Source: Acidovorax sp. Leaf191 (GTDB lineage: Bacteria > Pseudomonadota > Gammaproteobacteria > Burkholderiales > Burkholderiaceae_C). From it: a stretch of DNA of 64,000 nt. This document shows positions 1-64,000 of the stretch, piece after piece. The translations under genes and the position numbers were made by a program. Position 1 is the first letter of the stretch; each line of letters starts with the position of its first letter. The DNA lies in contig NZ_LMPT01000019.1 in NCBI RefSeq assembly GCF_001424425.1, positions 495,003 to 559,002 on the forward strand. The letters are read 5' to 3'. The notes beneath the pieces were generated by a model. That model did no database searches. It was not told the origin of the DNA and was given only the letters and a program-made list of their open reading frames with translations.

Positions 1-93
1 GACGAACTCATCGCCCGCCACCCCGCGCTGCGCGGGCAAGACACCGTGCGCTTCCCGTACACCACGCTCGCGTACCACTGCGAGGGGCTCTGA
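1..93 (+). CDS. C-terminal end of an unidentified protein
   Basis: Only the last 30 codons and a TGA stop lie in the window, open from the left edge. The tail ends YTTLAYHCEGL and shows no motif I can assign. It converges on cobQ with a 14-base gap, so it is not part of the cobalamin transcript. Its function is unknown; a small enzyme such as a methyltransferase would be only a guess. Confidence 0.5.
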   Translation, partial: DELIARHPALRGQDTVRFPYTTLAYHCEGL

Positions 94-107
94 GGCGGCG
101 CGCACCG

Positions 108-1661
108 TCATGCCGCAGCAGGCGTAGTGCCGGGCGCCGGGTGCGCGATCAACGCCGCCAGCACGCCGGGCGCAAAGCAGGCCTCGGCGGACCGCGCCAG
201 GCCGTCGAACACACTGTCGAGCGTGGGGGCGCGCGTGCCGAACAGCGCGTGCAGCACCGCCGTGTCTTCGAACAGGCCGTGCAGGTAGACCCCCAGCACA
301 TTGCCCGCCGCATTGGTCCAGGCCAGGCCCGGCACCACCTCGCGCGCCACATCCCCCCCGGCGGCCATGGCCGGGTGCTGCGCGGTCTGCCCGTGGTGGA
401 TCTCGTAGCCTGACACCTCCACCCCTGACAAGGCACTCCATGCGCCCGCCAGCGTGCCCCAACGGGTATGCGTGAGCCGCACCGTCTTGTCGCGCGCAAA
501 GGCGGTCACCAGCGGCAGCAGGCCCAGGCCCGGCGCGTTGCCGTCGATGCCGTCGGTGTCGATCAGCGCCTCGCCCAGCATCTGCAGGCCGCCGCACACG
601 CCCAGCACCCGCCCGCCGCGCGCGGCATGGGTGGCGATGGCCCCGTCGAGCCCCTGTGCACGCAGCCAGGCCAGGTCCGACGCGGTGGCCTTGGAGCCGG
701 GCAGCACCACCCAGTCCGCAGCGCCCAGCGCCGCCAGGTCGGCCGGGCTGCGCACCCACTGCAGGCGCACACCAGGCACGTTCTTGAGCGGCTGGAACTC
801 ATCCAGGTTGCTGATGCGCGGGTAGGCGATGACGGCCACGGTCGTCTGCACCGCACCCGCTGCGGTGCTGCGGTCGTCGAATACGCCGTCCTCTTCCGGC
901 AGCCCGTGGTGCCACTGCATTGGGATGGTGGCGACCGTGGGCACGCCGGTCAGGTCCTGCAGCATCTGCGGCGCGGGCGCAAGCAGGCTGGCATCCCCGC
1001 GAAATTTGTTGAGTACAAAGCCGTGGATGAGCGCGCGCTCGTCTTCGGGCAACAGCGCCCAGGTGCCGTACAGGTGCGCAAACGCGCCGCCCCGGTCGAT
1101 GTCGGTCACCAGCAGGCAGCGCGCATCGCTGTGGCGGGCCACGCGCATGTTCACGATGTCGCTGGCGTGCAGGTTGATCTCCGCGGGCGAGCCCGCGCCT
1201 TCGATCACCACCACATCGTTTTCGGCGCGCAGGGCGTCCAGCGCAGCGGCGATCTGCGGCCACACGCGTTCGCTGCGGCCGCGCCAGGGCAGCGCGGTCA
1301 GCTCGGCGCTCACCTGCCCCATCAGCACCACCTGGCTCTTGGTGTCGGCCTCGGGCTTGAGCAGCACCGGGTTCATGCGCACCTCGGGCACGGCGCGGGC
1401 AGCCAGCGCCTGGAAGTACTGCGCGCTGCCGATCTCGCCCCAGGCGCCGAAGCCACCCGCGTCGGTGCCCGTGCCGCCGAGGCCGGGCCCCACGCGTGCG
1501 TTGTTGCTCATGTTCTGCGCCTTGAAGGGCGCCACCTTCAGGCCCTGGTTGCTGTACCAGCGGCACAGGGCGGTGGTGAGCCAGCTTTTGCCGGCGCCGC
1601 TGGTGGTGCCCAGCACCATCACGCAGCGGGCCAGTGGAGGATGTGTCGAAGACTCGGTCAT
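108..1661 (-). CDS. cobQ: Adenosylcobyric acid (cobyric acid) synthase CobQ
   Basis: This enzyme amidates four carboxylates of adenosylcobyrinic acid a,c-diamide, using glutamine and ATP, to give adenosylcobyric acid. The 517-residue protein is the usual family length. It opens with a dethiobiotin-synthetase-like P-loop, GTTSGAGKS (residues 18-26), followed by KAQNMSNNA. The C-terminal glutaminase-like domain has the Cys of GVCGGLQMLG near residue 356 and the His of GVYLHGLF near 461. I start at ATG 1661 because it sits just before the conserved N-terminal strand; longer in-frame reading upstream is arginine-rich and overlaps the neighbouring gene. It is the last gene of the cobalamin locus and follows the DUF3037 gene by 25 bases. 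Confidence 0.95.
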   Translation of the reverse strand: MTESSTHPPLARCVMVLGTTSGAGKSWLTTALCRWYSNQGLKVAPFKAQNMSNNARVGPGLGGTGTDAGGFGAWGEIGSAQYFQALAARAVPEVRMNPVLLKPEADTKSQVVLMGQVSAELTALPWRGRSERVWPQIAAALDALRAENDVVVIEGAGSPAEINLHASDIVNMRVARHSDARCLLVTDIDRGGAFAHLYGTWALLPEDERALIHGFVLNKFRGDASLLAPAPQMLQDLTGVPTVATIPMQWHHGLPEEDGVFDDRSTAAGAVQTTVAVIAYPRISNLDEFQPLKNVPGVRLQWVRSPADLAALGAADWVVLPGSKATASDLAWLRAQGLDGAIATHAARGGRVLGVCGGLQMLGEALIDTDGIDGNAPGLGLLPLVTAFARDKTVRLTHTRWGTLAGAWSALSGVEVSGYEIHHGQTAQHPAMAAGGDVAREVVPGLAWTNAAGNVLGVYLHGLFEDTAVLHALFGTRAPTLDSVFDGLARSAEACFAPGVLAALIAHPAPGTTPAAA

Positions 1662-1686
1662 GAAAGATGGGGACGGCAGGACGCGT

Positions 1687-2091
1687 TCAGCGCGCACCCA
1701 GGGGCCGCACCATGCGGTCCATGATGTGGTCGAGCGCCGCCGCCGCATCGGTGCAGCGGCCGGTGTGCACCGGTGAGGTCTGGATGATGGCGCTGCGCCG
1801 CGCCGTCAGCCAGTGAAAGCGCGAGCGGAAGGGCAGCTGCGCAATCGGCCCGCAACCGGCCTCGCCCGCGCAGATGGCAACGATGGCCGACAGGTGGCGG
1901 CGCACGGTGTCGATGTCCACCTGCGGGTCCATGGCCAGCAGGCGCGCCTCATCGAGCGCGATCGCCGCCTGCAGGAAGCCGCTGCGATGGCACGACAGGA
2001 TCACGCCGGCGTTGATGAATTCTTCGCGCTCCACACGCGGCACCACGCGCACGACGGCGTAGTCGTACAAGTCCATCTCAGCGCTGCGCAT
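1687..2091 (-). CDS. DUF3037 family protein
   Basis: The 134-residue protein matches the DUF3037 family, with a typical start (DLYDYAVVRVVPRVEREEF) and an acidic-to-mixed single domain, no signal peptide and no membrane segment. No biochemical function is established. ATG 2091 is preferred because AAGGGAG lies six bases upstream; the next ATG (2076) lacks such a site. It overlaps the end of the HipA-like kinase gene by 14 bases, so the two are surely co-translated. This family is known as a companion of HipA-like kinase genes, so a joint role with the kinase is the best inference. Neither protein has an obvious part in cobalamin synthesis. Confidence 0.85.
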   Translation of the reverse strand: MRSAEMDLYDYAVVRVVPRVEREEFINAGVILSCHRSGFLQAAIALDEARLLAMDPQVDIDTVRRHLSAIVAICAGEAGCGPIAQLPFRSRFHWLTARRSAIIQTSPVHTGRCTDAAAALDHIMDRMVRPLGAR

Positions 2092-2872
2092 CGAAGGCTC
2101 CCTTCAACGCGTCCACCCAGGCGGCACGGCCTTCCAGGCGCGCGCAGAAATGGTCCACATAGGCCTGGCGGTGGCTGGCCGGTGCCGACAGCGGGCCCTC
2201 GGTGTGCTCGGCGCCGGCGATGGCCAGGAACTCGTCGGGCACATCGGCCAGGATGGCAGTGAGCACATCGCGCGTGAGCAATGCGGCCAGCTCGCCATCG
2301 ACCTGCGCAATGGCGGTGGCGCGGTGCAGCAGCACGTGGTCGGCCATGGGTGCAAACGGCTTGGCCGGTTGCGCCACCGCGCCGTTCCACGCGTGGTGAA
2401 AGGTCAGCGATGCGCCGTGGTCGATGAGCCACGGCTTGCGGTGCCACATCAGCAGGTTGGTGTTGCGGGCGGTGCGGTCCACATTGGCCACCAGGGCGTC
2501 GAACCACACCAGGCGCGAGGCGAAGTCGTCGGTCACCTCGTCGACCGCCGGGTCGAAGTTGAGCGCACCCGACAGGTAATCGAGCCCCACGTTGAGGCCG
2601 CCGCTGGCGCGCACCAGGTCCTGGATCTCGGGGTCGGGCTCGGTCTGCGCGAGCGCCGGGTCCAGGTCGGCCAGCACGATCTCGGGCACCGGCAGTTGCA
2701 GGGCGCGCGCGATGCCGCCCGCGATAAGCTCGGCCAGCAAGGCGCGCACGCCCTGCCCTGCCCCGCGGAACTTGAGCACGTACAGGCCCAGGTCGTCGCC
2801 TTCGACCACGGCGGGCATGGAGCCGCCTTCACGCAGCGGCGTGACATAGCGGGTGACGGTGATGGTTCGCAC
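2078..2872 (-). CDS. HipA-like protein kinase (HipA_2-type)
   Basis: The 264-residue protein resembles the HipA-like kinase domain without the N-terminal subdomain of classical HipA toxins. Kinase features appear intact: Lys34 in YVLKF, Glu48 in LLAELIAGG, Asp132 and Asn137 in NVDRTARNTN (catalytic loop) and Asp151 in LIDHG (metal binding). The start is a GTG at 2872, with GAGGAG nine bases upstream. No HipB-like DNA-binding partner gene is present; the partner is the overlapping DUF3037 gene. The pair lies between cobC (14-base gap) and cobQ, in the same direction, so it is probably carried on the cobalamin transcript. The substrate is unknown. Confidence 0.82.
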   Translation of the reverse strand: MRTITVTRYVTPLREGGSMPAVVEGDDLGLYVLKFRGAGQGVRALLAELIAGGIARALQLPVPEIVLADLDPALAQTEPDPEIQDLVRASGGLNVGLDYLSGALNFDPAVDEVTDDFASRLVWFDALVANVDRTARNTNLLMWHRKPWLIDHGASLTFHHAWNGAVAQPAKPFAPMADHVLLHRATAIAQVDGELAALLTRDVLTAILADVPDEFLAIAGAEHTEGPLSAPASHRQAYVDHFCARLEGRAAWVDALKGAFDAQR

Positions 2873-2885
2873 GACGTGGCGCTCC

Positions 2886-3974
2886 TCAGAGATTGGGTGA
2901 ATCGGGCATGGTAGCGGCGGCGCGCTGCACATCGTGGAAGGCGCGGGCCAGCGCCTGCTGCGCAGCGGGCGCGAGCACCCCCAGCCGCACGTGGCCGGGC
3001 AGGCCGAACGAGCTGCAGTCGCGCAGCTTGATGCCGTGGGCGCGCAAGCCGTGCAGGACACGCTCCGTCTGCTCCGCGTGGGCGAAAGGCCACTGCGCCA
3101 CGACATAGTTGGCCAGGCTGCCGGCCACCACACGCCAGCCCAGGGCGGTGCACAGCGCCTGCTGGGCAGACTTCCACCCGCGCAGCGTGTCCAGGCTGTG
3201 CTGCAGCCATTGCTGCACGGCGGGCTGCGCCCAGGCGGCGAGCATGGCCACGCCATGCGCGCCCACGGGCCACGACGGCGCCAGGCCCTGCAGCGCGGCG
3301 ATGCGCCCGGGCGTCTCGTGCGCCGGGGCTATCGCGTAAGCGGCGCGCACGCCGGTCAGGCCCAGCGCCTTGTTGGGCGTCCACAGCTGCCAGGCCGACG
3401 GGGGCGCGTGGGTGGGCTGGCCGTCCAGGCGCAGCGGCGCGTAGGCGCAGTCCAGCACCTGCAGGGCGACTGCCGTTCCGCAGCCGTGTGCGTGCCACAG
3501 GGCCAGCGCCGGGTCCACCTGGCCCAGCGGGCTCGACGGCTCGCACGCCCAGTGCAGGCCTGCAGCGGCCTGCAAGCCGCCGGCTGCGGCATGCAGCACC
3601 TGCAGGCCCCAGGCCTGCGCCGCGTGCGCGTAGTCGCCGTAGCTGTGCGCCGGCACGGCCACGCGGGTGGCACCCTGGCGCGCTGCCCAGGCCGTGGCGC
3701 GGTGAATGAATTCGCTGGCGCTGCCAGCCAGCACGATGCGGCCCGGATCCACGGCATGCAGGCCGGCCAGTTGGACACGCAGCGCCGTGTACGCAGGGTC
3801 GGGATAGCGGCTGGCATCGGCCGCCTGCACGCTGCGCAGCGCCTGCGGGCACGGGCCGCAGGCGTTGCTGTTGGTCGAAAAATCGTGCAGCGGGACGCCC
3901 CCAGCGTCCGGCCCGCCGTGCAGCGGCAAGGCGGCGACAGCGGTGTCGATCTCCATGGGCGTGACCGCGTTCAT
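2886..3974 (-). CDS. cobC: L-threonine-O-3-phosphate decarboxylase CobC (CobD-type aminotransferase fold)
   Basis: This PLP enzyme makes (R)-1-amino-2-propanol O-2-phosphate, the linker between corrin ring and nucleotide loop, by decarboxylating threonine phosphate. The 362-residue protein has the class I/II aminotransferase fold. The N-terminal DFSTNSNACG stands in place of the usual DFSxNxNPxGP. The likely PLP lysine is Lys202 in WTPNKALGL, with DCAYAPLRLDG before it. The start ATG 3974 overlaps the cbiB stop as ATGA, which excludes the longer reading that runs back through cbiB. Its product is used directly by CbiB, encoded just upstream. Naming is ambiguous: CobC in the aerobic scheme, CobD in Salmonella. 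Confidence 0.88.
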   Translation of the reverse strand: MNAVTPMEIDTAVAALPLHGGPDAGGVPLHDFSTNSNACGPCPQALRSVQAADASRYPDPAYTALRVQLAGLHAVDPGRIVLAGSASEFIHRATAWAARQGATRVAVPAHSYGDYAHAAQAWGLQVLHAAAGGLQAAAGLHWACEPSSPLGQVDPALALWHAHGCGTAVALQVLDCAYAPLRLDGQPTHAPPSAWQLWTPNKALGLTGVRAAYAIAPAHETPGRIAALQGLAPSWPVGAHGVAMLAAWAQPAVQQWLQHSLDTLRGWKSAQQALCTALGWRVVAGSLANYVVAQWPFAHAEQTERVLHGLRAHGIKLRDCSSFGLPGHVRLGVLAPAAQQALARAFHDVQRAAATMPDSPNL

Positions 3975-4981
3975 GGCCTGGCCCCGCCCATCAGCGCCAT
4001 GGCCGCCAACGCCACCAGCACCTGCAGCGCTACCACCACCGGCACCAGCATCAGCACGACCTTGTCGCCCTGGCGCGCCGCGCGGCGCGTGTCCAGCGGC
4101 CCGGGGGAGCGTGCCGCGCCGTTGAGCGCATACACACCGGGCTTGGCCAGCCGCACGTTCAGCGACAGCGCCATGGCCGCCATGGGCCAGCCGCTGTTGG
4201 GCGACGGCGTCTTGCGCGCCTGCCGCACCAGCGTGCGCAGCGGCAGGCCCCCGGCTGCCAGCGCCAGCAGCAGCGCCGCGATGCGGGCAGGCACCCACGA
4301 CAGCACGTCGTCCGCCCGCGCCGCCCACTTGCCGGCCCATTGCCAATACCGCCCGCCGCGCATGCCCGGGTAGCCCCACATCGCATCCGCCGTGTTGGCC
4401 ATGCGGTACAGCGCGGCGCCGGGCAGCCCCAGCAGCGCAAACCAGAACAGCGGCGCCACCACCGAATCGTTGAGGTTCTCGGCCAGCGACTCGATGGCCG
4501 ACTCGCGCACCTCGTCGGCCGTCAACGCGCTCACATCGCGGCTCACCAGCCGCGACAGGCGCTCGCGCCCTGCGGGCAGCGACTGGCCCAGCGCGACCTC
4601 CACCGCCAGCACCTCATCGCGCAGCATGCGCCAGGCCAGCAGGGGCTTGAGCAGCAGCCCCAGCAAGGCCATGGCCAGCAGCCCATACAGCGCCAGCGCC
4701 GCGTGCTGCGCCAGACCAGACACTATCAAAACAATAGCTGCCAGCGCACACCAGAAGAGCGCTGCTAGCCAAAAACGCTTCCAATCCGCTGCCACGGGGG
4801 CGGTGGGCGCAACCTGGTCGCCACCGTACTGCAGCGCCTTGCCCATCCACACCACAGGGTGGCAGGCCGCGGGCGGCTCCCCCAGCCACCCGTCGATGGC
4901 CAGGGCCAGCACGGGCACGCAGATCAGCACGCGCAGGGCGTCCCACTGCGTGGGAGGAAGAAGCAAGACCAAAACGTCCAT
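3971..4981 (-). CDS. cbiB: Adenosylcobinamide-phosphate synthase CbiB
   Basis: This integral membrane enzyme joins aminopropanol phosphate (from CobC) to adenosylcobyric acid. The 336-residue length is normal for the family. Recognisable blocks are DGWLGEPPAACHPVVWMGK near the N-terminus, SVAPL-like NDSVVAPLFW and the ANTADAMWGYPG block, with about five hydrophobic segments. It overlaps cobC by four bases (ATGA). Codons for about residues 69-87, in a membrane segment, fall on a copy of the dispersed hairpin repeat (4721-4777). The segment stays hydrophobic, so function is probably kept. The gap to the upstream DUF1636 gene is 25 bases. Confidence 0.93.
   Translation of the reverse strand: MDVLVLLLPPTQWDALRVLICVPVLALAIDGWLGEPPAACHPVVWMGKALQYGGDQVAPTAPVAADWKRFWLAALFWCALAAIVLIVSGLAQHAALALYGLLAMALLGLLLKPLLAWRMLRDEVLAVEVALGQSLPAGRERLSRLVSRDVSALTADEVRESAIESLAENLNDSVVAPLFWFALLGLPGAALYRMANTADAMWGYPGMRGGRYWQWAGKWAARADDVLSWVPARIAALLLALAAGGLPLRTLVRQARKTPSPNSGWPMAAMALSLNVRLAKPGVYALNGAARSPGPLDTRRAARQGDKVVLMLVPVVVALQVLVALAAMALMGGARP
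4721..4777 (+). repeat. Dispersed hairpin repeat, copy inside cbiB
   Basis: The element reads CACTATCAAAACAATAGCTG, then GCGCACACC, then AGAGCGCTGCTAGCC and an A-run. It aligns with the copies at 18272, 24361, 40368 (inverted), 50626, 57680 and 60260. It is antisense to cbiB and is translated as part of a membrane segment. Its right half differs from most copies (AGCGCTGCTAGCC instead of AGCGGTAGCGGC), suggesting a subfamily. Confidence 0.6.
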
Positions 4982-5006
4982 GGAATGTGCGGGCGAGCAA
5001 AAAGGC

Positions 5007-5432
5007 TCAGGATACCGAGGGCGGCAGGCGCACCACGATGCCGCTGCGCAGGCGCTCGGGGCGTTCGTTGCGGTGGAGCATGCCGTCGGCCGCGCTGGCG
5101 TGCATCGCGCCGCAGTCCAGCACGTGGCGGGCGGTTTCCTCGTCGGGCTTCAGGTCGCCGAACACGAAGGTGTGCTTGCCGGCCGCCTGGAAGGCCACCG
5201 AGCAGGCGCGCGAGCAACTGCTCAGGCAGGCCACGCCGCGCACGCGCACCTGGGCCCAAGTGCCGGCATCGTCGCCCAGCTGAGCGGCCTGCACGGCTTC
5301 GAACAGCAGTTCGCCGTCGGCCGGCAGATCACGCGATGCACCCGCCGGGCGGCAGGTGGTGCAGACGATCACGTCGGTGGTGTGGGAAGGCGTCAAGGCA
5401 GCAGCGTCGGGCATCGGAAAAAGCTCGGTCAT
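5007..5432 (-). CDS. DUF1636 family metal-binding protein (ferredoxin-like)
   Basis: The 141-residue protein belongs to DUF1636, small proteins often found in cobalamin clusters. Cysteines visible are CTTC near residue 26 and the later GVACLSSCSRAC, a pattern like thioredoxin-fold 2Fe-2S ferredoxins. Near its end is DGMLHRNERPERLRSG. The start ATG 5432 is four bases past the TAG of the ChlD-like gene, so the two are tightly coupled. A role in electron supply or metal handling for cobalt insertion is an inference from context; no member function is known to me. Confidence 0.75.
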   Translation of the reverse strand: MTELFPMPDAAALTPSHTTDVIVCTTCRPAGASRDLPADGELLFEAVQAAQLGDDAGTWAQVRVRGVACLSSCSRACSVAFQAAGKHTFVFGDLKPDEETARHVLDCGAMHASAADGMLHRNERPERLRSGIVVRLPPSVS

Positions 5433-5436
5433 GGAT

Positions 5437-6159
5437 CTAGGAAGAAAGGGGTTCAGGCAGGCGGTGCTCGGCCTGCCAGCGTGCGGCCCAGGCCGCGCAG
5501 CGGCCCACGGGGCGCAGCGGGTCGTCGAAATCCACGACCACGACGTGCGCGGCAGCGCCCGGCGCGGCGGGCTGCTCGAGCGTGCGGCCATCGGTCAGCA
5601 GCCACAGGCACGAGGGCGCGCCCGCGCCCCGCTGGCGGCGCGCCATGCGCAGCAGCCGTTCGGCCTCGGCCAGGCCTGCCACCAGGGGCGTGCCACCACC
5701 GCCGCCCAGCGGGCGCACGCGGGCCGTGCCAGCCGTGCGCGCAGCGCCGGGGGGCAGCAGCAGCTCCACCCCCTGGCCGCCAAAACACAGCAGGGCCACG
5801 TGGTCGCCGGCGCGCGCGGCCTGCTCGATCAGGCGCGCGGCATAGCCCTTGGCCCAGGCCAGGCGCCCGCCCTGGCGCATGGAGCCCGAGGTGTCGAGCG
5901 CAATCAGGTGCAAACAGGGCTGCACGGCGCTGGCAGTGCGGCGGCGCAGGTGCGCAGGCTGTAGGCGCGCGGGGCCCTTGGCCGCCAACGTGCGCAGCCA
6001 ATCGACGCTGGCACCTTGTGGGTCAGCGGGCCGGGCCATGGCCTGCGGCGTGCGCAACCAGGCATTGCGGGGGGCTTGCCACCGCCAGCCTGCGCTTGCC
6101 TTGCCTGTGGCCTGGGGCGAGCGCGGGCCGGGGTGGCTCAGGCTTTTTTTGGTGGCCAC
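5437..6159 (-). CDS. VWA-domain chelatase subunit (ChlD/BchD-like, short form)
   Basis: The 240-residue protein has a von Willebrand A domain with the metal-ion site DTSGSM at residues 89-94 and LTDG near residue 200, as in the ChlD/BchD subunit of magnesium chelatase. It lacks the AAA+ domain of full-length ChlD. It overlaps the ChlI-like ATPase gene by 22 bases. With that ATPase it probably serves CobN as the motor for cobalt insertion, in place of CobS/CobT, which are not in this window. The N-terminal 60 residues are rich in Ala, Pro and Arg and are not conserved-looking. Confidence 0.85.
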   Translation of the reverse strand: MATKKSLSHPGPRSPQATGKASAGWRWQAPRNAWLRTPQAMARPADPQGASVDWLRTLAAKGPARLQPAHLRRRTASAVQPCLHLIALDTSGSMRQGGRLAWAKGYAARLIEQAARAGDHVALLCFGGQGVELLLPPGAARTAGTARVRPLGGGGGTPLVAGLAEAERLLRMARRQRGAGAPSCLWLLTDGRTLEQPAAPGAAAHVVVVDFDDPLRPVGRCAAWAARWQAEHRLPEPLSS

Positions 6160-7241
6160 GCTCCGGTGCTGCGCACGCGCGCCATGGCTTGGGGTTCGGG
6201 CGGTAGCGCGCCCCAGTCGCCCTCGGGAGCATCCTGGGCAGAGCCCGCGCCCTGCCCGCTGGCGGGCGAGGGTTTGGACGGTGACGGCGATGAAAGCGAA
6301 GGAGGCTGTGTGGCGCCCGGGGGCGGTGCCGTGCCGGCCGCGCCTGCCGGGCCTGCCGGGCCTGCCGAATTCTCACCGCGGCGGTGCGACAGCGCCAGTT
6401 CGGCCACCGCGTCCACATGCTCCACGCGCACGCTGGTTTGCTGATCCAGCGCCGCCAGGGCCCGCGCGGCGCGCAGCATCACCAGGTCGGCACGGATGCC
6501 GTCCACGCCTGCGGCCAAAGCCAGGCCCGCTGCATGCTCCACCACGGCGTCGGACCACTCCAGGCCCGCCAGCGCTGCACGCGCACGCACCACGGACGCC
6601 ACCAGTGCAGCCTGTGCAGCGGCATGCCGCGCCACCACGGCAGCCGGGTCAGCCTCGAAAGCCAGCCGCGCCCGCACGATGGCCTGGCGTGTGCCGGCGT
6701 CGGCCGGGTTGCGCAGCGCCACCGACAGGCCGAAGCGGTCGAGCAGCTGCGGGCGCAGCTCGCCCTCCTCCGGGTTCATGGTGCCCACCAGCACGAAGCG
6801 CGCGGCATGCTGGCGCGACACGCCATCGCGCTCCACCGTGTTCACGCCGCTGGCGGCCACGTCGAGCAGCGAATCGACCAGCGCGTCGGGCAGCAGGTTG
6901 ACCTCGTCCACATACAGCACGCCGCCGTGCGCGCGCGCCACCAGGCCGGGCGCCAGGCGTACCTGGCCATCGCGCAGCACGTCTTCGATGTTGAGCGTGC
7001 CCACCAGTTGCTCCAGGCTGGCGGCCAGGGGCAGCGTGACGAAGGGCGCATCGGGCAACAAGGCCGCCAGCGCGCGCGCCGAGGTCGACTTGGCCGTGCC
7101 CCGCGGGCCGCTGATGAGCACGCCGCCCATGCCGGGGTCGATGGCAGCCAACAGCAGCGCGCGCTGCAAGGCTTCGTGGCCGACCAGCGCGGTGAAGGGG
7201 AATGTGGTGGTTGGCACCGGGGCCAGAGAGACAGGAGTCAT
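6138..7241 (-). CDS. AAA+ chelatase ATPase subunit (ChlI/BchI-like)
   Basis: The 367-residue protein is a magnesium-chelatase-type AAA+ ATPase. It has Walker A GPRGTAKS (residues 45-52), Walker B LYVDEVNLLPD near residue 111, and the sensor region VLVGTMNPEEGELRPQLLDR. Residues from about 290 on are a Gly/Ala/Pro/Ser-rich tail. It lies 170 bases downstream of cobN and overlaps the VWA subunit gene, so a CobN-ChlI-ChlD-like cobaltochelatase is likely. A true magnesium chelatase is less likely because no bacteriochlorophyll gene is nearby. Confidence 0.9.
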   Translation of the reverse strand: MTPVSLAPVPTTTFPFTALVGHEALQRALLLAAIDPGMGGVLISGPRGTAKSTSARALAALLPDAPFVTLPLAASLEQLVGTLNIEDVLRDGQVRLAPGLVARAHGGVLYVDEVNLLPDALVDSLLDVAASGVNTVERDGVSRQHAARFVLVGTMNPEEGELRPQLLDRFGLSVALRNPADAGTRQAIVRARLAFEADPAAVVARHAAAQAALVASVVRARAALAGLEWSDAVVEHAAGLALAAGVDGIRADLVMLRAARALAALDQQTSVRVEHVDAVAELALSHRRGENSAGPAGPAGAAGTAPPPGATQPPSLSSPSPSKPSPASGQGAGSAQDAPEGDWGALPPEPQAMARVRSTGAWPPKKA

Positions 7242-7264
7242 GTCAGTTATCCATAGCTATGTGA

Positions 7265-7411
7265 GCCGCCCAAGGTCCTTGAACCCGGCGCGGCCGAGGC
7301 CAGCGCCCCCGCGCAAGGGCCGCCCCGCCGCGCTGGGGGCGTCCCCCTCCCGACTCGCGCAGCGAGACGAGAGAGGGGGAAGGCGCGAAGCGACTCAGGG
7401 GGTGTTTCACT
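7265..7411. repeat. REP-like hairpin block between cobN and the chelatase ATPase gene
   Basis: This non-coding stretch right after the cobN stop holds nested inverted repeats: CCCCCTC (7343-7349) with GAGGGGG (7373-7379), and inside it CTCG with CGAG around GCGCA. Its cobN-proximal end (GGCGCGAAGCGACTCAGGGG) resembles the cobN-like position of a second block at 51450-51597, just after another stop codon. I recall similar blocks as common intergenic repeats in Comamonadaceae. It may attenuate or stabilise the operon transcript. Confidence 0.5.
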
Positions 7412-10400
7412 TCAGCGTCCTTCGCCCTGGGTTTCGAGGCGGTGTTCGAGCTCCAGCAGGTGCTCTTCGATGCGCTCGCGGTGCTCGCCGGGCTCGGCCC
7501 ACAGGCCGCGCTGCATGGCTTCGAGCAAACGCTCGCCGATGCTGCGCAGGGCCAGCGGGTTGTGTTGTTGCAGAAAATCGCGCGTGGCGTCGTCGTGCAG
7601 GTAGGCGTCGGCCACCAGCGCGTACTGGTGGTCGCCCACCACGCCGGTGGTCGCGTCGAAGGCGAACAGGTAGTCCACCGTGGCTGCGATCTCGAAAGCG
7701 CCCTTGTAGCCATGGCGCTTCACGCCGTCGATCCACTTGGGGTTGACGGCGCGGGCACGCACCACGCGGGCGACCTCTTCGCTCAGCGTGCGGATACGCG
7801 GCGCGCCGGGCGTGCTGAAGTCGCCGTGGTACAGCGCGGCCGGCGCGCCGGCCAGGTGCTGCACGGCCGCGGCCATGCCGCCCTGGAACTGGTAGTAGTC
7901 GTCCGAGTCGAGGATGTCGTGTTCGCGGTTGTCCTGGTTGTGCAGCACCGCGTCCACCGCAGCCAGGCGCTGCTCGAAGGCGGCGCGCGCGGCCTCGCCG
8001 TGGCCGCCCTGCCCGTAGGCGAAGGCGCCCGCGCGCAGGTAGGCCTGGGCCAGGTCGTCCGACGTGCTCCAGCGGCCGGTGGCCATGATCTCTTGCAGCC
8101 CTGCACCATAACCGCCGGGGCGCGGGCCGAACACGCGCCAGGTGGCGCGGCGCTCGGCGTCGTCGGCGGCCATGCCCTGCGCCTGGGCCTCGGCGGCCTC
8201 GCGCTGCACGCGCACGCGGATAGGGTTCACGTCGTCGGGCTCATCCTCTGCAGAGATGGCGGCCACCGCGCGCACGGCGGTGTCGAACAGGTCGATCACG
8301 CCCGGGAAGGCATCGCGAAAGAAGCCCGACACGCGCAGCGTCACGTCGATGCGCGGGCGGTTGCGGATCGCCATGGGCAGCACTTCGATGTCCACCACGC
8401 GGCTGCTGCCGGGCGCCCATCGGGGCCGCACGCCCAGCAACGCAAAGGCCTGCCCGATGTCCTCGCCCCCCGTGCGCATGGTGCTGGTGCCCCAGACCGA
8501 CAGGCCCACCGCGGTGGGAAAGCTGCCATGGTCCTGCAGATGCCGCTCCACCACGCGGTCGGCCGCCAGCGCGCCCATGCCATAGGCCGTGGGCGTGGGC
8601 ACGGCGCGCGTGTCCACCGAGTAAAAGTTGCGCCCCGTGGGCAGCACATCGGGCCGGCCGCGCGATGGTGCGCCGCTGGGGCCGGGCGGCACGAACCTGC
8701 CCGCCAGGCCGCGCAGCAGCTGGCCCATCTCGTTGGGGCCGCAGGCATCGAGCCGGGGGGCCAGCACCGTGCGCATGCGCGCTAAAACCGCGGCGCTGTG
8801 CGGCCACTGCGCGGCGTCCATGGGCAGGCCCACGATGTGCCCGGCATCGTCCACCGCCAGGTGCTGCTGCACGCACTGCACGGCCAGCTTTTCGAGCCGC
8901 TCGCGCGTGTGGCCCACGTGGCGCCAGGGCTCGTCGCCCAGGGCCTGCAGCGCCGCGGGGCGCGGGCCGGTCCAGGGTGCTGCCCACTCGGGGTTCAGCG
9001 GGTCGAAATCGCCCAGTTCCAGGTCACGGGCCAGCGCCACCAGCAGGCTGCCCTGCCCTGGCGCCGAGCCGCCCGGAAAGCGCGCCAGCGCCACCAGCGT
9101 GTCGGTGCGCTGGCGGTCCCGCGGCGAGCGGCCCAGGATGTGCAGGCCGTCGCGGATCTGCGACTCCTTGATCTCGCACAGGTAGGCGTCGAGCCGGCCG
9201 AGCAGCGCCTCGCGCTGCGCATCGTCGGCCGGCGGGGCAAAGCCCAGTTCCTGGTGCAGGCCGTTCTTCAGCACCTGGTCGAGGATGCTCTGGCGCAGCA
9301 GCTTGGCGCGCCGCGGGTCGAGCGACAGCGCCTCGTAGTACTCGTCCATGGAGCGTTCGAGCTGCTGCAGCGGGCCGTAGGTCTCCGCGCGCGTGAGCGC
9401 GGGCATCAGGTGGTCGATGATGACGGCCTGCGTGCGGCGCTTGGCCTGGCTGCCCTCGCCCGGGTCGTTGACGATGAACGGGTACAGGTGCGGCAGCGGG
9501 CCCAGGATGGCATCGGGCCAGCACGCGGCGCCCAGCGCCACGCTCTTGCCCGGCAGCCATTCGAGGTTGCCGTGCTTGCCCACGTGCACCACCGCGTCCA
9601 CCGCGAACGCGCGGCGCAGCCAGAAGTAGAAGGCCAGGTAGCCGTGCGTGGGCACCAGGTCGGCATCGTGGTACGTGGCCACCAGGTCCAGGTCGCGCCC
9701 CCGAGCGGGCTGGATGCCCACGAAGACGTTGCCCAGGCGAACACCCGGCACCATGAAGCGCCCGCTGCGCACGATGGGGTCTGCGCCGGGCGATCCCCAC
9801 AGGGCGTTGACCGCGTCCTGGCTGGCCTTCGGCAGCGCGCCGAAGTCGGCCAGGTAGTCGGCCATGGCCAGGCTCTGGCCCGCGGGGCGGTCGGCGTTGG
9901 CGTCAAGGTTGTTGGTCACGCCCGCCACCAGCCGCGCGATCAGCGCATCGCCGCCCTCGGGCAGATCGCCCGTGGTGTAGCCCGCGTCGCGCAGCGCCTG
10001 CAAGATCAGCACGGTGGAGGCCGGTGTATCCAGGCCCACGCCGTTGGCCAGGCGTGCATCGTCGTTGGGGTAGTTGGCCAGGATGAGCGCCACGCGCTTG
10101 TCCACCTGCGGCTTGCTGCGCAGCACGCACCAGCGGCGCGCGAGCTCGGCCACGAAGGCGATGCGCTCGGGCTCGGGCTGGTAGCGCACCACATCGACCT
10201 CGGTGCGCTCGCAGCGCCAGGCCAGGCCCTTGAAGCTGATGGCGCGCGCGCCGATGCGCCCGTCCACCTCTGGCAGCACCACCTGCATGGCCAGGTCGCG
10301 CGGCGCCAGGCCATGCGGGTCGTCCTGCCATTGCTCCAGCGAGCAGCCGGCGGTGATGACCTGCAGCACCGGCGCATCGCCCGCCAGGGTGATGGCCTGC

Positions 10401-11224
10401 GCGTCGTCGTCACTGCCGTCGATGGAGGCCACGGCAAAGCTCGTGGCGTTGAGCACGATGCCCACGCCCTGCGCGGCGGCCATGGCCTGCAGCGCGGCCA
10501 GGCTCTCGGGGTTCTTGAGCGAGTCCACGCCCACGGCCAGGGTGTTGAGCCCGACGTCTGCCAGCGCCGCATGCACCGCATCGAACACCGCCGTGTTGCC
10601 CGACTGAATGTGCGCGCGGTAGAACACCAGCATCGCCACCGGCGCGTCGGGAATCCACGGCGCCTCGGCGGCCGGGGTGTAGGCCATGACCGGCGGCAGC
10701 GGCCGGGGTGGCGGCGGGCGCGGGCCGATGCCGAAGGCCGCATGGCCGATGAGCGCAAAGAACGCCAGCGCGTTGTCGCGCCCACCCTCGCGCAGGCAGC
10801 GCCAAAGCTGGTGGCAGTCCTCGGGGCTGGCGGTGCTGCGCATCAGAAGCTGCGGGTCTTCGATGTTGTCGCCCGAGAACAGGGCCAGCCACTGGCGGTG
10901 CTTGCCGGCCAGCGACATCGCTTGCTCCACCACATAGGCCCAGTCGCTGGGGCTGCCCAGGTGGTCGATGACGATCACGCGTGCATGGCGCAGCACGTCG
11001 TCCACGTACATGTCGGTGGACGCGGGCTGGCGCAACCACATCAGGTTGGCCAGGCGCACGCTGGGGAATCCATCGCCCAGGCTGGCCGCCGCATCGGACA
11101 GCAGCGACAGCGTGGTGTCGGCCGCGCTCAGGATGACGATGTCGCCGGGCGTCTGCTCCACGCGCACCAGGCCCTGGCCCCCGTCCTCGACGTAGCCACC
11201 TGGGCGTGTGGAAAGCAGATGCAT
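7412..11224 (-). CDS. cobN: Cobaltochelatase large subunit CobN
   Basis: This subunit inserts cobalt into hydrogenobyrinic acid a,c-diamide with ATP hydrolysed by AAA+ partner subunits. At 1270 residues it is close to the classical CobN length. Family blocks include HVGKHGNLEWLPGK, YPFIVNDPGEGSQAKRR, GRNFYSVDTRAVPT, SVWGTSTMRTGGEDIGQA and ESTIVDLDDSD-like EHDILDSDDYYQFQGGM near the C-terminus. The start ATG 11224 is 10 bases past the cobW stop. The presence of CobN places the chelation step in the aerobic-type (late cobalt insertion) pathway. Corrin-ring genes that would make its substrate are not in the window. Confidence 0.96.
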   Translation of the reverse strand: MHLLSTRPGGYVEDGGQGLVRVEQTPGDIVILSAADTTLSLLSDAAASLGDGFPSVRLANLMWLRQPASTDMYVDDVLRHARVIVIDHLGSPSDWAYVVEQAMSLAGKHRQWLALFSGDNIEDPQLLMRSTASPEDCHQLWRCLREGGRDNALAFFALIGHAAFGIGPRPPPPRPLPPVMAYTPAAEAPWIPDAPVAMLVFYRAHIQSGNTAVFDAVHAALADVGLNTLAVGVDSLKNPESLAALQAMAAAQGVGIVLNATSFAVASIDGSDDDAQAITLAGDAPVLQVITAGCSLEQWQDDPHGLAPRDLAMQVVLPEVDGRIGARAISFKGLAWRCERTEVDVVRYQPEPERIAFVAELARRWCVLRSKPQVDKRVALILANYPNDDARLANGVGLDTPASTVLILQALRDAGYTTGDLPEGGDALIARLVAGVTNNLDANADRPAGQSLAMADYLADFGALPKASQDAVNALWGSPGADPIVRSGRFMVPGVRLGNVFVGIQPARGRDLDLVATYHDADLVPTHGYLAFYFWLRRAFAVDAVVHVGKHGNLEWLPGKSVALGAACWPDAILGPLPHLYPFIVNDPGEGSQAKRRTQAVIIDHLMPALTRAETYGPLQQLERSMDEYYEALSLDPRRAKLLRQSILDQVLKNGLHQELGFAPPADDAQREALLGRLDAYLCEIKESQIRDGLHILGRSPRDRQRTDTLVALARFPGGSAPGQGSLLVALARDLELGDFDPLNPEWAAPWTGPRPAALQALGDEPWRHVGHTRERLEKLAVQCVQQHLAVDDAGHIVGLPMDAAQWPHSAAVLARMRTVLAPRLDACGPNEMGQLLRGLAGRFVPPGPSGAPSRGRPDVLPTGRNFYSVDTRAVPTPTAYGMGALAADRVVERHLQDHGSFPTAVGLSVWGTSTMRTGGEDIGQAFALLGVRPRWAPGSSRVVDIEVLPMAIRNRPRIDVTLRVSGFFRDAFPGVIDLFDTAVRAVAAISAEDEPDDVNPIRVRVQREAAEAQAQGMAADDAERRATWRVFGPRPGGYGAGLQEIMATGRWSTSDDLAQAYLRAGAFAYGQGGHGEAARAAFEQRLAAVDAVLHNQDNREHDILDSDDYYQFQGGMAAAVQHLAGAPAALYHGDFSTPGAPRIRTLSEEVARVVRARAVNPKWIDGVKRHGYKGAFEIAATVDYLFAFDATTGVVGDHQYALVADAYLHDDATRDFLQQHNPLALRSIGERLLEAMQRGLWAEPGEHRERIEEHLLELEHRLETQGEGR

Positions 11225-11234
11225 GGCTTGACCT

Positions 11235-12299
11235 TCAGGCGGTGACGGGTTCGGACAATGCCGATTGCAGTTCGGCCTGCAGGGCCGCAGCGTCCAGGTG
11301 GTCGCCGATCACGACCAGGCGCGTAGCCTTCACATCGCCCGCGCGCCAGGCGCGGTCGAAGTGGCTGTCGAAGCGCTGGCCCACGCCCTGCACCACCAGG
11401 CGCATGGCCGCACCCGGCAGGGCCACGAAGCCCTTGATGCGGTAGATCTCGTGGCGCTGCACCAGGGCGACGAGGGCCTCCACCAGGCGGGCGCGGTCGG
11501 TCACGTCGAGCGTGACGTGCACCGATTCGAACTCGTCGTGGTCGTGGTCTTCTTCCTCGTCGTGGTGGGTCTTGCGGTCATCGATCACGTCTTCCACCGC
11601 GTGGCCCAGGCCCAGCAGCACGCTGGGGTCGATGCGGCCGTGCTGGGCGTGCACGAACTTCACACCCGGCAGGGTCTCGCCGCGCACGATGGCTTCGACG
11701 CGGGCCAGGGCGTCGGCGTCCAGCCCGTCGGTCTTGTGCAGCACCACCAGATCAGCGGTGGCCAACTGGTCCTCGAACAGTTCGTGCAGGGGCGATTCGT
11801 GGTCCAGGTTGTCGTCGGCGCGGCGCTGGGCGTCCACGGCCACCGGGTCATCGGCGAACTGGCCGGCGGCCACGGCGGGCGCATCGACCACAGTGATCAC
11901 CGAGTCCACGGTGAACACGTTGCGCAGCGCGGGCCACTGGAAGGCCTGCACCAGCGGCTTGGGCAGCGCCAGGCCCGAGGTCTCGATGACCAGGTGGTCG
12001 ATCTGGTCGCGGCGCGCGGCCAGTTGCTCCATCACGGGCGCGAACTCTTCCTGCACGGTGCAGCACAGGCAGCCGTTGGCTAGCTCGAACAGCTGGCCGT
12101 TCTCCACCCCGTTCTCGTCGCAGCCGATGCCGCAGCTGCGCAGCAGCTCGCCGTCGATACCGAGCTCGCCGAACTCGTTGACGATGACAGCGATGCGCTT
12201 GCCCTGCGCGTGGGTCAGCAGGTGGCGCAGCAGCGTGGTCTTGCCGCTGCCCAGAAAGCCGGTGACGATGGTGGCGGGGATCTTGTGGACTTGTTGCAT
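11235..12299 (-). CDS. cobW: CobW-type GTPase metallochaperone
   Basis: The 354-residue protein belongs to the COG0523 G3E GTPases, thought to deliver metal to client enzymes. It shows the P-loop GFLGSGKTT (residues 14-22), the metal motif CLCC (77-80), the switch-like VIETSGLALP block and HKTDGLD. A His/Asp/Glu-rich stretch (HHDEEEDHDHDEFESVHV) sits mid-protein and is likely to bind metal. Its place immediately before cobN supports a cobalt chaperone role. The start matches the conserved N-terminus. Confidence 0.93.
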   Translation of the reverse strand: MQQVHKIPATIVTGFLGSGKTTLLRHLLTHAQGKRIAVIVNEFGELGIDGELLRSCGIGCDENGVENGQLFELANGCLCCTVQEEFAPVMEQLAARRDQIDHLVIETSGLALPKPLVQAFQWPALRNVFTVDSVITVVDAPAVAAGQFADDPVAVDAQRRADDNLDHESPLHELFEDQLATADLVVLHKTDGLDADALARVEAIVRGETLPGVKFVHAQHGRIDPSVLLGLGHAVEDVIDDRKTHHDEEEDHDHDEFESVHVTLDVTDRARLVEALVALVQRHEIYRIKGFVALPGAAMRLVVQGVGQRFDSHFDRAWRAGDVKATRLVVIGDHLDAAALQAELQSALSEPVTA

Positions 12300-12342
12300 G
12301 GAGGTCTCCAGTCAGAAAATGGTGGGAGTCAGGATGTGTGGA

Positions 12343-13203
12343 TCAACGCAAGGCTTGCGGCAACCCTGAAAGGCAATCGACCAGCATGTGCGCCGCCTCG
12401 CCCAGGCGCGGGCCGGGGCGTGAGAGCAGATCCATGCGGTCGGCATCGAGCTGGCAGACCTGGTGCTGGCGCAGCGCTCTCATGCCCGACCAGCCGGGCC
12501 GCTCGGCCAGGTTCATGAGGGATGCCGCCGGGCCGATGACGAGGTCGGGCGCGCCGCGCACCACCATCTCGGCGTTGACGCGCGGGAACAGCCCCAGGTC
12601 GCCGGGCACGATGTTGACCAGGCCCAGCCGCGCGATGGTCTCGCCGATGAAGCTGGCAGCGCTGGCCGCAGTCGGCCCCACGCCCACCTCGACATACACG
12701 CTGCGCCCGCGCAGGTGGGCCGGCATGCGGCGCGCGGCAGCGTCGAGTTCGCGGTCGATGCGCGCCACCAGTTCGGCCGCACGGGCCGATTCGCCGAGCG
12801 ATTGGCCCACGCTGAGCAGCATGCGCTGGAGGTCGGCATGGGTGCGCGCATCGAACACCTGCACCGGCACGCCCAGGGCCGACAGGCGATCCCCTGCCCT
12901 GCTGCGTGGACCGAGCAGCACCATGTCGGGCCGCAGGGCCACGATGCGTTCGATCTGCGCATCCTGCAGGCCGCCGACCTTGGGCAGCTTGGCGACGGTG
13001 CCGGGCCAGCTGGAGTAGCGGTCGGTCCCGACCAGCTCGGCGCAGTGGCCGAGGGCGCAGACGGTTTCGGTGAGGGAGGGGGACAGGGTGATGATGCGGT
13101 GTTGTTGCTGTTGCGCGTGCGCCATGGGTGCTGCGAGACCACTGAGCAGGCCGAGCACCGCCAGTGCCGGCACGGTGGGGTGCAGCAGGCGGGTGCGGGT
13201 CAT
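12343..13203 (-). CDS. btuF: BtuF-like cobalamin-binding protein (first paralogue)
   Basis: This predicted periplasmic binding protein of the BtuF/FecB type is 286 residues from ATG 13203, with a signal peptide ending near AHAQ. It carries RIITLSPSLTETVCALG, VGTDRYSSWP and KLPKVGG, which match the vitamin B12 class. It is similar along its length to the second paralogue at 17184-18086 (both have VGTDRYS.WP and KLPKVGG). In-frame ATGs lie upstream at 13245 and 13221, and none has a clear ribosome site, so the start is uncertain. It sits between cobO and cobW, away from btuCD. Confidence 0.85.
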   Translation of the reverse strand: MTRTRLLHPTVPALAVLGLLSGLAAPMAHAQQQQHRIITLSPSLTETVCALGHCAELVGTDRYSSWPGTVAKLPKVGGLQDAQIERIVALRPDMVLLGPRSRAGDRLSALGVPVQVFDARTHADLQRMLLSVGQSLGESARAAELVARIDRELDAAARRMPAHLRGRSVYVEVGVGPTAASAASFIGETIARLGLVNIVPGDLGLFPRVNAEMVVRGAPDLVIGPAASLMNLAERPGWSGMRALRQHQVCQLDADRMDLLSRPGPRLGEAAHMLVDCLSGLPQALR

Positions 13204-13270
13204 GGGCAGGGGTATCGGCATGGGTGCGTGCACAGCGTTCGGCATCAAATCAGATTAAATCAATGCTTCA

Positions 13271-13840
13271 TCAGTCCTCGATGCCGCGCTGGGCGGGCAC
13301 GCCGGCCTTGAAGTGGTGCTTGATGAGGGTCATCTCGGTGACGGTGTCGGCCAGCTCGATCAGCTCGGCCGGGGCGTTGCGGCCGGTGAGCACGACGTGC
13401 ACGTGCGACGGGCGTTCGCGCAGGCAGGTGAGGATGGATTCGAGCGGGATCCAGCCGTAGCGCAGGGGGTACATGATCTCGTCGAGCACGACCATGAAGT
13501 GCGCGCCTGCGCGGATGGTGGTTTCGGCCTTGGCCCAGCCGTCGAGCGCGAGTTGTGCGGAGTGGTCGAGGTCGCGGCTCTTCCAGCTGAAGCCGTCGCC
13601 CAGGCCTTCGATGGGGACGCCGAGTTGTTCGAACAGGCGGTGTTCGCCGAAGCGGGCGGTGGGGACCTTCATGAACTGGTAGACCTTGATGGTCTTGCCA
13701 CGGCCGTGGGCGCGCAGGGCGAGGCCGAAGGCGGCTGTGCTTTTGCCTTTGCCGGTGCCGGTGTGGACAAGGATCAGGCCTCGGCGTTCGCCTTGGGGTT
13801 TGGGGGTGTCGCGGAGGATGGGGGGGGATTCGATTTGCAT
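13271..13840 (-). CDS. cobO: Cob(I)yrinic acid a,c-diamide adenosyltransferase CobO
   Basis: The enzyme adenosylates the corrinoid at the Co(I) stage. The 189-residue protein is the CobO/BtuR family length and has the P-loop GTGKGKST at residues 28-35, the KVYQFMK block and VLDEIMYPLRYGW. Downstream (minus direction) are the btuF-like gene and cobW. Upstream lies the long inverted repeat, so cobO may begin a separate transcript from cbiM, though no promoter is evident to me. Confidence 0.95.
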   Translation of the reverse strand: MQIESPPILRDTPKPQGERRGLILVHTGTGKGKSTAAFGLALRAHGRGKTIKVYQFMKVPTARFGEHRLFEQLGVPIEGLGDGFSWKSRDLDHSAQLALDGWAKAETTIRAGAHFMVVLDEIMYPLRYGWIPLESILTCLRERPSHVHVVLTGRNAPAELIELADTVTEMTLIKHHFKAGVPAQRGIED

Positions 13841-13890
13841 GGGGTCTCGTTATTGACCTGGGGCCATGGTTACTTCGGTTGCGGCTTTGA

Positions 13891-14614
13891 GGCGGAGGCC
13901 GGGGTGTGCGCCCGGCGGCGCAGTAACTTTCTCTTGCTTCGCCAAGAGAAAGTCACCAAAGAGAAGGCGACCCCGCTGCCCGTGTCCCCCTCGCCGATGG
14001 CGAGGGGGCAACCTGCGATGCTCGGTCCTGGGGTGCGCCGAAGAACTCCCTGCGCTGCCTCTGCGAGGCAGCTCCGGTCAAACAGCTTCGGCGAGCCAGA
14101 CAACGATGCGCGTGTCCTTCGGCACGCGCTCACCCCAGGCCCTGTGCTTCTCGGCACGGTCAGAAGGGGATGGGAGCGGGCTCCACTCGGGCCATTGCTT
14201 CGCTCGGCCCCAACTGCCTCGCTACGCTTCGGCCTGAGCAGAGCGATCGTGCCCAGGCGTCGGCAGCGCGCACCGCGCGCGCACCCGACCTGAGGCGTCA
14301 CTGCGAAGCAGCAGCCGTTTTGTACCCGTTCCCCACCCCTGCTGGCTGCGCCGAGAAGCGCAGGAGCTGGGGTGGGCGTGTGTGCCGCAGGACACACACG
14401 CTTCGTGATCTGACTTGCCGCAGCTGTTTGAGCGGAGTTCGAAGAACGCAGCGAGTTCTGCGGCACCACCCCAGTTCCGAGCATCGCAGGTTGCCCCCAT
14501 CGCCCACCGGGCGATGGGGGACGCAGACTGGGGGTCGCCTTTTCTTTGGTGACTTTCTTTTGGCGACGCAAAAGAAAGTTACTGCGCCGCCGGGCGCACA
14601 CCCCGGCCTCCGCC
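13891..14614. repeat. Long imperfect inverted repeat with nested hairpins
   Basis: Two arms (about 13891-14200 and 14320-14614) are reverse complements with scattered differences. The outermost 40 or so bases are identical (GGCGGAGGCCGGGGTGTGCG and onward through GTAACTTTCT). Each arm has its own small hairpins: a TTTCTCTTG/CAAGAGAAA pair on the left is TTTCTTTTG/CAAAAGAAA on the right, and CCCCCTCGCC/GGCGAGGGGG becomes CCCCCATCGCCC/GGGCGATGGGGG. The changes keep pairing. Open frames here are shadows without start sites or protein-like composition. The element fills the 811 bases between cobO and cbiM. Confidence 0.8.
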
Positions 14615-14651
14615 TTCAAACCAACCCAAGAAGCGACCATGACCACCAAAC

Positions 14652-15329
14652 TCAAGCCGCTTGATGCAACCGACGCTCAACGAACGCAGAGCCCTCAAGA
14701 CGGCGCAACAACTTGGCCCCCGCCAACACACCCAGGTCCACCAGAGGCTCCAACAACACCACCGTCATGTAAGCAGCACCAAAAGTACCAATGCTCTCCA
14801 GATTTGCAGACCCAACCCCCGCACCATAAATAGCCCAGAACGCCACCCAGGCCACGATCCCCCCCTGGTAAGCCACAGACAACTTGAACGTCTGCGCATA
14901 CGTCATGTCCACATACGCCATGCTCTCCGGCACGATGCGCTTGGCAATCGCAGCAGTGGCAAACAACGGCACCAGCAACGTCGTCACATTCATCCCGTAC
15001 TGCGGCAAATCCTGCTGCGCAAAAAACACGCTCTGGATCAACAACCCCGCGGCCAATCCGATGCACGCAGGCGCAGCCCCAAACAGCAACAGCAACGTAG
15101 TGCCCAAAATCAAATGCACCTCCGACACCCCCACCGGGTGGTGCGGCAGCAACTCGAAGAACGCAAACACCAACGCCGTGGTGAACACCGAGCGCAACAG
15201 CAAAGCCACCACGCCCTCCTGCTTCACCATGTCCACCGCCAGCTTGCACGCATACAGCAGCGCCGTGGCCCCCGTCGCGTAGCTCAGGAAGATCTTGGTG
15301 GTATCCACCAGCCCGGGTTCGATGTGCAT
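14652..15329 (-). CDS. cbiM: CbiM-like cobalt transporter substrate-capture protein
   Basis: The 225-residue membrane protein starts MHIEPGLVDTTKI, with His2 next to the initiator as in the cobalt-binding N-terminus of CbiM proteins. It has about six to seven membrane segments, including GVSEVHLILGTTLLLLFG, which matches the family's conserved membrane block. ATG 15329 is chosen for this N-terminus and for AAGGAG eight bases upstream. CbiN, CbiQ and CbiO are not adjacent, so it is either a solitary CbiM or uses an energising module encoded elsewhere. It follows btuD by 50 bases across an A/T-rich leader. Confidence 0.75.
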   Translation of the reverse strand: MHIEPGLVDTTKIFLSYATGATALLYACKLAVDMVKQEGVVALLLRSVFTTALVFAFFELLPHHPVGVSEVHLILGTTLLLLFGAAPACIGLAAGLLIQSVFFAQQDLPQYGMNVTTLLVPLFATAAIAKRIVPESMAYVDMTYAQTFKLSVAYQGGIVAWVAFWAIYGAGVGSANLESIGTFGAAYMTVVLLEPLVDLGVLAGAKLLRRLEGSAFVERRLHQAA

Positions 15330-15379
15330 GTCACGACTCCTTGGTTGAAACAAAACAAAAAAAACTAAACAAAAAATCA

Positions 15380-16153
15380 TCAGCGCGGCAACGCCACCCA
15401 CTGCCCCAGCAGCGCGTGCACCGCGATGCGGTCGTCAAACACAGCCTCCAGCGCACGGTGCGTGGCGGGCTCATCACAGCCGCCCTGGTGCGTGACGCGG
15501 CCCTTGGCCATCACCACCATCTCATCGGCCTGCAGCGCCAGCGACACCTCGTGCAGCACGCTGACCACCGTGGCGCCGCCGGCCACCAGGGCGCGCACCG
15601 TGTGCAGCCAGTCCGTCTGGTGCGGCGGGTCCAGGTTGGCCAGGGGTTCGTCCATCAGCAGCACCTGCGCCTGCACCGCCAGCGCACGCGCCAGCAGCAC
15701 ACGCTGGCGCTCGCCGCCCGACAGCTGCGACAAGGGGCGGTCGCGCCAGTCCCAGGCCTGCGTGGTGCGCAGCGCCTGCTCCACGGCGGCGTGGTCGGCG
15801 GGCGATGGTGGGGCCAGCCAGGGCTGGTGCGGCAGGCGGCCCAGCATGGCCACGTCGTAACTCGTGAGGTCGTCGGCCGAGCCTTCGTTCTGGCCCAGCC
15901 AGGACAGTGTTCGCGCCCGCTCGCGCGCCGGCACCTGGGTGAGCGGGCGGCCGAGCAGCGCCACCTGGCCGTCGACCTGGCCGCGCGGCAGCAGGCCCGC
16001 CAGCACCTTGAGCAGCGTGGACTTGCCCGCGCCGTTGGGCCCGACGATGCTGGTCCAGCAGCCCGCGGGCAGGTGCAGGTCGATGCCGTGCAGCACCTCG
16101 GCGCCGCCCACGCGCACGGTCATGCCGTGGGCGCTCAATGCCGCGCCCGTCAC
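15380..16153 (-). CDS. btuD: Vitamin B12 ABC transporter ATPase BtuD
   Basis: The 257-residue ABC ATPase has Walker A GPNGAGKST, signature LSGGERQRV, Walker B VLLMDEP and the H-loop in SVLHEVS. It couples ATP hydrolysis to B12 import through BtuC. The start is a GTG at 16153 that overlaps the btuC stop as GTGA, keeping it 257 residues, normal for BtuD/FecE. The order btuF-btuC-btuD and the cobalamin setting favour B12 over iron-siderophore transport. Confidence 0.9.
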   Translation of the reverse strand: MTGAALSAHGMTVRVGGAEVLHGIDLHLPAGCWTSIVGPNGAGKSTLLKVLAGLLPRGQVDGQVALLGRPLTQVPARERARTLSWLGQNEGSADDLTSYDVAMLGRLPHQPWLAPPSPADHAAVEQALRTTQAWDWRDRPLSQLSGGERQRVLLARALAVQAQVLLMDEPLANLDPPHQTDWLHTVRALVAGGATVVSVLHEVSLALQADEMVVMAKGRVTHQGGCDEPATHRALEAVFDDRIAVHALLGQWVALPR

Positions 16154-17187
16154 AGGCTGCCTCCGCGTGCGGTGCGCCGGTGCATCAGCCACAGCAGGTA
16201 GGTGCCGCCCAGCGCGGCGGTGAGCACGCCCACGGGCAGCTCCTGCGGTGCCAGCATCCAGCGCGCGAGGATGTCGGCGGCCAGCAGCAGCACCGCGCCC
16301 ATGAGGCTGGACAACAGGATGTGCCGCTCGTGCGTCACGCGCACGATGGAGCGCACCAGGTGCGGCGCGGCCAGGCCGACGAAAGCGATCAGCCCGGTCT
16401 GCGCCACGGCCGTGCCGGTGGCCAGCGCCATCGCGGCCACCAGGCCGGCGCGCATGGGGCCGAGCGGCAGGCCCAGGCTGGCGGCGGTGGATTCGCCCAA
16501 GGTCAGGCCGTCCAGCGCGCGCGCCAGCACCCAGGCCAGCAGTGCGCACAGGGCCCAGGCGGCCAGCATCAGGGTGCAGGCGATCCAGCCGACGAAGGCC
16601 GTGCTGCCCAGGATGAAGGCCTGCATGGCCTGCAGGATGTCGGGCGAGGCCAGCTCCACCAGGTCGCGCACGGCGCCCAGCACCACGCCCACGATCACGC
16701 CGGCCAGCAGCAGCCGCAGCGTGTGCTGCACGCCCTGGGCCAGCACCAGCGTCAGCACCACGGCCCCGGCGGCCCCGACGAAGGCCATGCCGGTGATGCC
16801 GATGCGTGCGATCCACTGCGCCGCCACTGGCGACACGCCGAACATCGCCATGGCCACCGCGCCGCCCAGCGCCGCGCCCGAGGCGCTGCCCAGCAGGTAC
16901 GGGTCGGCCAGCGGGTTGCGGAACAGGCCCTGCGCCACCGCGCCGGCCAGGCCCAGCAGCGCGCCGGCCAGCCAGGCGCCCAGGGTGCGCGGCAGGCGGA
17001 TGTCCCACACGATCTGGCGCGCCACGGGGTCGTCGCCCATGTGCACCAGGCTCTCCAGCCCCGTGCTGCCGACGGCGGTGCCCAGCACCAGCAGCAGCGC
17101 GCTGGCCAGGCCCAACCACAGCGCGCACCACGCGGCGCGGCGGGCGCCTGCGGCAGTGGGCATGGTCGGGTGGGGGGAAAGCGTCAC
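16150..17187 (-). CDS. btuC: Vitamin B12 ABC transporter permease BtuC
   Basis: The 345-residue FecCD-family permease has about ten membrane segments. Typical blocks are IRLPRTLGAWLAGALLGLAG, NPLADPYLLGSASGAALG and VGLAAPHLVRSIVRVTHERH, the last forming the coupling helix for BtuD. The GTG start at 17187 overlaps the btuF stop as GTGA and has GGAGAAGG upstream; the ATG at 17163 is an alternative eight codons in. It is translationally chained between btuF and btuD. Confidence 0.92.
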   Translation of the reverse strand: MTLSPHPTMPTAAGARRAAWCALWLGLASALLLVLGTAVGSTGLESLVHMGDDPVARQIVWDIRLPRTLGAWLAGALLGLAGAVAQGLFRNPLADPYLLGSASGAALGGAVAMAMFGVSPVAAQWIARIGITGMAFVGAAGAVVLTLVLAQGVQHTLRLLLAGVIVGVVLGAVRDLVELASPDILQAMQAFILGSTAFVGWIACTLMLAAWALCALLAWVLARALDGLTLGESTAASLGLPLGPMRAGLVAAMALATGTAVAQTGLIAFVGLAAPHLVRSIVRVTHERHILLSSLMGAVLLLAADILARWMLAPQELPVGVLTAALGGTYLLWLMHRRTARGGSL

Positions 17188-18086
17188 CGGGCCTTCTCCA
17201 CAAGGCACCGGGCCATGATGCGGGCGGCCTCGGCCATGCGCGGGCCGGGGCGCACCACCACTTCGGCATCGCCGGGGCCGAACACGCACACGCGGTTTTC
17301 GCGCACGGCGCGCATCGTGGACCAGCCGGGGTACGGCACCATGGTCTGCATGCTGCTGTTGCCGATCATCAGCACGTCGGGGTTGGCGCGCACCACGTAT
17401 TCGGGGTTCAGGCGCGGGAAGGGGCCGAGCGATGCGGGCACCACGTTGCGCACGCCCAGGCGCGTGAGCGATTCGCCGATGAAGGACGACTCGCTGGCCG
17501 CATACGGGCCGCGGCTCACTTCGAAGTACACCCGCAGGTTGCGCGCCTTGGGCGGCAGCGATTGGGCTGCGGCCTGCACGGCGGCGTCGATGGTGCGCCA
17601 CTGCCGGTCGGAGCCTTGCGCCCGGGGCACGCCCAGCAGGTCGCTGATGGTGCCCAGCACGCGGCGCACGTCGGCATGGGTCTTGGGTTCGAGCTGCACG
17701 ACGGTGATACCGAGCGCCTGCAGCCGGTCGCTGGCGCGGGAACTGACGGACATGAGCACCACGTCGGGCTTGAGGGCCACGATGGCCTCGATGCTGGGGT
17801 CCAGGCCACCGCCGACCTTGGGCAGCTTGCCGATCACCGCCTCGGGCCAGTTGGAATAGCGGTCCGTGCCCACGATGCGGTGGCATTGGTCCAGCTCGCA
17901 CACGCTCTCGGTCAGCGATGGCAGCAGGCTCACGATGCGCTGGGGCGGCTGCGCCAGCGCAATCTCGCGGCCCCGGTCGTCCTGGATGCGCACCGACTGC
18001 GCACGCGCCAGCCCCGCCATCAGCAGGCCCAGCGCAATGACGATGGCAATCACCCACAGGATGCGGCGCACGGGGGTCGGCTTCAT
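17184..18086 (-). CDS. btuF: BtuF-like cobalamin-binding protein (second paralogue, in the btuCD operon)
   Basis: The 300-residue binding protein has an N-terminal membrane or signal segment (WVIAIVIALGLLMAGLARAQ), then RIVSLLPSLTESVCELD, VGTDRYSNWP and KLPKVGGGLDPSIE. It should capture cobalamin in the periplasm for BtuCD. It overlaps cobU (ATGA) upstream and btuC (GTGA) downstream, which makes it the dedicated partner of this transporter. The other paralogue (12343-13203) is about 4 kb downstream. Whether the two differ in corrinoid preference cannot be told from sequence alone. Confidence 0.9.
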   Translation of the reverse strand: MKPTPVRRILWVIAIVIALGLLMAGLARAQSVRIQDDRGREIALAQPPQRIVSLLPSLTESVCELDQCHRIVGTDRYSNWPEAVIGKLPKVGGGLDPSIEAIVALKPDVVLMSVSSRASDRLQALGITVVQLEPKTHADVRRVLGTISDLLGVPRAQGSDRQWRTIDAAVQAAAQSLPPKARNLRVYFEVSRGPYAASESSFIGESLTRLGVRNVVPASLGPFPRLNPEYVVRANPDVLMIGNSSMQTMVPYPGWSTMRAVRENRVCVFGPGDAEVVVRPGPRMAEAARIMARCLVEKAR

Positions 18087-18703
18087 GCGGCGGGCTCCTT
18101 CAAGGTGAGGGGCAGGCCCGCCGCCATCAGCGTGACGCGGGGGCACACCTGGGCCACCTGCTGGTTGAGGGCGCCCAGCGCATCGACAAAAGCGCGCACC
18201 TCGCGGCCCATCGGGATGACGCCCAGGCCGATTTCGTTGCCCACCAGGATGACGGGGCCGGGGGATGCGGCGATTGCTCCTAAAAACATAGCTGCCTGCG
18301 CTTGCCAGTTGCGCGACAGGGCCTGTTTTTGCTCCAAATTCATGCTCTCGGCGCCCAGGGGCATCGTCCACTGGGTGAGCCACAGCGTGAGGCAGTCCAC
18401 CACCAGCAGGGTGTGCGCCGTGCTGCGCTGCGCGATGGCGGACGCTACATCGAGCGGCTCCTCCACGGTCACGAGGCCCGGCACGCGCTCGGCGCGGTCG
18501 CGCTGGTGGCGTGCGATGCGTTCGCGCATCTCGTCGTCCCAGGGCTGGCCGGTGGCGATCAGCACCGCGCGGTGGTCGGCGGACTGTGCCAGCCAGTCGC
18601 GCGCCAGCAGTTCGGCGCGGCGGGACTTGCCGCTTTTTTGGCCACCCAGGATGAGCTCGGTGGTGATGGCTTGCGAAGGGTGCGGTGCGGACATGGCCGT
18701 CAT
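18083..18703 (-). CDS. cobU: Adenosylcobinamide kinase / adenosylcobinamide-phosphate guanylyltransferase CobU
   Basis: This bifunctional enzyme phosphorylates adenosylcobinamide and transfers GMP to it. The 206-residue protein has the P-loop GGQKSGKS (20-27), VVDCLTLWLTQW and VGNEIGLGVIPMGREVRAF, the standard CobU blocks. ATG 18703 overlaps the cobB stop as ATGA. Residues about 120-143 (EQKQALSRNWQAQAAMFLGA) are encoded by a copy of the dispersed hairpin repeat, in a region that varies between CobU proteins, so activity is probably retained. Confidence 0.94.
   Translation of the reverse strand: MTAMSAPHPSQAITTELILGGQKSGKSRRAELLARDWLAQSADHRAVLIATGQPWDDEMRERIARHQRDRAERVPGLVTVEEPLDVASAIAQRSTAHTLLVVDCLTLWLTQWTMPLGAESMNLEQKQALSRNWQAQAAMFLGAIAASPGPVILVGNEIGLGVIPMGREVRAFVDALGALNQQVAQVCPRVTLMAAGLPLTLKEPAA
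18272..18345 (+). repeat. Dispersed hairpin repeat, copy inside cobU
   Basis: The copy reads ATTGCTCCTAAAAACATAGC, TGCCTGCGCTTGCC, then CAGGGCCTGTTTTTGC. It aligns with the shared left half (TTGCTNCTAAAAA, ATAGCTGCCTGCGCTT) and has a divergent right half. It is antisense to cobU and is read in the same frame as the copies in cbiB and in the enoyl-CoA hydratase gene. Confidence 0.6.
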
Positions 18704-20079
18704 GATGCCTGCGCGCCCAGCAGTTGCGCCACGGCCTCGGGGCTGGAGGGGAACCAGGGGTGGAAGTAGCTCGCGTGGATGCTGCCGTGGTGGTACAGCG
18801 CCTCGCCGGCACCTGCCGCCACGGCCTCGCCCGATCGGGCCGTGCGCGCCACCACCGGCGCAGTGCTGGCGGCGGTGGAATAGTGAAAGGTGTGCCCGCG
18901 CAGCGTGTGCCGCCCGGCGACGGTCAGGTGCTGCGGCCCCAGCGCGGCCAGGCGCTTGTGCATGGTGACGTGGCCGGGCAGCAGGCCCCACAGTGGCGCC
19001 GTGGTGCCATCGGCCAGCGTGATGGCGTCGAACAGCGCCATCATGCCGCCGCATTCGGCCCACAGCGGCTTGCCGGCCGCGACGTGCGCGCGCAGGCTGG
19101 CCTGCATGGCGGTGTTGGCGGCGATCTGCGCGGTGTGCAGCTCGGGATAGCCGCCGGGCAGCCACACCGCGTCGCAGTCGGGCACTGCGGCGTCGTGCAG
19201 CGGCGAGAAATGCACCACGCGCGCGCCCAGTTGCGCCAGCGTGTGCAGGTTGGCCTCGTAGATGAAGCAGAACGCCGCATCGCGCGCCACGGCCACCGTG
19301 CGGCCTTGCAGCAGCAGCAGCGGCACGGCAGGCGGCTGCACGGGGGACGCAAAGTCCGTCACCCACCGCTGCAGGTCGGATGCCGTCATCTGGCCCAGCG
19401 GTGTCGCGGCCAGGGCATCGGCCGCGGCGTCCAGCCGTTCCAGGCTGTCGGGCAGTTCATGCGCCGCGACCAGGCCCAGGTGGCGCTCGGGCAGCAGCGC
19501 GCCGGGCTTGCCGGTGCCCGCGGTGGCCGCCGTTGCGCCGGGCTGCACGCGCGTCACCGCGCCCATCCAGTCGGCGTCATCGCGCAGGCCCTTGCGCAGC
19601 ATTTCCGCATGGCGGGCGCTGCCCACGCGGTTGGCCAGCACGCCCGCCCAGCGCAGGCCCGGCCGGTAGTGCTGCAGGCCGAACGCCAGCGCGCCGAAGG
19701 TGCCCGCCATGGCCGATGCGTCGATGACGGCCAGCACCGGCAGGCCGAAGCGTTGGGCCAGGTCGGCCGCGCTCGGGTCGCCGTCGAACAGGCCCATCAC
19801 CCCTTCGATCAGGATCAGGTCGGCCTCTTGCGCCGCGGCATGCAGGCGCTGCGCGCAGTCGTGCGCGCCGTTCATCCACAGGTCCAGCTGGTGCACCGGC
19901 GCGCCACTGGCCAGGCGGTGCCAGTGGGGGTCCAGAAAGTCGGGCCCGCACTTGAAGACCCGCACCCGTCGGCCCCGGCGCGCATGCAGGCGCGCCAGGG
20001 CCGCGGTGACGGTGGTCTTGCCCTGGCCTGATGCAGGGGCGGCGATCAATATTGCCGGACAGCGTGCCGGGGTGACCAT
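18700..20079 (-). CDS. cobB: Cobyrinic / hydrogenobyrinic acid a,c-diamide synthase CobB (CbiA)
   Basis: The enzyme amidates the a and c side chains of the corrin ring using glutamine and ATP. The 459-residue protein has an N-terminal P-loop APASGQGKTT (14-23), KCGPDFLDPHWH, IEGVMGLFDG, and a C-terminal glutaminase-like domain with the Cys of WAECGGMM. It is the first biosynthetic gene after btuB (gap 43 bases) and overlaps cobU by four bases. Its product is the substrate of CobN when the aerobic-type route is used. Confidence 0.94.
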   Translation of the reverse strand: MVTPARCPAILIAAPASGQGKTTVTAALARLHARRGRRVRVFKCGPDFLDPHWHRLASGAPVHQLDLWMNGAHDCAQRLHAAAQEADLILIEGVMGLFDGDPSAADLAQRFGLPVLAVIDASAMAGTFGALAFGLQHYRPGLRWAGVLANRVGSARHAEMLRKGLRDDADWMGAVTRVQPGATAATAGTGKPGALLPERHLGLVAAHELPDSLERLDAAADALAATPLGQMTASDLQRWVTDFASPVQPPAVPLLLLQGRTVAVARDAAFCFIYEANLHTLAQLGARVVHFSPLHDAAVPDCDAVWLPGGYPELHTAQIAANTAMQASLRAHVAAGKPLWAECGGMMALFDAITLADGTTAPLWGLLPGHVTMHKRLAALGPQHLTVAGRHTLRGHTFHYSTAASTAPVVARTARSGEAVAAGAGEALYHHGSIHASYFHPWFPSSPEAVAQLLGAQAS

Positions 20080-20122
20080 TCTTCGGGCTTCTCTCTCTGC
20101 TCTCTCTCGTTGATGTTTGGGC

Positions 20123-22027
20123 TTACTGCGGCGCCCACTTCACGCCTACGTACGCGGTGCGTCCGGCTGTGGCGTAGGTGCGAGCCAGCTCGTAGTGCTT
20201 GTCACCCACGTTGTCCACGCGCGCCACCAGCGTGAAGTCGCGGGCGATGCGGGTGCTGGCGTACAGGTTGACCAGCGTGTAGCCGCCCAGCACGTTGGTG
20301 TTGGCCACCGTGTCGAAGCGGCGGCCCGAGGCCTGCACCTCGGCGCCCACGGTCCAGCCCGCGAGCTGCGTGTCGGCGCCCAGCGTGCCGTGGCGCTTGG
20401 CGCGGCGGGCCAGTTGCTTGCCGGTGTCCAGGTCGCGCGGGTCCTGCAGGTCGAGCGAGCCGCGCAGCTGCACGCCGCCGAGCACACCTGCCAGGCGGTA
20501 CGAGCCTGCAAAGGTCACGCCCTTGTACTCGGCGCGCGCGGTGTTCACGTAGCAGCCGAAGGGCGATGGGCACGGGCCGGGCGCGCCGAAGGAGATCAGG
20601 TCCTGCACGCGGTTGCGGTACACGGTGGCCGAGAAGCTGTTGCTGCCCTGCGCCCAGCGCAGGCCCACCTCGGCATTGCGGCTGCTTTCGGGCTTGAGCG
20701 AGCCCACGCCGTATTCGCTGAAGCGCTGGTACAGCGTGGGCGCGCGGAACGCCGTGCCCACCGACGCGGTGGCGCGCCACTGCGGCGCAAAGGTATAGCC
20801 GTAGGCCAGGCTGCCGGTGCCCTTGCCGCCGAACTCGCTGTCGGAGTCATGGCGCACATTGGCCTGCAGCGTGTGGCCGCCGGCTGTGTAGCCGTAGCCC
20901 AGGGCGATGGCGTCCTGCGAGCGCGAGCGGTCGATGGGGGCGTTCTGGAGGTTGTCTTCGCGCCGCTCCAGCGCGGCCGTGACCAGGTGTGCATCCTGGC
21001 GCCATTCGTTCTGGAACAGGTAGCCGCGCAGGTGCGTCTCGCTCAGGTACACCGAGGGCGTGGTTTCGTACTGGTCGCGCGAGTCGGTGACCTGCAGGCG
21101 CGTCTTGTATGCGGTGGTCCACTGCGCCTGCCAGGTCAGGCCCAGCGCGTGCAGCTGGTGCTGGTTGCGGTCGTCCTTGCCCAGGCCGTTGTCGTAGCCG
21201 CTGTCCAGGTCGTTGGCGAGCAGCGTGGCGTCCAGGCGGTGCGCGGCATTGATCTGCAGGCCCAGGCGCGCGTTGGCCGACGTGCTCTCGTAGCCGTCGC
21301 GGTCGGGGTTTTGCGTGGCCACCGTGCGGGCGTTGAAGCCCTTGCTTTTCTCGCGCGCAATGCCGAGCGCGTAGTCGATGGTGCCGGTGGCGCCGCTCAC
21401 GCCGGCTTCAATCTTGGTGGTGCTGTGGCTGCCCACGCCGATGCCCACGTACGGCGCCACACCGTTTTCACCGCGCTTGGTGAAGATCTGGATCACGCCG
21501 CCCATGGCGTCCGAGCCGTAGACCGCGCCCGCCGGACCGCGCAGCACTTCGATGCGGTCGATCTGCGCAAGGGGAATGGCCTCCCACGCGGCGCCGCCGG
21601 TGGACTGCGAGTCGATGCGCACGCCGTCGATGTACACCGCGGTGAAGCGGGATTCCGCACCGCGCAAAAACACGCCCGTGGTCGTGCCCGGCCCGCCGTT
21701 GCGAGAGAACTCGATGCCCGGCACGCGCGCCAGCACATCGGCCAGGCCCGTGGCGCCGCTGGTCTCGATGGTGTCGCGGTCGATCACCGTCACATCGGCC
21801 ACCAGGTCGGACAGCGGCTGCGGCGTGCGGGTGGCGGTCACCACCGTCTCGGTGAGCGACGGCGCGCGCAGGTTCTGCGCGATCTGCACCGGGCTGCCGG
21901 CCTCGCTGTTCGGCGCTGGCTGCACCTGGGCCTGCGCAGAACAGGCGGCCACAACGGCCATGGCGGCCAGGGCCGGCTGCAGACACAGCGGCGCTGCAAT
22001 GCGCGCACGAGGGGTACGGATTTTCAT
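20123..22027 (-). CDS. btuB: TonB-dependent vitamin B12 receptor BtuB
   Basis: This outer-membrane receptor takes up cobalamin using TonB energy. From ATG 22027 it is 634 residues with a signal peptide ending near AQAQ, a TonB box-like TETVVTATRTP, the plug domain (VLARVPGIEFSRNGGPG, VEVLRGPAGAVYGSDAMGG) and a beta barrel with TALDVGVRW-like repeats. An alternative ATG lies three codons upstream (22036). The protein ends VGVKWAPQ, without the terminal aromatic residue common in barrel proteins. It is the first gene after the riboswitch, which should repress it when B12 is plentiful. Confidence 0.93.
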   Translation of the reverse strand: MKIRTPRARIAAPLCLQPALAAMAVVAACSAQAQVQPAPNSEAGSPVQIAQNLRAPSLTETVVTATRTPQPLSDLVADVTVIDRDTIETSGATGLADVLARVPGIEFSRNGGPGTTTGVFLRGAESRFTAVYIDGVRIDSQSTGGAAWEAIPLAQIDRIEVLRGPAGAVYGSDAMGGVIQIFTKRGENGVAPYVGIGVGSHSTTKIEAGVSGATGTIDYALGIAREKSKGFNARTVATQNPDRDGYESTSANARLGLQINAAHRLDATLLANDLDSGYDNGLGKDDRNQHQLHALGLTWQAQWTTAYKTRLQVTDSRDQYETTPSVYLSETHLRGYLFQNEWRQDAHLVTAALERREDNLQNAPIDRSRSQDAIALGYGYTAGGHTLQANVRHDSDSEFGGKGTGSLAYGYTFAPQWRATASVGTAFRAPTLYQRFSEYGVGSLKPESSRNAEVGLRWAQGSNSFSATVYRNRVQDLISFGAPGPCPSPFGCYVNTARAEYKGVTFAGSYRLAGVLGGVQLRGSLDLQDPRDLDTGKQLARRAKRHGTLGADTQLAGWTVGAEVQASGRRFDTVANTNVLGGYTLVNLYASTRIARDFTLVARVDNVGDKHYELARTYATAGRTAYVGVKWAPQ

Positions 22028-22040
22028 GGGGATCATCGTC

Positions 22041-22074
22041 AACAAACAAAACCCGAGCCGGCCTCCCCGCCAGC
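22041..22074 (-). terminator. Terminator-like hairpin between riboswitch and btuB
   Basis: On the minus strand GCTGGC and GCCGGC (22074-22057) pair around a GGGGAG loop, with one G-U pair, and are followed within five bases by TTTTGTTTGTT. This fits an attenuator placed directly before the btuB start codon. The stem is short, so its strength is uncertain. Confidence 0.5.
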
Positions 22075-22087
22075 AGATGGGTGATAC

Positions 22088-22123
22088 GGCTGCGCTTTGC
22101 CCAAAAAAGGCGTGGGCGCAGCC
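22088..22123 (-). promoter_or_regulatory. Switching hairpin downstream of the cobalamin riboswitch
   Basis: GGCTGCGC and GCGCAGCC form a perfect eight-base stem, with a possible inner GCCCA/TGGGC stem. Its first bases overlap the 3' strand of riboswitch helix P1 (22125-22121), so the two cannot form together. This suggests it is the alternative structure used without ligand. Confidence 0.5.
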
Positions 22124-22308
22124 ACCGTGTTGGCCGGTATCCGGGCTGGCGGAACGCCCTCCAACGCCTTCCCACACGCTTGTTCAAGGCGCACAGTGGC
22201 TTGTGATGGAGAGAGAATCGGGTGATTCGTCCGCTGACCGTTGCGGGGGCAGCGCAGGCTCGGCGTGCCATGCGTGGCACGCCTCCCTGCTTCCCGTTGA
22301 ACTGCGGC
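22121..22308 (-). ncRNA. Cobalamin (AdoCbl) riboswitch
   Basis: Read on the minus strand, the order of conserved blocks is CAACGGGAAGC, GCTGCCCCCGCAACGG, GCCACTG, GGGAAGGCG and the B12 box CCAGCCCGGATACCGGCC. This is the canonical cobalamin riboswitch. A GGCGTGCC/GGCACGCC hairpin sits inside it. GCCGC (22308-22304) and GTGGC (22125-22121) can form the closing helix. It lies about 90 bases before btuB and is the only such element I find in the window, so it probably governs the start of the cobalamin transcript. No promoter was picked out upstream. Confidence 0.93.
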
Positions 22309-22385
22309 ATGTGAACCACACCGCGAGCACCAACCTCGGGATTTTACGGCCGATTACAAACCGCCACCCTACAATCGGGGGCTCT

Positions 22386-22610
22386 ATGGCAACACCATCG
22401 ACCACCGACCAGATCGCCGAACGCGTTGAACGCCTGCTGCTGCGCCACGCGGAACTGCAGCGCACCAACGCGCTGCTGGCCGACCAGGTGGCAGCCCTCA
22501 CGCAGGAGCGCGATTCGCTCAAGTCCCGCCTTTCGGCCGCGCGGGCCCGGGTGGACGCCCTGCTGGAGCGCCTGCCCGCCGCAGCCCCTGCCACGAAAGA
22601 ATCCGAATGA
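22386..22610 (+). CDS. Small coiled-coil protein, TIGR02449/ZapB-like
   Basis: The 74-residue protein is almost wholly a predicted coiled coil (IAERVERLLLRHAELQRTNALL and following heptads) and ends in an Ala/Pro-rich tail. Small proteins of this kind (TIGR02449) precede zapA in many betaproteobacteria and resemble the division factor ZapB. ATG 22386 is used because the coiled-coil reading begins there; the reading upstream runs through the riboswitch and btuB. It overlaps zapA by four bases. A role at the division ring is an inference. Confidence 0.8.
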   Translation: MATPSTTDQIAERVERLLLRHAELQRTNALLADQVAALTQERDSLKSRLSAARARVDALLERLPAAAPATKESE

Positions 22611-22996
22611 AGCAAATCGAGGTGCAGATCCTGCAGCAAAGCTACCTGCTGACCTGCCCCGAAGGCCACGAAAGCCGCCTGCTGGACGCCGTGGAACGGG
22701 TGGACACGGCCATGACCCGCATCCGCGATGCCGGCAAGGTGCGTGCCCGCGAGCGCATCGCCGTGCTGGCAGCCCTGAACCTCGCATTCGAGATCGCCGA
22801 CCGCGAAGCGGCCGACCTGGCAGCCGCCACCGCCCGGCCCGCGGTGGACACCGCCCCCGCCCAGCCAGCGGCCACTGCCGCGGCGACGACAGCGGCCTCT
22901 TCCTCGGCCCCGCTGCCCGCCGCCGACGACCAGCGGCTGCAGTCGCTGGTGCAGCAACTGGACCACGTGCTGGGCGAAGACGGCCGGCTTCTCTGA
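22607..22996 (+). CDS. zapA: Cell division protein ZapA
   Basis: ZapA crosslinks FtsZ filaments at midcell. The 129-residue protein has the family N-terminus (EVQILQQSYLLTCPEGHE, VDTAMTRIRDAGKVRARERIAVLAALNLA) and a C-terminal helix (QRLQSLVQQLDHVL). Between them, residues about 75-107 form an Ala/Thr/Pro-rich linker that makes it longer than the usual 100-110 residues. Coupling to the upstream coiled-coil gene and the 6S RNA gene downstream match the classical proteobacterial arrangement. Confidence 0.92.
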   Translation: MKQIEVQILQQSYLLTCPEGHESRLLDAVERVDTAMTRIRDAGKVRARERIAVLAALNLAFEIADREAADLAAATARPAVDTAPAQPAATAAATTAASSSAPLPAADDQRLQSLVQQLDHVLGEDGRLL

Positions 22997-23187
22997 GCGG
23001 CCTGGTGCGCGCAGGCTGGCGCGCAAAGATTGGCACACAAAGATTAGTGCGCCAACGCGGCGCGCCCGCCCCGCATCCAGGCGTTGCCCAAGCGCCGCCG
23101 CACCGAAGCCATCCAGCGCACCGCGCGCGGTGCATCGCCTTACGGTCTTTACAAAACCGTCTTTCAGCGCAGGGCCCGGGCAGCGCC

Positions 23188-23193
23188 TACAAT
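23188..23193 (+). promoter_or_regulatory. -10 element of the 6S RNA gene
   Basis: TACAAT lies seven bases before the predicted 5' end of 6S RNA. A -35 match is poor (TTTCAG at 23162, with long spacing). The 190 bases between zapA and this site hold only small repeats (AAAGATT twice) and an ACGGT/ACCGT inverted pair at 23142-23160. Confidence 0.55.
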
Positions 23194-23197
23194 GGAC

Positions 23198-23375
23198 GTG
23201 TCTGCGATGCCGCCGGGCTTTATATTTCCTTGAACCAATGCTCATTGAGCTCGGGCTTGGTACATCGTCCGGTGAGCGTGATCATCTCGCGTCAGATGAA
23301 CCCAACACTTGGCTGCCCTCGCCCACCTGAACCCCCGGTTCAGGATGAGGGTTCGGTGGCAATCGCAGACACCTT
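23198..23375 (+). ncRNA. ssrS: 6S RNA
   Basis: 6S RNA binds the housekeeping RNA polymerase and down-regulates it in stationary phase. The ends pair as a closing stem: GTCTGCGATGCCGCCG at the 5' side and CGGTGGCAATCGCAGAC at the 3' side. The length of about 178 bases, the position right after zapA and the TACAAT promoter all fit. The 5-formyltetrahydrofolate cyclo-ligase gene that often follows is replaced here by a TauE-type permease gene. Confidence 0.88.
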
Positions 23376-23386
23376 ATTCCCCATGC

Positions 23387-23429
23387 CCCTGTCACCCCGC
23401 CGCCCGGCTGCACTGCGGCGGCGACAGGG
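23387..23429 (+). terminator. Strong hairpin after 6S RNA
   Basis: CCCTGTC with GACAGGG and CCGCCGC with GCGGCGG form a nearly continuous stem around a CCGGCTGCACT loop region. There is no T-run after it, so it may be a processing or pause structure rather than a standard intrinsic terminator. Confidence 0.45.
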
Positions 23430-23474
23430 CACAGGCTTGGCGGCCGTGCCGCCCTCACGCTTTCCTTTTGCGCC

Positions 23475-24290
23475 ATGCTGGACCCTCTTCTGATCGTTGA
23501 ACTTGGTGTCCTGGGCCTGGCGACGGGCTTTCTCGCGGGCCTGCTGGGCATTGGCGGCGGCATGCTGCTGGTGCCGTTCCTGACCTACATCCTCGGCGCG
23601 CGGCAGGTGTCGCCCGATCTGGCGGTGAAGATGGCGATCGCCACCTCCATGGCGACGATCATGTTCACGTCGATCTCGAGCGTGCGCGCCCACCACAAGC
23701 GCGGCGCGGTGCGCTGGGACATCGCCCGGCGCCTCGCGCCCGGCATCGTGCTGGGGGGCTTCATCGCCAGCCTGGGCGTGTTCGCGCTGCTCAAGGGCTC
23801 GTTCCTGGCCATCTTCTTCGCGCTGTTCGTGAGCTTCTCGGCCACGCAGATGTTCCTGGACAAGAAGCCCGCCCCCACACGCCAGATGCCCGGCGGCGCG
23901 GGCCAGGTGGCCGCGGGCGGCGTGATCGGCTTCCTGTCGGGCCTGGTGGGTGCCGGCGGCGGCTTTGTGAGCGTGCCCTTCATGACCTGGTGCAACGTGC
24001 CCATCCACAACGCCGTGGCCACCAGCGCTGCGCTGGGTTTTCCGATCGCGCTGGCCAACGTGGTGGGCTACGCCATCAGCGGCCAGGCGGTGGAAGGCCT
24101 GCCCCCCGCATCGCTGGGCTACATCTGGCTGCCGGCCCTGGCCGTGATCGCCACCTGCAGCGTGCTCACGGCCCCGCTGGGCGCCAAGGCAGCGCACAAC
24201 CTGCCCGTCAAGCAGCTCAAGCGCGTGTTCGCCACGCTGCTGTTCGGGCTGGCGGCGTACATGCTCTGGAAGGGGCTGGCCGCGTCCTGA
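23475..24290 (+). CDS. TauE/SafE family membrane permease
   Basis: The 271-residue protein has about eight membrane segments and the family repeats GLLGIGGGMLLVPFLTY (N half) and GLVGAGGGFVSVPFMTW (C half). Members export sulfite, sulfonates or other sulfur-containing anions; the substrate here is not evident. It stands alone after 6S RNA and converges on the GGDEF-EAL gene, with a hairpin repeat between them. Confidence 0.88.
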   Translation: MLDPLLIVELGVLGLATGFLAGLLGIGGGMLLVPFLTYILGARQVSPDLAVKMAIATSMATIMFTSISSVRAHHKRGAVRWDIARRLAPGIVLGGFIASLGVFALLKGSFLAIFFALFVSFSATQMFLDKKPAPTRQMPGGAGQVAAGGVIGFLSGLVGAGGGFVSVPFMTWCNVPIHNAVATSAALGFPIALANVVGYAISGQAVEGLPPASLGYIWLPALAVIATCSVLTAPLGAKAAHNLPVKQLKRVFATLLFGLAAYMLWKGLAAS

Positions 24291-24360
24291 CCGGGGCTGG
24301 GCTGGCCGCCGGGCGGCTGCGGGCTACGGCGCAGCAAGAGCGTACCTGCGAGAGCAGCAC

Positions 24361-24420
24361 GCTACCATATTGATAGCTGCTTGCGCTGATCCATCAAGCG
24401 GTAGCGGCATTTTTTGCATT
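24361..24420 (+). repeat. Dispersed hairpin repeat, intergenic copy
   Basis: The copy reads GCTACCATATTGATAGCTGC, TTGCGCTGATCC, ATCAAGCGGTAGCGGC and a T-run. The halves GCTGCT and AGCGGC plus CGCT and AGCG can pair. It lies between the convergent TauE and GGDEF-EAL genes, and with its T-run may act as a bidirectional terminator. The remaining 24291-24528 sequence shows nothing else I can name. Confidence 0.8.
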
Positions 24421-24528
24421 GAATTCACCTGCGGGACCAGGCCACTGGACCCGCATGCAACGGCGCAGTGGCACAGCGCAGCGACCGCACAGGCGCCCCG
24501 CGCGCACTCTGCGCCCCCACGCCAACGC

Positions 24529-26973
24529 TCAGATCTGAAGTCCGTCGCGCCGGCCCTGCGCCTTGAGCGGCAACGGCTTGCCCAGCATGGCGCGAAACTC
24601 CGGCGCGGGCAGGCCCGGTGCGCACAGAAACCCCTGGTAATGGTCGCACTGCATCTGCAGCAGCACGGCCTGCTGGGTTTCGGTCTCCACCCCCTCGGCC
24701 ACCACCTCGATGTGCAGCGCACGGCCCATGCTGATGATGGCGCTCACGATGGCCCGGTCGCCGTCGTCGTCGGGCAGGCCGCGCACGAAGGACTGGTCGA
24801 TCTTGAGCTTGCTGATCGGCAGCTTCTTGAGGTACGCCAGGCTCGAATACCCCGTGCCGAAGTCATCGATGGCCAGGCCGATGCCCAGGCCCGCCAGCAC
24901 ACGCAGGCGCTGCTCCATCTCCAGCGCGTCCTGCAGCAAGATGGTTTCGGTCAGCTCCAGCTCCAGCAGCGTGGGCGGCAGCTGGTGCACGGCCAGCAGG
25001 CGCGTGATGCGGTCCACGAAGTCGGGCTGGCGGAACTCCAGCGCCGACACGTTCACCGAGATCACGATGGGCATGCCGCTGTGCATCCACTGCGCGGCCT
25101 CGCGCACAGCCTGCTCCATGACCCAGGCGCCCAGCGTCACGATGTAGCCCGACTCCTCGGCCAGCGGAATGAACTGCCCGGGCGACACCGCGCCGAATTC
25201 GGGGTCCGTCCAGCGGATCAGCGCCTCGGCCCCGGTGATGCGGCCGGTGGCCATGTTGACCTGCGGCTGGTAGTGCACGGCCATGCGGTCCTGCCCCAGC
25301 GCCTGGCGCATCGCGTGCTCCATCTGCATGCGCGACAGCAGGTTGGCGTTCATCTGCGGCTGGTAGAAGCCGTAGCTGCCCCGGCCGCGCTCCTTGACGC
25401 GGTACATGGCCGTGTCCGCCTGCTTGATGAGCTCGTCGAGCGTGGTGCCGTCCTGCGGGTACAGCGCCATGCCGATGCTGCACTGGATCGAAAAGCCCAT
25501 GCCGTCGAGCATGAAGGGCTTGAGCATGTCGTCCAGGATGCGGCGGGCCACGCTCTCGGCCACCACCGCGTCGCCGCCGTGCAAGTAGATCACGAACTCG
25601 TCGCCCCCCAGCCGGCACAGCATGTCCGTCTGGCGCAGGCAGGCCTGCAGGCGCTCGGCCACCAGTTGCAACACCCGGTCGCCGAAGGGGTGGCCCAGCG
25701 AGTCGTTGATGATCTTGAAACGGTCCAGGTCCAGGAACAGGATGGCAAAGCCGGTGTCGCTCTGGCGCGCGCCCTGGATGGCCGTGTCCACCCGCTGCGA
25801 CAGCAGCAGGCGGTTGGGCAGTCCGGTCAGCACGTCGCTGTAGGCCAGCTCTTCGATGCGCTTTTGCGCGGCGTGCTGCAGCGTCAAGTCGCGCATGAAG
25901 CCGATGCTCTGCACCAGCCGGCCTTCGTCGTCGCGCAGCGCCACCCACGACAGCTGCACCGCGCAGTACGCGCCGCTGTCACGGGGCAGCCACAGCTCGC
26001 CCTCCCAGAAGCCGTCGCGCGCCCAGCCCTCCAGCACCTGTTCCATGAAGGCGATATCGGTGCCGCCGCCGAACAGCGACGACGCCATGCAGCCTTCGAA
26101 AGACTTGGCCGACGGCCCGACCAGGCGCTCGCACCCCGGGTTCATGCGCAGCACGCGGTGCTGGCTGTCGGCGATGAAGATCGCGTCCAGGCTGGACTCG
26201 AACACCCGGGCCGCCAGGCGCAGGCTGGCCTGGATCTCGGTCTGGCGGGTGATGTCGCGGTACGAATACACCCGGCCCACCGGACGGCCCTGGCTGAACT
26301 GCGGCACCGAGCGCAACTCCAGCACCACGCCGCTTTTGAGCGTGAGGATGTCGGTGCTCTCCTGCATGGGCTCGCGGGCAATGGCGGCCATGCGGTCGGT
26401 GTACGCCGCGGCGTCCTGCACCTGGGCGGCCATGTGCGCGTAGACCGCGGCATCGTCGCGCTCCAGCAGCAACTCCCGCGGAATGCCCCACAGCTGCGCC
26501 AGGCGCTGGTTGAACGCACGCACCTGGCCGTGCAGATTGCACACCAGCATGCCGTCGGCGGCCGAGTCGAGCGTGGCCCGCAGCTCGGACAGCAGGGTTT
26601 CCAGCTCGCGCTCGGTGGCCGCCTGGATGCTGCGGTCCAGCATGGTCACCATGAAGATCGTGCCGCCATCGGGGCCGTTGGGCACGCGGCTCACCTGCCG
26701 GTTCACGGGCACCAGGCTGCCGTCGGCCCGCAAAAGGCTGGTGTGCGAATGGATGCCATCGGCCACCACCTGGGCGGGCTCGCCCCAGAAGGCGACGTCC
26801 TGCGGCGTGGATGCCAGGCCCAGCACGGACGTGCCCACCATCGCGGCCACCGGTGCGCCCGCCAGGCGTTCCGCGGCGGCGTTGGCGCGCAGGATCAGCA
26901 GGCTGGATTCATCCACCAGCCACACGGCTTCCTGCAAGCCGTCGAGCCAGCCGTGGGATTGCACGACCGTCAC
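24529..26973 (-). CDS. PAS-GGDEF-EAL cyclic-di-GMP protein
   Basis: The 814-residue protein has two to three N-terminal PAS-type sensor domains (about residues 10-370), a GGDEF domain and a C-terminal EAL domain. The cyclase signature is intact (RLGGDEFVIY), with an inhibitory-site RxxD (RQTD) five residues before it. The EAL motif is intact (GAEALIRW), with DDFGTGYSSL and VVAEGVET. Both synthesis and breakdown of c-di-GMP are therefore possible. The start is the GTG at 26973, overlapping the HD-GYP stop as GTGA; longer readings lie in the other gene. No membrane segment is seen, so it is likely cytosolic. Confidence 0.92.
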   Translation of the reverse strand: MTVVQSHGWLDGLQEAVWLVDESSLLILRANAAAERLAGAPVAAMVGTSVLGLASTPQDVAFWGEPAQVVADGIHSHTSLLRADGSLVPVNRQVSRVPNGPDGGTIFMVTMLDRSIQAATERELETLLSELRATLDSAADGMLVCNLHGQVRAFNQRLAQLWGIPRELLLERDDAAVYAHMAAQVQDAAAYTDRMAAIAREPMQESTDILTLKSGVVLELRSVPQFSQGRPVGRVYSYRDITRQTEIQASLRLAARVFESSLDAIFIADSQHRVLRMNPGCERLVGPSAKSFEGCMASSLFGGGTDIAFMEQVLEGWARDGFWEGELWLPRDSGAYCAVQLSWVALRDDEGRLVQSIGFMRDLTLQHAAQKRIEELAYSDVLTGLPNRLLLSQRVDTAIQGARQSDTGFAILFLDLDRFKIINDSLGHPFGDRVLQLVAERLQACLRQTDMLCRLGGDEFVIYLHGGDAVVAESVARRILDDMLKPFMLDGMGFSIQCSIGMALYPQDGTTLDELIKQADTAMYRVKERGRGSYGFYQPQMNANLLSRMQMEHAMRQALGQDRMAVHYQPQVNMATGRITGAEALIRWTDPEFGAVSPGQFIPLAEESGYIVTLGAWVMEQAVREAAQWMHSGMPIVISVNVSALEFRQPDFVDRITRLLAVHQLPPTLLELELTETILLQDALEMEQRLRVLAGLGIGLAIDDFGTGYSSLAYLKKLPISKLKIDQSFVRGLPDDDGDRAIVSAIISMGRALHIEVVAEGVETETQQAVLLQMQCDHYQGFLCAPGLPAPEFRAMLGKPLPLKAQGRRDGLQI

Positions 26974-28286
26974 GCGCCGGCCTCTTCGGGGCCGGGGTTG
27001 ACCGCTCGCTCGAAAAAGTAGCAGATGCGCTGCCGCGGCGACAGGTAGTCCAGCGCGTCGCGCGGCAACTGCGCCGGCTTGAGGCTGCGGCGGATGCCCA
27101 GCTCCGGCACGGTTTCCAGGTCCAGGATCGGCGCTTCTTCCTTGGGGATGCGCGAGTCGTGCACGATGACCTTGGGCCGCAGCGGGCGCGACGAGTTGAC
27201 CGACGCGACGATGGCATACCGGTCGTTGACCAGCTGCACGATGGACCCCGGCGGGTACACGCCCATCATGCGGATGAAGGCCCCCAGCACGACAGAGTCG
27301 AACTTGGACTTGAGCTGCGCGAAGATGACCGACAGCGCCTCGTGCGGCGTGAGTGCATCCACGCCGTTGGCGGGGTTGCACATGCGGTCGTAGCGGTTGA
27401 CCAGGGCCAGCACCTGGCTGGCGCGCCCGAGGTCCGGGCCCGACAGGCGCAGCGGGAACCCGCTGCCGTCGACCATTTCATGGTGCCGCGCCACGGCGGT
27501 GAGCACCGTGTCCGGAAAGCCCATGCGCATGGCGAATGCCACCGACTCCCCCACATGGGTCTCGTAGCGCGAGCGTTCCATCGGGATCATCGACGGCGTG
27601 ACCTGCCGCAGGTTGGGCGGCAGCTTGAGCTTGCCCATGTCATGGATCAGCGCCGCGACGCCCAGGTCGTGCAGCTCCACGCTCTTCATGCCCAGGGCGC
27701 GGCCCAGCAGCAACGAGATGACCATGACGTTGATGGGGTGCAGGGCATTGCGCTCGCCCACGCCCTCGGACAGCAGCCGGATCACCGAGTCGCCGTTTTC
27801 CAGCAGCTCGGACACGCAGCCCGACACCAGCGCATCGCCCTTGGTGCGCGCCTGGTCCGGGTGTTCGGACACCACGCGCTCCATGGCCTGGTACTGGCGC
27901 GTGGCCTCGCCAAAGCGCTGGTCGCAGGCGGCCAGGGCGCGGTTTTGCGCCTCCAGCAATGCCCGCCTGCGCAGCGCCTCGGGGTCGGCCGCGGGGGCGC
28001 CGCCCGCCGCGTCCACCCCGGGGGCGGCGGGCGCGGGCATTTCGGGCACGCGCCAGGCCGCAGGCACCAGCTCGCGCTGGTCGGGGTCGCTCTTCTTGGG
28101 AACGTAGCGCACCTCGGTCAGGCCGAGCTCGCGCAAGGTGGCGATCTGCTCGATCGACGCCACGCGAAAACTGCTGACCGGAAACGGATGGTGCATCCAG
28201 CCCACATCGAGCTGGATGTACATGCCGACCCGCAGTTGGCTGATGTCGATGAGGATGGAAGAGTTCACTTCAAGGGCGCGAAACAT
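26970..28286 (-). CDS. HD-GYP domain phosphodiesterase with DUF3391
   Basis: The 438-residue protein starts with a DUF3391 domain (RVGMYIQLDVGWMHHPFP) and has a HD-GYP domain from about residue 155 to 350. The metal motif appears as LIHDMGKLKLP, and the signature as HHEMVDGSGFP, where GFP replaces GYP. Such enzymes hydrolyse c-di-GMP. It is translationally coupled to the GGDEF-EAL gene downstream, so the operon makes and removes the same messenger. A Gly/Ala/Pro-rich linker lies near residues 85-105. Confidence 0.9.
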   Translation of the reverse strand: MFRALEVNSSILIDISQLRVGMYIQLDVGWMHHPFPVSSFRVASIEQIATLRELGLTEVRYVPKKSDPDQRELVPAAWRVPEMPAPAAPGVDAAGGAPAADPEALRRRALLEAQNRALAACDQRFGEATRQYQAMERVVSEHPDQARTKGDALVSGCVSELLENGDSVIRLLSEGVGERNALHPINVMVISLLLGRALGMKSVELHDLGVAALIHDMGKLKLPPNLRQVTPSMIPMERSRYETHVGESVAFAMRMGFPDTVLTAVARHHEMVDGSGFPLRLSGPDLGRASQVLALVNRYDRMCNPANGVDALTPHEALSVIFAQLKSKFDSVVLGAFIRMMGVYPPGSIVQLVNDRYAIVASVNSSRPLRPKVIVHDSRIPKEEAPILDLETVPELGIRRSLKPAQLPRDALDYLSPRQRICYFFERAVNPGPEEAGA

Positions 28287-28498
28287 GGAGACGTGAATGC
28301 CACCAATGGTTACACAGATTATCGCCCTAAGCCTGCGTGATCAATTCGTTGCTGCCGCGCAGATGCGACACCACAACACTTCATGCCGCACGCCCTGCCG
28401 CTACAGTGCAGTGATTACCCTCACGGGCTGCCGTGGCGGCCCGGCTGCCGCACCGCCCCCCCCGCGGCACCTGACCCCGCAGCACTTTTCACGACTGG

Positions 28499-29230
28499 CT
28501 ACCGGCACCAGAGGGACGGCTTGTAGACCAGATCCATCCAGAGCGCCCAGCCGGCCACCGCGCAGAGCAGGCCGCCGGCCACCCGCGTGCCCCCATCGGC
28601 GCGCCAGGTATGGAGCCGCGCCCGGAGCCGGCCCCATGCCCAGGGGCCGGCGGCCAGCCAGAGGCCGCTGCCCACGCCAAAAAGCGCCATGGCCAGCGCC
28701 CCTTGCACCGGACCGCCACTGAGCGCGGCCACCAGCAAGGCCGAATACAGCAGCCCGCAGGGCATCAGCGCCCACAGGAAACCCGCCAGCAGCACGCCCC
28801 CCGGGGCCTGGACCAGCGGGCGCACACGCGCCCACACCGCCCGGCCCGCTTGCTCCACCCACTGCGGCTGGCGTGCCTGCACCATGAGCATCAGGCCCCA
28901 GGCCATCACCGCCACATGGGCCAGGGTCCAGGCGGGGCGCAGCGCCATGGTGTGCTGGGTCAGCCATGCCAGGCTGTCCATGGCCAGGGCCGCGAGGGCG
29001 CCTGCCAGGGCATAGCCCGCCAGCCGGCCCGCGTGAAACGCCGCCGTGCGCTGCACCACGCCACCGCGCGGCAACCACCGCACCGGCTGCGCCACGGCAC
29101 CCGCCGCAGGCCCGCCCCCCTGCCCCACTAGCGCCCCACAGGGCGCCGCACACATTGCCAGGCAATGGGACCCGCCGGCAAGACCCATGAGCAGGGCGGT
29201 CGAAGCTACCGTGAGCAGCATGGTGGGCAA
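28499..29230 (-). CDS. Sulfite exporter TauE/SafE-like membrane protein of the cco cluster
   Basis: The 243-residue protein has about six membrane segments and the N-terminal SHCLAMCAAPCG, a Cys/His cluster typical of the SafE-type proteins found in cbb3 oxidase clusters. The motif could bind copper, but this is inference. It lies 43 bases downstream of hemN on the same strand, so it is probably in the FNR-driven hemN transcript. ATG 29221 is an alternative start. The 212 bases between it and the HD-GYP gene hold nothing I can identify. Confidence 0.82.
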   Translation of the reverse strand: MPTMLLTVASTALLMGLAGGSHCLAMCAAPCGALVGQGGGPAAGAVAQPVRWLPRGGVVQRTAAFHAGRLAGYALAGALAALAMDSLAWLTQHTMALRPAWTLAHVAVMAWGLMLMVQARQPQWVEQAGRAVWARVRPLVQAPGGVLLAGFLWALMPCGLLYSALLVAALSGGPVQGALAMALFGVGSGLWLAAGPWAWGRLRARLHTWRADGGTRVAGGLLCAVAGWALWMDLVYKPSLWCR

Positions 29231-29273
29231 GCGCCTGAAGGCACCCCGTGGGCGCGGGCGGTGAGGCCGGGCA

Positions 29274-30656
29274 TCAGATGATGCGCGAGAACCGCGCCCG
29301 GTTGCGGTCGGCCTGCAGATAGCGGTCGAACACCATCGCGATGCCGCGCACGAAGAACCAGCCCATGGCGGTCACCGCGATGCCGTCCGGGCGGATCTGT
29401 ACCAGCCCCTGGTCCGCCATCTCCTCCAGGCTTTCGATCTCGGCCGCGAAGTAACGCCGAAAGTCGATGAGCCACGCCTGCTCCAGCGGCTCGAACAGCA
29501 GCTCGCCCTGGCACATCAACGCCATGATGACGGCGCGGCGCACCAGGTCGTCGCGGGTCAGCGCCAGGCCGCGCACCACGGGCAGCCGGCCCTGGTTCAA
29601 GAAGTCGTAGTACTCGTCCAGGGTCTTGGCGTTCTGGCTGTAGGTGGCACCCACCCGGCCGATGGCGGATACCCCGAGGCCAATGAGGTCGCAGTCGGGC
29701 TGGGTGCTGTAGCCCTGGAAGTTGCGGTGCAGCCGGCCCTGGCGCTTGGCCACGGCCAGCGCGTCGTCGGGCAGCGCAAAGTGGTCCATGCCCACGTACA
29801 CGTAGCCCGCGGCCATGAAGGCATCAAGCGAGCGCGACAGCATCGACACCTTGGCACCGCCCATGGGCAGCTCGGCCGGGACGATGCGGCGCTGCGGCTT
29901 GAAGCGCTCGGGCAGGTGCGCGTAGGCATACAGCGCAATGCGGTCGGGCCGCAGTTGCACCACCTGGGCCAGCGTGCGGTCGAACGACTCGGGCGTCTGG
30001 CGCGGCAGGCCGTAGATGAGGTCGACATTGATCGACTCGAAGCCCAGCGCGCGCGCCGACTCCACCAGCGAGAACACCTGCTCCGCGGGCTGGATGCGGT
30101 GCACGGCCTTCTGCACCTCGGGGTCGAAGTCCTGCACGCCGAAGCTCAGCCGGTTGAAGCCCAGCTCGGCCAGCACCGCCAGGCGACTGGCGTCCACCGT
30201 GCGCGGGTCCACCTCGATCGAATACTCGCCGCCCGGCGCGAGCGTGAAGCTGCGCTTGAGCATGGCCATGAGCTCGCGCAGCCCGTCGTCGGACAGGAAC
30301 GTGGGCGAGCCCCCGCCCAGGTGCAGCTGGCTCACCACCTGCCCGGTACCGCAGTGGGCGGTGTGCAGGTCGATCTCGCGGCTCAGGTAGCGCAGGTAGA
30401 CATCGGCGCGGTCGTGGTGCTTGGTGATGATCTTGTTGCACGCACAGTAGTAGCACAGCGATTCGCAAAACGGAATGTGCACGTACAGGGACAGCGGCAG
30501 CGCCTTGGCCCCGGTGCCCGCGCGGCGCTGCTCCAGCGCAAGCACGTAGTCGTCCTGCCCGAAGGCCTCGACGAAGCGGTCGGCCGTAGGGTAGGAGGTA
30601 TAGCGGGGCCCTGGCACATCGAAGCGGCGCAGCAGCTCGGGCGAAACAGCAGTCAT
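29274..30656 (-). CDS. hemN: Oxygen-independent coproporphyrinogen III oxidase HemN
   Basis: This radical SAM enzyme decarboxylates coproporphyrinogen III without oxygen, supplying haem when air is short. The 460-residue protein has the 4Fe-4S motif CESLCYYC (Cys64, Cys68, Cys71), GGGSPTFLS, and YGLPRQTPESF. ATG 30656 has AAGGA eight bases upstream and matches the usual N-terminus (ELLRRFDVPGPRYTSYPTA). An FNR box is centred 60 bases upstream of the start. It is divergent from fnr and precedes a safE-like gene. Confidence 0.96.
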   Translation of the reverse strand: MTAVSPELLRRFDVPGPRYTSYPTADRFVEAFGQDDYVLALEQRRAGTGAKALPLSLYVHIPFCESLCYYCACNKIITKHHDRADVYLRYLSREIDLHTAHCGTGQVVSQLHLGGGSPTFLSDDGLRELMAMLKRSFTLAPGGEYSIEVDPRTVDASRLAVLAELGFNRLSFGVQDFDPEVQKAVHRIQPAEQVFSLVESARALGFESINVDLIYGLPRQTPESFDRTLAQVVQLRPDRIALYAYAHLPERFKPQRRIVPAELPMGGAKVSMLSRSLDAFMAAGYVYVGMDHFALPDDALAVAKRQGRLHRNFQGYSTQPDCDLIGLGVSAIGRVGATYSQNAKTLDEYYDFLNQGRLPVVRGLALTRDDLVRRAVIMALMCQGELLFEPLEQAWLIDFRRYFAAEIESLEEMADQGLVQIRPDGIAVTAMGWFFVRGIAMVFDRYLQADRNRARFSRII

Positions 30657-30709
30657 TGGAAGCATCCTTGCGTACGTTGCCACTGTGCCGTAAGCTGTTC
30701 CTCACGTCC

Positions 30710-30723
30710 TTGATCTACGTCAA
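30710..30723. promoter_or_regulatory. FNR box between hemN and fnr
   Basis: TTGATCTACGTCAA differs from the FNR palindrome TTGATnnnnATCAA at one position. Its centre is 60.5 bases from the hemN start and 42.5 bases from the fnr start used here. That spacing suits activation of hemN at a class II promoter and may make fnr autoregulated. Confidence 0.8.
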
Positions 30724-30758
30724 GTGATGCCACCAGCCGACCAGCGACAATTTGATGC

Positions 30759-31562
30759 ATGTCAGTCGCCCACCCCCCGGTCCGCAGCGAAGCCTCGCCA
30801 CCACGGGGTGAAACGCCCGAACCCCAACCTGCTGTACCTATGAACCCGCTCACCATGAAAGTCGCCTGCTCCAACTGCAATCTGCGGGAGCTGTGCATGC
30901 CTGTCGGCCTGAGCGATGAGCAGTTGCAGCGCATCGACGAGGTCGTGGCCACCCGCCGCAAGGTCAAGCGCGGCACCACGCTGTTCCGCAACGGCGAGAC
31001 CTTCACCTCGCTGTACGCCATCCGCACCGGCTTCTTCAAGACCTGCGTGGCGACCGAAGACGGCCGCGACCAGGTCACCGGTTTCCAGATGGCCGGGGAG
31101 ATCATCGGCCTCGACGGCATCGTGAACGACCAGCACACCTGCGATGCCGTGGCGCTGGAGGACGCCGAAGTCTGCGTGATGCCGTTCGACCGCATCGAAG
31201 AACTCTCGCGCGAGGTCACGGCGCTGCAGCACCACGTGCACAAGATCATGAGCCGCGAGATCGTGCGCGAGCATGGCGTGATGCTGCTGTTGGGCAGCAT
31301 GCGCGCCGAAGAGCGGCTGGCCGCATTCCTGCTGAACCTGGTGCAGCGCCTGCACGCACGGGGCTTCTCGCAGTCCGAGCTGGTGCTGCGCATGACGCGC
31401 GAAGAGATCGGCAGCTACCTGGGCCTCAAGCTCGAGACCGTGAGCCGCACGTTCTCCAAGTTCGTCGAAGAAAGCATCGTCGAGGTCAAGCAGCGCCATG
31501 TGCGCATCCTCGATACCGACGCGCTCAAGCGCATCGTGAACAGCCAGCAAGCCTGCCACTGA
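30759..31562 (+). CDS. fnr: FNR-type oxygen-sensing transcription regulator
   Basis: The 267-residue protein has the FNR cluster ligands: Cys37, Cys40 and Cys46 (CSNCNLREL and following Cys), plus Cys128 in NDQHTCDAV. A cyclic-nucleotide-like beta-roll follows, then an HTH with REEIGSYLGLKLETVSRTF. It should bind a 4Fe-4S cluster and activate microaerobic genes when oxygen is low. The start is uncertain: ATG 30840 or 30855 would remove a Pro-rich leader of about 27-32 residues. It is followed by a good terminator. Confidence 0.93.
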   Translation: MSVAHPPVRSEASPPRGETPEPQPAVPMNPLTMKVACSNCNLRELCMPVGLSDEQLQRIDEVVATRRKVKRGTTLFRNGETFTSLYAIRTGFFKTCVATEDGRDQVTGFQMAGEIIGLDGIVNDQHTCDAVALEDAEVCVMPFDRIEELSREVTALQHHVHKIMSREIVREHGVMLLLGSMRAEERLAAFLLNLVQRLHARGFSQSELVLRMTREEIGSYLGLKLETVSRTFSKFVEESIVEVKQRHVRILDTDALKRIVNSQQACH

Positions 31563-31583
31563 GCACCACAGGCCAGGACTTCG

Positions 31584-31614
31584 GCGCCGGCCTCGAGCCG
31601 GCGCTGTCGTTTTC
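31584..31614 (+). terminator. Intrinsic terminator of fnr
   Basis: GCGCCGGC (31584-31591) and GCCGGCGC (31597-31604) pair perfectly around CTCGA, followed by TGTCGTTTTC. It lies 22 bases after the fnr stop. Confidence 0.75.
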
Positions 31615-31659
31615 AAAACGCCGTTTTCACCACCCGCAGTCTCCGCACACCTCGGCACA

Positions 31660-31950
31660 TCAGGAGCACGACGTCTTGCGGCAATCGTCAGGGCGCTCCC
31701 CCGGGGGCACGGGGCAGCGGTTCAGCTCGAACGGCGACATCGCCAACAGCGTGGTCAGCGCGCTCGATGCCATCGTGACGGCCCAGAACGCGAAGAACGC
31801 GAGGGTATAGACCCCCTCGCGCGACAGCGCGAGCGGCTGGCCGAACCAGTGCAGGTCGTGCGGGTCGACCAGGGCAAAGACCAGCATCTCCATCACGCCG
31901 GCCATCAAAAAGGCGGGCCAGGCAATCCACATCAGGCGTTGCGTCCACAT
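31660..31950 (-). CDS. Small membrane protein of unknown function
   Basis: The 96-residue protein has two or three hydrophobic segments (IAWPAFLMAGVMEMLVFALV, YTLAFFAFWAVTMASSALTT) and a cysteine-containing polar tail (RCPVPPGERPDDCRKTSC). I do not recognise a named family. It is the last gene on the minus strand of the cco cluster, 105 bases after ccoH, and converges on fnr. A part in assembly of the oxidase is suggested only by position. Confidence 0.75.
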   Translation of the reverse strand: MWTQRLMWIAWPAFLMAGVMEMLVFALVDPHDLHWFGQPLALSREGVYTLAFFAFWAVTMASSALTTLLAMSPFELNRCPVPPGERPDDCRKTSCS

Positions 31951-32055
31951 ACTTCGAGTCTCCTTCGCGGTGCGATTGGCACGGCCGAGCCGCAGGGCCT
32001 GCCGGTGCTCGCCGGTGTCGTTGTTGTTGTCGTGGCGGGTTCGCAGGTGGGCGCA

Positions 32056-32376
32056 TCAGCGCGGCTGGTCCTGCACCGGCGTGGCAGCGTGGTTGCGGCC
32101 CTTGACCGCAGGCGCCAGGCTCTTGGATGGGTTTTCCAGCGTCTTGTTGATCTCGATGCCCTGGCGGTAGTAGTCCTCCGCCACCACCGGGTCGGGGCGC
32201 GAGATGGCCAGCCACAGCGTGACGAAGCCGGCCACGATCACGATGGCGGGCCCGGCGATGACCAGCCAGACGTGGCCGAACTTCCACCACGGGGCGGCGG
32301 CGGGCGCGGCGCCCGGACCTGTGGAACTGGCAGAGATGGCTGGGCCGTTGCGGCCGATGGCGGGATTCGATGGCAT
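32056..32376 (-). CDS. ccoH: FixH/CcoH family assembly protein
   Basis: The 106-residue protein has one membrane helix (VWLVIAGPAIVIVAGFVTLW) and the FixH hallmark SRPDPVVAEDYYRQGIEIN. It supports assembly of the cbb3 oxidase. An Ala/Pro/Gly-rich N-terminus of about 30 residues precedes the helix. It lies 40 bases downstream of ccoG. Confidence 0.88.
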   Translation of the reverse strand: MPSNPAIGRNGPAISASSTGPGAAPAAAPWWKFGHVWLVIAGPAIVIVAGFVTLWLAISRPDPVVAEDYYRQGIEINKTLENPSKSLAPAVKGRNHAATPVQDQPR

Positions 32377-32416
32377 GTCAGTACTCCTTGCAAATCTTCT
32401 CGGGCGGTGCAGTGCC

Positions 32417-33865
32417 TCAGCGCGGCACCAGGAAAACGGATTTCTCGGTCACATGGGCGGCTCGGTCCACCGCCTGCACGTCGAACTGCACCGCGTGCGA
32501 GCCCGGCGCGGCCGATCCGTACGGAATCTGCAGCCGCACCGCCACCCAGCGGGATTCCGCGGCACCGATGTCCACCTCGGCCTCGGAGGCCACTTCGAGC
32601 GCGGTCAGCCCGCGGGCGGCGATGCGGTAGCGCTGCGGCCCCTCGGTCGCATTCATGATCTGCAGGCGGTAGATGTTCTCGAGCTTGCCCCCGGCCACGA
32701 TGCGTGACAAGGCCGCACGGTCGCGCACCACGTCCACCTTCAGCGGTGTGCGCGTGACCAGGCTGGCCAGCATGGCAAGACACAGCGCTGCCAGGATCGC
32801 GGTGTAGATCAGCACGCGGGGGCGCAGCACCCGGCGCAGCATCTGCGACTGGCTCCACCGGTTGGCCACGCCGTTCTGCGTGGAATAGCGGATGAGCCCG
32901 CGCGGGTACTGCATCTTGTCCATCACGGTGTTGCAGGCGTCCACGCACAGCCCGCAGCCGATGCACTCGTACTGCAGCCCGTTGCGGATGTCGATGCCCA
33001 CGGGGCAGACCTGCACGCACAGCGAGCAGTCGATGCAGTCGCCCAGGCCCTGGGCCTTGTAGTCGATGCCCTTCTTGCGCGGGCCGCGCTGCTCGCCCCG
33101 CTCGGGGTCGTAGCTCACCACCAGCGTGTCCTTGTCGAACATCGCGCTCTGAAAGCGCGCATAGGGGCACATGTACTTGCAGACCTGCTCGCGCATGTAG
33201 CCCGCGTTGCCGTAGGTGGCAAAGCCGTAGAACAGCACCCAGAACATCTGCCACCCGCCCGAGAAAGCCAGCAGCTCGCTGCCCAGCGTGCGGATGGGCA
33301 CGAAGTAGCCCACGAAGGTAAAACCCGTCCACAGCGCCACCGACATCCACGCCAGCTGCTTGAGCGACTTCTTCACCGCCTTCTCTGCCGTCCACGGCCC
33401 CTTGTCCAGCCGCAGCCGCGCGCTGCGGTCCCCCTCGATCCTGTGCTCGATCCACATGAACATCTCGGTGTAGACCGTCTGCGGGCACGCAAAGCCGCAC
33501 CACAGCCGCCCCGCCACTGCGGTGAACAGGAACAGCGACATCGCCGAGATGATGAGCAGGCCCGTGAGGTAGATGAAGTCCTGCGGGTACAGCACCAGCC
33601 CGAAGATGTAAAAGCGCCGCGCACCCAGGTCGAACAGCACCATCTGGCGCTGCCCCCACTCGAACCATGGCAGCCCGTAGAACACGAGCTGCGTGAGGAA
33701 CACCATGGCCCAGCGCCAGCGCGCGAACACGCCGCTGATGGAGCGGGGGTAGATCTTCTTTTGCGCCTCGTACAGCGAGACGATCTCGCCCTGGGACGAC
33801 GACGCATCGGCCGCGACCGGCGCGATGGGGATGACCTTGCGGGCAGGCCCGCTGGGTGGCTTCAT
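32417..33865 (-). CDS. ccoG: Cytochrome c oxidase accessory protein CcoG (FixG)
   Basis: The 482-residue protein has about five membrane segments, GRLWCGFACPQTVYTEMFM, and two 4Fe-4S ferredoxin motifs (CIDCSLCVQVCP and CIGCGLCVDAC), followed by an Ig-like C-terminal domain. In other bacteria CcoG reduces copper for delivery to the cbb3 oxidase. It follows ccoP by 121 bases, across a strong hairpin. Confidence 0.95.
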   Translation of the reverse strand: MKPPSGPARKVIPIAPVAADASSSQGEIVSLYEAQKKIYPRSISGVFARWRWAMVFLTQLVFYGLPWFEWGQRQMVLFDLGARRFYIFGLVLYPQDFIYLTGLLIISAMSLFLFTAVAGRLWCGFACPQTVYTEMFMWIEHRIEGDRSARLRLDKGPWTAEKAVKKSLKQLAWMSVALWTGFTFVGYFVPIRTLGSELLAFSGGWQMFWVLFYGFATYGNAGYMREQVCKYMCPYARFQSAMFDKDTLVVSYDPERGEQRGPRKKGIDYKAQGLGDCIDCSLCVQVCPVGIDIRNGLQYECIGCGLCVDACNTVMDKMQYPRGLIRYSTQNGVANRWSQSQMLRRVLRPRVLIYTAILAALCLAMLASLVTRTPLKVDVVRDRAALSRIVAGGKLENIYRLQIMNATEGPQRYRIAARGLTALEVASEAEVDIGAAESRWVAVRLQIPYGSAAPGSHAVQFDVQAVDRAAHVTEKSVFLVPR

Positions 33866-33939
33866 GGTGTGGCTCGTGGTGCTGGCTTTTGAAACGGTGA
33901 GGCCCTGGCTGGCGGGAGGGATGCGCGGTGCGGACCGCA

Positions 33940-33965
33940 GGGCGGCGCTGGCTGTCGCGCCGCCC
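33940..33965. other. Intercistronic hairpin between ccoP and ccoG
   Basis: GGGCGGCGC (33940-33948) and GCGCCGCCC (33957-33965) pair perfectly around an eight-base loop. No T-run follows on the minus strand. It may protect the 3' end of a ccoNOQP transcript or lower ccoG expression. Confidence 0.5.
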
Positions 33966-33986
33966 GGCGTGGTCAGGTGCCCGGGC

Positions 33987-34904
33987 CTACCTGGCCGCCG
34001 CCACCTGCTTGCCCGACAGGCTCCACACGTAGGCCGACAGCACGCCGATCTGCGCTTCGGTCAGCTTGTCCGCCTGCGCGGGCATCTGGTTGGTCTTGCC
34101 GTTGTTGATCATGGCGGTGATGGCGGCTTCGCCCCAGCCGTGCAGCCAGATGTCGTCGGTCAGGTTGGGCGCACCCAGGGCCTGGTTGCCCTTGCCGTCC
34201 ATGCCGTGGCAGGCCGCGCAGGCACCGAACTTGGACTTGCCCAGCGATGCACGCAGCGAGTCGTGCGGGCTGCCCGACAGGCTCAGCACGTAGTGCGACA
34301 GGTTGCGCACGTCCTCGGGCGTGCCCACGGCGGCGGCCATCGGGGGCATGGTGCCGATGCGGCCCTGCGTGATGGTCTCGCGGATCTTCTCGGGCGTGCC
34401 GCCGTGCAGCCAGTCGGCATCGGCCAGGTTCGGAAAGCCCTTGCTGCCGCGTGCGTCGGAGCCGTGGCACTGGGCGCAGTTGTTCATGAACAGGCGCTCG
34501 CCGATGGCCTGGGCTTGCGGGTCCTTGGCCACGTCCTCGGGCTTCATGGATGCAAAGCGGGCGTACAGCGGGTCGAGCGCGGCCTTGGCCTTGGCCATCT
34601 CTGCGTCGTACTCGCCCTTCTGCGTCCAGTTCAACTTGCCGTTGAAGCTGCCCAGGCCCGGGTAGGCCGCCAGGTAGGCCAGGCCGAACACGATGGTGAT
34701 GACGAACAGCCACACCCACCAGCGCGGCAGGGGGTTGTTCATCTCGACCAGGTCCTCGTCCCAGACGTGGCCGGTGGTGTTGTCGGCGGTGGCCACGACC
34801 TTCTTGCGGCCCGCCATCCACAGCAGGATGCCGCAGGCAACGATGCCGACCAGGGTCAGCGTGGTCACAAAGACCGACCAGAAATTGCTGGTGAAGTCAC
34901 TCAT
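33987..34904 (-). CDS. ccoP: cbb3-type cytochrome c oxidase subunit III, CcoP
   Basis: The 305-residue dihaem subunit passes electrons to the catalytic subunit. It has two N-terminal membrane helices (FVTTLTLVGIVACGILLWMA and WWVWLFVITIVFGLAYLAAY) and two c-haem sites, CAQCH and CAACH. Met ligands are likely in GTMPPM- and QMPA-type segments. It follows ccoQ by 24 bases. Confidence 0.96.
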   Translation of the reverse strand: MSDFTSNFWSVFVTTLTLVGIVACGILLWMAGRKKVVATADNTTGHVWDEDLVEMNNPLPRWWVWLFVITIVFGLAYLAAYPGLGSFNGKLNWTQKGEYDAEMAKAKAALDPLYARFASMKPEDVAKDPQAQAIGERLFMNNCAQCHGSDARGSKGFPNLADADWLHGGTPEKIRETITQGRIGTMPPMAAAVGTPEDVRNLSHYVLSLSGSPHDSLRASLGKSKFGACAACHGMDGKGNQALGAPNLTDDIWLHGWGEAAITAMINNGKTNQMPAQADKLTEAQIGVLSAYVWSLSGKQVAAAR

Positions 34905-34928
34905 GGGGTGTTCTCGTTCTGGTGAAAG

Positions 34929-35066
34929 TCAATCTTGTTCGAACGGCAGCTGTGCGGCCTCGTCGAACCGGGACTTGTTGCGGCCCATGTACGCCCAGAC
35001 CCAGATACCGATGAAGCAAACCATCGATGCCAGGGTGGCGACGATGCGCATGGTGGTGATGTCCAT
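34929..35066 (-). CDS. ccoQ: cbb3-type cytochrome c oxidase subunit CcoQ
   Basis: This 45-residue protein starts at ATG 35066 (TAGGAG seven bases upstream) and stops at TGA 34929. It has a single helix (IVATLASMVCFIGIWVWAY) followed by a polar tail with MGRNKSRFDEAA, the CcoQ/FixQ pattern. CcoQ stabilises the oxidase complex. It lies between ccoO (27 bases) and ccoP. Confidence 0.88.
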   Translation of the reverse strand: MDITTMRIVATLASMVCFIGIWVWAYMGRNKSRFDEAAQLPFEQD

Positions 35067-35093
35067 GGCGGATCTCCTAAGGTTCTGTGTTGC

Positions 35094-35726
35094 TTACTTG
35101 AGCGCGCGGCCCATGACCTGCAGGTAGGCGATGAGGGCGTCCAGCTCGGTCTTGCCCTTGACGTCTTCGGCCGCGGCCTGGATCTGCTCGTCGGTATAGG
35201 GCACGCCCACGGTGCGCAGGGCCTTCATGCGGGGCGCCACGCCGGCGGGGTCCACAGCGTTCTTTTCCAGCCAGGGGTAGGCGGGCATGTTCGACTCGGG
35301 CACCACGTCGCGCGGGTTGTTCAGGTGGATGCGGTGCCATTCGTCGCTGTACTTGCCGCCCACGCGGTGCAGGTCGGGGCCGGTGCGCTTGCTGCCCCAC
35401 TGGAAGGGGTGGTCGTACACGAACTCGCCCGCCACCGAGTAGTGGCCGTAGCGCAGCGTCTCGGCGCGGAAGGGGCGGATCATCTGCGAGTGGCAGTTGT
35501 AGCAACCCTCGCGGATGTAGATGTCGCGCCCCACCAGTTGCGTGGCGGTGTAGGGCTCCACGCCCTTGACGGCCTCGGTGGTGGACTTCTGGAAGAACAG
35601 CGGCACGATCTCCACCATGCCGCCGATGGCGATCACGAGCAGGATCAGCACGATCATCAGGAAGTTGTTGGTCTCGATCTTCTCGTGGGAGAAGCCGGTC
35701 GAAGGGTTGGTGTTGTTGTTGGACAT
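35094..35726 (-). CDS. ccoO: cbb3-type cytochrome c oxidase subunit II, CcoO
   Basis: The 210-residue monohaem subunit has an N-terminal helix ([20 protein letters not shown]) and the haem site [11 protein letters not shown]. The family block [16 protein letters not shown] is present. It follows ccoN by 17 bases. Confidence 0.97.
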
Positions 35727-35743
35727 GAATGGACTCCTTCGGC

Positions 35744-37183
35744 TCAGGCGTGCGCCGCAGTCACGGCAGGGATGGTCACCTTGACCGAACGGCCGGAGAT
35801 GGCGGTCATCCAGACGTTCCAGGCCATCACCACCATGCCGCCCAGGTACAGCAGGCCGCCGGCTACGCGGATCACGTAGAAGGGATAGGTCGCCTTGACG
35901 CTCTCGACGAAGGTGTAGGTGAGCGTGCCGTCAGGGTTGATGGCGCGCCACATCAGGCCCTGCATCACGCCGGCGATCCACATCGCGGCGATGTACAGCA
36001 CGATGCCGATGGTGGCCATCCAGAAGTGCAGCTCGATCGCCTTGATGGAGTGCATCTTGTCGCGGCCGAACAGGCGCGGCACCAGGTAGTACAGCGAGCC
36101 CATCGAGATCAGCCCCACCCAGCCCAGTGCGCCGGAGTGCACGTGGCCGATGGTCCAGTCGGTGTAGTGGGAGAGCGCGTTGACGGTCTTGATGGACATC
36201 ATCGGCCCCTCGAACGTGGACATGCCGTAGAACGACAGCGACACGATCAGAAAGCGCAGGATGGGGTCGTCGCGCAGCTTGTGCCAGGCGCCCGACAGCG
36301 TCATCACGCCGTTGATCATCCCGCCCCAGCTGGGGGCCAGCAGGATCAGCGAGAACACCATGCCCACCGATTGGGTCCAGTCCGGCAGCGCGGTGTAGTG
36401 CAGGTGGTGGGGGCCGGCCCACATGTAGGTGAAGATCAGTGCCCAGAAGTGCACGATGGACAGGCGATAGCTGTACACCGGACGGCCGGCCTGCTTGGGA
36501 ATGAAGTAATACATCATTCCGAGGAAGCCCGCCGTGAGGAAGAAGCCCACCGCGTTGTGCCCGTACCACCACTGCACCATCGCGTCCTGCACGCCGGCGT
36601 AGGCCGAGTAGCTCTTCATGAAGCTGACCGGAATGGCCGCGCTGTTGACCACGTGCAGCAGTGCCACGGCCAGGATGAACGCGCCGAAGAACCAGTTGGC
36701 CACGTAGATGTGCTTGACCTTGCGCACGCCGATGGTGCCGAAGAAGACGATGGCATACGACACCCACACCAGCGTGATCAGGATGTCGATGGGCCATTCG
36801 AGTTCGGCATATTCCTTGCCGGATGTGTAGCCCATCGGCAGGCTGATGGCCGCAGCCACGATGACCAGCTGCCAGCCCCAGAAGGTGAAGGCCGCCAGCG
36901 GCCCGGCGAACAGGCGGACCTGGCTCGTGCGCTGCACGACGTAGTAGCTGGTGGCGAACAGCGCGCAGCCGCCGAACGCGAAGATCACCGCGTTGGTGTG
37001 CAGCGGGCGCAGGCGCCCGTAGCTGAGCCAGGGAATGCCGAAGTTGAGCTCGGGCCAGGCCAGCTGGGCGGCGATGACCACGCCCACCAGCATGCCAACC
37101 ACCCCCCAGACCACGGCCATGATCGAGAACTGCCGCACCACCGTGTCGTTGTAGTGTGCAGCCACTGTTTTTGGAGAATCCAT
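35744..37183 (-). CDS. ccoN: cbb3-type cytochrome c oxidase catalytic subunit I, CcoN
   Basis: The 479-residue haem-copper oxidase subunit has about 12 helices and family blocks [41 protein letters not shown] and [12 protein letters not shown]. It reduces oxygen with high affinity and pumps protons. ATG 37183 has AAAGAGG five bases upstream. An FNR box centred 61 bases upstream should drive it under low oxygen. It begins ccoNOQP. Confidence 0.97.
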
Positions 37184-37237
37184 CGGGCACCTCTTTGTAT
37201 TGCGATCTGAGTTTCTTGCAGTCGGCAGCGGGGCGCA

Positions 37238-37251
37238 TTGACACAAGTCAA
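37238..37251. promoter_or_regulatory. FNR box upstream of ccoN
   Basis: TTGACACAAGTCAA is a perfect palindrome of the FNR type (TTGAC four bases GTCAA). It overlaps the last codons of ccoS and is centred 61.5 bases from the ccoN start. Confidence 0.8.
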
Positions 37252-37385
37252 TCGTCCCGGAGAATCCGCTCGCCTTCTTGTTCGACGCTCTCGAACTGGC
37301 CGTGGTGCACGGCCCACCACAGCCCCGCCAGCACCATCAGCACCAGCACCACGGATAACGGGATCAGCAGGTACAGGATGTCCAT
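37248..37385 (-). CDS. ccoS: cbb3 oxidase maturation protein CcoS
   Basis: This 45-residue protein starts [20 protein letters not shown] and has one membrane helix, then [19 protein letters not shown], the CcoS pattern. CcoS is needed for cofactor insertion in the oxidase. Its ATG overlaps the ccoI stop by one base (TGATG). Confidence 0.9.
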
Positions 37386-39811
37386 CAGGCAGGCTCCAGG
37401 GGGTGGGTTGGCACGGGCGTTGCGACCGGGCCCTGCGCCAGCGGCGCGGCGTGGTCGGCCCCGCCCAGCGCCGGCAGCTCGCGCGCCAGGCGCGACGCGT
37501 TGAGCACCACCAGCAGCGAGCTCAGCGCCATGCCCAGCCCCGCCAGCCACGCGGGCATCCAGCCCGCCACGGCCAGGGGCACGCACAGCGCGTTGTAGAG
37601 CGCGGCCCACCACAGGTTCTGGCGCACCACGCGCAGGGTGCGGCGCGCCAACAGCACCGTCTGCGGCACCAGCGCCAGGCTGTCGCCCAGCACCACGAAG
37701 TCGGCGCGCGACTGCGCGAGCGGCACGGCGCGGCCAAATGCCAACGAGGCGTGGGCGCCCGCGAGCACCGGGCCGTCGTTGAGCCCGTCGCCCACCATGG
37801 CCACGTGGCGGCCCTGCGCCTGCAATGCCTGCAGCGCGGCCAGCTTGCCCTGGGGCGTGCACTCACCCCGGGCCTGCGCGATGCCGGCCTGCGCGGCCAC
37901 GCGCTGCACCGCGCCACCGCGGTCACCCGACAGCAACTGCACAGCCACGCCCGCCTGCTCCAGGGCGCGCACCACCGGTGCGGCCTCGCTGCGCAGGTCC
38001 TCGGTCAGATCGAAACGTGCCAGCTCGCGCAGCGCCCCGTCCGACCCCTGCTGTGACAGCACCACCTGCAGCCCGTTGCCATCGCCCTCGCTCGCCATGC
38101 CCGCATGCAGGGCCGAGCCCAGGCGCAGGCGGCGTGCGGCCTGCCCGGCCCCCACGCGCTGCACCGTGGCGGTGAGGCCGAGGCCCGCGTCCTCCTGCAG
38201 GTCCGTCACGGCCCACTGCAGGGTGCTTGTCGGCATGCGGGCGGCGGCCGCCACCAGCGCACGCGATGCGGGGTGCACCGACTGCACCGCCAGGGCGGCG
38301 GCAAGCGCCAGCGCCTCGCCGGCCGCCATGTCGCCGGACGTACGCGTGGCCGACAGCGCCATGCCGTCGCGCGTGAGCGTGCCGGTCTTGTCGAACACGA
38401 TGGTGTCAACCGCAGCCAGCGCCTCCAGCCCCTGCAGGTTGCGCACCAGCACGCCGTGGCGCGCCAGCGTGCCCGCGGCGGTGAGCATGGCGACGGGTGT
38501 GGCCAGCGACAGCGCGCAGGGGCAGGTCACGATCAGCACGGCCACGCCCACCATCAGCGCATGGCCGGGGTCGGACGGCCACCACCACGCCACCGCCAGC
38601 GCGGCAGCCAGCAGCACGGCGACGAGAAACGGCCGGGCGATGCGGTCTGCCAGCTGGGCCAGGCGCGGCTTTTGCAGCGAGGCGCTTTCCATCAGCGCGA
38701 CGATCTGCGCAAAGCGCGTCTGGGCGCCGGTGCCCTGCACCAGCACTTGCACCGGCGACTGCAGGTTGTAGCTGCCCGCCGTGACCGTGCTGCCCAGCGG
38801 GCGCGCCACGGGCGTGGACTCGCCGGTGAGCAGGGCCTCGTCGGCCTGCGTGTTGCCGCGTGTGATGCGGCCATCGGCCGGAAAAGCCTCGCCCGGCAAT
38901 ACGCGGATGGTGTCGCCGGGCACCAGGCGGCGCGTGGCCACGCGGGTGAAATGTCCCTCTGCTCCGCGACGCTCCACGCTGTCGGGCAGCCGGTTCATCA
39001 CCGCCTCCAGAGCCCCTGCGGTGCGGTCGCGCAGGCGCAGCTCCAGCCAGCGCCCGGTGAGCAAGAAGAACACGAACATGGTCAGCGAGTCGTAGTACAC
39101 CTCGCGGCCGAAGAGGCCTGTGGGCTCGAACGTGCCCGCCGTGCTGACCACGAAGGTGATGGCCATGCCCAGGGCCACCGGCAGGTCCATGCTCACGCGG
39201 CGCAGGCGCACGTCGCGCAGGGCGCTGGCGAAGAAGGGCCCGCACGAGAACACCACCATGGGCAGCGTGATGACCCACGACGCCCAGCGCAGCAACTGCT
39301 CCATCTCGAGCGTCAAGTCGCCCGGCTGCGCCACGTACGCGGGCCACGCGTACATCATCACCTGCATCATGCAAAAGCCGGCCACCAGCCAGCGCCACAG
39401 CGCGCGGCGGCTCTCGCGCTGGCGCTGCTCGCGGGCCAGGGCGTCCATGGCGGGCATGGCGCGGTAGCCGGCCCGGTGCACCGCTGCCATCCACTGCGAG
39501 GGCAGCACCTGCCCGGGGTGCCAGACCACACGCGCCCGGCGGGTCGCGGCACTCACGTCGGCCTGCTGCACGCCGGGCACGGCGCGCAGGGCGTCTTCGA
39601 TGGTCAGGGCACAAGCCGCGCAGTGCATGCCTTCGAGCACCACCTGCGAGTCCCAGCCGCAGGTGGAGGGGTCCTGCGGGATGCTGCCCGTCGGCGTGAG
39701 CGGCCGACCGAAGGCCGACCACTCCTGCGGGTCGTCCAGCAGCAGGGCCTGCGCGGCGGCAGGGGCATCCGCCGGCGGCAGAACCGGGGCGTCGGCTTGA
39801 AACATTGACAT
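37385..39811 (-). CDS. ccoI: Copper-exporting P-type ATPase CcoI (FixI)
   Basis: The 808-residue P1B-type ATPase has an N-terminal metal-binding domain (GMHCAAC), about eight helices, the transport motif CPC in VTCPCALSLATP, the phosphorylation site DKTGTLT and the hinge GDGLNDGPVLAGA. CcoI supplies copper for cbb3 oxidase assembly. A short Ala/Pro-rich leader precedes the metal domain. The FNR box to uspA lies 41 bases upstream. It is followed directly by ccoS. Confidence 0.95.
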   Translation of the reverse strand: MSMFQADAPVLPPADAPAAAQALLLDDPQEWSAFGRPLTPTGSIPQDPSTCGWDSQVVLEGMHCAACALTIEDALRAVPGVQQADVSAATRRARVVWHPGQVLPSQWMAAVHRAGYRAMPAMDALAREQRQRESRRALWRWLVAGFCMMQVMMYAWPAYVAQPGDLTLEMEQLLRWASWVITLPMVVFSCGPFFASALRDVRLRRVSMDLPVALGMAITFVVSTAGTFEPTGLFGREVYYDSLTMFVFFLLTGRWLELRLRDRTAGALEAVMNRLPDSVERRGAEGHFTRVATRRLVPGDTIRVLPGEAFPADGRITRGNTQADEALLTGESTPVARPLGSTVTAGSYNLQSPVQVLVQGTGAQTRFAQIVALMESASLQKPRLAQLADRIARPFLVAVLLAAALAVAWWWPSDPGHALMVGVAVLIVTCPCALSLATPVAMLTAAGTLARHGVLVRNLQGLEALAAVDTIVFDKTGTLTRDGMALSATRTSGDMAAGEALALAAALAVQSVHPASRALVAAAARMPTSTLQWAVTDLQEDAGLGLTATVQRVGAGQAARRLRLGSALHAGMASEGDGNGLQVVLSQQGSDGALRELARFDLTEDLRSEAAPVVRALEQAGVAVQLLSGDRGGAVQRVAAQAGIAQARGECTPQGKLAALQALQAQGRHVAMVGDGLNDGPVLAGAHASLAFGRAVPLAQSRADFVVLGDSLALVPQTVLLARRTLRVVRQNLWWAALYNALCVPLAVAGWMPAWLAGLGMALSSLLVVLNASRLARELPALGGADHAAPLAQGPVATPVPTHPLEPA

Positions 39812-39845
39812 GGTTCAAGGCTATCGCCCTGCCCCGCACGCCACA

Positions 39846-39859
39846 TTGACCTGGATCAA
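39846..39859. promoter_or_regulatory. FNR box between ccoI and the stress protein gene
   Basis: TTGACCTGGATCAA fits the FNR palindrome with one mismatch. Its centre is 60.5 bases from the stress-protein start; a TAAGCT -10 element at 39881-39886 then places the start point near 39894, a class II arrangement. It is 41.5 bases from the ccoI start. Confidence 0.8.
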
Positions 39860-39912
39860 GTCGCGGAACATGATCGGTCCTAAGCTGATGGCGTCACTTC
39901 AAGGAGCACACC

Positions 39913-40356
39913 ATGTACAAGCGTATCCTGATCCCCACAGACGGCTCGCCGCTGTCGGACAAGGCAGTCAACCACGGCCTGGCGCTGGCGGCCCTGTCGG
40001 GCGCCACGGTGGTGGCGCTGAAGGTGGTGCCGCGCTACCCGCGCAGCTACTTCGAAGGCGGCATGTCGGTGGACCTGAACGATGCCCAGCGCATCGAGGC
40101 GCAGTGGGCGGCCGAAGCCCAGGCCATGGTGGACAAGGTGAAGGCCGAGGGCGGCGCCCAGGGCGTCACGGTGAAGGCCGTGGTCGCCAAGTCCGACCTG
40201 GTGGCCGAAGCCGTGATCTCGGCCGCCAAGAAGCACAAGTGCGACCTGATCGTCATGGCGTCGCACGGCCGCAAGGGCCTCAAGCGCCTGCTGCTGGGCA
40301 GCGAGACGCAGCACGTGCTGACGCACTCGCACATCCCGGTGCTGGTGCTGCGCTAA
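39913..40356 (+). CDS. Universal stress protein (UspA family)
   Basis: The 147-residue protein has the single UspA domain (ILIPTDGSPLSDKAVNHGLALA) and the nucleotide-binding signature GRKGLKRLLLGSET. Such proteins aid survival in stress or low oxygen. SD sequence AAGGAG is seven bases from the start. The FNR box and -10 upstream suggest low-oxygen induction. It converges on livF. Confidence 0.93.
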   Translation: MYKRILIPTDGSPLSDKAVNHGLALAALSGATVVALKVVPRYPRSYFEGGMSVDLNDAQRIEAQWAAEAQAMVDKVKAEGGAQGVTVKAVVAKSDLVAEAVISAAKKHKCDLIVMASHGRKGLKRLLLGSETQHVLTHSHIPVLVLR

Positions 40357-40367
40357 GGCCCCGAAGT

Positions 40368-40417
40368 GCTGCTACCGCTTGATGGAAAAGCGCTAGCAGC
40401 TATCAAATCAGTAGCAA
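40368..40417 (-). repeat. Dispersed hairpin repeat, intergenic copy in opposite orientation
   Basis: This is the most symmetric copy. Read on the minus strand GCTGCTA pairs with TAGCAGC and, inside it, CGCTT with AAGCG around a TTCCATC loop. It occupies the short gap between the convergent stress-protein and livF genes. Confidence 0.85.
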
Positions 40418-40440
40418 ACGCTCCACTGGCCGACATCCGG

Positions 40441-41190
40441 TCAGTGGTTGCCCAGGTAGAGCTGCGCCATGCGCTGGTCCTCCAGCAGGCCCTGCGCGGG
40501 GCCGTCCAGCACGCAGCGGCCCTGGTCCAGGATGTAGCCCTGCTGGCTGATGGTGAGCGCCTGGCGCGCGCGCTGCTCCACCATCAGCACCGCCACGCCC
40601 GCTGCCGGCAGCTTCTGCACCATGTCGAACACCTTGCCGACCAGCGATGGCGCGAGCGCCGCAGTGGGCTCGTCCAGCACCATGATGCGCGGCGACGGCA
40701 TCAGCGCGCGGGCGAAGGCCAGCTGCTGGCGCTCGCCGCCCGACAGGTCGCTGGCGGGTTGCGACAGGCGCTCCACCAGCGCCGGGAAGTCGGCCAGCAC
40801 CTCGTCCATGCGGCGCTTGACGTGCGGCACGCGGCGCACCACCAGCAGGTTGTCGCGCACGGTGAGCGAAGGGAACACGTTGGCCACCTGCGGCACGTAG
40901 GCCAGGCCCGCGTCGAACCGGTCTTCGGCCGACAGCGTCGTGATGTCGCGGCCATCCAGATGGATGCTGCCCGTGACCCGTGGCAGCAGGCCCAGCAGCG
41001 CCTTGACCAGCGTGGACTTGCCGGCCCCGTTGGTGCCCGCGATGGTGACGATCTGCCCCGGCGCCACGGCCAAGTCGATGCCGTGGATGATGTCCACGTC
41101 CGAGTAGCCGCCGCGCAGCTGGCTGATCTGCAGCAGGTTGTTCTTGCGGGTCTCGTTGGTCTCGTTGGTTTTGTCGTTCGACTCGCTCAT
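40441..41190 (-). CDS. livF: Branched-chain-type amino-acid ABC transporter ATPase LivF
   Basis: The 249-residue ATPase has Walker A GTNGAGKST, signature LSGGERQ and Walker B IMVLDEP. ATG 41190 overlaps the livG stop as ATGA. The first 20 residues hold an Asn-Glu-Thr repeat (TNETNETR), written by a nine-base tandem repeat at 41151-41168, which is not part of the conserved fold. Confidence 0.93.
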   Translation of the reverse strand: MSESNDKTNETNETRKNNLLQISQLRGGYSDVDIIHGIDLAVAPGQIVTIAGTNGAGKSTLVKALLGLLPRVTGSIHLDGRDITTLSAEDRFDAGLAYVPQVANVFPSLTVRDNLLVVRRVPHVKRRMDEVLADFPALVERLSQPASDLSGGERQQLAFARALMPSPRIMVLDEPTAALAPSLVGKVFDMVQKLPAAGVAVLMVEQRARQALTISQQGYILDQGRCVLDGPAQGLLEDQRMAQLYLGNH

Positions 41191-41948
41191 ACCACCCCTC
41201 CCATGTAGGCTTCCTGCACGCGGGGGTCGTCCAGCACCGTGTGCGGATCGCCCTCGGCCAGGATGCGCCCGCGGTCCATCACGATCATGCGGTTGGACAG
41301 CGCCTTGAGCGCCTGCAGGTGGTGCTCGATCACGATGAACGCGATGCCCTGGCCGTGCAACTCGCGCACGCGGTCGCAGATTTCTTCGATCAGCACCGGG
41401 TTCACCCCGGCGAAGGGTTCGTCCAGCAGGATGCAGCGCGGGTCCAGCATGAGCACGCGGCCCAGCTCCACCAGCTTCTTCTGCCCGCCCGACAAGCCGC
41501 CCGCCTGCACGTCGCGCACGCGGGCCAGGTTCAAAAATTTCAGGATGCCGTCGGCCTTGGCGGCCAGTTGCTGCTCGTGCTCGCGCAGGCGGCGCGTCTG
41601 AAAGAAGGCGTTGACCAGCCGCTCTCCCTGCGGGTTGGCGGCCGCGGCCAGCAGGTTCTCGTGCACGGTGAGGCTCTTGAACTCGCGCGGGATCTGGAAG
41701 GTACGCACCAGGCCCAGGCGGGCGCGGCGGTACGGCGGCACGCGGGTGATGTCCTGCCGGTCGAAGGTGATGCGGCCGGCGTCGGCCGGCTGCTGGCCCG
41801 CGATGGCGGCGAACAAGGTGCTTTTGCCCGCGCCGTTGGTGCCGGCAATGCCCAGAATCTCGCGGTCGGCCAGTTGCAGCGAGACATCGTCCACCGCCTT
41901 GAAGCCGCCGAACAGCCGCGTCACGGCCTCTACGTTGAGGAGTGTCAT
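41187..41948 (-). CDS. livG: Branched-chain-type amino-acid ABC transporter ATPase LivG
   Basis: The 253-residue ATPase has Walker A GTNGAGKST, signature LSGGQKK, Walker B ILLDEP and the LivG-type insert around VRTFQIPREFKSLTV. It pairs with LivF. The start ATG 41948 overlaps livM (ATGA). Confidence 0.93.
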   Translation of the reverse strand: MTLLNVEAVTRLFGGFKAVDDVSLQLADREILGIAGTNGAGKSTLFAAIAGQQPADAGRITFDRQDITRVPPYRRARLGLVRTFQIPREFKSLTVHENLLAAAANPQGERLVNAFFQTRRLREHEQQLAAKADGILKFLNLARVRDVQAGGLSGGQKKLVELGRVLMLDPRCILLDEPFAGVNPVLIEEICDRVRELHGQGIAFIVIEHHLQALKALSNRMIVMDRGRILAEGDPHTVLDDPRVQEAYMGGVV

Positions 41949-42826
41949 TTCGAAGGCCCTCCAAAAAGGCCGTTCGGCCGGTACAGCGTCACCAGGATCA
42001 GCGCCAGGCCCACCGCGGCCAGGCGCAGGCTGGCCATGCCCACTTCGGACACGCCCGGCACCCAGTCCTTGGCAAAGCGCGAGCCTTCCAGGAACACCAT
42101 CAGCAGCAGCGAGCCGAACATGGCGCCGCGCACCGAGCCCGAGCCGCCCATGACCAGCCCCATCCACACATAGAAGGTGATGAGCGGAATGAACTGCTCC
42201 GGCGTGATGAAGGTGATGAAGTGCGCGTAGAACGCGCCCGCCACGCCGGCCAGCGCCGCGCCCACCATGAACACCTGCACCTTGAACCAGGCCGGGTCCT
42301 TGCCCAGGGCCGACAGCGCCGCCTCGTCGTCGCCGATGGCTTTCAGCAGCCGGCCGAACGGGCTGCGCGTGAGCCGCACCGTGCCCCAGCACACGAGGCC
42401 CACGATCACCGCCAGCACGGTGAAGATCGCCACGTCGGACATGCCGCCGGCCAGATGGGCAAACAGCTTGGGCAGGCCCGGCAGACCCTGCACGCCGTTC
42501 GTGAGCCAGCTTTCCTGCTGGATGGTGATGCGCACGGCTTCCGAAAAACCCAGTGTCACGATGGCCAGGTAGTCGTCGCGCAGCCTGAGCGACAGCAGGC
42601 CGATGGGCAGCGCGAGCAGGCCCGACAGCACGCCCGCCGCGATGAAGCACACCACCAGCGGCACGCCCTGCAGCGACAGCAGCCCCGACGTGTAGGCGCC
42701 CACGGCGAAGAACGCCACGACGCCGAAGTTGACCAGCCGCGTAAGGCCGAACTGAAGGTTCAGCCCCAGCGCGAGCAGGCAGTAGATGAGGGCGATGATG
42801 CCGATGGCACAGAGATAAGCGATCAT
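41945..42826 (-). CDS. livM: Branched-chain-type amino-acid ABC transporter permease LivM
   Basis: The 293-residue permease has about nine helices and the family blocks NLQFGLTRLVNFGVVAFFAVG and GAMFGSLLLMVFLEGSRF. It forms the channel with LivH. It begins 12 bases after livH. Confidence 0.93.
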   Translation of the reverse strand: MIAYLCAIGIIALIYCLLALGLNLQFGLTRLVNFGVVAFFAVGAYTSGLLSLQGVPLVVCFIAAGVLSGLLALPIGLLSLRLRDDYLAIVTLGFSEAVRITIQQESWLTNGVQGLPGLPKLFAHLAGGMSDVAIFTVLAVIVGLVCWGTVRLTRSPFGRLLKAIGDDEAALSALGKDPAWFKVQVFMVGAALAGVAGAFYAHFITFITPEQFIPLITFYVWMGLVMGGSGSVRGAMFGSLLLMVFLEGSRFAKDWVPGVSEVGMASLRLAAVGLALILVTLYRPNGLFGGPSK

Positions 42827-42838
42827 GGTCCGTACCCC

Positions 42839-43714
42839 TTAGCGCACCAGTTGCACGCGGCCCATGATGCCGGCCGGGCGCAGCAGCAGCACCAGCGCGA
42901 GCACCACGAACGACAGCACCAGCTTGTACGACGGCCCCAGCAGCGGCACCGACAGCTCTTGCACCATGCACAGCAGCAGCGCGCCCAGCACCGCACCCAG
43001 CGGGCTGCCGATGCCGCCCAGCACCATGGCGGCGAAGGCGGGGATCAGGCTCTCCCAGCCCATCTCGGGCGTGACCACGGCCTTCATGCCCAGCAGCACC
43101 CCGCCGATGGACGACAGCGCGCCCACCAGCAGCCACAGGCTCAGCATGAGCCCGCCGGCGCGGATGCCGCTGGCGCGCGCCAGGTCGGCACTGTCGGACA
43201 CGGCGCGCAGCTGGCGGCCGAAGCTCGTGCGGTAGATGAGCACGAACACCACCAGCAGGCACACCGCGGCGATGGCGGCGATGAGCAGGTCGGTGGGCAG
43301 GACGCGGATGCCGCCGAAGTTCCACGCGCGCACCAGCGGCATGTCGAAGGTGCGCTGGTCGTGCCCGGCAAAGAACGAGATCAGGCTGCGCAGCAAAAAC
43401 CCGAGCCCGATGGCCGCGAGCATCGACGCGACCATGGGCCGCCCCACCAGCTTGCGAAAGATCAGCTGGTACGACCCGGCCGACACCACCGCGGTGATGG
43501 CCACGCTGGCGATGGCCGCGAGCCACAGCGGCACGCCGCCCAGCATCTGTACGGCCACCGCGGCGTACGCGCCGGTCGTCAGGAAGTCGCCGGTGGCGGC
43601 ATTGGGAAAGCGGTTGACGCCCATCACCAGGGTCATGGCCAGCGCGGGCAGCGCCACCACCAGGCCTTCGATCAATCCGTTGATCAAGAGGTTTGTGAAA
43701 TCGATCCAGGTCAT
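42839..43714 (-). CDS. livH: Branched-chain-type amino-acid ABC transporter permease LivH
   Basis: The 291-residue permease has about eight helices and the blocks LVMGVNRFPNAATGDFLTTG and MVLGGIGSPLGAVLGALLL. It follows the binding-protein gene by 104 bases that carry only a small tandem repeat. Confidence 0.92.
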   Translation of the reverse strand: MTWIDFTNLLINGLIEGLVVALPALAMTLVMGVNRFPNAATGDFLTTGAYAAVAVQMLGGVPLWLAAIASVAITAVVSAGSYQLIFRKLVGRPMVASMLAAIGLGFLLRSLISFFAGHDQRTFDMPLVRAWNFGGIRVLPTDLLIAAIAAVCLLVVFVLIYRTSFGRQLRAVSDSADLARASGIRAGGLMLSLWLLVGALSSIGGVLLGMKAVVTPEMGWESLIPAFAAMVLGGIGSPLGAVLGALLLCMVQELSVPLLGPSYKLVLSFVVLALVLLLRPAGIMGRVQLVR

Positions 43715-43721
43715 TGCGTCA

Positions 43722-43745
43722 TCTCGTTCTTGCTCTCGTTCTTAC
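43722..43745. repeat. Short tandem repeat before livH
   Basis: The 12-base unit TCTCGTTCTTGC occurs twice, the second ending AC. It lies just upstream of the livH start. Confidence 0.5.
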
Positions 43746-43818
43746 CCTTGCGTTGCCAGAAAGCCCCCTTTGCCGCGACGACCGCAGCCGCCGGGGACGA
43801 ACAGGGGGATGAGGGCCG

Positions 43819-45039
43819 TCACGCGGCGATGGACACCACGTCGCGGCGCACCAGCTGGCCCTTTTCGATGATGAACACACCGAAGTCGGGGGTGGCGTCG
43901 CCGAACTTGTCGAAGTCGAGCTTGCTGGACGCGCCTTCGTAGTTGACCTTCGCCTTCTTGCCCAGCTGGGCCTTGCCTTCGGCGAACGAGTACACGGCGG
44001 TGCCCGGGGCGTTGGACACCTCGCGCAGCTTGGCGTTGACCTGCTCCACCGTGGCCTTGGGGCCCGCGGCTTCCATGGCCAGGGCCAGCGAGATCACCAT
44101 GTCGTACGCCATGGCGGCATAGATGTTGGTGGACGCGGCCTTGCCCGTGGCCTTGGTGAAGGCGGCATCGAACTGCGCGTACGAAGTGCTCTTTTCGTTG
44201 GAGACCGTCTCCACCGAAATGATGCCTTCGCACACTTCGGGGCCCAGGGCCTTGACCAGGTCGGGGTTGGCCGCCCAGCCGGGGATGATCCACTTGTTGT
44301 CGGCGCCGGACTGGAACCATTCGCGCAGGATGATGGTGGTGTCGGGCAGGTACGAGCCCATCACGATCACATCGGGCTTGGCCGCCAGGATCTTCTGCAG
44401 CTCGCTGCGGTAGCTGGGGCGGCTGGGCTCGTAGGTGACGTGTGCGGCCACCTTGCCGCCGCGCTTTTCCCACACCTTGGTGAAGCCTTCGACATTGCCC
44501 AGGCCCGAGGCGTTGTTGAACGCCATGGTGGCCGGGCGTTTGAAGCCGCGCTTGGCGCAGATCTCGGCAAAGGCCGCACCGAAGCGGTCGTTGGTGGCCT
44601 GAAAGCGCCACACCAGGTCCTTGGTGTCCTGCGTGGAGATGGCGGGCGCACCCGAGACGTTCATCTGGATGATGCCGGCCGCATCGGTCAGCGGCATCAC
44701 CGCCAGCGTCACGCCCGAGGCCCAGGTGCCCAGCACAGCCTGCACCTTGTTCACTTCGATCAGCTTCTTGGCGGCCAGCACGGCGGCGTCGGGCTTGGTC
44801 TGGTCGTCTTCGGTGAAGAGTTCGAGCTTGCGGCCGCCCGCGCCACCGGCGGCATTGACCTCGTCCACCGCGAGGCGGATGGCCTGCTGCATGCCCGGGC
44901 CGTACGGGCTGCCCGCGCCGGTGATGGGCGTGAGCGAGCCGATGCGGAAGACCTCGCCCTGCTGGCTGAAGCCGATGGAGGGAAGGCACTGCAGGGCGGC
45001 TGCTGCGCCGCCGAGCTTGACGAAATTTCTACGTTGCAT
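43819..45039 (-). CDS. ABC transporter substrate-binding protein, branched-chain amino-acid type
   Basis: The 406-residue protein is of the LivJ/LivK type (Peripla_BP_6). Its leader has QRRNFVKLGG, a Tat-like motif, ending near IGFSQQ. Family blocks are IGSLTPITGAGSPYGPGMQQ and GTWASGVTLAVMPLTDAAGI. It delivers an amino acid or amide to LivHMGF. Substrate is unknown; the amidohydrolase upstream suggests an amide-linked or related compound. Confidence 0.9.
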   Translation of the reverse strand: MQRRNFVKLGGAAAALQCLPSIGFSQQGEVFRIGSLTPITGAGSPYGPGMQQAIRLAVDEVNAAGGAGGRKLELFTEDDQTKPDAAVLAAKKLIEVNKVQAVLGTWASGVTLAVMPLTDAAGIIQMNVSGAPAISTQDTKDLVWRFQATNDRFGAAFAEICAKRGFKRPATMAFNNASGLGNVEGFTKVWEKRGGKVAAHVTYEPSRPSYRSELQKILAAKPDVIVMGSYLPDTTIILREWFQSGADNKWIIPGWAANPDLVKALGPEVCEGIISVETVSNEKSTSYAQFDAAFTKATGKAASTNIYAAMAYDMVISLALAMEAAGPKATVEQVNAKLREVSNAPGTAVYSFAEGKAQLGKKAKVNYEGASSKLDFDKFGDATPDFGVFIIEKGQLVRRDVVSIAA

Positions 45040-45049
45040 GGTGTTCTCC

Positions 45050-45071
45050 GGTCAGGTCAGGTCAGGTCAGG
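45050..45071. repeat. Short tandem repeat between amidohydrolase and binding-protein genes
   Basis: The five-base unit GTCAG is repeated four times. It sits between the amidohydrolase stop and the binding-protein start, close to the latter's ribosome site. Confidence 0.6.
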
Positions 45072-45093
45072 GGGGAATGTGGAGGGGTCGGGG

Positions 45094-46326
45094 TCACAGG
45101 GTGTTCTTGGCGAACGCGCCGTCCTTGACGATCGCGCGGATGTGCTCGCCCTGGTTCAGCAGGCAGGTGATGTCGGTGAGCGGGTTGCCATCGACCAGCA
45201 GCAGGTCGGCGATGGCGCCCGCCGTGACTTCGCCCAGCTGGCCTTGCTGGCCCAGGATCTCGGCGCCGATCAGCGTGGCCTGCTGCAGCACCGGGCCGTT
45301 GCCCAGCACGTCGGCGCGCAGGCGCAACTCGTCGGCCTGCAGGTAGTGCGTTTCGGCCAGCAGGTCGCTGCCCAGGCCCATTTTCACGCCGGCCTTGGCC
45401 AGGATCTCGATGGCCGCCTTGCCCTGGCCGCGCACCGAGTCGATTTTTGCGATGGACACGGCCGGCAGGCCGTAGCGCTCGCCCTCGTTGGCCAGGCCTT
45501 CGTAGGTGATGAGCGTGGGCACCATGAAGGCGCCCAGTTCGGCCATCAGCTCGGCCGTGGGGGCGTCGACCAGGTTGCCGTGTTCGATGGTGCGCACGCC
45601 GCAGCGCACGGCGCGGGCGATGGCGCGGGGCGTGTAGGCGTGGGCCATCACGTAGGTGTTGGCGTTGGTGGCCTCTTCGACGATGGCGCGCAGCTCGGCC
45701 TCGGAATAGCCCAGGTTGTTGATCGGGTCGTTGGGCGAGGCCACGCCGCCCGAGGCCATGACCTTGATCTGCGTGGCGCCCTTCAGGATCTCTTCACGCA
45801 CCGCCAGGCGGCAGGCGTCCACGCCATCGACCACGCGGCCGATGTTGCCCAGCTTGTACGCGCACGAGCACACGTCCAGGTTGTCGTTGCGCTCGCGAAA
45901 GTCCGCATGCCCGCCGGTTTGCGACAGGGCCTTGCCCGAGGGGAAGATGCGCGGGCCCTGCACCAGGCTCGTGCGCACCGCTTCGGCCAGCGACCAGTCG
46001 CCGCCGCCCGCGTCGCGCACCGAGGTGAAGCCGCGCGCGAGCATGCCCTTCATGATGGGCAGCGAGCGCAGCATGGTGAACACGTTGGGCATCCGCGCCA
46101 CGCTGCCCAGGTTGAACGAGGAGGCCACGACGTGCACGTGGCAGTCGATCAGGCCGGGCATGAGCGTCATGCCGCGCGCGTCGATGCGGTGCGTGCCCTC
46201 GGGTGCCTGCACGTCGGCACCGACGGCGGCAATGCGCCCGTCCTGCACCAGCACCGAGAGACCGTCGCGCAAGCTCAGGCCATGGACATCCAGCACGCGG
46301 CTGTTTTCTATCAACAAGGTGTTCAT
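45094..46326 (-). CDS. Metal-dependent amidohydrolase
   Basis: The 410-residue protein has the amidohydrolase TIM-barrel pattern: LIDCHVHV near residue 60, the lysine in IKVMASGGVASP (bridging lysine), MAHAYTPRAIARAV, IEHGNL and GLGSDLLAETH. It resembles the imidazolonepropionase-like/peptidase group (Sgx9260-type), whose members cleave Xaa-Pro or N-acyl amino acids. It heads the operon with the ABC transporter and is divergent from a LysR gene. ATG 46326 is the start that fits the family; its ribosome site is weak. Substrate unknown. Confidence 0.85.
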   Translation of the reverse strand: MNTLLIENSRVLDVHGLSLRDGLSVLVQDGRIAAVGADVQAPEGTHRIDARGMTLMPGLIDCHVHVVASSFNLGSVARMPNVFTMLRSLPIMKGMLARGFTSVRDAGGGDWSLAEAVRTSLVQGPRIFPSGKALSQTGGHADFRERNDNLDVCSCAYKLGNIGRVVDGVDACRLAVREEILKGATQIKVMASGGVASPNDPINNLGYSEAELRAIVEEATNANTYVMAHAYTPRAIARAVRCGVRTIEHGNLVDAPTAELMAELGAFMVPTLITYEGLANEGERYGLPAVSIAKIDSVRGQGKAAIEILAKAGVKMGLGSDLLAETHYLQADELRLRADVLGNGPVLQQATLIGAEILGQQGQLGEVTAGAIADLLLVDGNPLTDITCLLNQGEHIRAIVKDGAFAKNTL

Positions 46327-46544
46327 GAAATCGATGAAGAGGTCAAAACCGGGGGTTCTCAAATACTCATGCCCTGCAGGCCGTCTGCATGGGCGGGCCG
46401 AACATCCCAAAAATGGTGCATCGCATCACTTCCCTGAGGAGGAATCTGTCACGCTGCCGTCACGGGTTGCATTTAACGGGCCAACCGGGTGCCACTGCAA
46501 CACCTAAAATCTCACCATCCCATGACCTGTACTCATACCCCCAC

Positions 46545-47510
46545 ATGCGCCGCCTGTGCCCGACCATCTCTGAGCTGAACGCCTTTCACTCCGCGGCCAA
46601 GCACCAGGCCTTCACCATGGCCGCCAAGGAGCTGTGCGTGACGCAAAGCGCCATCAGCCGCCACATCGCCGCGCTGGAGGACTACCTGGGCCAGAAGCTG
46701 TTCATTCGCAAGGCGAGCGGGCTGGAGCTGACCGATGCGGGCGCCACCTATCTCAACGCCACGCGGCCGGCGATGGCCGCGCTGGAGTCGGCGACCTCGC
46801 AGCTCATGTCGTACGGCGGCAGCGGCGGCGCGCTGAACCTGTCGGTGCCGCCCACGTTCGCGGCGCAGTGGCTCTTTCCGCGGCTGGGCCACTTCAAGCG
46901 CACGCTGCCCCAGGTGTCGCTGAACTTCGTGCGCTACCAGCACGCGCACGACTTTGCGGTGCCGTACGAGTTCGACGCGGCGATCCAGTATGGCTACGGC
47001 AACTGGCCCAGCGCCAATGCGCGCTACCTGATCGGCAAGGAGACGAGCATCGTCTGCAGCCCGCAGCTGCGCGACGCCCTGCCCCTGCGCACGCCTGCCG
47101 ACCTACAGCAGGCCACGCTGCTGCAGCACATCGAGGTGCCCCTGGCATGGCATGACTGGATGGAGGCGAACCAGTGCGACACCAGCGGCAGCCGCTTCGG
47201 GCCCGGGTTCAACCTGTACTCGCTGATCATCCGCGCCGCGGTGTCGGGGTTCGGCGTGGGCATCGTGCCGACCTGCCTGGTGGAAGACGAGCTGCAGGCG
47301 GGGTCACTGGTGGAGCCGCTGGGCGAGCGTTTTCAAAGCCCGCTGGGCTACTACCTGTGCGCCCCCACCGCACGCACCAATCTGTCGGTCTACAAGCTGG
47401 TGGCCGCGTGGCTGGAGCATTGCTGCAGCCATGGGGCGGTGGAGAGCGGGGGCATTGCAGTGCCCGCCGCAGCGTGCATTTTTTGCGCCGACGAACCCAA
47501 GGCGGCGTGA
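46545..47510 (+). CDS. LysR family regulator, GcvA-like
   Basis: The 321-residue protein has an N-terminal HTH (AAKELCVTQSAISRHIAALE) and a C-terminal co-inducer domain (SLIIRAAVSGFGVGIVPTCL). ATG 46545 is the start of the usual LysR N-terminus; the longer reading is not conserved-looking. It diverges from the amidohydrolase-ABC operon across 218 bases and is probably its regulator. Confidence 0.88.
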   Translation: MRRLCPTISELNAFHSAAKHQAFTMAAKELCVTQSAISRHIAALEDYLGQKLFIRKASGLELTDAGATYLNATRPAMAALESATSQLMSYGGSGGALNLSVPPTFAAQWLFPRLGHFKRTLPQVSLNFVRYQHAHDFAVPYEFDAAIQYGYGNWPSANARYLIGKETSIVCSPQLRDALPLRTPADLQQATLLQHIEVPLAWHDWMEANQCDTSGSRFGPGFNLYSLIIRAAVSGFGVGIVPTCLVEDELQAGSLVEPLGERFQSPLGYYLCAPTARTNLSVYKLVAAWLEHCCSHGAVESGGIAVPAAACIFCADEPKAA

Positions 47511-47638
47511 GGGCACAGGGGGTTGAGAGCGACCGCGCCCGCGACAGCAGGCGCTGCGCAACCCCGCCGAAGTAGCCGTTGTGGCCCTCACGCCCGGTGG
47601 AGGTCGGTGTGAGTTCGACCGGTGCAGGTCCTCCGTGT

Positions 47639-47662
47639 GTCCGGTGTCCGGTGTCCGGTGTC
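47639..47662. repeat. Short tandem repeat after the LysR gene
   Basis: The seven-base unit GTCCGGT occurs three times plus a partial copy. It abuts the stop codon of the alpha/beta hydrolase gene. Confidence 0.6.
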
Positions 47663-48632
47663 AATCCTCACCGTTGTCCTGCGCGGGCACCGTCTTTTCC
47701 AGCTGCAGCTGAGCAGCAGGCGCCCGTGCCGAAGGCGCCGGTGCAGGAAAGCCGTTGCGGTCCAGAAAGTCAGCCACGCGCGGTTGCCACAGTTGCGGTG
47801 CGCGGGAGAAGACCAGGTGCCCATCCTCGCCGTGCGGAGGGAACTGGATGAACTCCCCCGTTCCTCCCGCTGCGCGAAAGGCGGCGAACCACTCCCGGGG
47901 GTGCGTGGCGCCCATGTAGAGATCGTTTTCCGTGTAGACCCAGAGCGAAGGGATGCGCAGCGTGGCGCCGTACCGCGCGAACATCTGCTCCAACTGCTGC
48001 GGTGCACAAGGCCTGCCGGGCTGCGTCTCCGGGTTGCCGCCGCCACCGCCTGCAAAGTTGATCACGGCCTGCACCCCGGCGGGCTGCAGGGCCCCCACCG
48101 CAATGGCGGTAGCCCCACCGTAGGACTGGCCCATCACCACCGCTTTGTCCTTGGCGGCGTCCGGCCTCTGGCGCACCACCTGCAGCACTTGCAGCGTCTG
48201 CTGCACGGCAGCGGCGTACCCGGGTGAGTAGCGTTTGCTCTGGCACGGGCCGCTGTTTTCGATGTCTTCACCGCCGCTGACGCCATAGCCCACGCGGGTG
48301 GGCACAGCCACGATGAAGCCGCGGCGTACGAAAAATGCCGATTCCTTGGACAAGCGTGCGCGGCCCAGGCCGGCGCGCTTTTCAGGCTGGGCCGATCGGC
48401 CATGGCCCAGCACCATCACGGGTGCCGGGGTCGGGTTGGCATCGTCCGACCACACGGTGACGCGGATCGGCTGCGCGATGCGCTTGCCGTAGCCATCGAC
48501 CACCTCGACGGGCACGTCGATCTGCGATTCCTGCAGCCGCGCGTGCACCGGCTGTGCAGCCAGTGCCACCGTGAGCAGTGCCACTGCTGCCAGGCCAAGG
48601 GACGGGGACGGGTGTGCGCGCAGGAAGGGCAT
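47661..48632 (-). CDS. Exported alpha/beta hydrolase (dienelactone-hydrolase-like)
   Basis: The 323-residue protein has a signal peptide (LGLAAVALLTVALAAQPVHA), the nucleophile elbow GQSYGG, and HGEDGH near the C-terminus with the likely catalytic His. An Ala/Pro-rich tail follows. ATG 48632 is chosen before the signal peptide. It may cleave esters outside the inner membrane; substrate unknown. It is not linked to an operon. Confidence 0.8.
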   Translation of the reverse strand: MPFLRAHPSPSLGLAAVALLTVALAAQPVHARLQESQIDVPVEVVDGYGKRIAQPIRVTVWSDDANPTPAPVMVLGHGRSAQPEKRAGLGRARLSKESAFFVRRGFIVAVPTRVGYGVSGGEDIENSGPCQSKRYSPGYAAAVQQTLQVLQVVRQRPDAAKDKAVVMGQSYGGATAIAVGALQPAGVQAVINFAGGGGGNPETQPGRPCAPQQLEQMFARYGATLRIPSLWVYTENDLYMGATHPREWFAAFRAAGGTGEFIQFPPHGEDGHLVFSRAPQLWQPRVADFLDRNGFPAPAPSARAPAAQLQLEKTVPAQDNGED

Positions 48633-48834
48633 GGTGGCGGCTCGATCAAATGGTGGTGCGGTGCGCGCCACTGTAGAGCACCGTCAGCGAAACGCCGATG
48701 CAAAAAACGGCGCCGTGCGAGTCATTCGCAGCGACGCCGTTCCTTCTTCAGCACACCACGCTGCCCGCAGCGTGGTAGGCCAGGCGGCCCGGAGCAGCGG
48801 GCACCTGGCGGATCAGCCGGTCAGCCGATGCCGA

Positions 48835-50400
48835 TCAGGCGAACAGCCCCTTGTGCTGATCGCGCAGCAAGTTCTTCTGCACCTTGCCCATGGTGTTGCG
48901 CGGCAGCTCGGTGGCGACGAAGCAGCGCTTGGGGATCTTGAAGTTGGCCAGTTGGGTCTTGAGCTTGGCCACGATGGCGTCGCCATCGAGCTGCGCGCCG
49001 GGCTTGGCAATCACCACCGCCACGCCCACCTCGCCGAAGTCCGGGTGGGGCACGCCGACCAGGGCGCTTTCGGCCACGCCGGGCATGTCGTTGATGTAGC
49101 CCTCGATCTCGGCGGGATAGACGTTGTAGCCGCCGCTGATGATCAGGTCCTTGCTGCGGCCGACGATGCTGATGTAGCCTCGTTCGTCCACCTTGCCCAC
49201 GTCGCCGGTCTTGAACCACTTGCCGCCCTGTTCATCGGCGGTGAATTCCTCGGCCGTCTTCTCGGGCATGCGCCAGTAGCCCTTGAACACGTTGGGCCCC
49301 TGCACCTGAATGGCGCCGATCTCGCCCACGGGCAACGGCTGGTTGGCGTCATCCACCACGCGCAGGCCCACGCCGGGCAGCGCAAAGCCCACGGTGGCGC
49401 CGCGCCGCTCGCTCTGGCCGCCGTGGCGGGCGTCGGCCGCATACGGGTTGGAGGTGAGCATGATGGTCTCGCTCATGCCGTAGCGCTCCAGGATGGTGTG
49501 GCCGGTGCGCTGCTGCCATTCGTTGAAGGTCTCGATGAGCAGCGGCGCGGAGCCCGCGACGAACAGGCGCATGTTCTTGGCCGCCTCTTTCGTCAGGCCC
49601 GGCTCGGCCAGCAGGCGCACGTACAGCGTGGGCACGCCCATGAAGACGGTGGCGCGGCGCATGGCGGCCAGCACCGCCTTGGGGTCGAACTTGGCAAACC
49701 AGATCATCTTGCTGCCGTTGATGAGCGCACCGTGGATGGCCACGAACAGGCCGTGCACGTGGAAGATGGGCAGCGCGTGGATGAGCACGTCGCCAGACTT
49801 CCAGCCCCAGTACTCCTTGAGCACCTGCGCGTTGGACAGCAGGTTGCCGTGCGTGAGCATCGCGCCCTTGCTGCGGCCGGTGGTGCCGCTGGTGTACAGG
49901 ATGGCGGCCAGGTCGTCGGCCGACCGGGTCACCGGCGTGTGCACGTCGCTGTGGTGCGCGGCGCGCTCCAGCAGGCTGCCCGTGCGGTCATCGCCCAGCG
50001 TGAACACATGGCCCGTGCCCTGGGTGAACGCGATCTTGCTGACCCAGCCGAAGTTGCCGGGCGTGCAGACCACCACGGCGGGCTCGGCGTTGCCGATGAA
50101 GTATTCGATCTCGGCGCTTTGGTAGGCGGTGTTGAGCGGCAGGAACACGTAGCCCGCGCGCAGCGTGGCGAGGTACAGCAGCATGGCCTCGACCGATTTT
50201 TCGACCTGCACAGCCACGCGGCTGCCCTCGGGCAGCTTCAGCGATGCGAGCAGGTTGGCGATGCGGGCGCTGGCGCGCTCCAGGTCGTCCCAGCTGTAGA
50301 CCAGCTCGGTGCCGTCCGGCGCCGTGGTTTCCACGGCGGCGCTGGCCAGGTCGGAGGGAAAGGCGGCGCGCAGCGCGCTGAAAAGGTTGTGTTGGCTCAT
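48835..50400 (-). CDS. matB: Malonyl-CoA synthetase (MatB-like)
   Basis: The 521-residue acyl-adenylate-forming enzyme has YTSGTTGRSKGAM, the adenylation motif FKTGDVGKVDERGY, GRSKDLIISGGYNVYP and the catalytic Lys in RNTMGKVQKNLL. The block HALPIFHVHGLFVAIHGAL fits malonyl-CoA synthetases. It activates malonate to malonyl-CoA, which MatA decarboxylates. It is the last gene of the operon read from matR, 133 bases after ech. Confidence 0.88.
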   Translation of the reverse strand: MSQHNLFSALRAAFPSDLASAAVETTAPDGTELVYSWDDLERASARIANLLASLKLPEGSRVAVQVEKSVEAMLLYLATLRAGYVFLPLNTAYQSAEIEYFIGNAEPAVVVCTPGNFGWVSKIAFTQGTGHVFTLGDDRTGSLLERAAHHSDVHTPVTRSADDLAAILYTSGTTGRSKGAMLTHGNLLSNAQVLKEYWGWKSGDVLIHALPIFHVHGLFVAIHGALINGSKMIWFAKFDPKAVLAAMRRATVFMGVPTLYVRLLAEPGLTKEAAKNMRLFVAGSAPLLIETFNEWQQRTGHTILERYGMSETIMLTSNPYAADARHGGQSERRGATVGFALPGVGLRVVDDANQPLPVGEIGAIQVQGPNVFKGYWRMPEKTAEEFTADEQGGKWFKTGDVGKVDERGYISIVGRSKDLIISGGYNVYPAEIEGYINDMPGVAESALVGVPHPDFGEVGVAVVIAKPGAQLDGDAIVAKLKTQLANFKIPKRCFVATELPRNTMGKVQKNLLRDQHKGLFA

Positions 50401-50452
50401 GGCAGTCAGGCGAGGTTGTTGGATTGAATCGGTCGAGTTGTCAAATCGTAAA

Positions 50453-50479
50453 TTCAGGCAGTTCAGGCAGTTCAGGCAA
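50453..50479. repeat. Short tandem repeat between ech and matB
   Basis: The nine-base unit TTCAGGCAG occurs three times, the last with one change. It lies in the gap before matB. Confidence 0.6.
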
Positions 50480-50533
50480 GTCTGGTCTGGTCAGAAAAAC
50501 TTGTGGGACGCATGCGGGCCGACAGTGCTGCCT

Positions 50534-51364
50534 TCAGAACGCGGGCGGGCGTTTTTCAAGAAAGGCGGTGATGCCCTCGCGGTGCTCGGCACTGTCGGCA
50601 TAGGCATACGGTCCAGGCAGGGAATTCACTATATTTTCGATAGCTGGTGGCGCTTGTCCATCCAGCGGTAGCGGCGTTTTCAATGCCCGAAACGTCTGCT
50701 TGTTCATGCGCGCGGCGCGTGGCGCCAGGGCGGCGACGCGCACCGCACTGGCCAGGGCCTCGGTGGCTACCGCGTCATCGGCCACCACGCGGCTCAGAAA
50801 GCCGCGCGCGAGCATGTCGCTGGCGTTGAAGGTGGCGGCCTCCAGCAGCATCTGGCGTGCCGTCACATCGCCCACCGCGCCGGCCACCAGCTGCGCCTCG
50901 CGCGGGGCCATCGGAAACCCCAGCCTGGCAATCGGCGCCCCGAAACGCGCGGCCTGGCCCGCAATGCGGATGTCGCAGCAGGCGGCAATCTCCACCCCCG
51001 CCCCCATGCACGCCCCGTCGATGCGCGCCACGATGGGCACGTCGCACGCCAGCATGGCGGCCAGACCGCCCCACACATCGTTCTCGTGAAAGTCGCGCAA
51101 GGCAGCGGCATCAAAACGGAACGCGGGGTACTCGGAGATATCGCCCCCCGCACAGAACGCCCCGCCCTCCCCCGCCACGATCACGCAGCGCACGCTGTCG
51201 TCACCCCCGTCGGACCGCTGCTGGATGCCTGTGAACACCTCCCGCAAATGCCGCCACATCGCACGCGACATCGCATTCAGGCGCCCGGTGTGCCGCAGCG
51301 TGACCTGCACCACGCCGCGCTCACCCGCATCCGCTACCACCACTTCACCCGACATAGTGCCCAT
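50534..51364 (-). CDS. Enoyl-CoA hydratase/isomerase family protein
   Basis: The 276-residue crotonase-family protein has the oxyanion-hole block FCAGGDISEY, DGACMGAGVEIAACCDIRIA and RFGAPIARLGFPM. Its acyl-CoA substrate is unclear. Residues about 229-247 (TPLPLDGQAPPAIENIVNS) are encoded by a dispersed hairpin repeat near the C-terminus. It lies between a TctC-type gene and matB, so it is probably part of the malonate operon. An alternative ATG is three codons in (51355). Confidence 0.87.
   Translation of the reverse strand: MGTMSGEVVVADAGERGVVQVTLRHTGRLNAMSRAMWRHLREVFTGIQQRSDGGDDSVRCVIVAGEGGAFCAGGDISEYPAFRFDAAALRDFHENDVWGGLAAMLACDVPIVARIDGACMGAGVEIAACCDIRIAGQAARFGAPIARLGFPMAPREAQLVAGAVGDVTARQMLLEAATFNASDMLARGFLSRVVADDAVATEALASAVRVAALAPRAARMNKQTFRALKTPLPLDGQAPPAIENIVNSLPGPYAYADSAEHREGITAFLEKRPPAF
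50626..50682 (+). repeat. Dispersed hairpin repeat, copy inside the enoyl-CoA hydratase gene
   Basis: The copy reads CACTATATTTTCGATAGCTG, GTGGCGCTTGTCCATCC, AGCGGTAGCGGCGTTTT. It is antisense to the gene and is read without stop as PLPLDGQAPPAIENIV. This is the clearest intragenic copy. Confidence 0.8.
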
Positions 51365-51449
51365 CCATCACTTTTTGCACGTCCGCTGAACGTCGAAACC
51401 GGAGTAGTGCCATCGCCCGTTGAAACCGGCGCGGCGCCATCGCCAGCGC

Positions 51450-51597
51450 CACCGTGGAACCGGCTTCGCCGAGCCACGGGTGGCGTCCCCCTTCAGGGGC
51501 TGAGGCCTGCGGCTCCAAGCCTGCCTGCGCAGGCTTGGACAGGCCGAAGAGGCTGTGCCTCTGGCACTGCCACCGAGGCGCGCAGCGCCACAGGGGG
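51450..51597. repeat. REP-like hairpin block after the TctC-type gene
   Basis: CCAAGCCTGC (51515-51524) and GCAGGCTTGG (51529-51538) form a perfect ten-base stem with a four-base loop. The end next to the stop codon (GGCGCGCAGCGCCACAGGGG) resembles the block after cobN at 7265-7411. It may end or weaken transcription between tctC and ech. Confidence 0.5.
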
Positions 51598-52611
51598 TCA
51601 ATCTAGTTTCGCGCCGGAGGCCTTCACCACCGCCGCCCAGCGCTTGACCTCGCTGCTGACCATCGCCGCGAACTGCTGCTGCGACAGCCCGCCGTAGTCG
51701 GCACCGTTGTTCGCCCAGATGGTTTTCAGCTCGTCGGCCATGCCCAGTTTGCGCACCTCGTCCACGATGCGGGCCTGCAGGTCGGCGGGCGTGCCCTTGG
51801 GGGCCCACAGGCCGTACCAGGTGGTCACGGTGTAGTCGGGCAGGCCGACCTCGGCGGCGCAGGGCACGTCGGGGAAGGCGGGGTTGCGCTTGGTGCCGGA
51901 CACCATCAGCGCCTTCACCCGGCCGCCCTTGATGTGGTTGGCCGAGGAACCCAGGCCGTCGAACATCATGTCCACCTGGCCGCCGATCAGGTCCTGCAGC
52001 GCAGGGCCGGCGCCGCGGTAGGGGATGTGCGTGATGAAGGTGTTGGTCTGCTGCTTGAACAGCTCGCCCGCCAGGTGGTGCGAGGTGCCCGCGCCGGCCG
52101 AGCCGTAGTTGAGCTTGGCGGGGTTGCGCTTGACGTATTCCATGAACTGCTGGAAGTTGCTCACCGGCACGTTCTTGGGGTTGACCACCAGCACCTGGGG
52201 CACGTTGGCCAGCAGGAACAGCGGGACGAAGTCTTTCTCGATGTCGTAGTCGAGCTTGGGGTACATCGACGGCGCGATGGCATGGTGCACGGCGCCCATG
52301 AAGAGCGTGTAGCCATCGGGCGCGCCCTTGGCGGCAAAGCTGGCGCCCACGGTGCCGCCTGCGCCGCCGCGGTTGTCGATCACCAGCGTCTTGCCGGTGG
52401 CTTTGGCGAACTGGGCCGCCAGCGGCCGTGCGAACGCGTCGGTGCCCCCGCCGGCCGGAAACGGCACCACCAGGTTGACGGGCTTGGTGGGCCAGGCCGA
52501 TGCCTGGGCCCAGCTGCCGCCACTGGCCAGGCCCAGCCCTGCGGCGGCGGCGCCCACCAGCAGGCTGCGGCGTTGCACCGCTCGGTCGTGGAATTGCGTT
52601 GTCTGTGTCAT
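51598..52611 (-). CDS. Tripartite tricarboxylate-type (Bug/TctC) substrate-binding protein
   Basis: The 337-residue periplasmic protein has a leader with QRRSLLVGAAAAGLGLASG (Tat-like) and blocks PVNLVVPFPAGGGTDAFARP, VIDNRGGAGGTVGA, YRGAGPALQDLIGGQVDMMF and KGTPADLQARIVDEV. ATG 52611 has AGGAG eight bases upstream. The membrane parts TctA/TctB are not present. The operon suggests it binds malonate. Confidence 0.9.
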   Translation of the reverse strand: MTQTTQFHDRAVQRRSLLVGAAAAGLGLASGGSWAQASAWPTKPVNLVVPFPAGGGTDAFARPLAAQFAKATGKTLVIDNRGGAGGTVGASFAAKGAPDGYTLFMGAVHHAIAPSMYPKLDYDIEKDFVPLFLLANVPQVLVVNPKNVPVSNFQQFMEYVKRNPAKLNYGSAGAGTSHHLAGELFKQQTNTFITHIPYRGAGPALQDLIGGQVDMMFDGLGSSANHIKGGRVKALMVSGTKRNPAFPDVPCAAEVGLPDYTVTTWYGLWAPKGTPADLQARIVDEVRKLGMADELKTIWANNGADYGGLSQQQFAAMVSSEVKRWAAVVKASGAKLD

Positions 52612-52783
52612 GTCTTGTCTCCTGTCGTCGTTGTTGAAATGGAAAGCCGGCACCGCGCACGCCGTGGGTGTCGCTGCCGTCCGCAGCCTGCACTTCTACC
52701 AGAACCGTGACTTGCGGCGCGGGCCATCGGGTCGATGTGCAGGCGGTGGGCGGCAGTTGGGCCCCACGTTGTCCAGCGTGGTG

Positions 52784-54286
52784 TCAGCCGCGGCACAAGG
52801 TGTCGATGTCCCCCGACACCGGTACCTTGCCCTGCGCCAGCAAGCTGCGATGCTTGTCGATGCGCTTCAAGTCGTACAGGTAGTTGACCATCAACCCGTA
52901 CGATTGTTTGACGCCCTTGGTGGACGGATCGCCCGCCCAGTTGAGCCGCTCCACGCGGGCGCCGTTGCCCAGGTGAAAACGTGCCACCGGGTCCACGGGC
53001 TTGCCCTCCAGCAGCTCGCGGCCCAGGTAGTGCGCGGCGCATTCGAGCAGCATCTGGCGCACGGGCGACTTGGCGTCCAGCTCCAGTGCCTTGTCGATGG
53101 CGGCCAGCAGGTGCGTGGGTTGCGGCGGCTCGAAGCCCACCGCGCGGCCCAGCTCGGCGCGGCGCTTGTCGTCCAGGCGCTCCAGCATCGCACCGGCGTG
53201 CTTGCCCAGCCAGGCGCGAAAGCCGGGGATGGGCGACAGCGTGGCAAAGGTGCGCAGGCGCGGGAACTCGGCGTTCAGCGTCTCCACCACGTGCTTGATG
53301 AGCGAGTCGCCAAAGCTCACGCCGCGCAGGCCCGTCTGGGTGTTGCTGATGGAGTAGAAGATGGCGGTGGTGGCGCGGGTGATGTCCGCAGGCGCCGCCG
53401 CTTCGTCCAGCAGCGGCGTGATGCTGGACGAGATCTTGTCCAGCAGCGCCACCTCGACAAAGATCAGCGGTTCGTCGGGCAGGCGCGGGTGGAAGAAGCC
53501 GTAGCAGCGGCGGTCGCTGTCCAGCCGGTTTTTCAAGTCAGCCCAGCTGCGGATGTCGTGCACGGCTTCGTACTTGATGAGCTTTTCGAGCAGCGAGGCG
53601 GGCGAGTCCCACGACAGGCGGCGCAACTGCAAAAACGCCACGTCGAACCAGGTGGAGAACAAATGCTCCATCTCGGCATCGAGCGCCAGCAGGCGCTTGT
53701 CGGCCTTGAGCAGCGGCAGCAGCTCGGCCCGCATGTCCACCAGGAAGCGCATGCCTTCGGGAAACACCGCAAAGCGCTGCAGCAGCCGTGTGCGCGGCGT
53801 GACCATGGCGCGGCGCAGGCTGATCTCCGCCTGGCCCTCTTCGGCGGTGCCGGCCGCGGCCTCGTAACGCTGGCGGGCCGACTTGAAGCGGGTGGCGTCG
53901 GGCGCGAACTGCTCGCACATCAGCAGCCACATGTCGCGGCGCTCTTCGGGCTCGGCCTTGGCATACCACTCGGCCACGGCCTGGGCGCGGCGCCCGCCTT
54001 CGATCTCGCTCACCTGCGGGGCGATGACCTCCTGCAGGTCGGCCAGCAGGCGGCGCAGCGCGCGCGGCGACAGGGACTCTTGCCCGCGCCGCAGCGTGGC
54101 CTGCAGCCGCTCGTGCGTGGACCGCGGCGGCGCAACCTTGGCGACCACGTCGGTCACGGTCTTGTCGATCGCGGCCTTGGATGTGGTCTTGTCGGCGGCC
54201 TTGTCAGTGGCCTTGTCGGCCGCAGGTGCTGCGGTGCGCAGGCGCGAGACGCTGCGGGCAATCCATTCAGGGGTGGTGTTCATCAT
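52784..54286 (-). CDS. matA: Malonyl-CoA decarboxylase (MatA-like)
   Basis: The 500-residue protein matches malonyl-CoA decarboxylase, which yields acetyl-CoA and CO2. Blocks seen are FFHPRLPDEPLIFVEVAL, TAIFYSISNTQTGLRGVSFG, LSPIPGFRAWL, and VARFHLGNGARVERLNW with the probable catalytic His. Residues about 20-50 form a Lys/Ala/Asp/Thr-rich low-complexity linker. ATG 54286 overlaps the regulator's stop (ATGA). Confidence 0.93.
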   Translation of the reverse strand: MMNTTPEWIARSVSRLRTAAPAADKATDKAADKTTSKAAIDKTVTDVVAKVAPPRSTHERLQATLRRGQESLSPRALRRLLADLQEVIAPQVSEIEGGRRAQAVAEWYAKAEPEERRDMWLLMCEQFAPDATRFKSARQRYEAAAGTAEEGQAEISLRRAMVTPRTRLLQRFAVFPEGMRFLVDMRAELLPLLKADKRLLALDAEMEHLFSTWFDVAFLQLRRLSWDSPASLLEKLIKYEAVHDIRSWADLKNRLDSDRRCYGFFHPRLPDEPLIFVEVALLDKISSSITPLLDEAAAPADITRATTAIFYSISNTQTGLRGVSFGDSLIKHVVETLNAEFPRLRTFATLSPIPGFRAWLGKHAGAMLERLDDKRRAELGRAVGFEPPQPTHLLAAIDKALELDAKSPVRQMLLECAAHYLGRELLEGKPVDPVARFHLGNGARVERLNWAGDPSTKGVKQSYGLMVNYLYDLKRIDKHRSLLAQGKVPVSGDIDTLCRG

Positions 54287-54951
54287 GGTGTCAGCCTCGA
54301 TTGCTGGTTGCGGGCTACGTCGCGCAGCGCATCGCGCTGGCGCAACAGATGGGTGCGCATGGCCTCTTCGGCGGCGTCGCAGTCGCGGGCCTTCAATGCA
54401 GCGAATACGGTCAGGTGCTCGGCCAGGCTTTGCTGCAGGCGGCCGGGCGCGTGCAGCGTCTGCAGCCGTGCCAGGCGCAGGATCTTGCGCAGGTCGCCGA
54501 TCACCTGGGCCAGCCAGCGGTTGTCGGCCAGCGTGATGAAGGCCTCGTGGATGGCGTAGTTGGCTTCGTAGTAGTCGGTGATGAGGCCGTCGGCTGCGCA
54601 CTGCTGCAGGCGCTGGTGCAGCGCCTCGAGCGCCGCCACGTCTGCGGCGCCGGCCTTGCGCGTGGCCTCATGGGCGGCACGGCCTTCGAGCAGCGCGATG
54701 ACGGGGAACAGGTCGTCCAGGTCGCGCTCGGTGATCTGGGCCACAAAGCAGCCCCGGCGCGGCTCGTGGCGCAGCAGCCCTTCGGCCACCAGCACCTTGA
54801 GCGCCTCGCGCAGCGGGGTGCGCGAGATCTCGAGCCGCTCGCACAGCGCAGCTTCGTCCAGAAAGCTGCCGGGAGGCAACGCACCCGCAAAAATCTGCTC
54901 CCGCAGCCGCGCCGCGGCTTCGTCATGCAGGGAATTGGGGATGGGGCGCAT
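54283..54951 (-). CDS. matR: GntR/FCD family regulator of the malonate operon (MatR-like)
   Basis: The 222-residue protein has the winged-helix HTH (LREQIFAGALPPGSFLDEAA, ISRTPLREALKVLVAEGL) and an FCD ligand-binding domain (DLFPVIALLEGRAAHEA, HEAFITLADN). It is co-translated with matA, so it is likely the malonate-responsive repressor. AT-rich inverted repeats lie about 130-180 bases upstream. Confidence 0.88.
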   Translation of the reverse strand: MRPIPNSLHDEAAARLREQIFAGALPPGSFLDEAALCERLEISRTPLREALKVLVAEGLLRHEPRRGCFVAQITERDLDDLFPVIALLEGRAAHEATRKAGAADVAALEALHQRLQQCAADGLITDYYEANYAIHEAFITLADNRWLAQVIGDLRKILRLARLQTLHAPGRLQQSLAEHLTVFAALKARDCDAAEEAMRTHLLRQRDALRDVARNQQSRLTP

Positions 54952-55077
54952 GGTGAAAACAGCTAAATGGTGGGAGCAAGCGGTTGAACCGTGGGTTTCT
55001 ACCTAGTGGCGCTGTCGGCATCTGGAAGCCATCGTTGTTTAAAAAACAGCCAACCGGATGGTTCCTTCGACAACTCG

Positions 55078-55097
55078 CATAATTTTCCATAATTATG
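55078..55097. promoter_or_regulatory. Inverted repeat upstream of matR (possible operator)
   Basis: CATAATT and AATTATG are perfect seven-base arms around TTCCAT in an AT-rich patch of a GC-rich sequence. It lies about 130-150 bases upstream of matR. Its regulator is unknown; matR itself is one candidate. The whole 311-base gap to the LysR gene has otherwise only the palindrome at 55121. Confidence 0.45.
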
Positions 55098-55120
55098 AGA
55101 ACGGTTGCGAAAAAACACCA

Positions 55121-55136
55121 GCACAGAATGCTGTGC
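55121..55136. promoter_or_regulatory. Second inverted repeat upstream of matR
   Basis: GCACAG and CTGTGC flank AATG as perfect six-base arms. It is between matR and the LysR gene, and either regulator could bind it. Confidence 0.4.
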
Positions 55137-55262
55137 ACCGTCAAAAACCTGTTTTGGGGTGAAAACGCGACATCCGCGGCACCCATTCGCACTGCAGTGA
55201 CGCCCGCCTATATCGCCGGCAGCTGACACCTTGCTCTCTTGCCAGGTGCGCACGGGTCCACG

Positions 55263-56180
55263 TCACACAACGTGTTCGAACCCCTGCACCAGGTGGTCGA
55301 TCCACACCCGCAGCTTGGCCGGCAAGAAGCGGTTGGGTGGGTACAGCAGCCAGGCCATGCCGGCATACGCTGTCTTGTGATCCCAATCGGGCAGCACCTG
55401 CACCAGGGCGCCGCTTTGCAACGCAGCGCGCGCTGCAAAGCCCGGCAGGCTGGCAATGCCCAGGTGGTGCAGCGCGGCCTCCAGCCGCACTTCGCTGTGG
55501 TTGGCCACATAGCGCCCGCGCACGGCCACCGTGGCCGCTTCGGTGCCCCGCTCAAAGCGCCAGTGCCTGTCGCGCTCGTCTTCGCCCAGGTAGATGCACG
55601 CATGCTGTTCCAGGTCGCGCGGGTGCGCCGGGTGGCCGTGCGCCGCCAGGTACTGGGGGCTGGCGCACACGATGTGCGGCAGCGGGGCCAGGGGCCGACC
55701 CGCCAGGCCGGGGGGCGGTGTGTCGGTCACGCGCAGGGCCAGGTCGATGGGGTCTTGGAACAGATCCACCACCCGGTCGGTGATGAGCAGTTGCACATCC
55801 ACCTGCGGGTACTTCTGCAGAAACGACAGCACCAGCGGGTGTACCAGTTGCCGCCCCACGGCCTTGGGCATGCTCATGCGCACCATGCCGGTGGGCTCGC
55901 CAGTGTGGGTGTCGCTCAGCGCCCACACCTCGCGGGCGGCGGCCACCATCGACTGGCAGCGGCTATAGGCTGCCGCGCCCCCGTCGGTGAGCTTGAGCTT
56001 GCGGGTGGTGCGCTCCAGCAGCCGCACGCGCAGGGCGCCCTCCAGCCGGGCCACCTGGCGGCTCACGGCCGAAGGGGTGATGCCCAGTTGCCGTGCGGCA
56101 GCCGAGAAGCTTCCGGCCTCGACCACCCGCGCGAACACGGCCATGTCGGAGAGGCTGTCGAGAGGTTGATTGATGCCCAT
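55263..56180 (-). CDS. LysR family regulator (CrgA/DsdC-like group)
   Basis: The 305-residue protein has an HTH (FSAAARQLGITPSAVSRQVA) and a typical LysR effector domain. The N-terminus MGINQPLDSLSDMAVFARVV fits the family, so ATG 56180 is used. It diverges from the EamA exporter across 106 bases and probably controls it. Confidence 0.9.
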   Translation of the reverse strand: MGINQPLDSLSDMAVFARVVEAGSFSAAARQLGITPSAVSRQVARLEGALRVRLLERTTRKLKLTDGGAAAYSRCQSMVAAAREVWALSDTHTGEPTGMVRMSMPKAVGRQLVHPLVLSFLQKYPQVDVQLLITDRVVDLFQDPIDLALRVTDTPPPGLAGRPLAPLPHIVCASPQYLAAHGHPAHPRDLEQHACIYLGEDERDRHWRFERGTEAATVAVRGRYVANHSEVRLEAALHHLGIASLPGFAARAALQSGALVQVLPDWDHKTAYAGMAWLLYPPNRFLPAKLRVWIDHLVQGFEHVV

Positions 56181-56286
56181 GGCGCACAAGTGATGTTCTA
56201 CAGCAGCGATTATCAATGTGCAGGCGCAAATGAATAATCGCCCGAGCGTCTTCTTTGTCTGCCCGCCTGCGTAGCCACCCTGCCCC

Positions 56287-57195
56287 ATGACCACACTCAC
56301 AGCCCCGACCCGTTCCCCTCTCGCACCCCGGCTGGCCGATGCCGCACTGCTGCTGGTCGCCGTGGTCTGGGGCACCAGCTACGGCGTGGCCAAGGGGGCC
56401 CTGGTGTTCTACCCGGTGCTGGGCTTTCTGGCGGTGCGGTTCGGGCTGACCTTTGTGCTGCTGCTGCCGGCCCTGCTGCGCGCCAGCCGCGCGGAGCAGC
56501 GGGACGCACTGGCGGCGGGGCTGCCACTGGGCGGTTTGCTGATGGGCATCTTTGTGTGCGAGACCTTTGGCTTGGCGCTCACGCAGGCCAGCAACGCGGC
56601 GTTCCTCATCAGCCTGTGCGTGGTGTTCACGCCGTTTGCCGAATGGGCTCTGCTGGGCCAGCGGCCCGCGCGGGCGATGTTTGTGTTTGCCGGGGTGTCC
56701 CTGGTGGGCGCTGCGCTGCTCAGCGGCGGCCTCAACGGCCACTGGGGCTGGGGCGACGCCCTGATGCTGGCCGCTGCCGTGCTGCGCGCCATCACCGTGT
56801 GCCAGACCAGCCGCCTTACCCGCCGCCGCAACGCACCGGTGCTGGCCTTGACGGCCGTGCAGGCCGGCGTCATTGCGCTGGGCAGCGTGGCGCTGGCCTT
56901 GGCCCTGCCCGGCGGCCTGCCACCGCTGCCTGGCGACGCAGGGTTCTGGCTCGCCTGCGTCTATCTGGTGCTGGGCTGCACGGTGTTCGCCTTCGTGGTG
57001 CAGAACTGGGCCCTGCGCCACAGCTCGCCGTCGCGCGTCGGCCTGCTGATGGGCAGCGAACCTGCGTTTGGTGCGCTGTTTGCCGTGCTGTGGCTGGGGG
57101 AGAGCCTCAGCATCGCAGGTTGGGCCGGGGGGGCGTTGATCGTGGCGGCGGCGTTGTGGACGATGCTGCGGCGCGGGGCGACTGCACCGAACTGA
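56287..57195 (+). CDS. EamA/DMT family membrane exporter
   Basis: The 302-residue protein has about ten helices in two EamA repeats; blocks are WGTSYGVAKGALVFYPVLGF and LLMGSEPAFGALFAVLWLGE. DMT exporters move amino acids or small metabolites. The substrate is unknown. It follows the divergent LysR gene. Confidence 0.9.
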   Translation: MTTLTAPTRSPLAPRLADAALLLVAVVWGTSYGVAKGALVFYPVLGFLAVRFGLTFVLLLPALLRASRAEQRDALAAGLPLGGLLMGIFVCETFGLALTQASNAAFLISLCVVFTPFAEWALLGQRPARAMFVFAGVSLVGAALLSGGLNGHWGWGDALMLAAAVLRAITVCQTSRLTRRRNAPVLALTAVQAGVIALGSVALALALPGGLPPLPGDAGFWLACVYLVLGCTVFAFVVQNWALRHSSPSRVGLLMGSEPAFGALFAVLWLGESLSIAGWAGGALIVAAALWTMLRRGATAPN

Positions 57196-57222
57196 TCACC
57201 TACCGCGCGCATACTCGCGCCG

Positions 57223-57651
57223 ATGCTCTCCCACCTGACCTTTGCACCGCCGACCGACGACGATCTGCGCGACGGCACACTGGGCCGCCAACTGCGCCAG
57301 TACAACTATCGCTTCGTCGGCGAATACCCTGCCCAGCAGCCCGTGCGCCTGGATGCACGCGATGCGCAAGGGCGACTGGTGGGCGGCATCCGTGGCTTCG
57401 TGTTCGTGTATTGGCTGAACATCGACGTGCTGTGGGTCGCCGACGACCACCGCGGTCAAGGCCTGGGCACTCACCTGCTGGGCTGGGCAGAGGCGCAAGG
57501 GCGCACGCTCGGTGCGCACCACGCCAGGCTCGACACCTTCGAATGGCAGGCGCGGGGCTTCTACATGCAGCAGGGGTACACAGAGTTCGCCCGTATCGAG
57601 GACTACCTTCCGGGGCAGTACCTGGCCTTCATGAAAAAGCCGCTGGCCTGA
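57223..57651 (+). CDS. GNAT family N-acetyltransferase
   Basis: The 142-residue protein has the acetyl-CoA motif HRGQGLGTHLLGWAEAQGR and the acceptor-domain end YTEFARIEDYLPGQYLAF. It lies 28 bases after the exporter gene and may be co-transcribed with it. Substrate unknown. Confidence 0.87.
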   Translation: MLSHLTFAPPTDDDLRDGTLGRQLRQYNYRFVGEYPAQQPVRLDARDAQGRLVGGIRGFVFVYWLNIDVLWVADDHRGQGLGTHLLGWAEAQGRTLGAHHARLDTFEWQARGFYMQQGYTEFARIEDYLPGQYLAFMKKPLA

Positions 57652-57675
57652 TGAGGGCCCAGCGGCTTCGTTTTC
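57637..57675 (+). terminator. Intrinsic terminator after the acetyltransferase gene
   Basis: AAGCCGCTGG (57637-57646) and CCAGCGGCTT (57659-57668) pair perfectly, then CGTTTT follows. The stem begins inside the last codons of the gene. Confidence 0.65.
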
Positions 57676-57679
57676 GAAT

Positions 57680-57738
57680 TTGCTATTTAATTGATAGCTT
57701 CTGGCGCTTTACCATCAAGCGGTAGAGGCTATTTTTAC
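57680..57738 (+). repeat. Dispersed hairpin repeat, copy between GNAT and lgt
   Basis: The copy reads TTGCTATTTAATTGATAGCT, TCTGGCGCTTTACCATC, AAGCGGTAGAGGC. GCTTCT pairs with AGAGGC, a compensatory change relative to GCTGCT/AGCAGC in the copy at 40368. It lies between two convergent genes and touches the lgt stop. Confidence 0.85.
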
Positions 57739-58562
57739 CTTGCACCCAGCGCCACCACAGGCTGGCGCTGCGCCCACAGCCACAGCGCAATACCGCCCAC
57801 GATCATCGGCACGCACAGCCACTGGCCCATGCTCATGCCCAGCGACAGCACGCCCAGGAAGGCGTCCGGCTCGCGGAAGTATTCGGCGATGAAGCGGAAG
57901 ACCCCGTAGCCGAACAGGAAGGCGGCGGCCACCTGGCCTTGGCGGCGTTCCTTGCGGGCATACAGCCACAGCAGCACGAACAGCAGCAAGCCTTCCAGCA
58001 AGAACTGGTAGACCTGTGACGGGTGGCGCGGCTGCATTGATCCGCTGTGCGCGAAGACCATGCCCCAGGGCAGGTCGGGGCTGGAAAAGCGCCCCCAGAG
58101 TTCGCCGTTGATGAAATTACCCACCCGCCCGGCCGCCAGGCCCGTGGGCACGCAGGGCGCCACGAAGTCGGCGACCTGCAGCCAAGGGCGCTTGCGCGAG
58201 TGTGCGAACCAGATCATCGCCACGATGACGCCCAGCAGCCCGCCGTGAAAGGCCATGCCGCCCTGCCACACGGCAAAGATCTCCAGCGGGTGGGTGAGGT
58301 AGTAGCCCGGCTTGTAGAACAGGCAGTAGCCCACCCGGCCGCCCACCACCACGCCCGCCACCCCCAGGAAGAGGATGTCCTCGACATCCTTGCGCGTCCA
58401 GGCGCCCGGGCCGGTGATGGAGGCAAAGGGCTCGTGGCGCAGGCGCCGGATGCCCAGGAACATGAACAGGCCGAAAGCCGCCAGGTAAGTCAGCCCATAC
58501 CAGTGAATGGCCAGCGGGCCGAGCTGCAGGGCGACGGGGTCGATGTGGGGGTAGGTCAGCAT
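57735..58562 (-). CDS. lgt: Prolipoprotein diacylglyceryl transferase Lgt
   Basis: The membrane enzyme adds diacylglycerol to the lipobox cysteine of prolipoproteins. The 275-residue protein has about seven helices, HGGLLG near residue 106, and the signature [17 protein letters not shown] 58562 gives the usual N-terminus ([21 protein letters not shown]). Confidence 0.95.
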
Positions 58563-58640
58563 GGTGGCCGGTATTGTGCCCGCCCGCGCGGGGGCTCCGC
58601 GCGAATGGCAACCCCGTGGGGCGTGGGGACAGGCATAATT

Positions 58641-58663
58641 GATACTGATAGTAGTTCTCATTA
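58641..58663. promoter_or_regulatory. Fur box upstream of the ECF sigma gene
   Basis: GATACTGATAGTAGTTCTCA with the following TTA resembles betaproteobacterial Fur boxes (GATAAT repeats ending TCTCATT). It is 85 bases before the sigma-factor start and 78 bases before lgt, and fits iron control of the sigma gene. Confidence 0.65.
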
Positions 58664-58747
58664 CCATCCCGCAATGCCAACGGCCCCCGTGCCGGCTGGC
58701 ATTGCCGCCCTGTTTCGACCCTCCCCTGTCCCGCGCGCGCCCGTACC

Positions 58748-59227
58748 TTGCAGAGCCTTTACCTGGACCACCACACCTGGCTGCAGAGCCTGCTGAGAAA
58801 GCGGCTGGGCAACCGTGACGATGCCGCAGACCTGGCGCACGACACCTTCGTGCGCGTGCTGCGGTCGGACACGCCGGTGGAGGAGATCCGCGAGCCGCAG
58901 CGCTACCTGGCCACGGTGGCGCGCGGGCTGGTGGCCGACTTTTTTCGGCGCCGCTCGCTGGAGCAGGCCTACCTGGACTACCTGGCCGTGCTGCCCGAAG
59001 ACATGGCGCCCTCGCCCGAGGAGCAGGCCATCATGCAGCAGACCCTGATCAACGTGGACCGCATGCTCGGCAGCCTGCCGCCCAAGGTGCGCGAGGCCTT
59101 TGTGCTGGCGCAATTCGAGGAGCTGACCTACCCCGAGATCGCCCAGCGCCTGGGCATATCGCTGCGCAGCGTGAGCAACTACCTCACGCGGGCCATGGAG
59201 CACTGCGCCCTGGTGTTGGAAGATTGA
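58748..59227 (+). CDS. ECF sigma factor, FecI-like
   Basis: The 159-residue protein has sigma region 2 ([38 protein letters not shown]) and region 4 ([36 protein letters not shown]). It should direct transcription of iron-receptor genes when released by the transducer. The start is a TTG at 58748. The only in-frame start-like codon before the upstream stop is this one, so start is unusual. Its TGA overlaps the fecR start. Confidence 0.88.
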
Positions 59228-60237
59228 GTGCCCCCGCGACCGAAAGATCGAAGGGCGCCAGCGCCGTGAGCAGCCAGCCCACCGACACCGAGCGCCGCGC
59301 GCTGCGCGAGGCTGCCGCCTGGCACACCCGCCTGCGCGACCACACCGCGGCTGCCGCCGACGACGACCACCGTGCCTGGCAGGACTGGCACGCTGCCGAC
59401 CCGGCCCACCAGCGCGCCTGGCAAAAGGTGCAGGCCGTGGGCGCGCAGCTGGGCCGCATCCCGGCGCCGCTGGCGCGGCAGGCGCTGGGCGAGCGCAGCC
59501 GGCCGCCCCGGCGCGCCGTGCTGCGCAGCCTGGCCGCGGGGGTGGGTGTGGGCTCGGCGGCGCTGCTGTCGTGGCGCACCCTGCCCTGGCAGGAATGGCA
59601 GGCCACGCACCGCACCGCCGTGGGTGAGCGGCGCGACATCACCCTGCCCGATGGCTCGCTGCTGGCGTTGGACACCGGCACGGCGGTGGGTGTGGAATTC
59701 AACGACCGCGAACGCCTGCTGCGCCTGCACACCGGGCGCATCCTGGTGGCCACGCAGCCCGATGCGCAGGGCCGCCGCTTCAGCGTGGTGACGAGCCAGG
59801 GCCGCATCGTGGCAATGGGCACGCGCTTTTCCGTGCAGTTGCAGGGCGACGGCCAGTGCCACGTGAGCGTGCAGGAGAAGGCCGTGCGTGTGCTGCCGGC
59901 AGAGGGCATGCCACGCGAGCTGCAGGCGGGCGAACAGACACGCTTCACCCCGCTGGCGGCAGAGCCCCCCGTGGCCGCCGACCCGTTCGACGCCAGCTGG
60001 CGCGACGGCGGGCTGATCGCAGTGGACATGCCGCTGGGCACACTGATCGCGGCGCTGGCCCGCTACCGCCCCGGCCACCTGGGCTGCGCGCCGGAGGTGG
60101 CGGCCCTGCGGGTGTCGGGCGCCTTCCCGGTGAACGACACCGACCGCGCGCTGGCGGCATTGGTCAGCCGGTTTCCGCTGCAGCTGCGCAGCCACACGCG
60201 CTACTGGGTGCGGGTGGAGGCGCTGGAACGGCTTTGA
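59224..60237 (+). CDS. FecR-type anti-sigma/sigma regulator
   Basis: The 337-residue protein has an N-terminal cytosolic FecR domain (AAAWHTRLRD, WQDWHAADPAHQRAWQKV), one membrane helix (VLRSLAAGVGVGSAALL) near residue 100 and the periplasmic FecR domain (RRDITLPDGSLLALDTGTAV, VMGT-like VAMGTRFSVQ). It carries the signal from the receptor to the sigma factor. The start TTG 59224 overlaps the sigma stop (TTGA); GTG 59266 with a possible site GAAGGG is an alternative. Confidence 0.87.
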   Translation: MSAPATERSKGASAVSSQPTDTERRALREAAAWHTRLRDHTAAAADDDHRAWQDWHAADPAHQRAWQKVQAVGAQLGRIPAPLARQALGERSRPPRRAVLRSLAAGVGVGSAALLSWRTLPWQEWQATHRTAVGERRDITLPDGSLLALDTGTAVGVEFNDRERLLRLHTGRILVATQPDAQGRRFSVVTSQGRIVAMGTRFSVQLQGDGQCHVSVQEKAVRVLPAEGMPRELQAGEQTRFTPLAAEPPVAADPFDASWRDGGLIAVDMPLGTLIAALARYRPGHLGCAPEVAALRVSGAFPVNDTDRALAALVSRFPLQLRSHTRYWVRVEALERL

Positions 60238-60259
60238 CCGCCCGGTGCCTCACACCGGC

Positions 60260-60316
60260 ATTGCTACAAAAATAGTAGCTACAAAGCATTACCAGTCAAG
60301 CGGCAGGCACCTTAAA
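60260..60316 (+). repeat. Dispersed hairpin repeat, copy between fecR and the receptor gene
   Basis: The copy reads ATTGCTACAAAAATAGTAGC, TACAAAGCATTACCAG, TCAAGCGGCAGGCAC. It is the most diverged copy, yet it keeps the AGCGG block and the A-rich start. Confidence 0.6.
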
Positions 60317-60421
60317 TGGCATTGACTGCATAACTCGCGAAATTTTTTTGACCCCGGGTTTGCAGGTTTGGCGTGCCTTGAGCGGCATACCAATGAACCC
60401 GCTGAGCGCCCAGAAGAATCC

Positions 60422-62914
60422 ATGCCATCCGCCACCCCTGCCTGCCTGGCCCGTGCCGCGCTGCTGAGCGCTGCGCTGTGCGTGGCCGTGGCCGGCCCGG
60501 TGGCCCAGGCCCAGCCTGCCCAGGCCGCAACCGCAGACCAGGCGCCCGGCGGCGACACGGCGCGCGCATATGCCATTGCCCCCGGGCCGCTGGCCGTGGT
60601 GGTAAGCCAGTTTGCCCATGCTGCTGGGGTGGCGCTGTCGTTCGACGCGGCCCAGCTGGGGCCACAGCAATCGCCCGGGCTGCAGGGCCGGTACACGGTG
60701 GAGGCCGGCTTTGCCCGGCTGCTGGAGGACAGCGCCCTGCAGGCCGTGCGCGCATCGAGCGGCGTCTACACCCTGCGCGCCATCCCAAGAGCAGTTGCGC
60801 CCGAGGCCAGCGGCGCGCAGGTGCTGGCCCCGGTCACGGTGACGGCCACCGCGCCTACCGCCCGCACCGAGCAGTCGGGCTCGTACACCGCCAGCACCGC
60901 CACAGTCTTTGCGGGCCCGCAACCGGTGCGCGGCATAGCGCAGCCGGTCACCGTGCTCACGCGCCAGTGGCTGGACGACCGCGCCCTGCCGGACCTGCAC
61001 GCGGTGATGCAGCACACCCCCGGCATCACGGTGGACTACACCGACAGCGAGCGTGTGAACTACTACGCCCGGGGTCACCAGATCGATGCGCTGCAGGTGG
61101 ACGGCATGGCGCTGAGCCAGAACACCTCGGCCTCGATCTTCATCCAGCCCGACACCGCAGTGCTCGACCGGGTGGAAGTGCTGCGCGGCGCGGCGGGCCT
61201 GTTGCGCGGCGCGGGCAACCCCTCGGCCACCGTCAACATGGTGCGCAAGCGCCCTGAGCGTGGATTCGAGGCCTCTGCAGGTGTGACGCTGGGCACCTGG
61301 AGCCGCCGCCGTATCGACGCGGACATGTCCACCCCGCTCAACGATGCAGGCAGCGTGCGCGGCCGGCTGGTGGCCGTGGCCGACGGCAAGAAGTTCTTCC
61401 AGCAGGCGCGGGCCGAGGACCGCCAACTGCTCTACGGCGTGGTCGAGGCAGACCTGGCCCCAGGCACCACGCTCACGGCGAGCCTGCAGCACACCGCACT
61501 GGATGCGACCGGCGCCTGGGGCGGGCTGCCCGCAGGCATCGACGGCACGCAACTGCACCTGCCGCGCAGCACCTACCTGGGCACCGACTGGAATCGGTGG
61601 GACCGGCACAACGACCAGGCCTTCATCGAGCTGGCGCACCGCGCCGGCAACGGCTGGAGCATGCGCCTGAGCGCCGCCCACAACCGGCTGCGCTCAGACG
61701 GTTTCAAGCAAACCTCGTTCACCAGCGCGAGCAGCACCGACCCGTACCTGGTCGACGTGAGCACCTCCATCTACGGCGCAGAAGCCAGCGACCAGGGCGC
61801 CCTGGCCCTGTCGACCACCGGCCCGTTCGAGCTGCTGGGCCGCACCCACACCCTGAGCCTGGGCGCCGACACCCTGCACATCCGCACCACCGGCACCAGC
61901 GGTCACTGGGACGTAAGCCCCCTGCAGGGTGTGGACCTGCGCACCTGGAACCCCGCCACCAGCTACCCCGAGCCCTTCTACAGCCCCGGCAACGGCACGG
62001 CCTACACCGCGCCGTCGTCGCGCACAGGGCAGCAGGGCGCGTACGCCATGGCCCGCGTGTCGCTGAGCGACCCGCTCTCGGCGATCGTCGGTGCGCGCAT
62101 CAGCGGGTGGCGCTACCGCGTGCCTGCCGCCCCCGCCAGCAACTACAGCGTGGCGCACGAAGTCACGCCCTACGCAGGCCTGGTCTACGACCTGGGCGAC
62201 CACCTGAGCCTGTACGGCAGCTACGCCGAAACCTTCACGCCGCAGGACGCCAAGGGCGCGGACGGACGGCTGCTGGCTCCCATCCGTGGCAAGGACGTCG
62301 AGGCGGGCGTGAAGGGCGAGTTCATGGACGGCCGGCTCGCGGCGTCGCTGTCGCTGTTTCGCATCCACCAGGTGGGCCGGGCCATGGACGACCTGGGCAG
62401 CCCGCAAGGCTGCCCCAGCAACCCCGCCGGCCACTGCCAAGTGGCGGGCGGCAAAACACGCAGCCAGGGCCTGGAGCTGGAGGTGTCCGGCGAGCCACGG
62501 CCCGGCTGGCAGGTGCTGGCGGGCTACACCCACACCCGCACCCGTTACCTGCGCGATGCGGACCCCGCCAATGCCGGCCAGCCACTGCGCAGCATCGACC
62601 CGCGCCACGCGCTGCGGCTGTTCGCCAAGCACCGGCTGGACGGCGCACTGCGGGGCTGGAGCATCGGCGCCGGCGCGCGGGTGCAGAGCGATGGCTATGT
62701 GACCGCTGGCGACGTCACGTCGCGCCAGGGCGGGTATGCGGTGATCGACGCCATGCTCGGCTACCGCATCGACGCCAAGTACTCGGTGCAGGTCAACGTG
62801 AACAACGTTCTGGACAAGGTGTACTACGCCAAGTTCGCGCCCAACGCCCGCTATTTCAACAACTACTACGGCGACCCGCGCAACGTGGTGGTCTCGCTGC
62901 GCGCCAACTTCTGA
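60422..62914 (+). CDS. TonB-dependent siderophore receptor with signalling (STN) domain
   Basis: The 830-residue receptor has a signal peptide (LSAALCVAVAGPVAQAQ), an STN domain (residues about 50-115, GPLAVVVSQFAHAAGVALSF), a plug (VMQHTPGITVDYTDSERVN, VEVLRGAAGLLRGAGNPSA) and a barrel ending VVVSLRANF. The STN domain contacts FecR in other systems. The plug resembles FpvA/FhuE-type siderophore receptors. ATG 60422 precedes the signal peptide. It is part of a sigma-FecR-receptor unit. Confidence 0.93.
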   Translation: MPSATPACLARAALLSAALCVAVAGPVAQAQPAQAATADQAPGGDTARAYAIAPGPLAVVVSQFAHAAGVALSFDAAQLGPQQSPGLQGRYTVEAGFARLLEDSALQAVRASSGVYTLRAIPRAVAPEASGAQVLAPVTVTATAPTARTEQSGSYTASTATVFAGPQPVRGIAQPVTVLTRQWLDDRALPDLHAVMQHTPGITVDYTDSERVNYYARGHQIDALQVDGMALSQNTSASIFIQPDTAVLDRVEVLRGAAGLLRGAGNPSATVNMVRKRPERGFEASAGVTLGTWSRRRIDADMSTPLNDAGSVRGRLVAVADGKKFFQQARAEDRQLLYGVVEADLAPGTTLTASLQHTALDATGAWGGLPAGIDGTQLHLPRSTYLGTDWNRWDRHNDQAFIELAHRAGNGWSMRLSAAHNRLRSDGFKQTSFTSASSTDPYLVDVSTSIYGAEASDQGALALSTTGPFELLGRTHTLSLGADTLHIRTTGTSGHWDVSPLQGVDLRTWNPATSYPEPFYSPGNGTAYTAPSSRTGQQGAYAMARVSLSDPLSAIVGARISGWRYRVPAAPASNYSVAHEVTPYAGLVYDLGDHLSLYGSYAETFTPQDAKGADGRLLAPIRGKDVEAGVKGEFMDGRLAASLSLFRIHQVGRAMDDLGSPQGCPSNPAGHCQVAGGKTRSQGLELEVSGEPRPGWQVLAGYTHTRTRYLRDADPANAGQPLRSIDPRHALRLFAKHRLDGALRGWSIGAGARVQSDGYVTAGDVTSRQGGYAVIDAMLGYRIDAKYSVQVNVNNVLDKVYYAKFAPNARYFNNYYGDPRNVVVSLRANF

Positions 62915-63025
62915 CATGGGGACTGTAGACCACCACCCTCCCCCTCCCCCCGCATCCGTCATCCCGGTTGCCGCTCTGGCACCTCTGACCGCGGCCGTCC
63001 CCATTCCGTTTTCTTCAACCCAACC

Positions 63026-64000
63026 ATGACTGTCATGAACCACCCTTCACACGCCCGCCACGCCCGCCGTGCCGACTTGCACTTCGCGCCCACCCGCCTT
63101 ACCCGCCTGGTCCGGCAATGCCTGGGCGCGGGCTTTGCCATCGCCGCGGTCGGCGTGGGCGCGCAGACCGCCAGCAAGACGGCCCTGGACGAAGTGGTCG
63201 TCTCCGACCAGGCCGAGGCCATCGGCGGCCTGCAAAAGACCTACTCCGGCGGCCAACTGGCGCGCGGCGGCGACCTGGGCCTGCTGGGCAAGGTGGATCT
63301 GATGAACGTGCCCTTCAGCACCACCAACTACACGTCCGAACTGATCCAGAACCAGCAGGCACAAAGCGTCTCCGACGTGGTGATGAACGATGCCTCGGTG
63401 CGCCCCATGGCGTCGCGCGGCGGCTTCGGCGACGATTTTCAGGTTCGCGGCTTCACCGTGGGCAATGGCGACCTCGCCATCAACGGCCTGTACGGCCTGG
63501 CCCCGTCCACGCGCATTCCCCTCGAAATGATCGAGCGTGTGGAAGTGCTGAAGGGCCCCGGCGCGCTGACGAGCGGCGTCGGCCCCAATGGCAGCGTCGG
63601 CGGCAGCATCAACACGGTGCTCAAACGCGCGGGCGACGCGCCGCTCACGCGCCTGACCAGCACCTACATGAGCAAGTCCAATTTTGCAGCCCACCTGGAC
63701 ATGGGCCGCCGCTTCGGCCAAGACAACGAATGGGGCGTGCGCCTCAACGGCCTGGTGCGCGGTGGTGAAGGCACCACCGACAACGGCAAGCAGAACCTCA
63801 ACCTCGGCTCCATCGCGCTGGACTACGCGGGCGCACGCACCCGCTGGTCGCTCGACGCCACCGCCACGCGCGGAGAGACCGACAACTTCCGCAACCACAT
63901 CACGCTGCCCACCGCCGGCGGCATCCCTGCCGTGCCCGACACGCGCTCGGTCTGGTACCCAGGCACCGAACTCAAGGACAACTTCAAGCTCGTGACCTCA
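63026..64000 (+). CDS. TonB-dependent siderophore receptor, 5' part
   Basis: The gene starts at ATG 63026 (alternative 63035) and runs off the right edge with 325 codons and no stop. After a long Arg-rich leader and hydrophobic segment (LGAGFAIAAVGVGAQTASKT) it has a TonB box-like DEVVVSD and a plug with FQVRGFTVGNGDLAINGLYG and VEVLKGPGALTSGVGPNGS. No STN domain is present, so it would not signal itself. It lies 111 bases after the first receptor. Confidence 0.9.
   Translation, partial: MTVMNHPSHARHARRADLHFAPTRLTRLVRQCLGAGFAIAAVGVGAQTASKTALDEVVVSDQAEAIGGLQKTYSGGQLARGGDLGLLGKVDLMNVPFSTTNYTSELIQNQQAQSVSDVVMNDASVRPMASRGGFGDDFQVRGFTVGNGDLAINGLYGLAPSTRIPLEMIERVEVLKGPGALTSGVGPNGSVGGSINTVLKRAGDAPLTRLTSTYMSKSNFAAHLDMGRRFGQDNEWGVRLNGLVRGGEGTTDNGKQNLNLGSIALDYAGARTRWSLDATATRGETDNFRNHITLPTAGGIPAVPDTRSVWYPGTELKDNFKLVTS

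Follow-up and report, generated by a model that had tools for sequence, protein, structure and literature searches.

The window analysed here is the whole 64,000-nucleotide stretch of Acidovorax sp. Leaf191 DNA (contig NZ_LMPT01000019.1, positions 495,003–559,002). A short repeat at window positions 24356–24427 lies between two convergent genes and contains two dyad-symmetric motifs. Six further copies are present in the window and are listed below with their host or neighbouring genes; scores in bits are from a position weight matrix, E values are from a covariance model (CM) and copies are named by their first position.

3971–4930, minus strand: cbiB/cobD (CbiB by NCBIfam and Pfam), host of copy 4717
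4717–4788, plus strand: divergent copy within cbiB, antisense to the gene, with the frame open throughout; 48 bits; CM E = 0.055
18083–18703, minus strand: cobU (family search), host of copy 18271
18271–18342, plus strand: copy within cobU, antisense and in frame; 69 bits
24356–24427, plus strand: copy between convergent genes, with a TauE/SafE-like gene (Pfam) upstream; 76 bits; CM E = 2.2e-12
24361–24377, plus strand: dyad 1 of copy 24356, GCTA-N9-TAGC (columns 6–9 and 19–22)
24384–24400, plus strand: dyad 2 of copy 24356, CGCTg-N7-AAGCG (consensus CGCTT-N7-AAGCG; columns 29–33 and 41–45), 6 nt past dyad 1
40349–40420, minus strand: intergenic copy flanked by convergent genes, with one edge reaching into the end of a universal stress protein gene (Usp); 69 bits; CM E = 2e-14
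50534–51355, minus strand: enoyl-CoA hydratase/isomerase gene (family search), host of copy 50623
50623–50694, plus strand: antisense, in-frame copy towards the 3' end of the enoyl-CoA hydratase gene; 67 bits
57677–57748, plus strand: near-consensus copy between convergent genes, adjoining lgt (LGT); 90 bits; CM E = 3.5e-16
60258–60329, plus strand: divergent copy downstream of a FecR-like gene; 37 bits; CM E = 0.94

A cobalamin riboswitch (22115–22349, minus strand) stands ahead of btuB, in the same B12 region as the in-gene elements of cbiB and cobU.

The family was detected with an ungapped matrix of 72 columns, seeded with 28 pattern-found copies, none of them from the window, and refined on three 400-kb stretches of the source genome (5.87 Mb in 24 contigs). 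A sequence-only reading of the window had claimed a dispersed family of seven copies, and the matrix, trained outside the window, recovers all seven at 37–90 bits; there is no further match of at least 10 bits in the window and none at all in the reversed window. The three 400-kb stretches, which were unselected, were combined with the window into a sample of 1.264 Mb to avoid selected copies. This sample holds 126 copies of at least 25 bits, as counted by a matrix trained on the same non-window copies, or about one per 10 kb. The projected genome-wide total of about 585 bears out the earlier estimate of hundreds of copies at about one per 9 kb. The reversed sample gives no match, and neither codon-shuffled genes (3.16 Mb) nor locally shuffled intergenic DNA (1.05 Mb) give any of at least 15 bits. 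A loose pattern built from the copies matches the genome at 121 places and its backwards reading at none, and a covariance model built from 30 pattern-found copies finds at least 150 matches in the genome, being weaker on two of the window copies (4717 and 60258). In the list of genome places the copies are mostly single, with a few pairs 140–580 nt apart, and the mean GC content of the element is 47.9%. Rfam gives no match at the seven copy positions at gathering scores; with one copy as the query, a plasmid collection gives a single match (Diaphorobacter) and a collection of named phages none.

The majority consensus over the 126 copies is CGATTGCTATTAAATTGATAGCTGCTAGCGCTTGCCCATCAAGCGGTAGCGGCCATTTTTACTCAAAACTCG. 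Its core consists of two dyads of the same 5-7-5 build, GCTAT-N7-ATAGC followed 6 nt later by CGCTT-N7-AAGCG. Dyad 1 encloses an A/T-rich spacer, and a T-rich or A-rich tail often follows the dyads (a T run in 63 of the 126 copies and an A run in 18 of the 126 tails). The 24 strongest columns are 7–9, 13–15, 18–23, 26, 29, 30, 32, 42–45, 47, 48, 57 and 58. The spacing is rigid: in a matrix-free pattern search, GCT[AC]-N9-TAGC is followed by CGCTT at exactly 6 nt in 56 of 57 cases. Dyad 1 was rejected as a stand-alone site, as it occurs in 166 strand-counts inside elements and six outside (the reversed-sequence count of 82 reads a different word and is a poor control). The short words that had been described as shared by the window copies are only partly so. 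CGCTT and AAGCG are both complete in copies 40349 and 57677, and the other five deviate at dyad 2 (CGCTG in 24356, CAGCG in 50623, GCGCG in 18271, GCATT in 60258 and neither CGCTT nor AAGCG in 4717).

The same reading had proposed that a folded hairpin is selected or copied, on the grounds that paired stem positions change together. The single example on which this was based, GCTTCT/AGAGGC in copy 57677, does exist. Over the 126 copies, however, the 12 proposed pairs match the expectation for independent columns, all to within 0.03 (for example, 0.40 observed and 0.39 expected for pair 24–50), so that by this test for a structured RNA family a covarying stem is absent. The 30 pattern-chosen copies show a weak signal (the observed value is reached in 33 to 70 of 500 shuffles), the unselected 126 show none, and a second hairpin formed from dyad 1 likewise lacks covariation. 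The covariance-model search that had been suggested thus returns the many genome-wide copies that were anticipated but not the covarying stems. On folding, only copy 57677 of the seven clearly beats its shuffles (z = −4.6; the other six lie between −0.9 and +1.6). Because the named stem does not covary, selection of a folded hairpin is not shown; what is conserved is primary sequence in the form of two dyads.

A further observation concerns the 7-nt loop of dyad 2 (columns 34–40), which occurs in both orientations (68 and 58 of the 126 copies, 12 of them ambiguous). Reverse-complementing one loop class raises the information from 3.00 to 4.77 bits, compared with a maximum of 3.89 in 200 column shuffles, and this two-orientation loop lends weak support to a hairpin. 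The orientation was followed in two relatives, G008 and G016, which are 97% and 85–88% identical to the source genome over a 3-kb test segment. It is kept in 24 of 24 orthologues in G008; in G016 it is kept in 12, seemingly flipped in three and ambiguous in two, and in those three the direct and inverted readings fit about equally well. The symmetry of the dyads makes the two strands read alike, and for that reason these data do not distinguish a DNA site from two RNA hairpins.

Gene calls for the placement analysis were made with our own simple caller, which is based on codon log-odds and not on a published program. Of the 126 copies, 106 are intergenic (38 in convergent, 60 in tandem and eight in divergent gaps) and 20 lie within predicted genes; the sample has 133 convergent, 502 tandem and 158 divergent gaps of at least 40 nt. 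Tandem or convergent gaps thus hold 98 of the 106 intergenic copies, and 77 of the 106 have a gene 3' end no more than 100 nt away, with no fixed offset from the stop codon. Orientation is neutral: copies in tandem gaps run with the genes in 31 cases and against them in 29, in-gene copies are split ten to ten, and head and tail point toward gene 3' ends in 67 and 66 cases. The gap distribution and the balanced orientation together make the placement REP-like and orientation-neutral, and the small number of copies in divergent gaps leans slightly towards transcribed DNA.

The excess in convergent gaps relative to the other two gap types, the proximity to gene 3' ends and the T run in half of the copies would all suit transcription terminators or stabilisers of 3' mRNA ends, in which an RNA hairpin followed by a U run is kept for gene ends. 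We consider this improbable. The even split in tandem gaps means that an orientation test for intrinsic terminators failed, gene 3' ends face the head and the tail of the element equally often, the stems lack compensatory changes, some tails carry an A run instead, and the in-gene copies could not terminate transcription without shortening the message. A role in marking chromosome arms was also considered and is unsupported: in G022, which is a single contig, the distances of the best 150 copies from dnaA are uniformly distributed (KS p = 0.86), and 87 of these 150 run with replication (p = 0.06).

Canonical REPs carry a GTAG tag on the 5' side of the palindrome. In the present family 62 of the 126 copies have GTAG next to the 3' arm of dyad 2, and a 5' GTAG tag is not in the consensus. 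By the description of the REP/GTAG repeats in the parts of PMC3733652 consulted, both are small palindromes in hundreds of copies that occur at the 3' ends of genes, in convergent and tandem gaps, and in part within genes. The differences from GTAG REPs are the 3' position of GTAG, the presence of two dyads, the positional stability of the copies and an own RAYT-like gene that has no element beside it. The main text of PMC3733652 makes no mention of Acidovorax, Comamonas, Delftia or Polaromonas.

The closest precedent for the sequence itself is a 'potential novel motif' of Acidovorax ebreus TPSY, GCTTAT(N)5AAGCG, listed in 2017 in Table 7 of PMC5217627 with 114 copies, 107 of them intergenic (44 between convergent genes) and five in genes. 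This motif corresponds to dyad 2 with one loop variant, and its four matches in the 1.264-Mb sample all lie inside elements. In its section on this motif, PMC5217627 describes neither a second dyad nor the full element, and it reports nothing on reading frames, constraint or distribution. A Polaromonas motif in the same source, ATAGCT(N)22CAAAAG, may be a relative, and it has no match in the own-genome sample. Among open-licence papers, we found nothing in print beyond the 2017 motif on coding copies or constraint of this family. Identity with the Beta-proteobacterial repeat element (BRE) of Bordetella and Comamonadaceae is very remote. The BRE is likewise dispersed in betaproteobacteria, mostly intergenic and sometimes in coding sequence, but by its description in the parts of PMC3110155 consulted it has a mean GC content of 69.0%, a length of 75–91 bp and tandem arrays in Bordetella, compared with 47.9% GC and 72 columns for the present element.

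Spread through related genomes had been anticipated and is indeed found. Matches occur in 45 of 47 genomes of the genus: 41 have from 25 to at least 105, four have one or two, and two have none. The four with one or two matches are the four largest genomes (6.8–7.5 Mb). In 300 kb of the copy-poor genome G002 there are eight weak matches of at least 10 bits (best, 34 bits), which may be decayed copies, and the element-poor genomes in general have presumably lost theirs. A sampling of the family found matches in 72 of 299 genomes and in 40 of 141 genera (under strict filters, with at most 16 scored per genome), and the 16 genomes checked from the order's other families all lack one. An IMG/VR search for the exact two-dyad core yields 45 stretches on 42 viral contigs, compared with four stretches for a control pattern with 8-nt spacing. 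Ten neighbouring genes tested, from six of the 45 stretches, include those for a portal protein, Bet/RecT-like and RecE-like proteins, anti-repressors and a DNA methyltransferase, and therefore at least some copies lie among phage genes. Several of the copies beside phage genes in the IMG/VR contigs (L354–L398) stand directly at gene 3' ends.

Copies read in frame inside genes are found in the window in cbiB, cobU and the enoyl-CoA hydratase gene, and elsewhere in dapF, nadE, rlmI and an NDH-2-type dehydrogenase gene. The names of cbiB, cobU, the hydratase, dapF, rlmI, nadE and thiL were checked by family search and that of NDH-2 by solved relatives; further hosts in the sample are presumably purL, an HrpA-like helicase gene, dadA, glcE and others. 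At least three of the 20 in-gene copies (7989 on C19 and 128765 and 266196 on C12) lie at gene ends, where the gene borders are possibly wrong. The element codes for about 24 residues, and relative to the best solved homologues the element stretch of the hosts has a smaller number of extra residues, counted as gap letters (about 14 in CobU, ten in DapF, ten in the hydratase, seven in ThiL, six in NDH-2 and three in NadE); the element has therefore for the most part taken the place of a variable stretch or merged into one. In-frame residence in conserved genes, with 20 of the 126 copies in predicted genes, is a trait of the Rickettsia palindromic elements (RPEs), which in the parts of PMC10969869 and PMC2229807 consulted are likewise palindromic repeats in frame inside unrelated housekeeping genes. 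Compared by description, RPEs (105–146 or about 150 bp) differ from the present element, which is 72 bp in length, betaproteobacterial and associated with retained rare codons (same parts of those sources).

Such a rare codon is seen in thiL. The copy in this gene was taken from a pattern-selected locus (L049) outside the 1.264-Mb sample, and the comparison covers 39 of the 45 genomes with a match, 33 bearers and six element-poor. The Ile of the LIA motif is encoded by ATA in all 33 bearers and in none of the six element-poor genomes, which have ATG (five) or ATC (one) at this codon. ATA is otherwise rare, making up 185 of 14,574 Ile codons outside elements (1.3%) and four of 252 other Ile codons in the bearer thiL genes. 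When only the gene is scored, the 33 bearers have the element at a single place, to within about 10 nt, and always in the same orientation (15.4 to 89.8 bits), compared with −42.6 to −6.5 bits in the six element-poor genomes. Four of the six element-poor ThiL proteins are 6–10 residues shorter, and ThiL of G002 and G040 retains a similar peptide without the DNA match. The dapF gene, examined in 38 of the 47 genomes, gives a similar picture, with 32 bearers at 30.8 to 82.8 bits at one place and six others at −34.5 to −10.8 bits. In cobU the third-codon GC content is 0.42 inside and 0.86 outside the element (11 bearers), and it is 0.90 for both of the same regions in four element-free Acidovorax. 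Codon identity at unchanged cobU residues hardly differs inside and outside the element (0.78 and 0.75), and protein constraint may partly fix the core letters in genes. Ten of 22 loci with a cobU match (nine from Acidovorax and one from a Gammaproteobacteria-labelled MAG) carry the cobU copy at an identical position; it is weaker (42–44 bits) in three Curvibacter/Hylemonella MAGs and absent in nine loci, four of which are from Acidovorax.

The positions of the copies are stable between close relatives. For a stretch of contig C19 with 32 copies, both flanks were found in G008 for 25, and the element is present in all 25 (one in a 2-kb gap); in G016 both flanks were found for 19, and the element is present in 17. 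As a presence/absence test for a MITE this gives no absent copy among 25 syntenic sites in G008 and two among 19 in G016, neither of which is a clean excision. The expectation that orthologous gaps would be found with and without the element therefore holds only in part: the close relatives offer no clean empty site, and copies do differ between distant species. Of the btuB loci with the flanks of copy 24356, only that of Acidovorax sp. Leaf78 shares this copy, and eight of the 17 btuB loci (L121–L137) carry a copy near locus position 16,000 that is absent from the source genome, Leaf78 and Acidovorax sp. sic0104 (btuB region identity of 99% for Leaf78 and 94% for sic0104).

At these stable positions the letters are not conserved evenly. 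In 14 orthologous intergenic pairs between the source genome and G016, identity is 0.878 over the 24 strongest columns and 0.590 over the 34 weakest, and the core exceeds the weak columns at all 14 loci (bootstrap interval of the difference, 0.217–0.360); the core value is inflated because the copy in the relative must be recognisable, which two of 19 were not. In 19 pairs with G008 the core is 96.3% and the weak columns are 79.1% identical, the core being higher at 15 loci, lower at three and equal at one. Unrelated copies have 0.773 identity in the core and 0.363 in low-information columns, and set against these values neither plain drift nor wholesale replacement fits the G016 pairs well. 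The element as a whole (0.671) is no more conserved than its alignable intergenic neighbours in G016 (0.682, or 0.503 counting gaps); the excess conservation is limited to the core. Concerted evolution, in which gene conversion among copies keeps the core alike without selection, could produce loci such as 127515 and 232754, where low-information identity is 0.29, about that of unrelated copies. The mean of 0.590 is well above the value for unrelated copies and not far below that of the neighbours, and by arithmetic the share of replaced copies that this allows predicts a core identity of about 0.70 rather than that observed, so that we regard this process as a quite improbable explanation.

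A further alternative is that the copies are relics of mobile REP- or MITE-type DNA, spread selfishly by a transposase such as RAYT and alike through shared descent only. The high copy number, the REP-like placement, the RPE-like intragenic copies, the presence in phage-like contigs, the differences among distant species at the btuB loci and the existence of a Y1_Tnp (RAYT-like) gene in the source genome are all in keeping with such an origin. The absence of a clean empty site in two close relatives and the conservation of core columns over other columns at the same loci argue against it, and on balance we hold it to be unlikely. RAYT itself was rejected as the mover: the own Y1_Tnp locus (L090) has no adjoining element, 30 other loci give four weak matches in three loci (E = 0.09–0.93), and the gene is also present in the element-free genome G002. 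Separately, G062 has 37 Y1_Tnp matches, most of the same score and with a 153-residue frame, which look like a recently amplified IS200-like element.

The best reading of these data is that this REP-like dispersed repeat, about 72 bp in length, is old and has been passed on mainly by vertical descent; it occurs in part of its taxonomic family, in Acidovorax and relatives. Among known repeats, the nearest are small REP-like palindromes that occasionally have coding copies, and like GTAG REPs the element lies mainly 3' of genes, in gaps that are tandem or convergent; the tests for a neighbouring RAYT gene, for presence/absence polymorphism and for a structured RNA were each negative. The primary-sequence dyads, their rigid spacing, the orientation neutrality and the near absence of the family from whole genomes point to one sequence-specific factor. 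This putative host factor would probably be symmetric (dimeric) and would recognise the two dyads on DNA or as two short RNA hairpins. Initial spread was presumably by copying or transposition, which would now be rare; copies would retain their core only while the factor is present, and in lineages that lost it hundreds of copies would decay or disappear. That selection keeps the copies of this partly coding palindrome family as sites recognised by such a factor is a proposal to which we give even credence. More tentatively, and with more doubt than belief, a dedicated factor may read some 500–600 chromosomal two-dyad sites, intergenic and in housekeeping genes and in any orientation; phages would carry the same sites, and loss of the factor would free hundreds of sites jointly from constraint, including rare codons in conserved enzymes. 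If true, this would amount to a system that marks DNA or RNA throughout the genome and takes precedence over codon choice.

The role of REP-like repeats in the cell has been an open question for decades. Copy-rich and almost copy-free relatives within one genus provide a natural experiment, and together with copies inside enzymes, where synonymous codons give a readout, they make the choice between function and selfish relic testable. The family also adds a betaproteobacterial case of coding palindromes, which are best known from Rickettsia.

A second palindromic family was met in G002, at the dapF locus (L348). It is young and about 163 bp in length, has the ends GTGTCGCGTCACCG... and gives no match in 1.44 Mb of stretches from the source genome (C19 and C12), G008 and G016. 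In 300 kb of G002 (L261–L275; C2:2600001–2900000) there are 23 copies, 92–96% identical to the dapF insert, and the joined flanks beat the best of 60 random controls at three of the 23 sites. In dapF itself this family forms an in-frame insert of 56 residues at the place of the old element.
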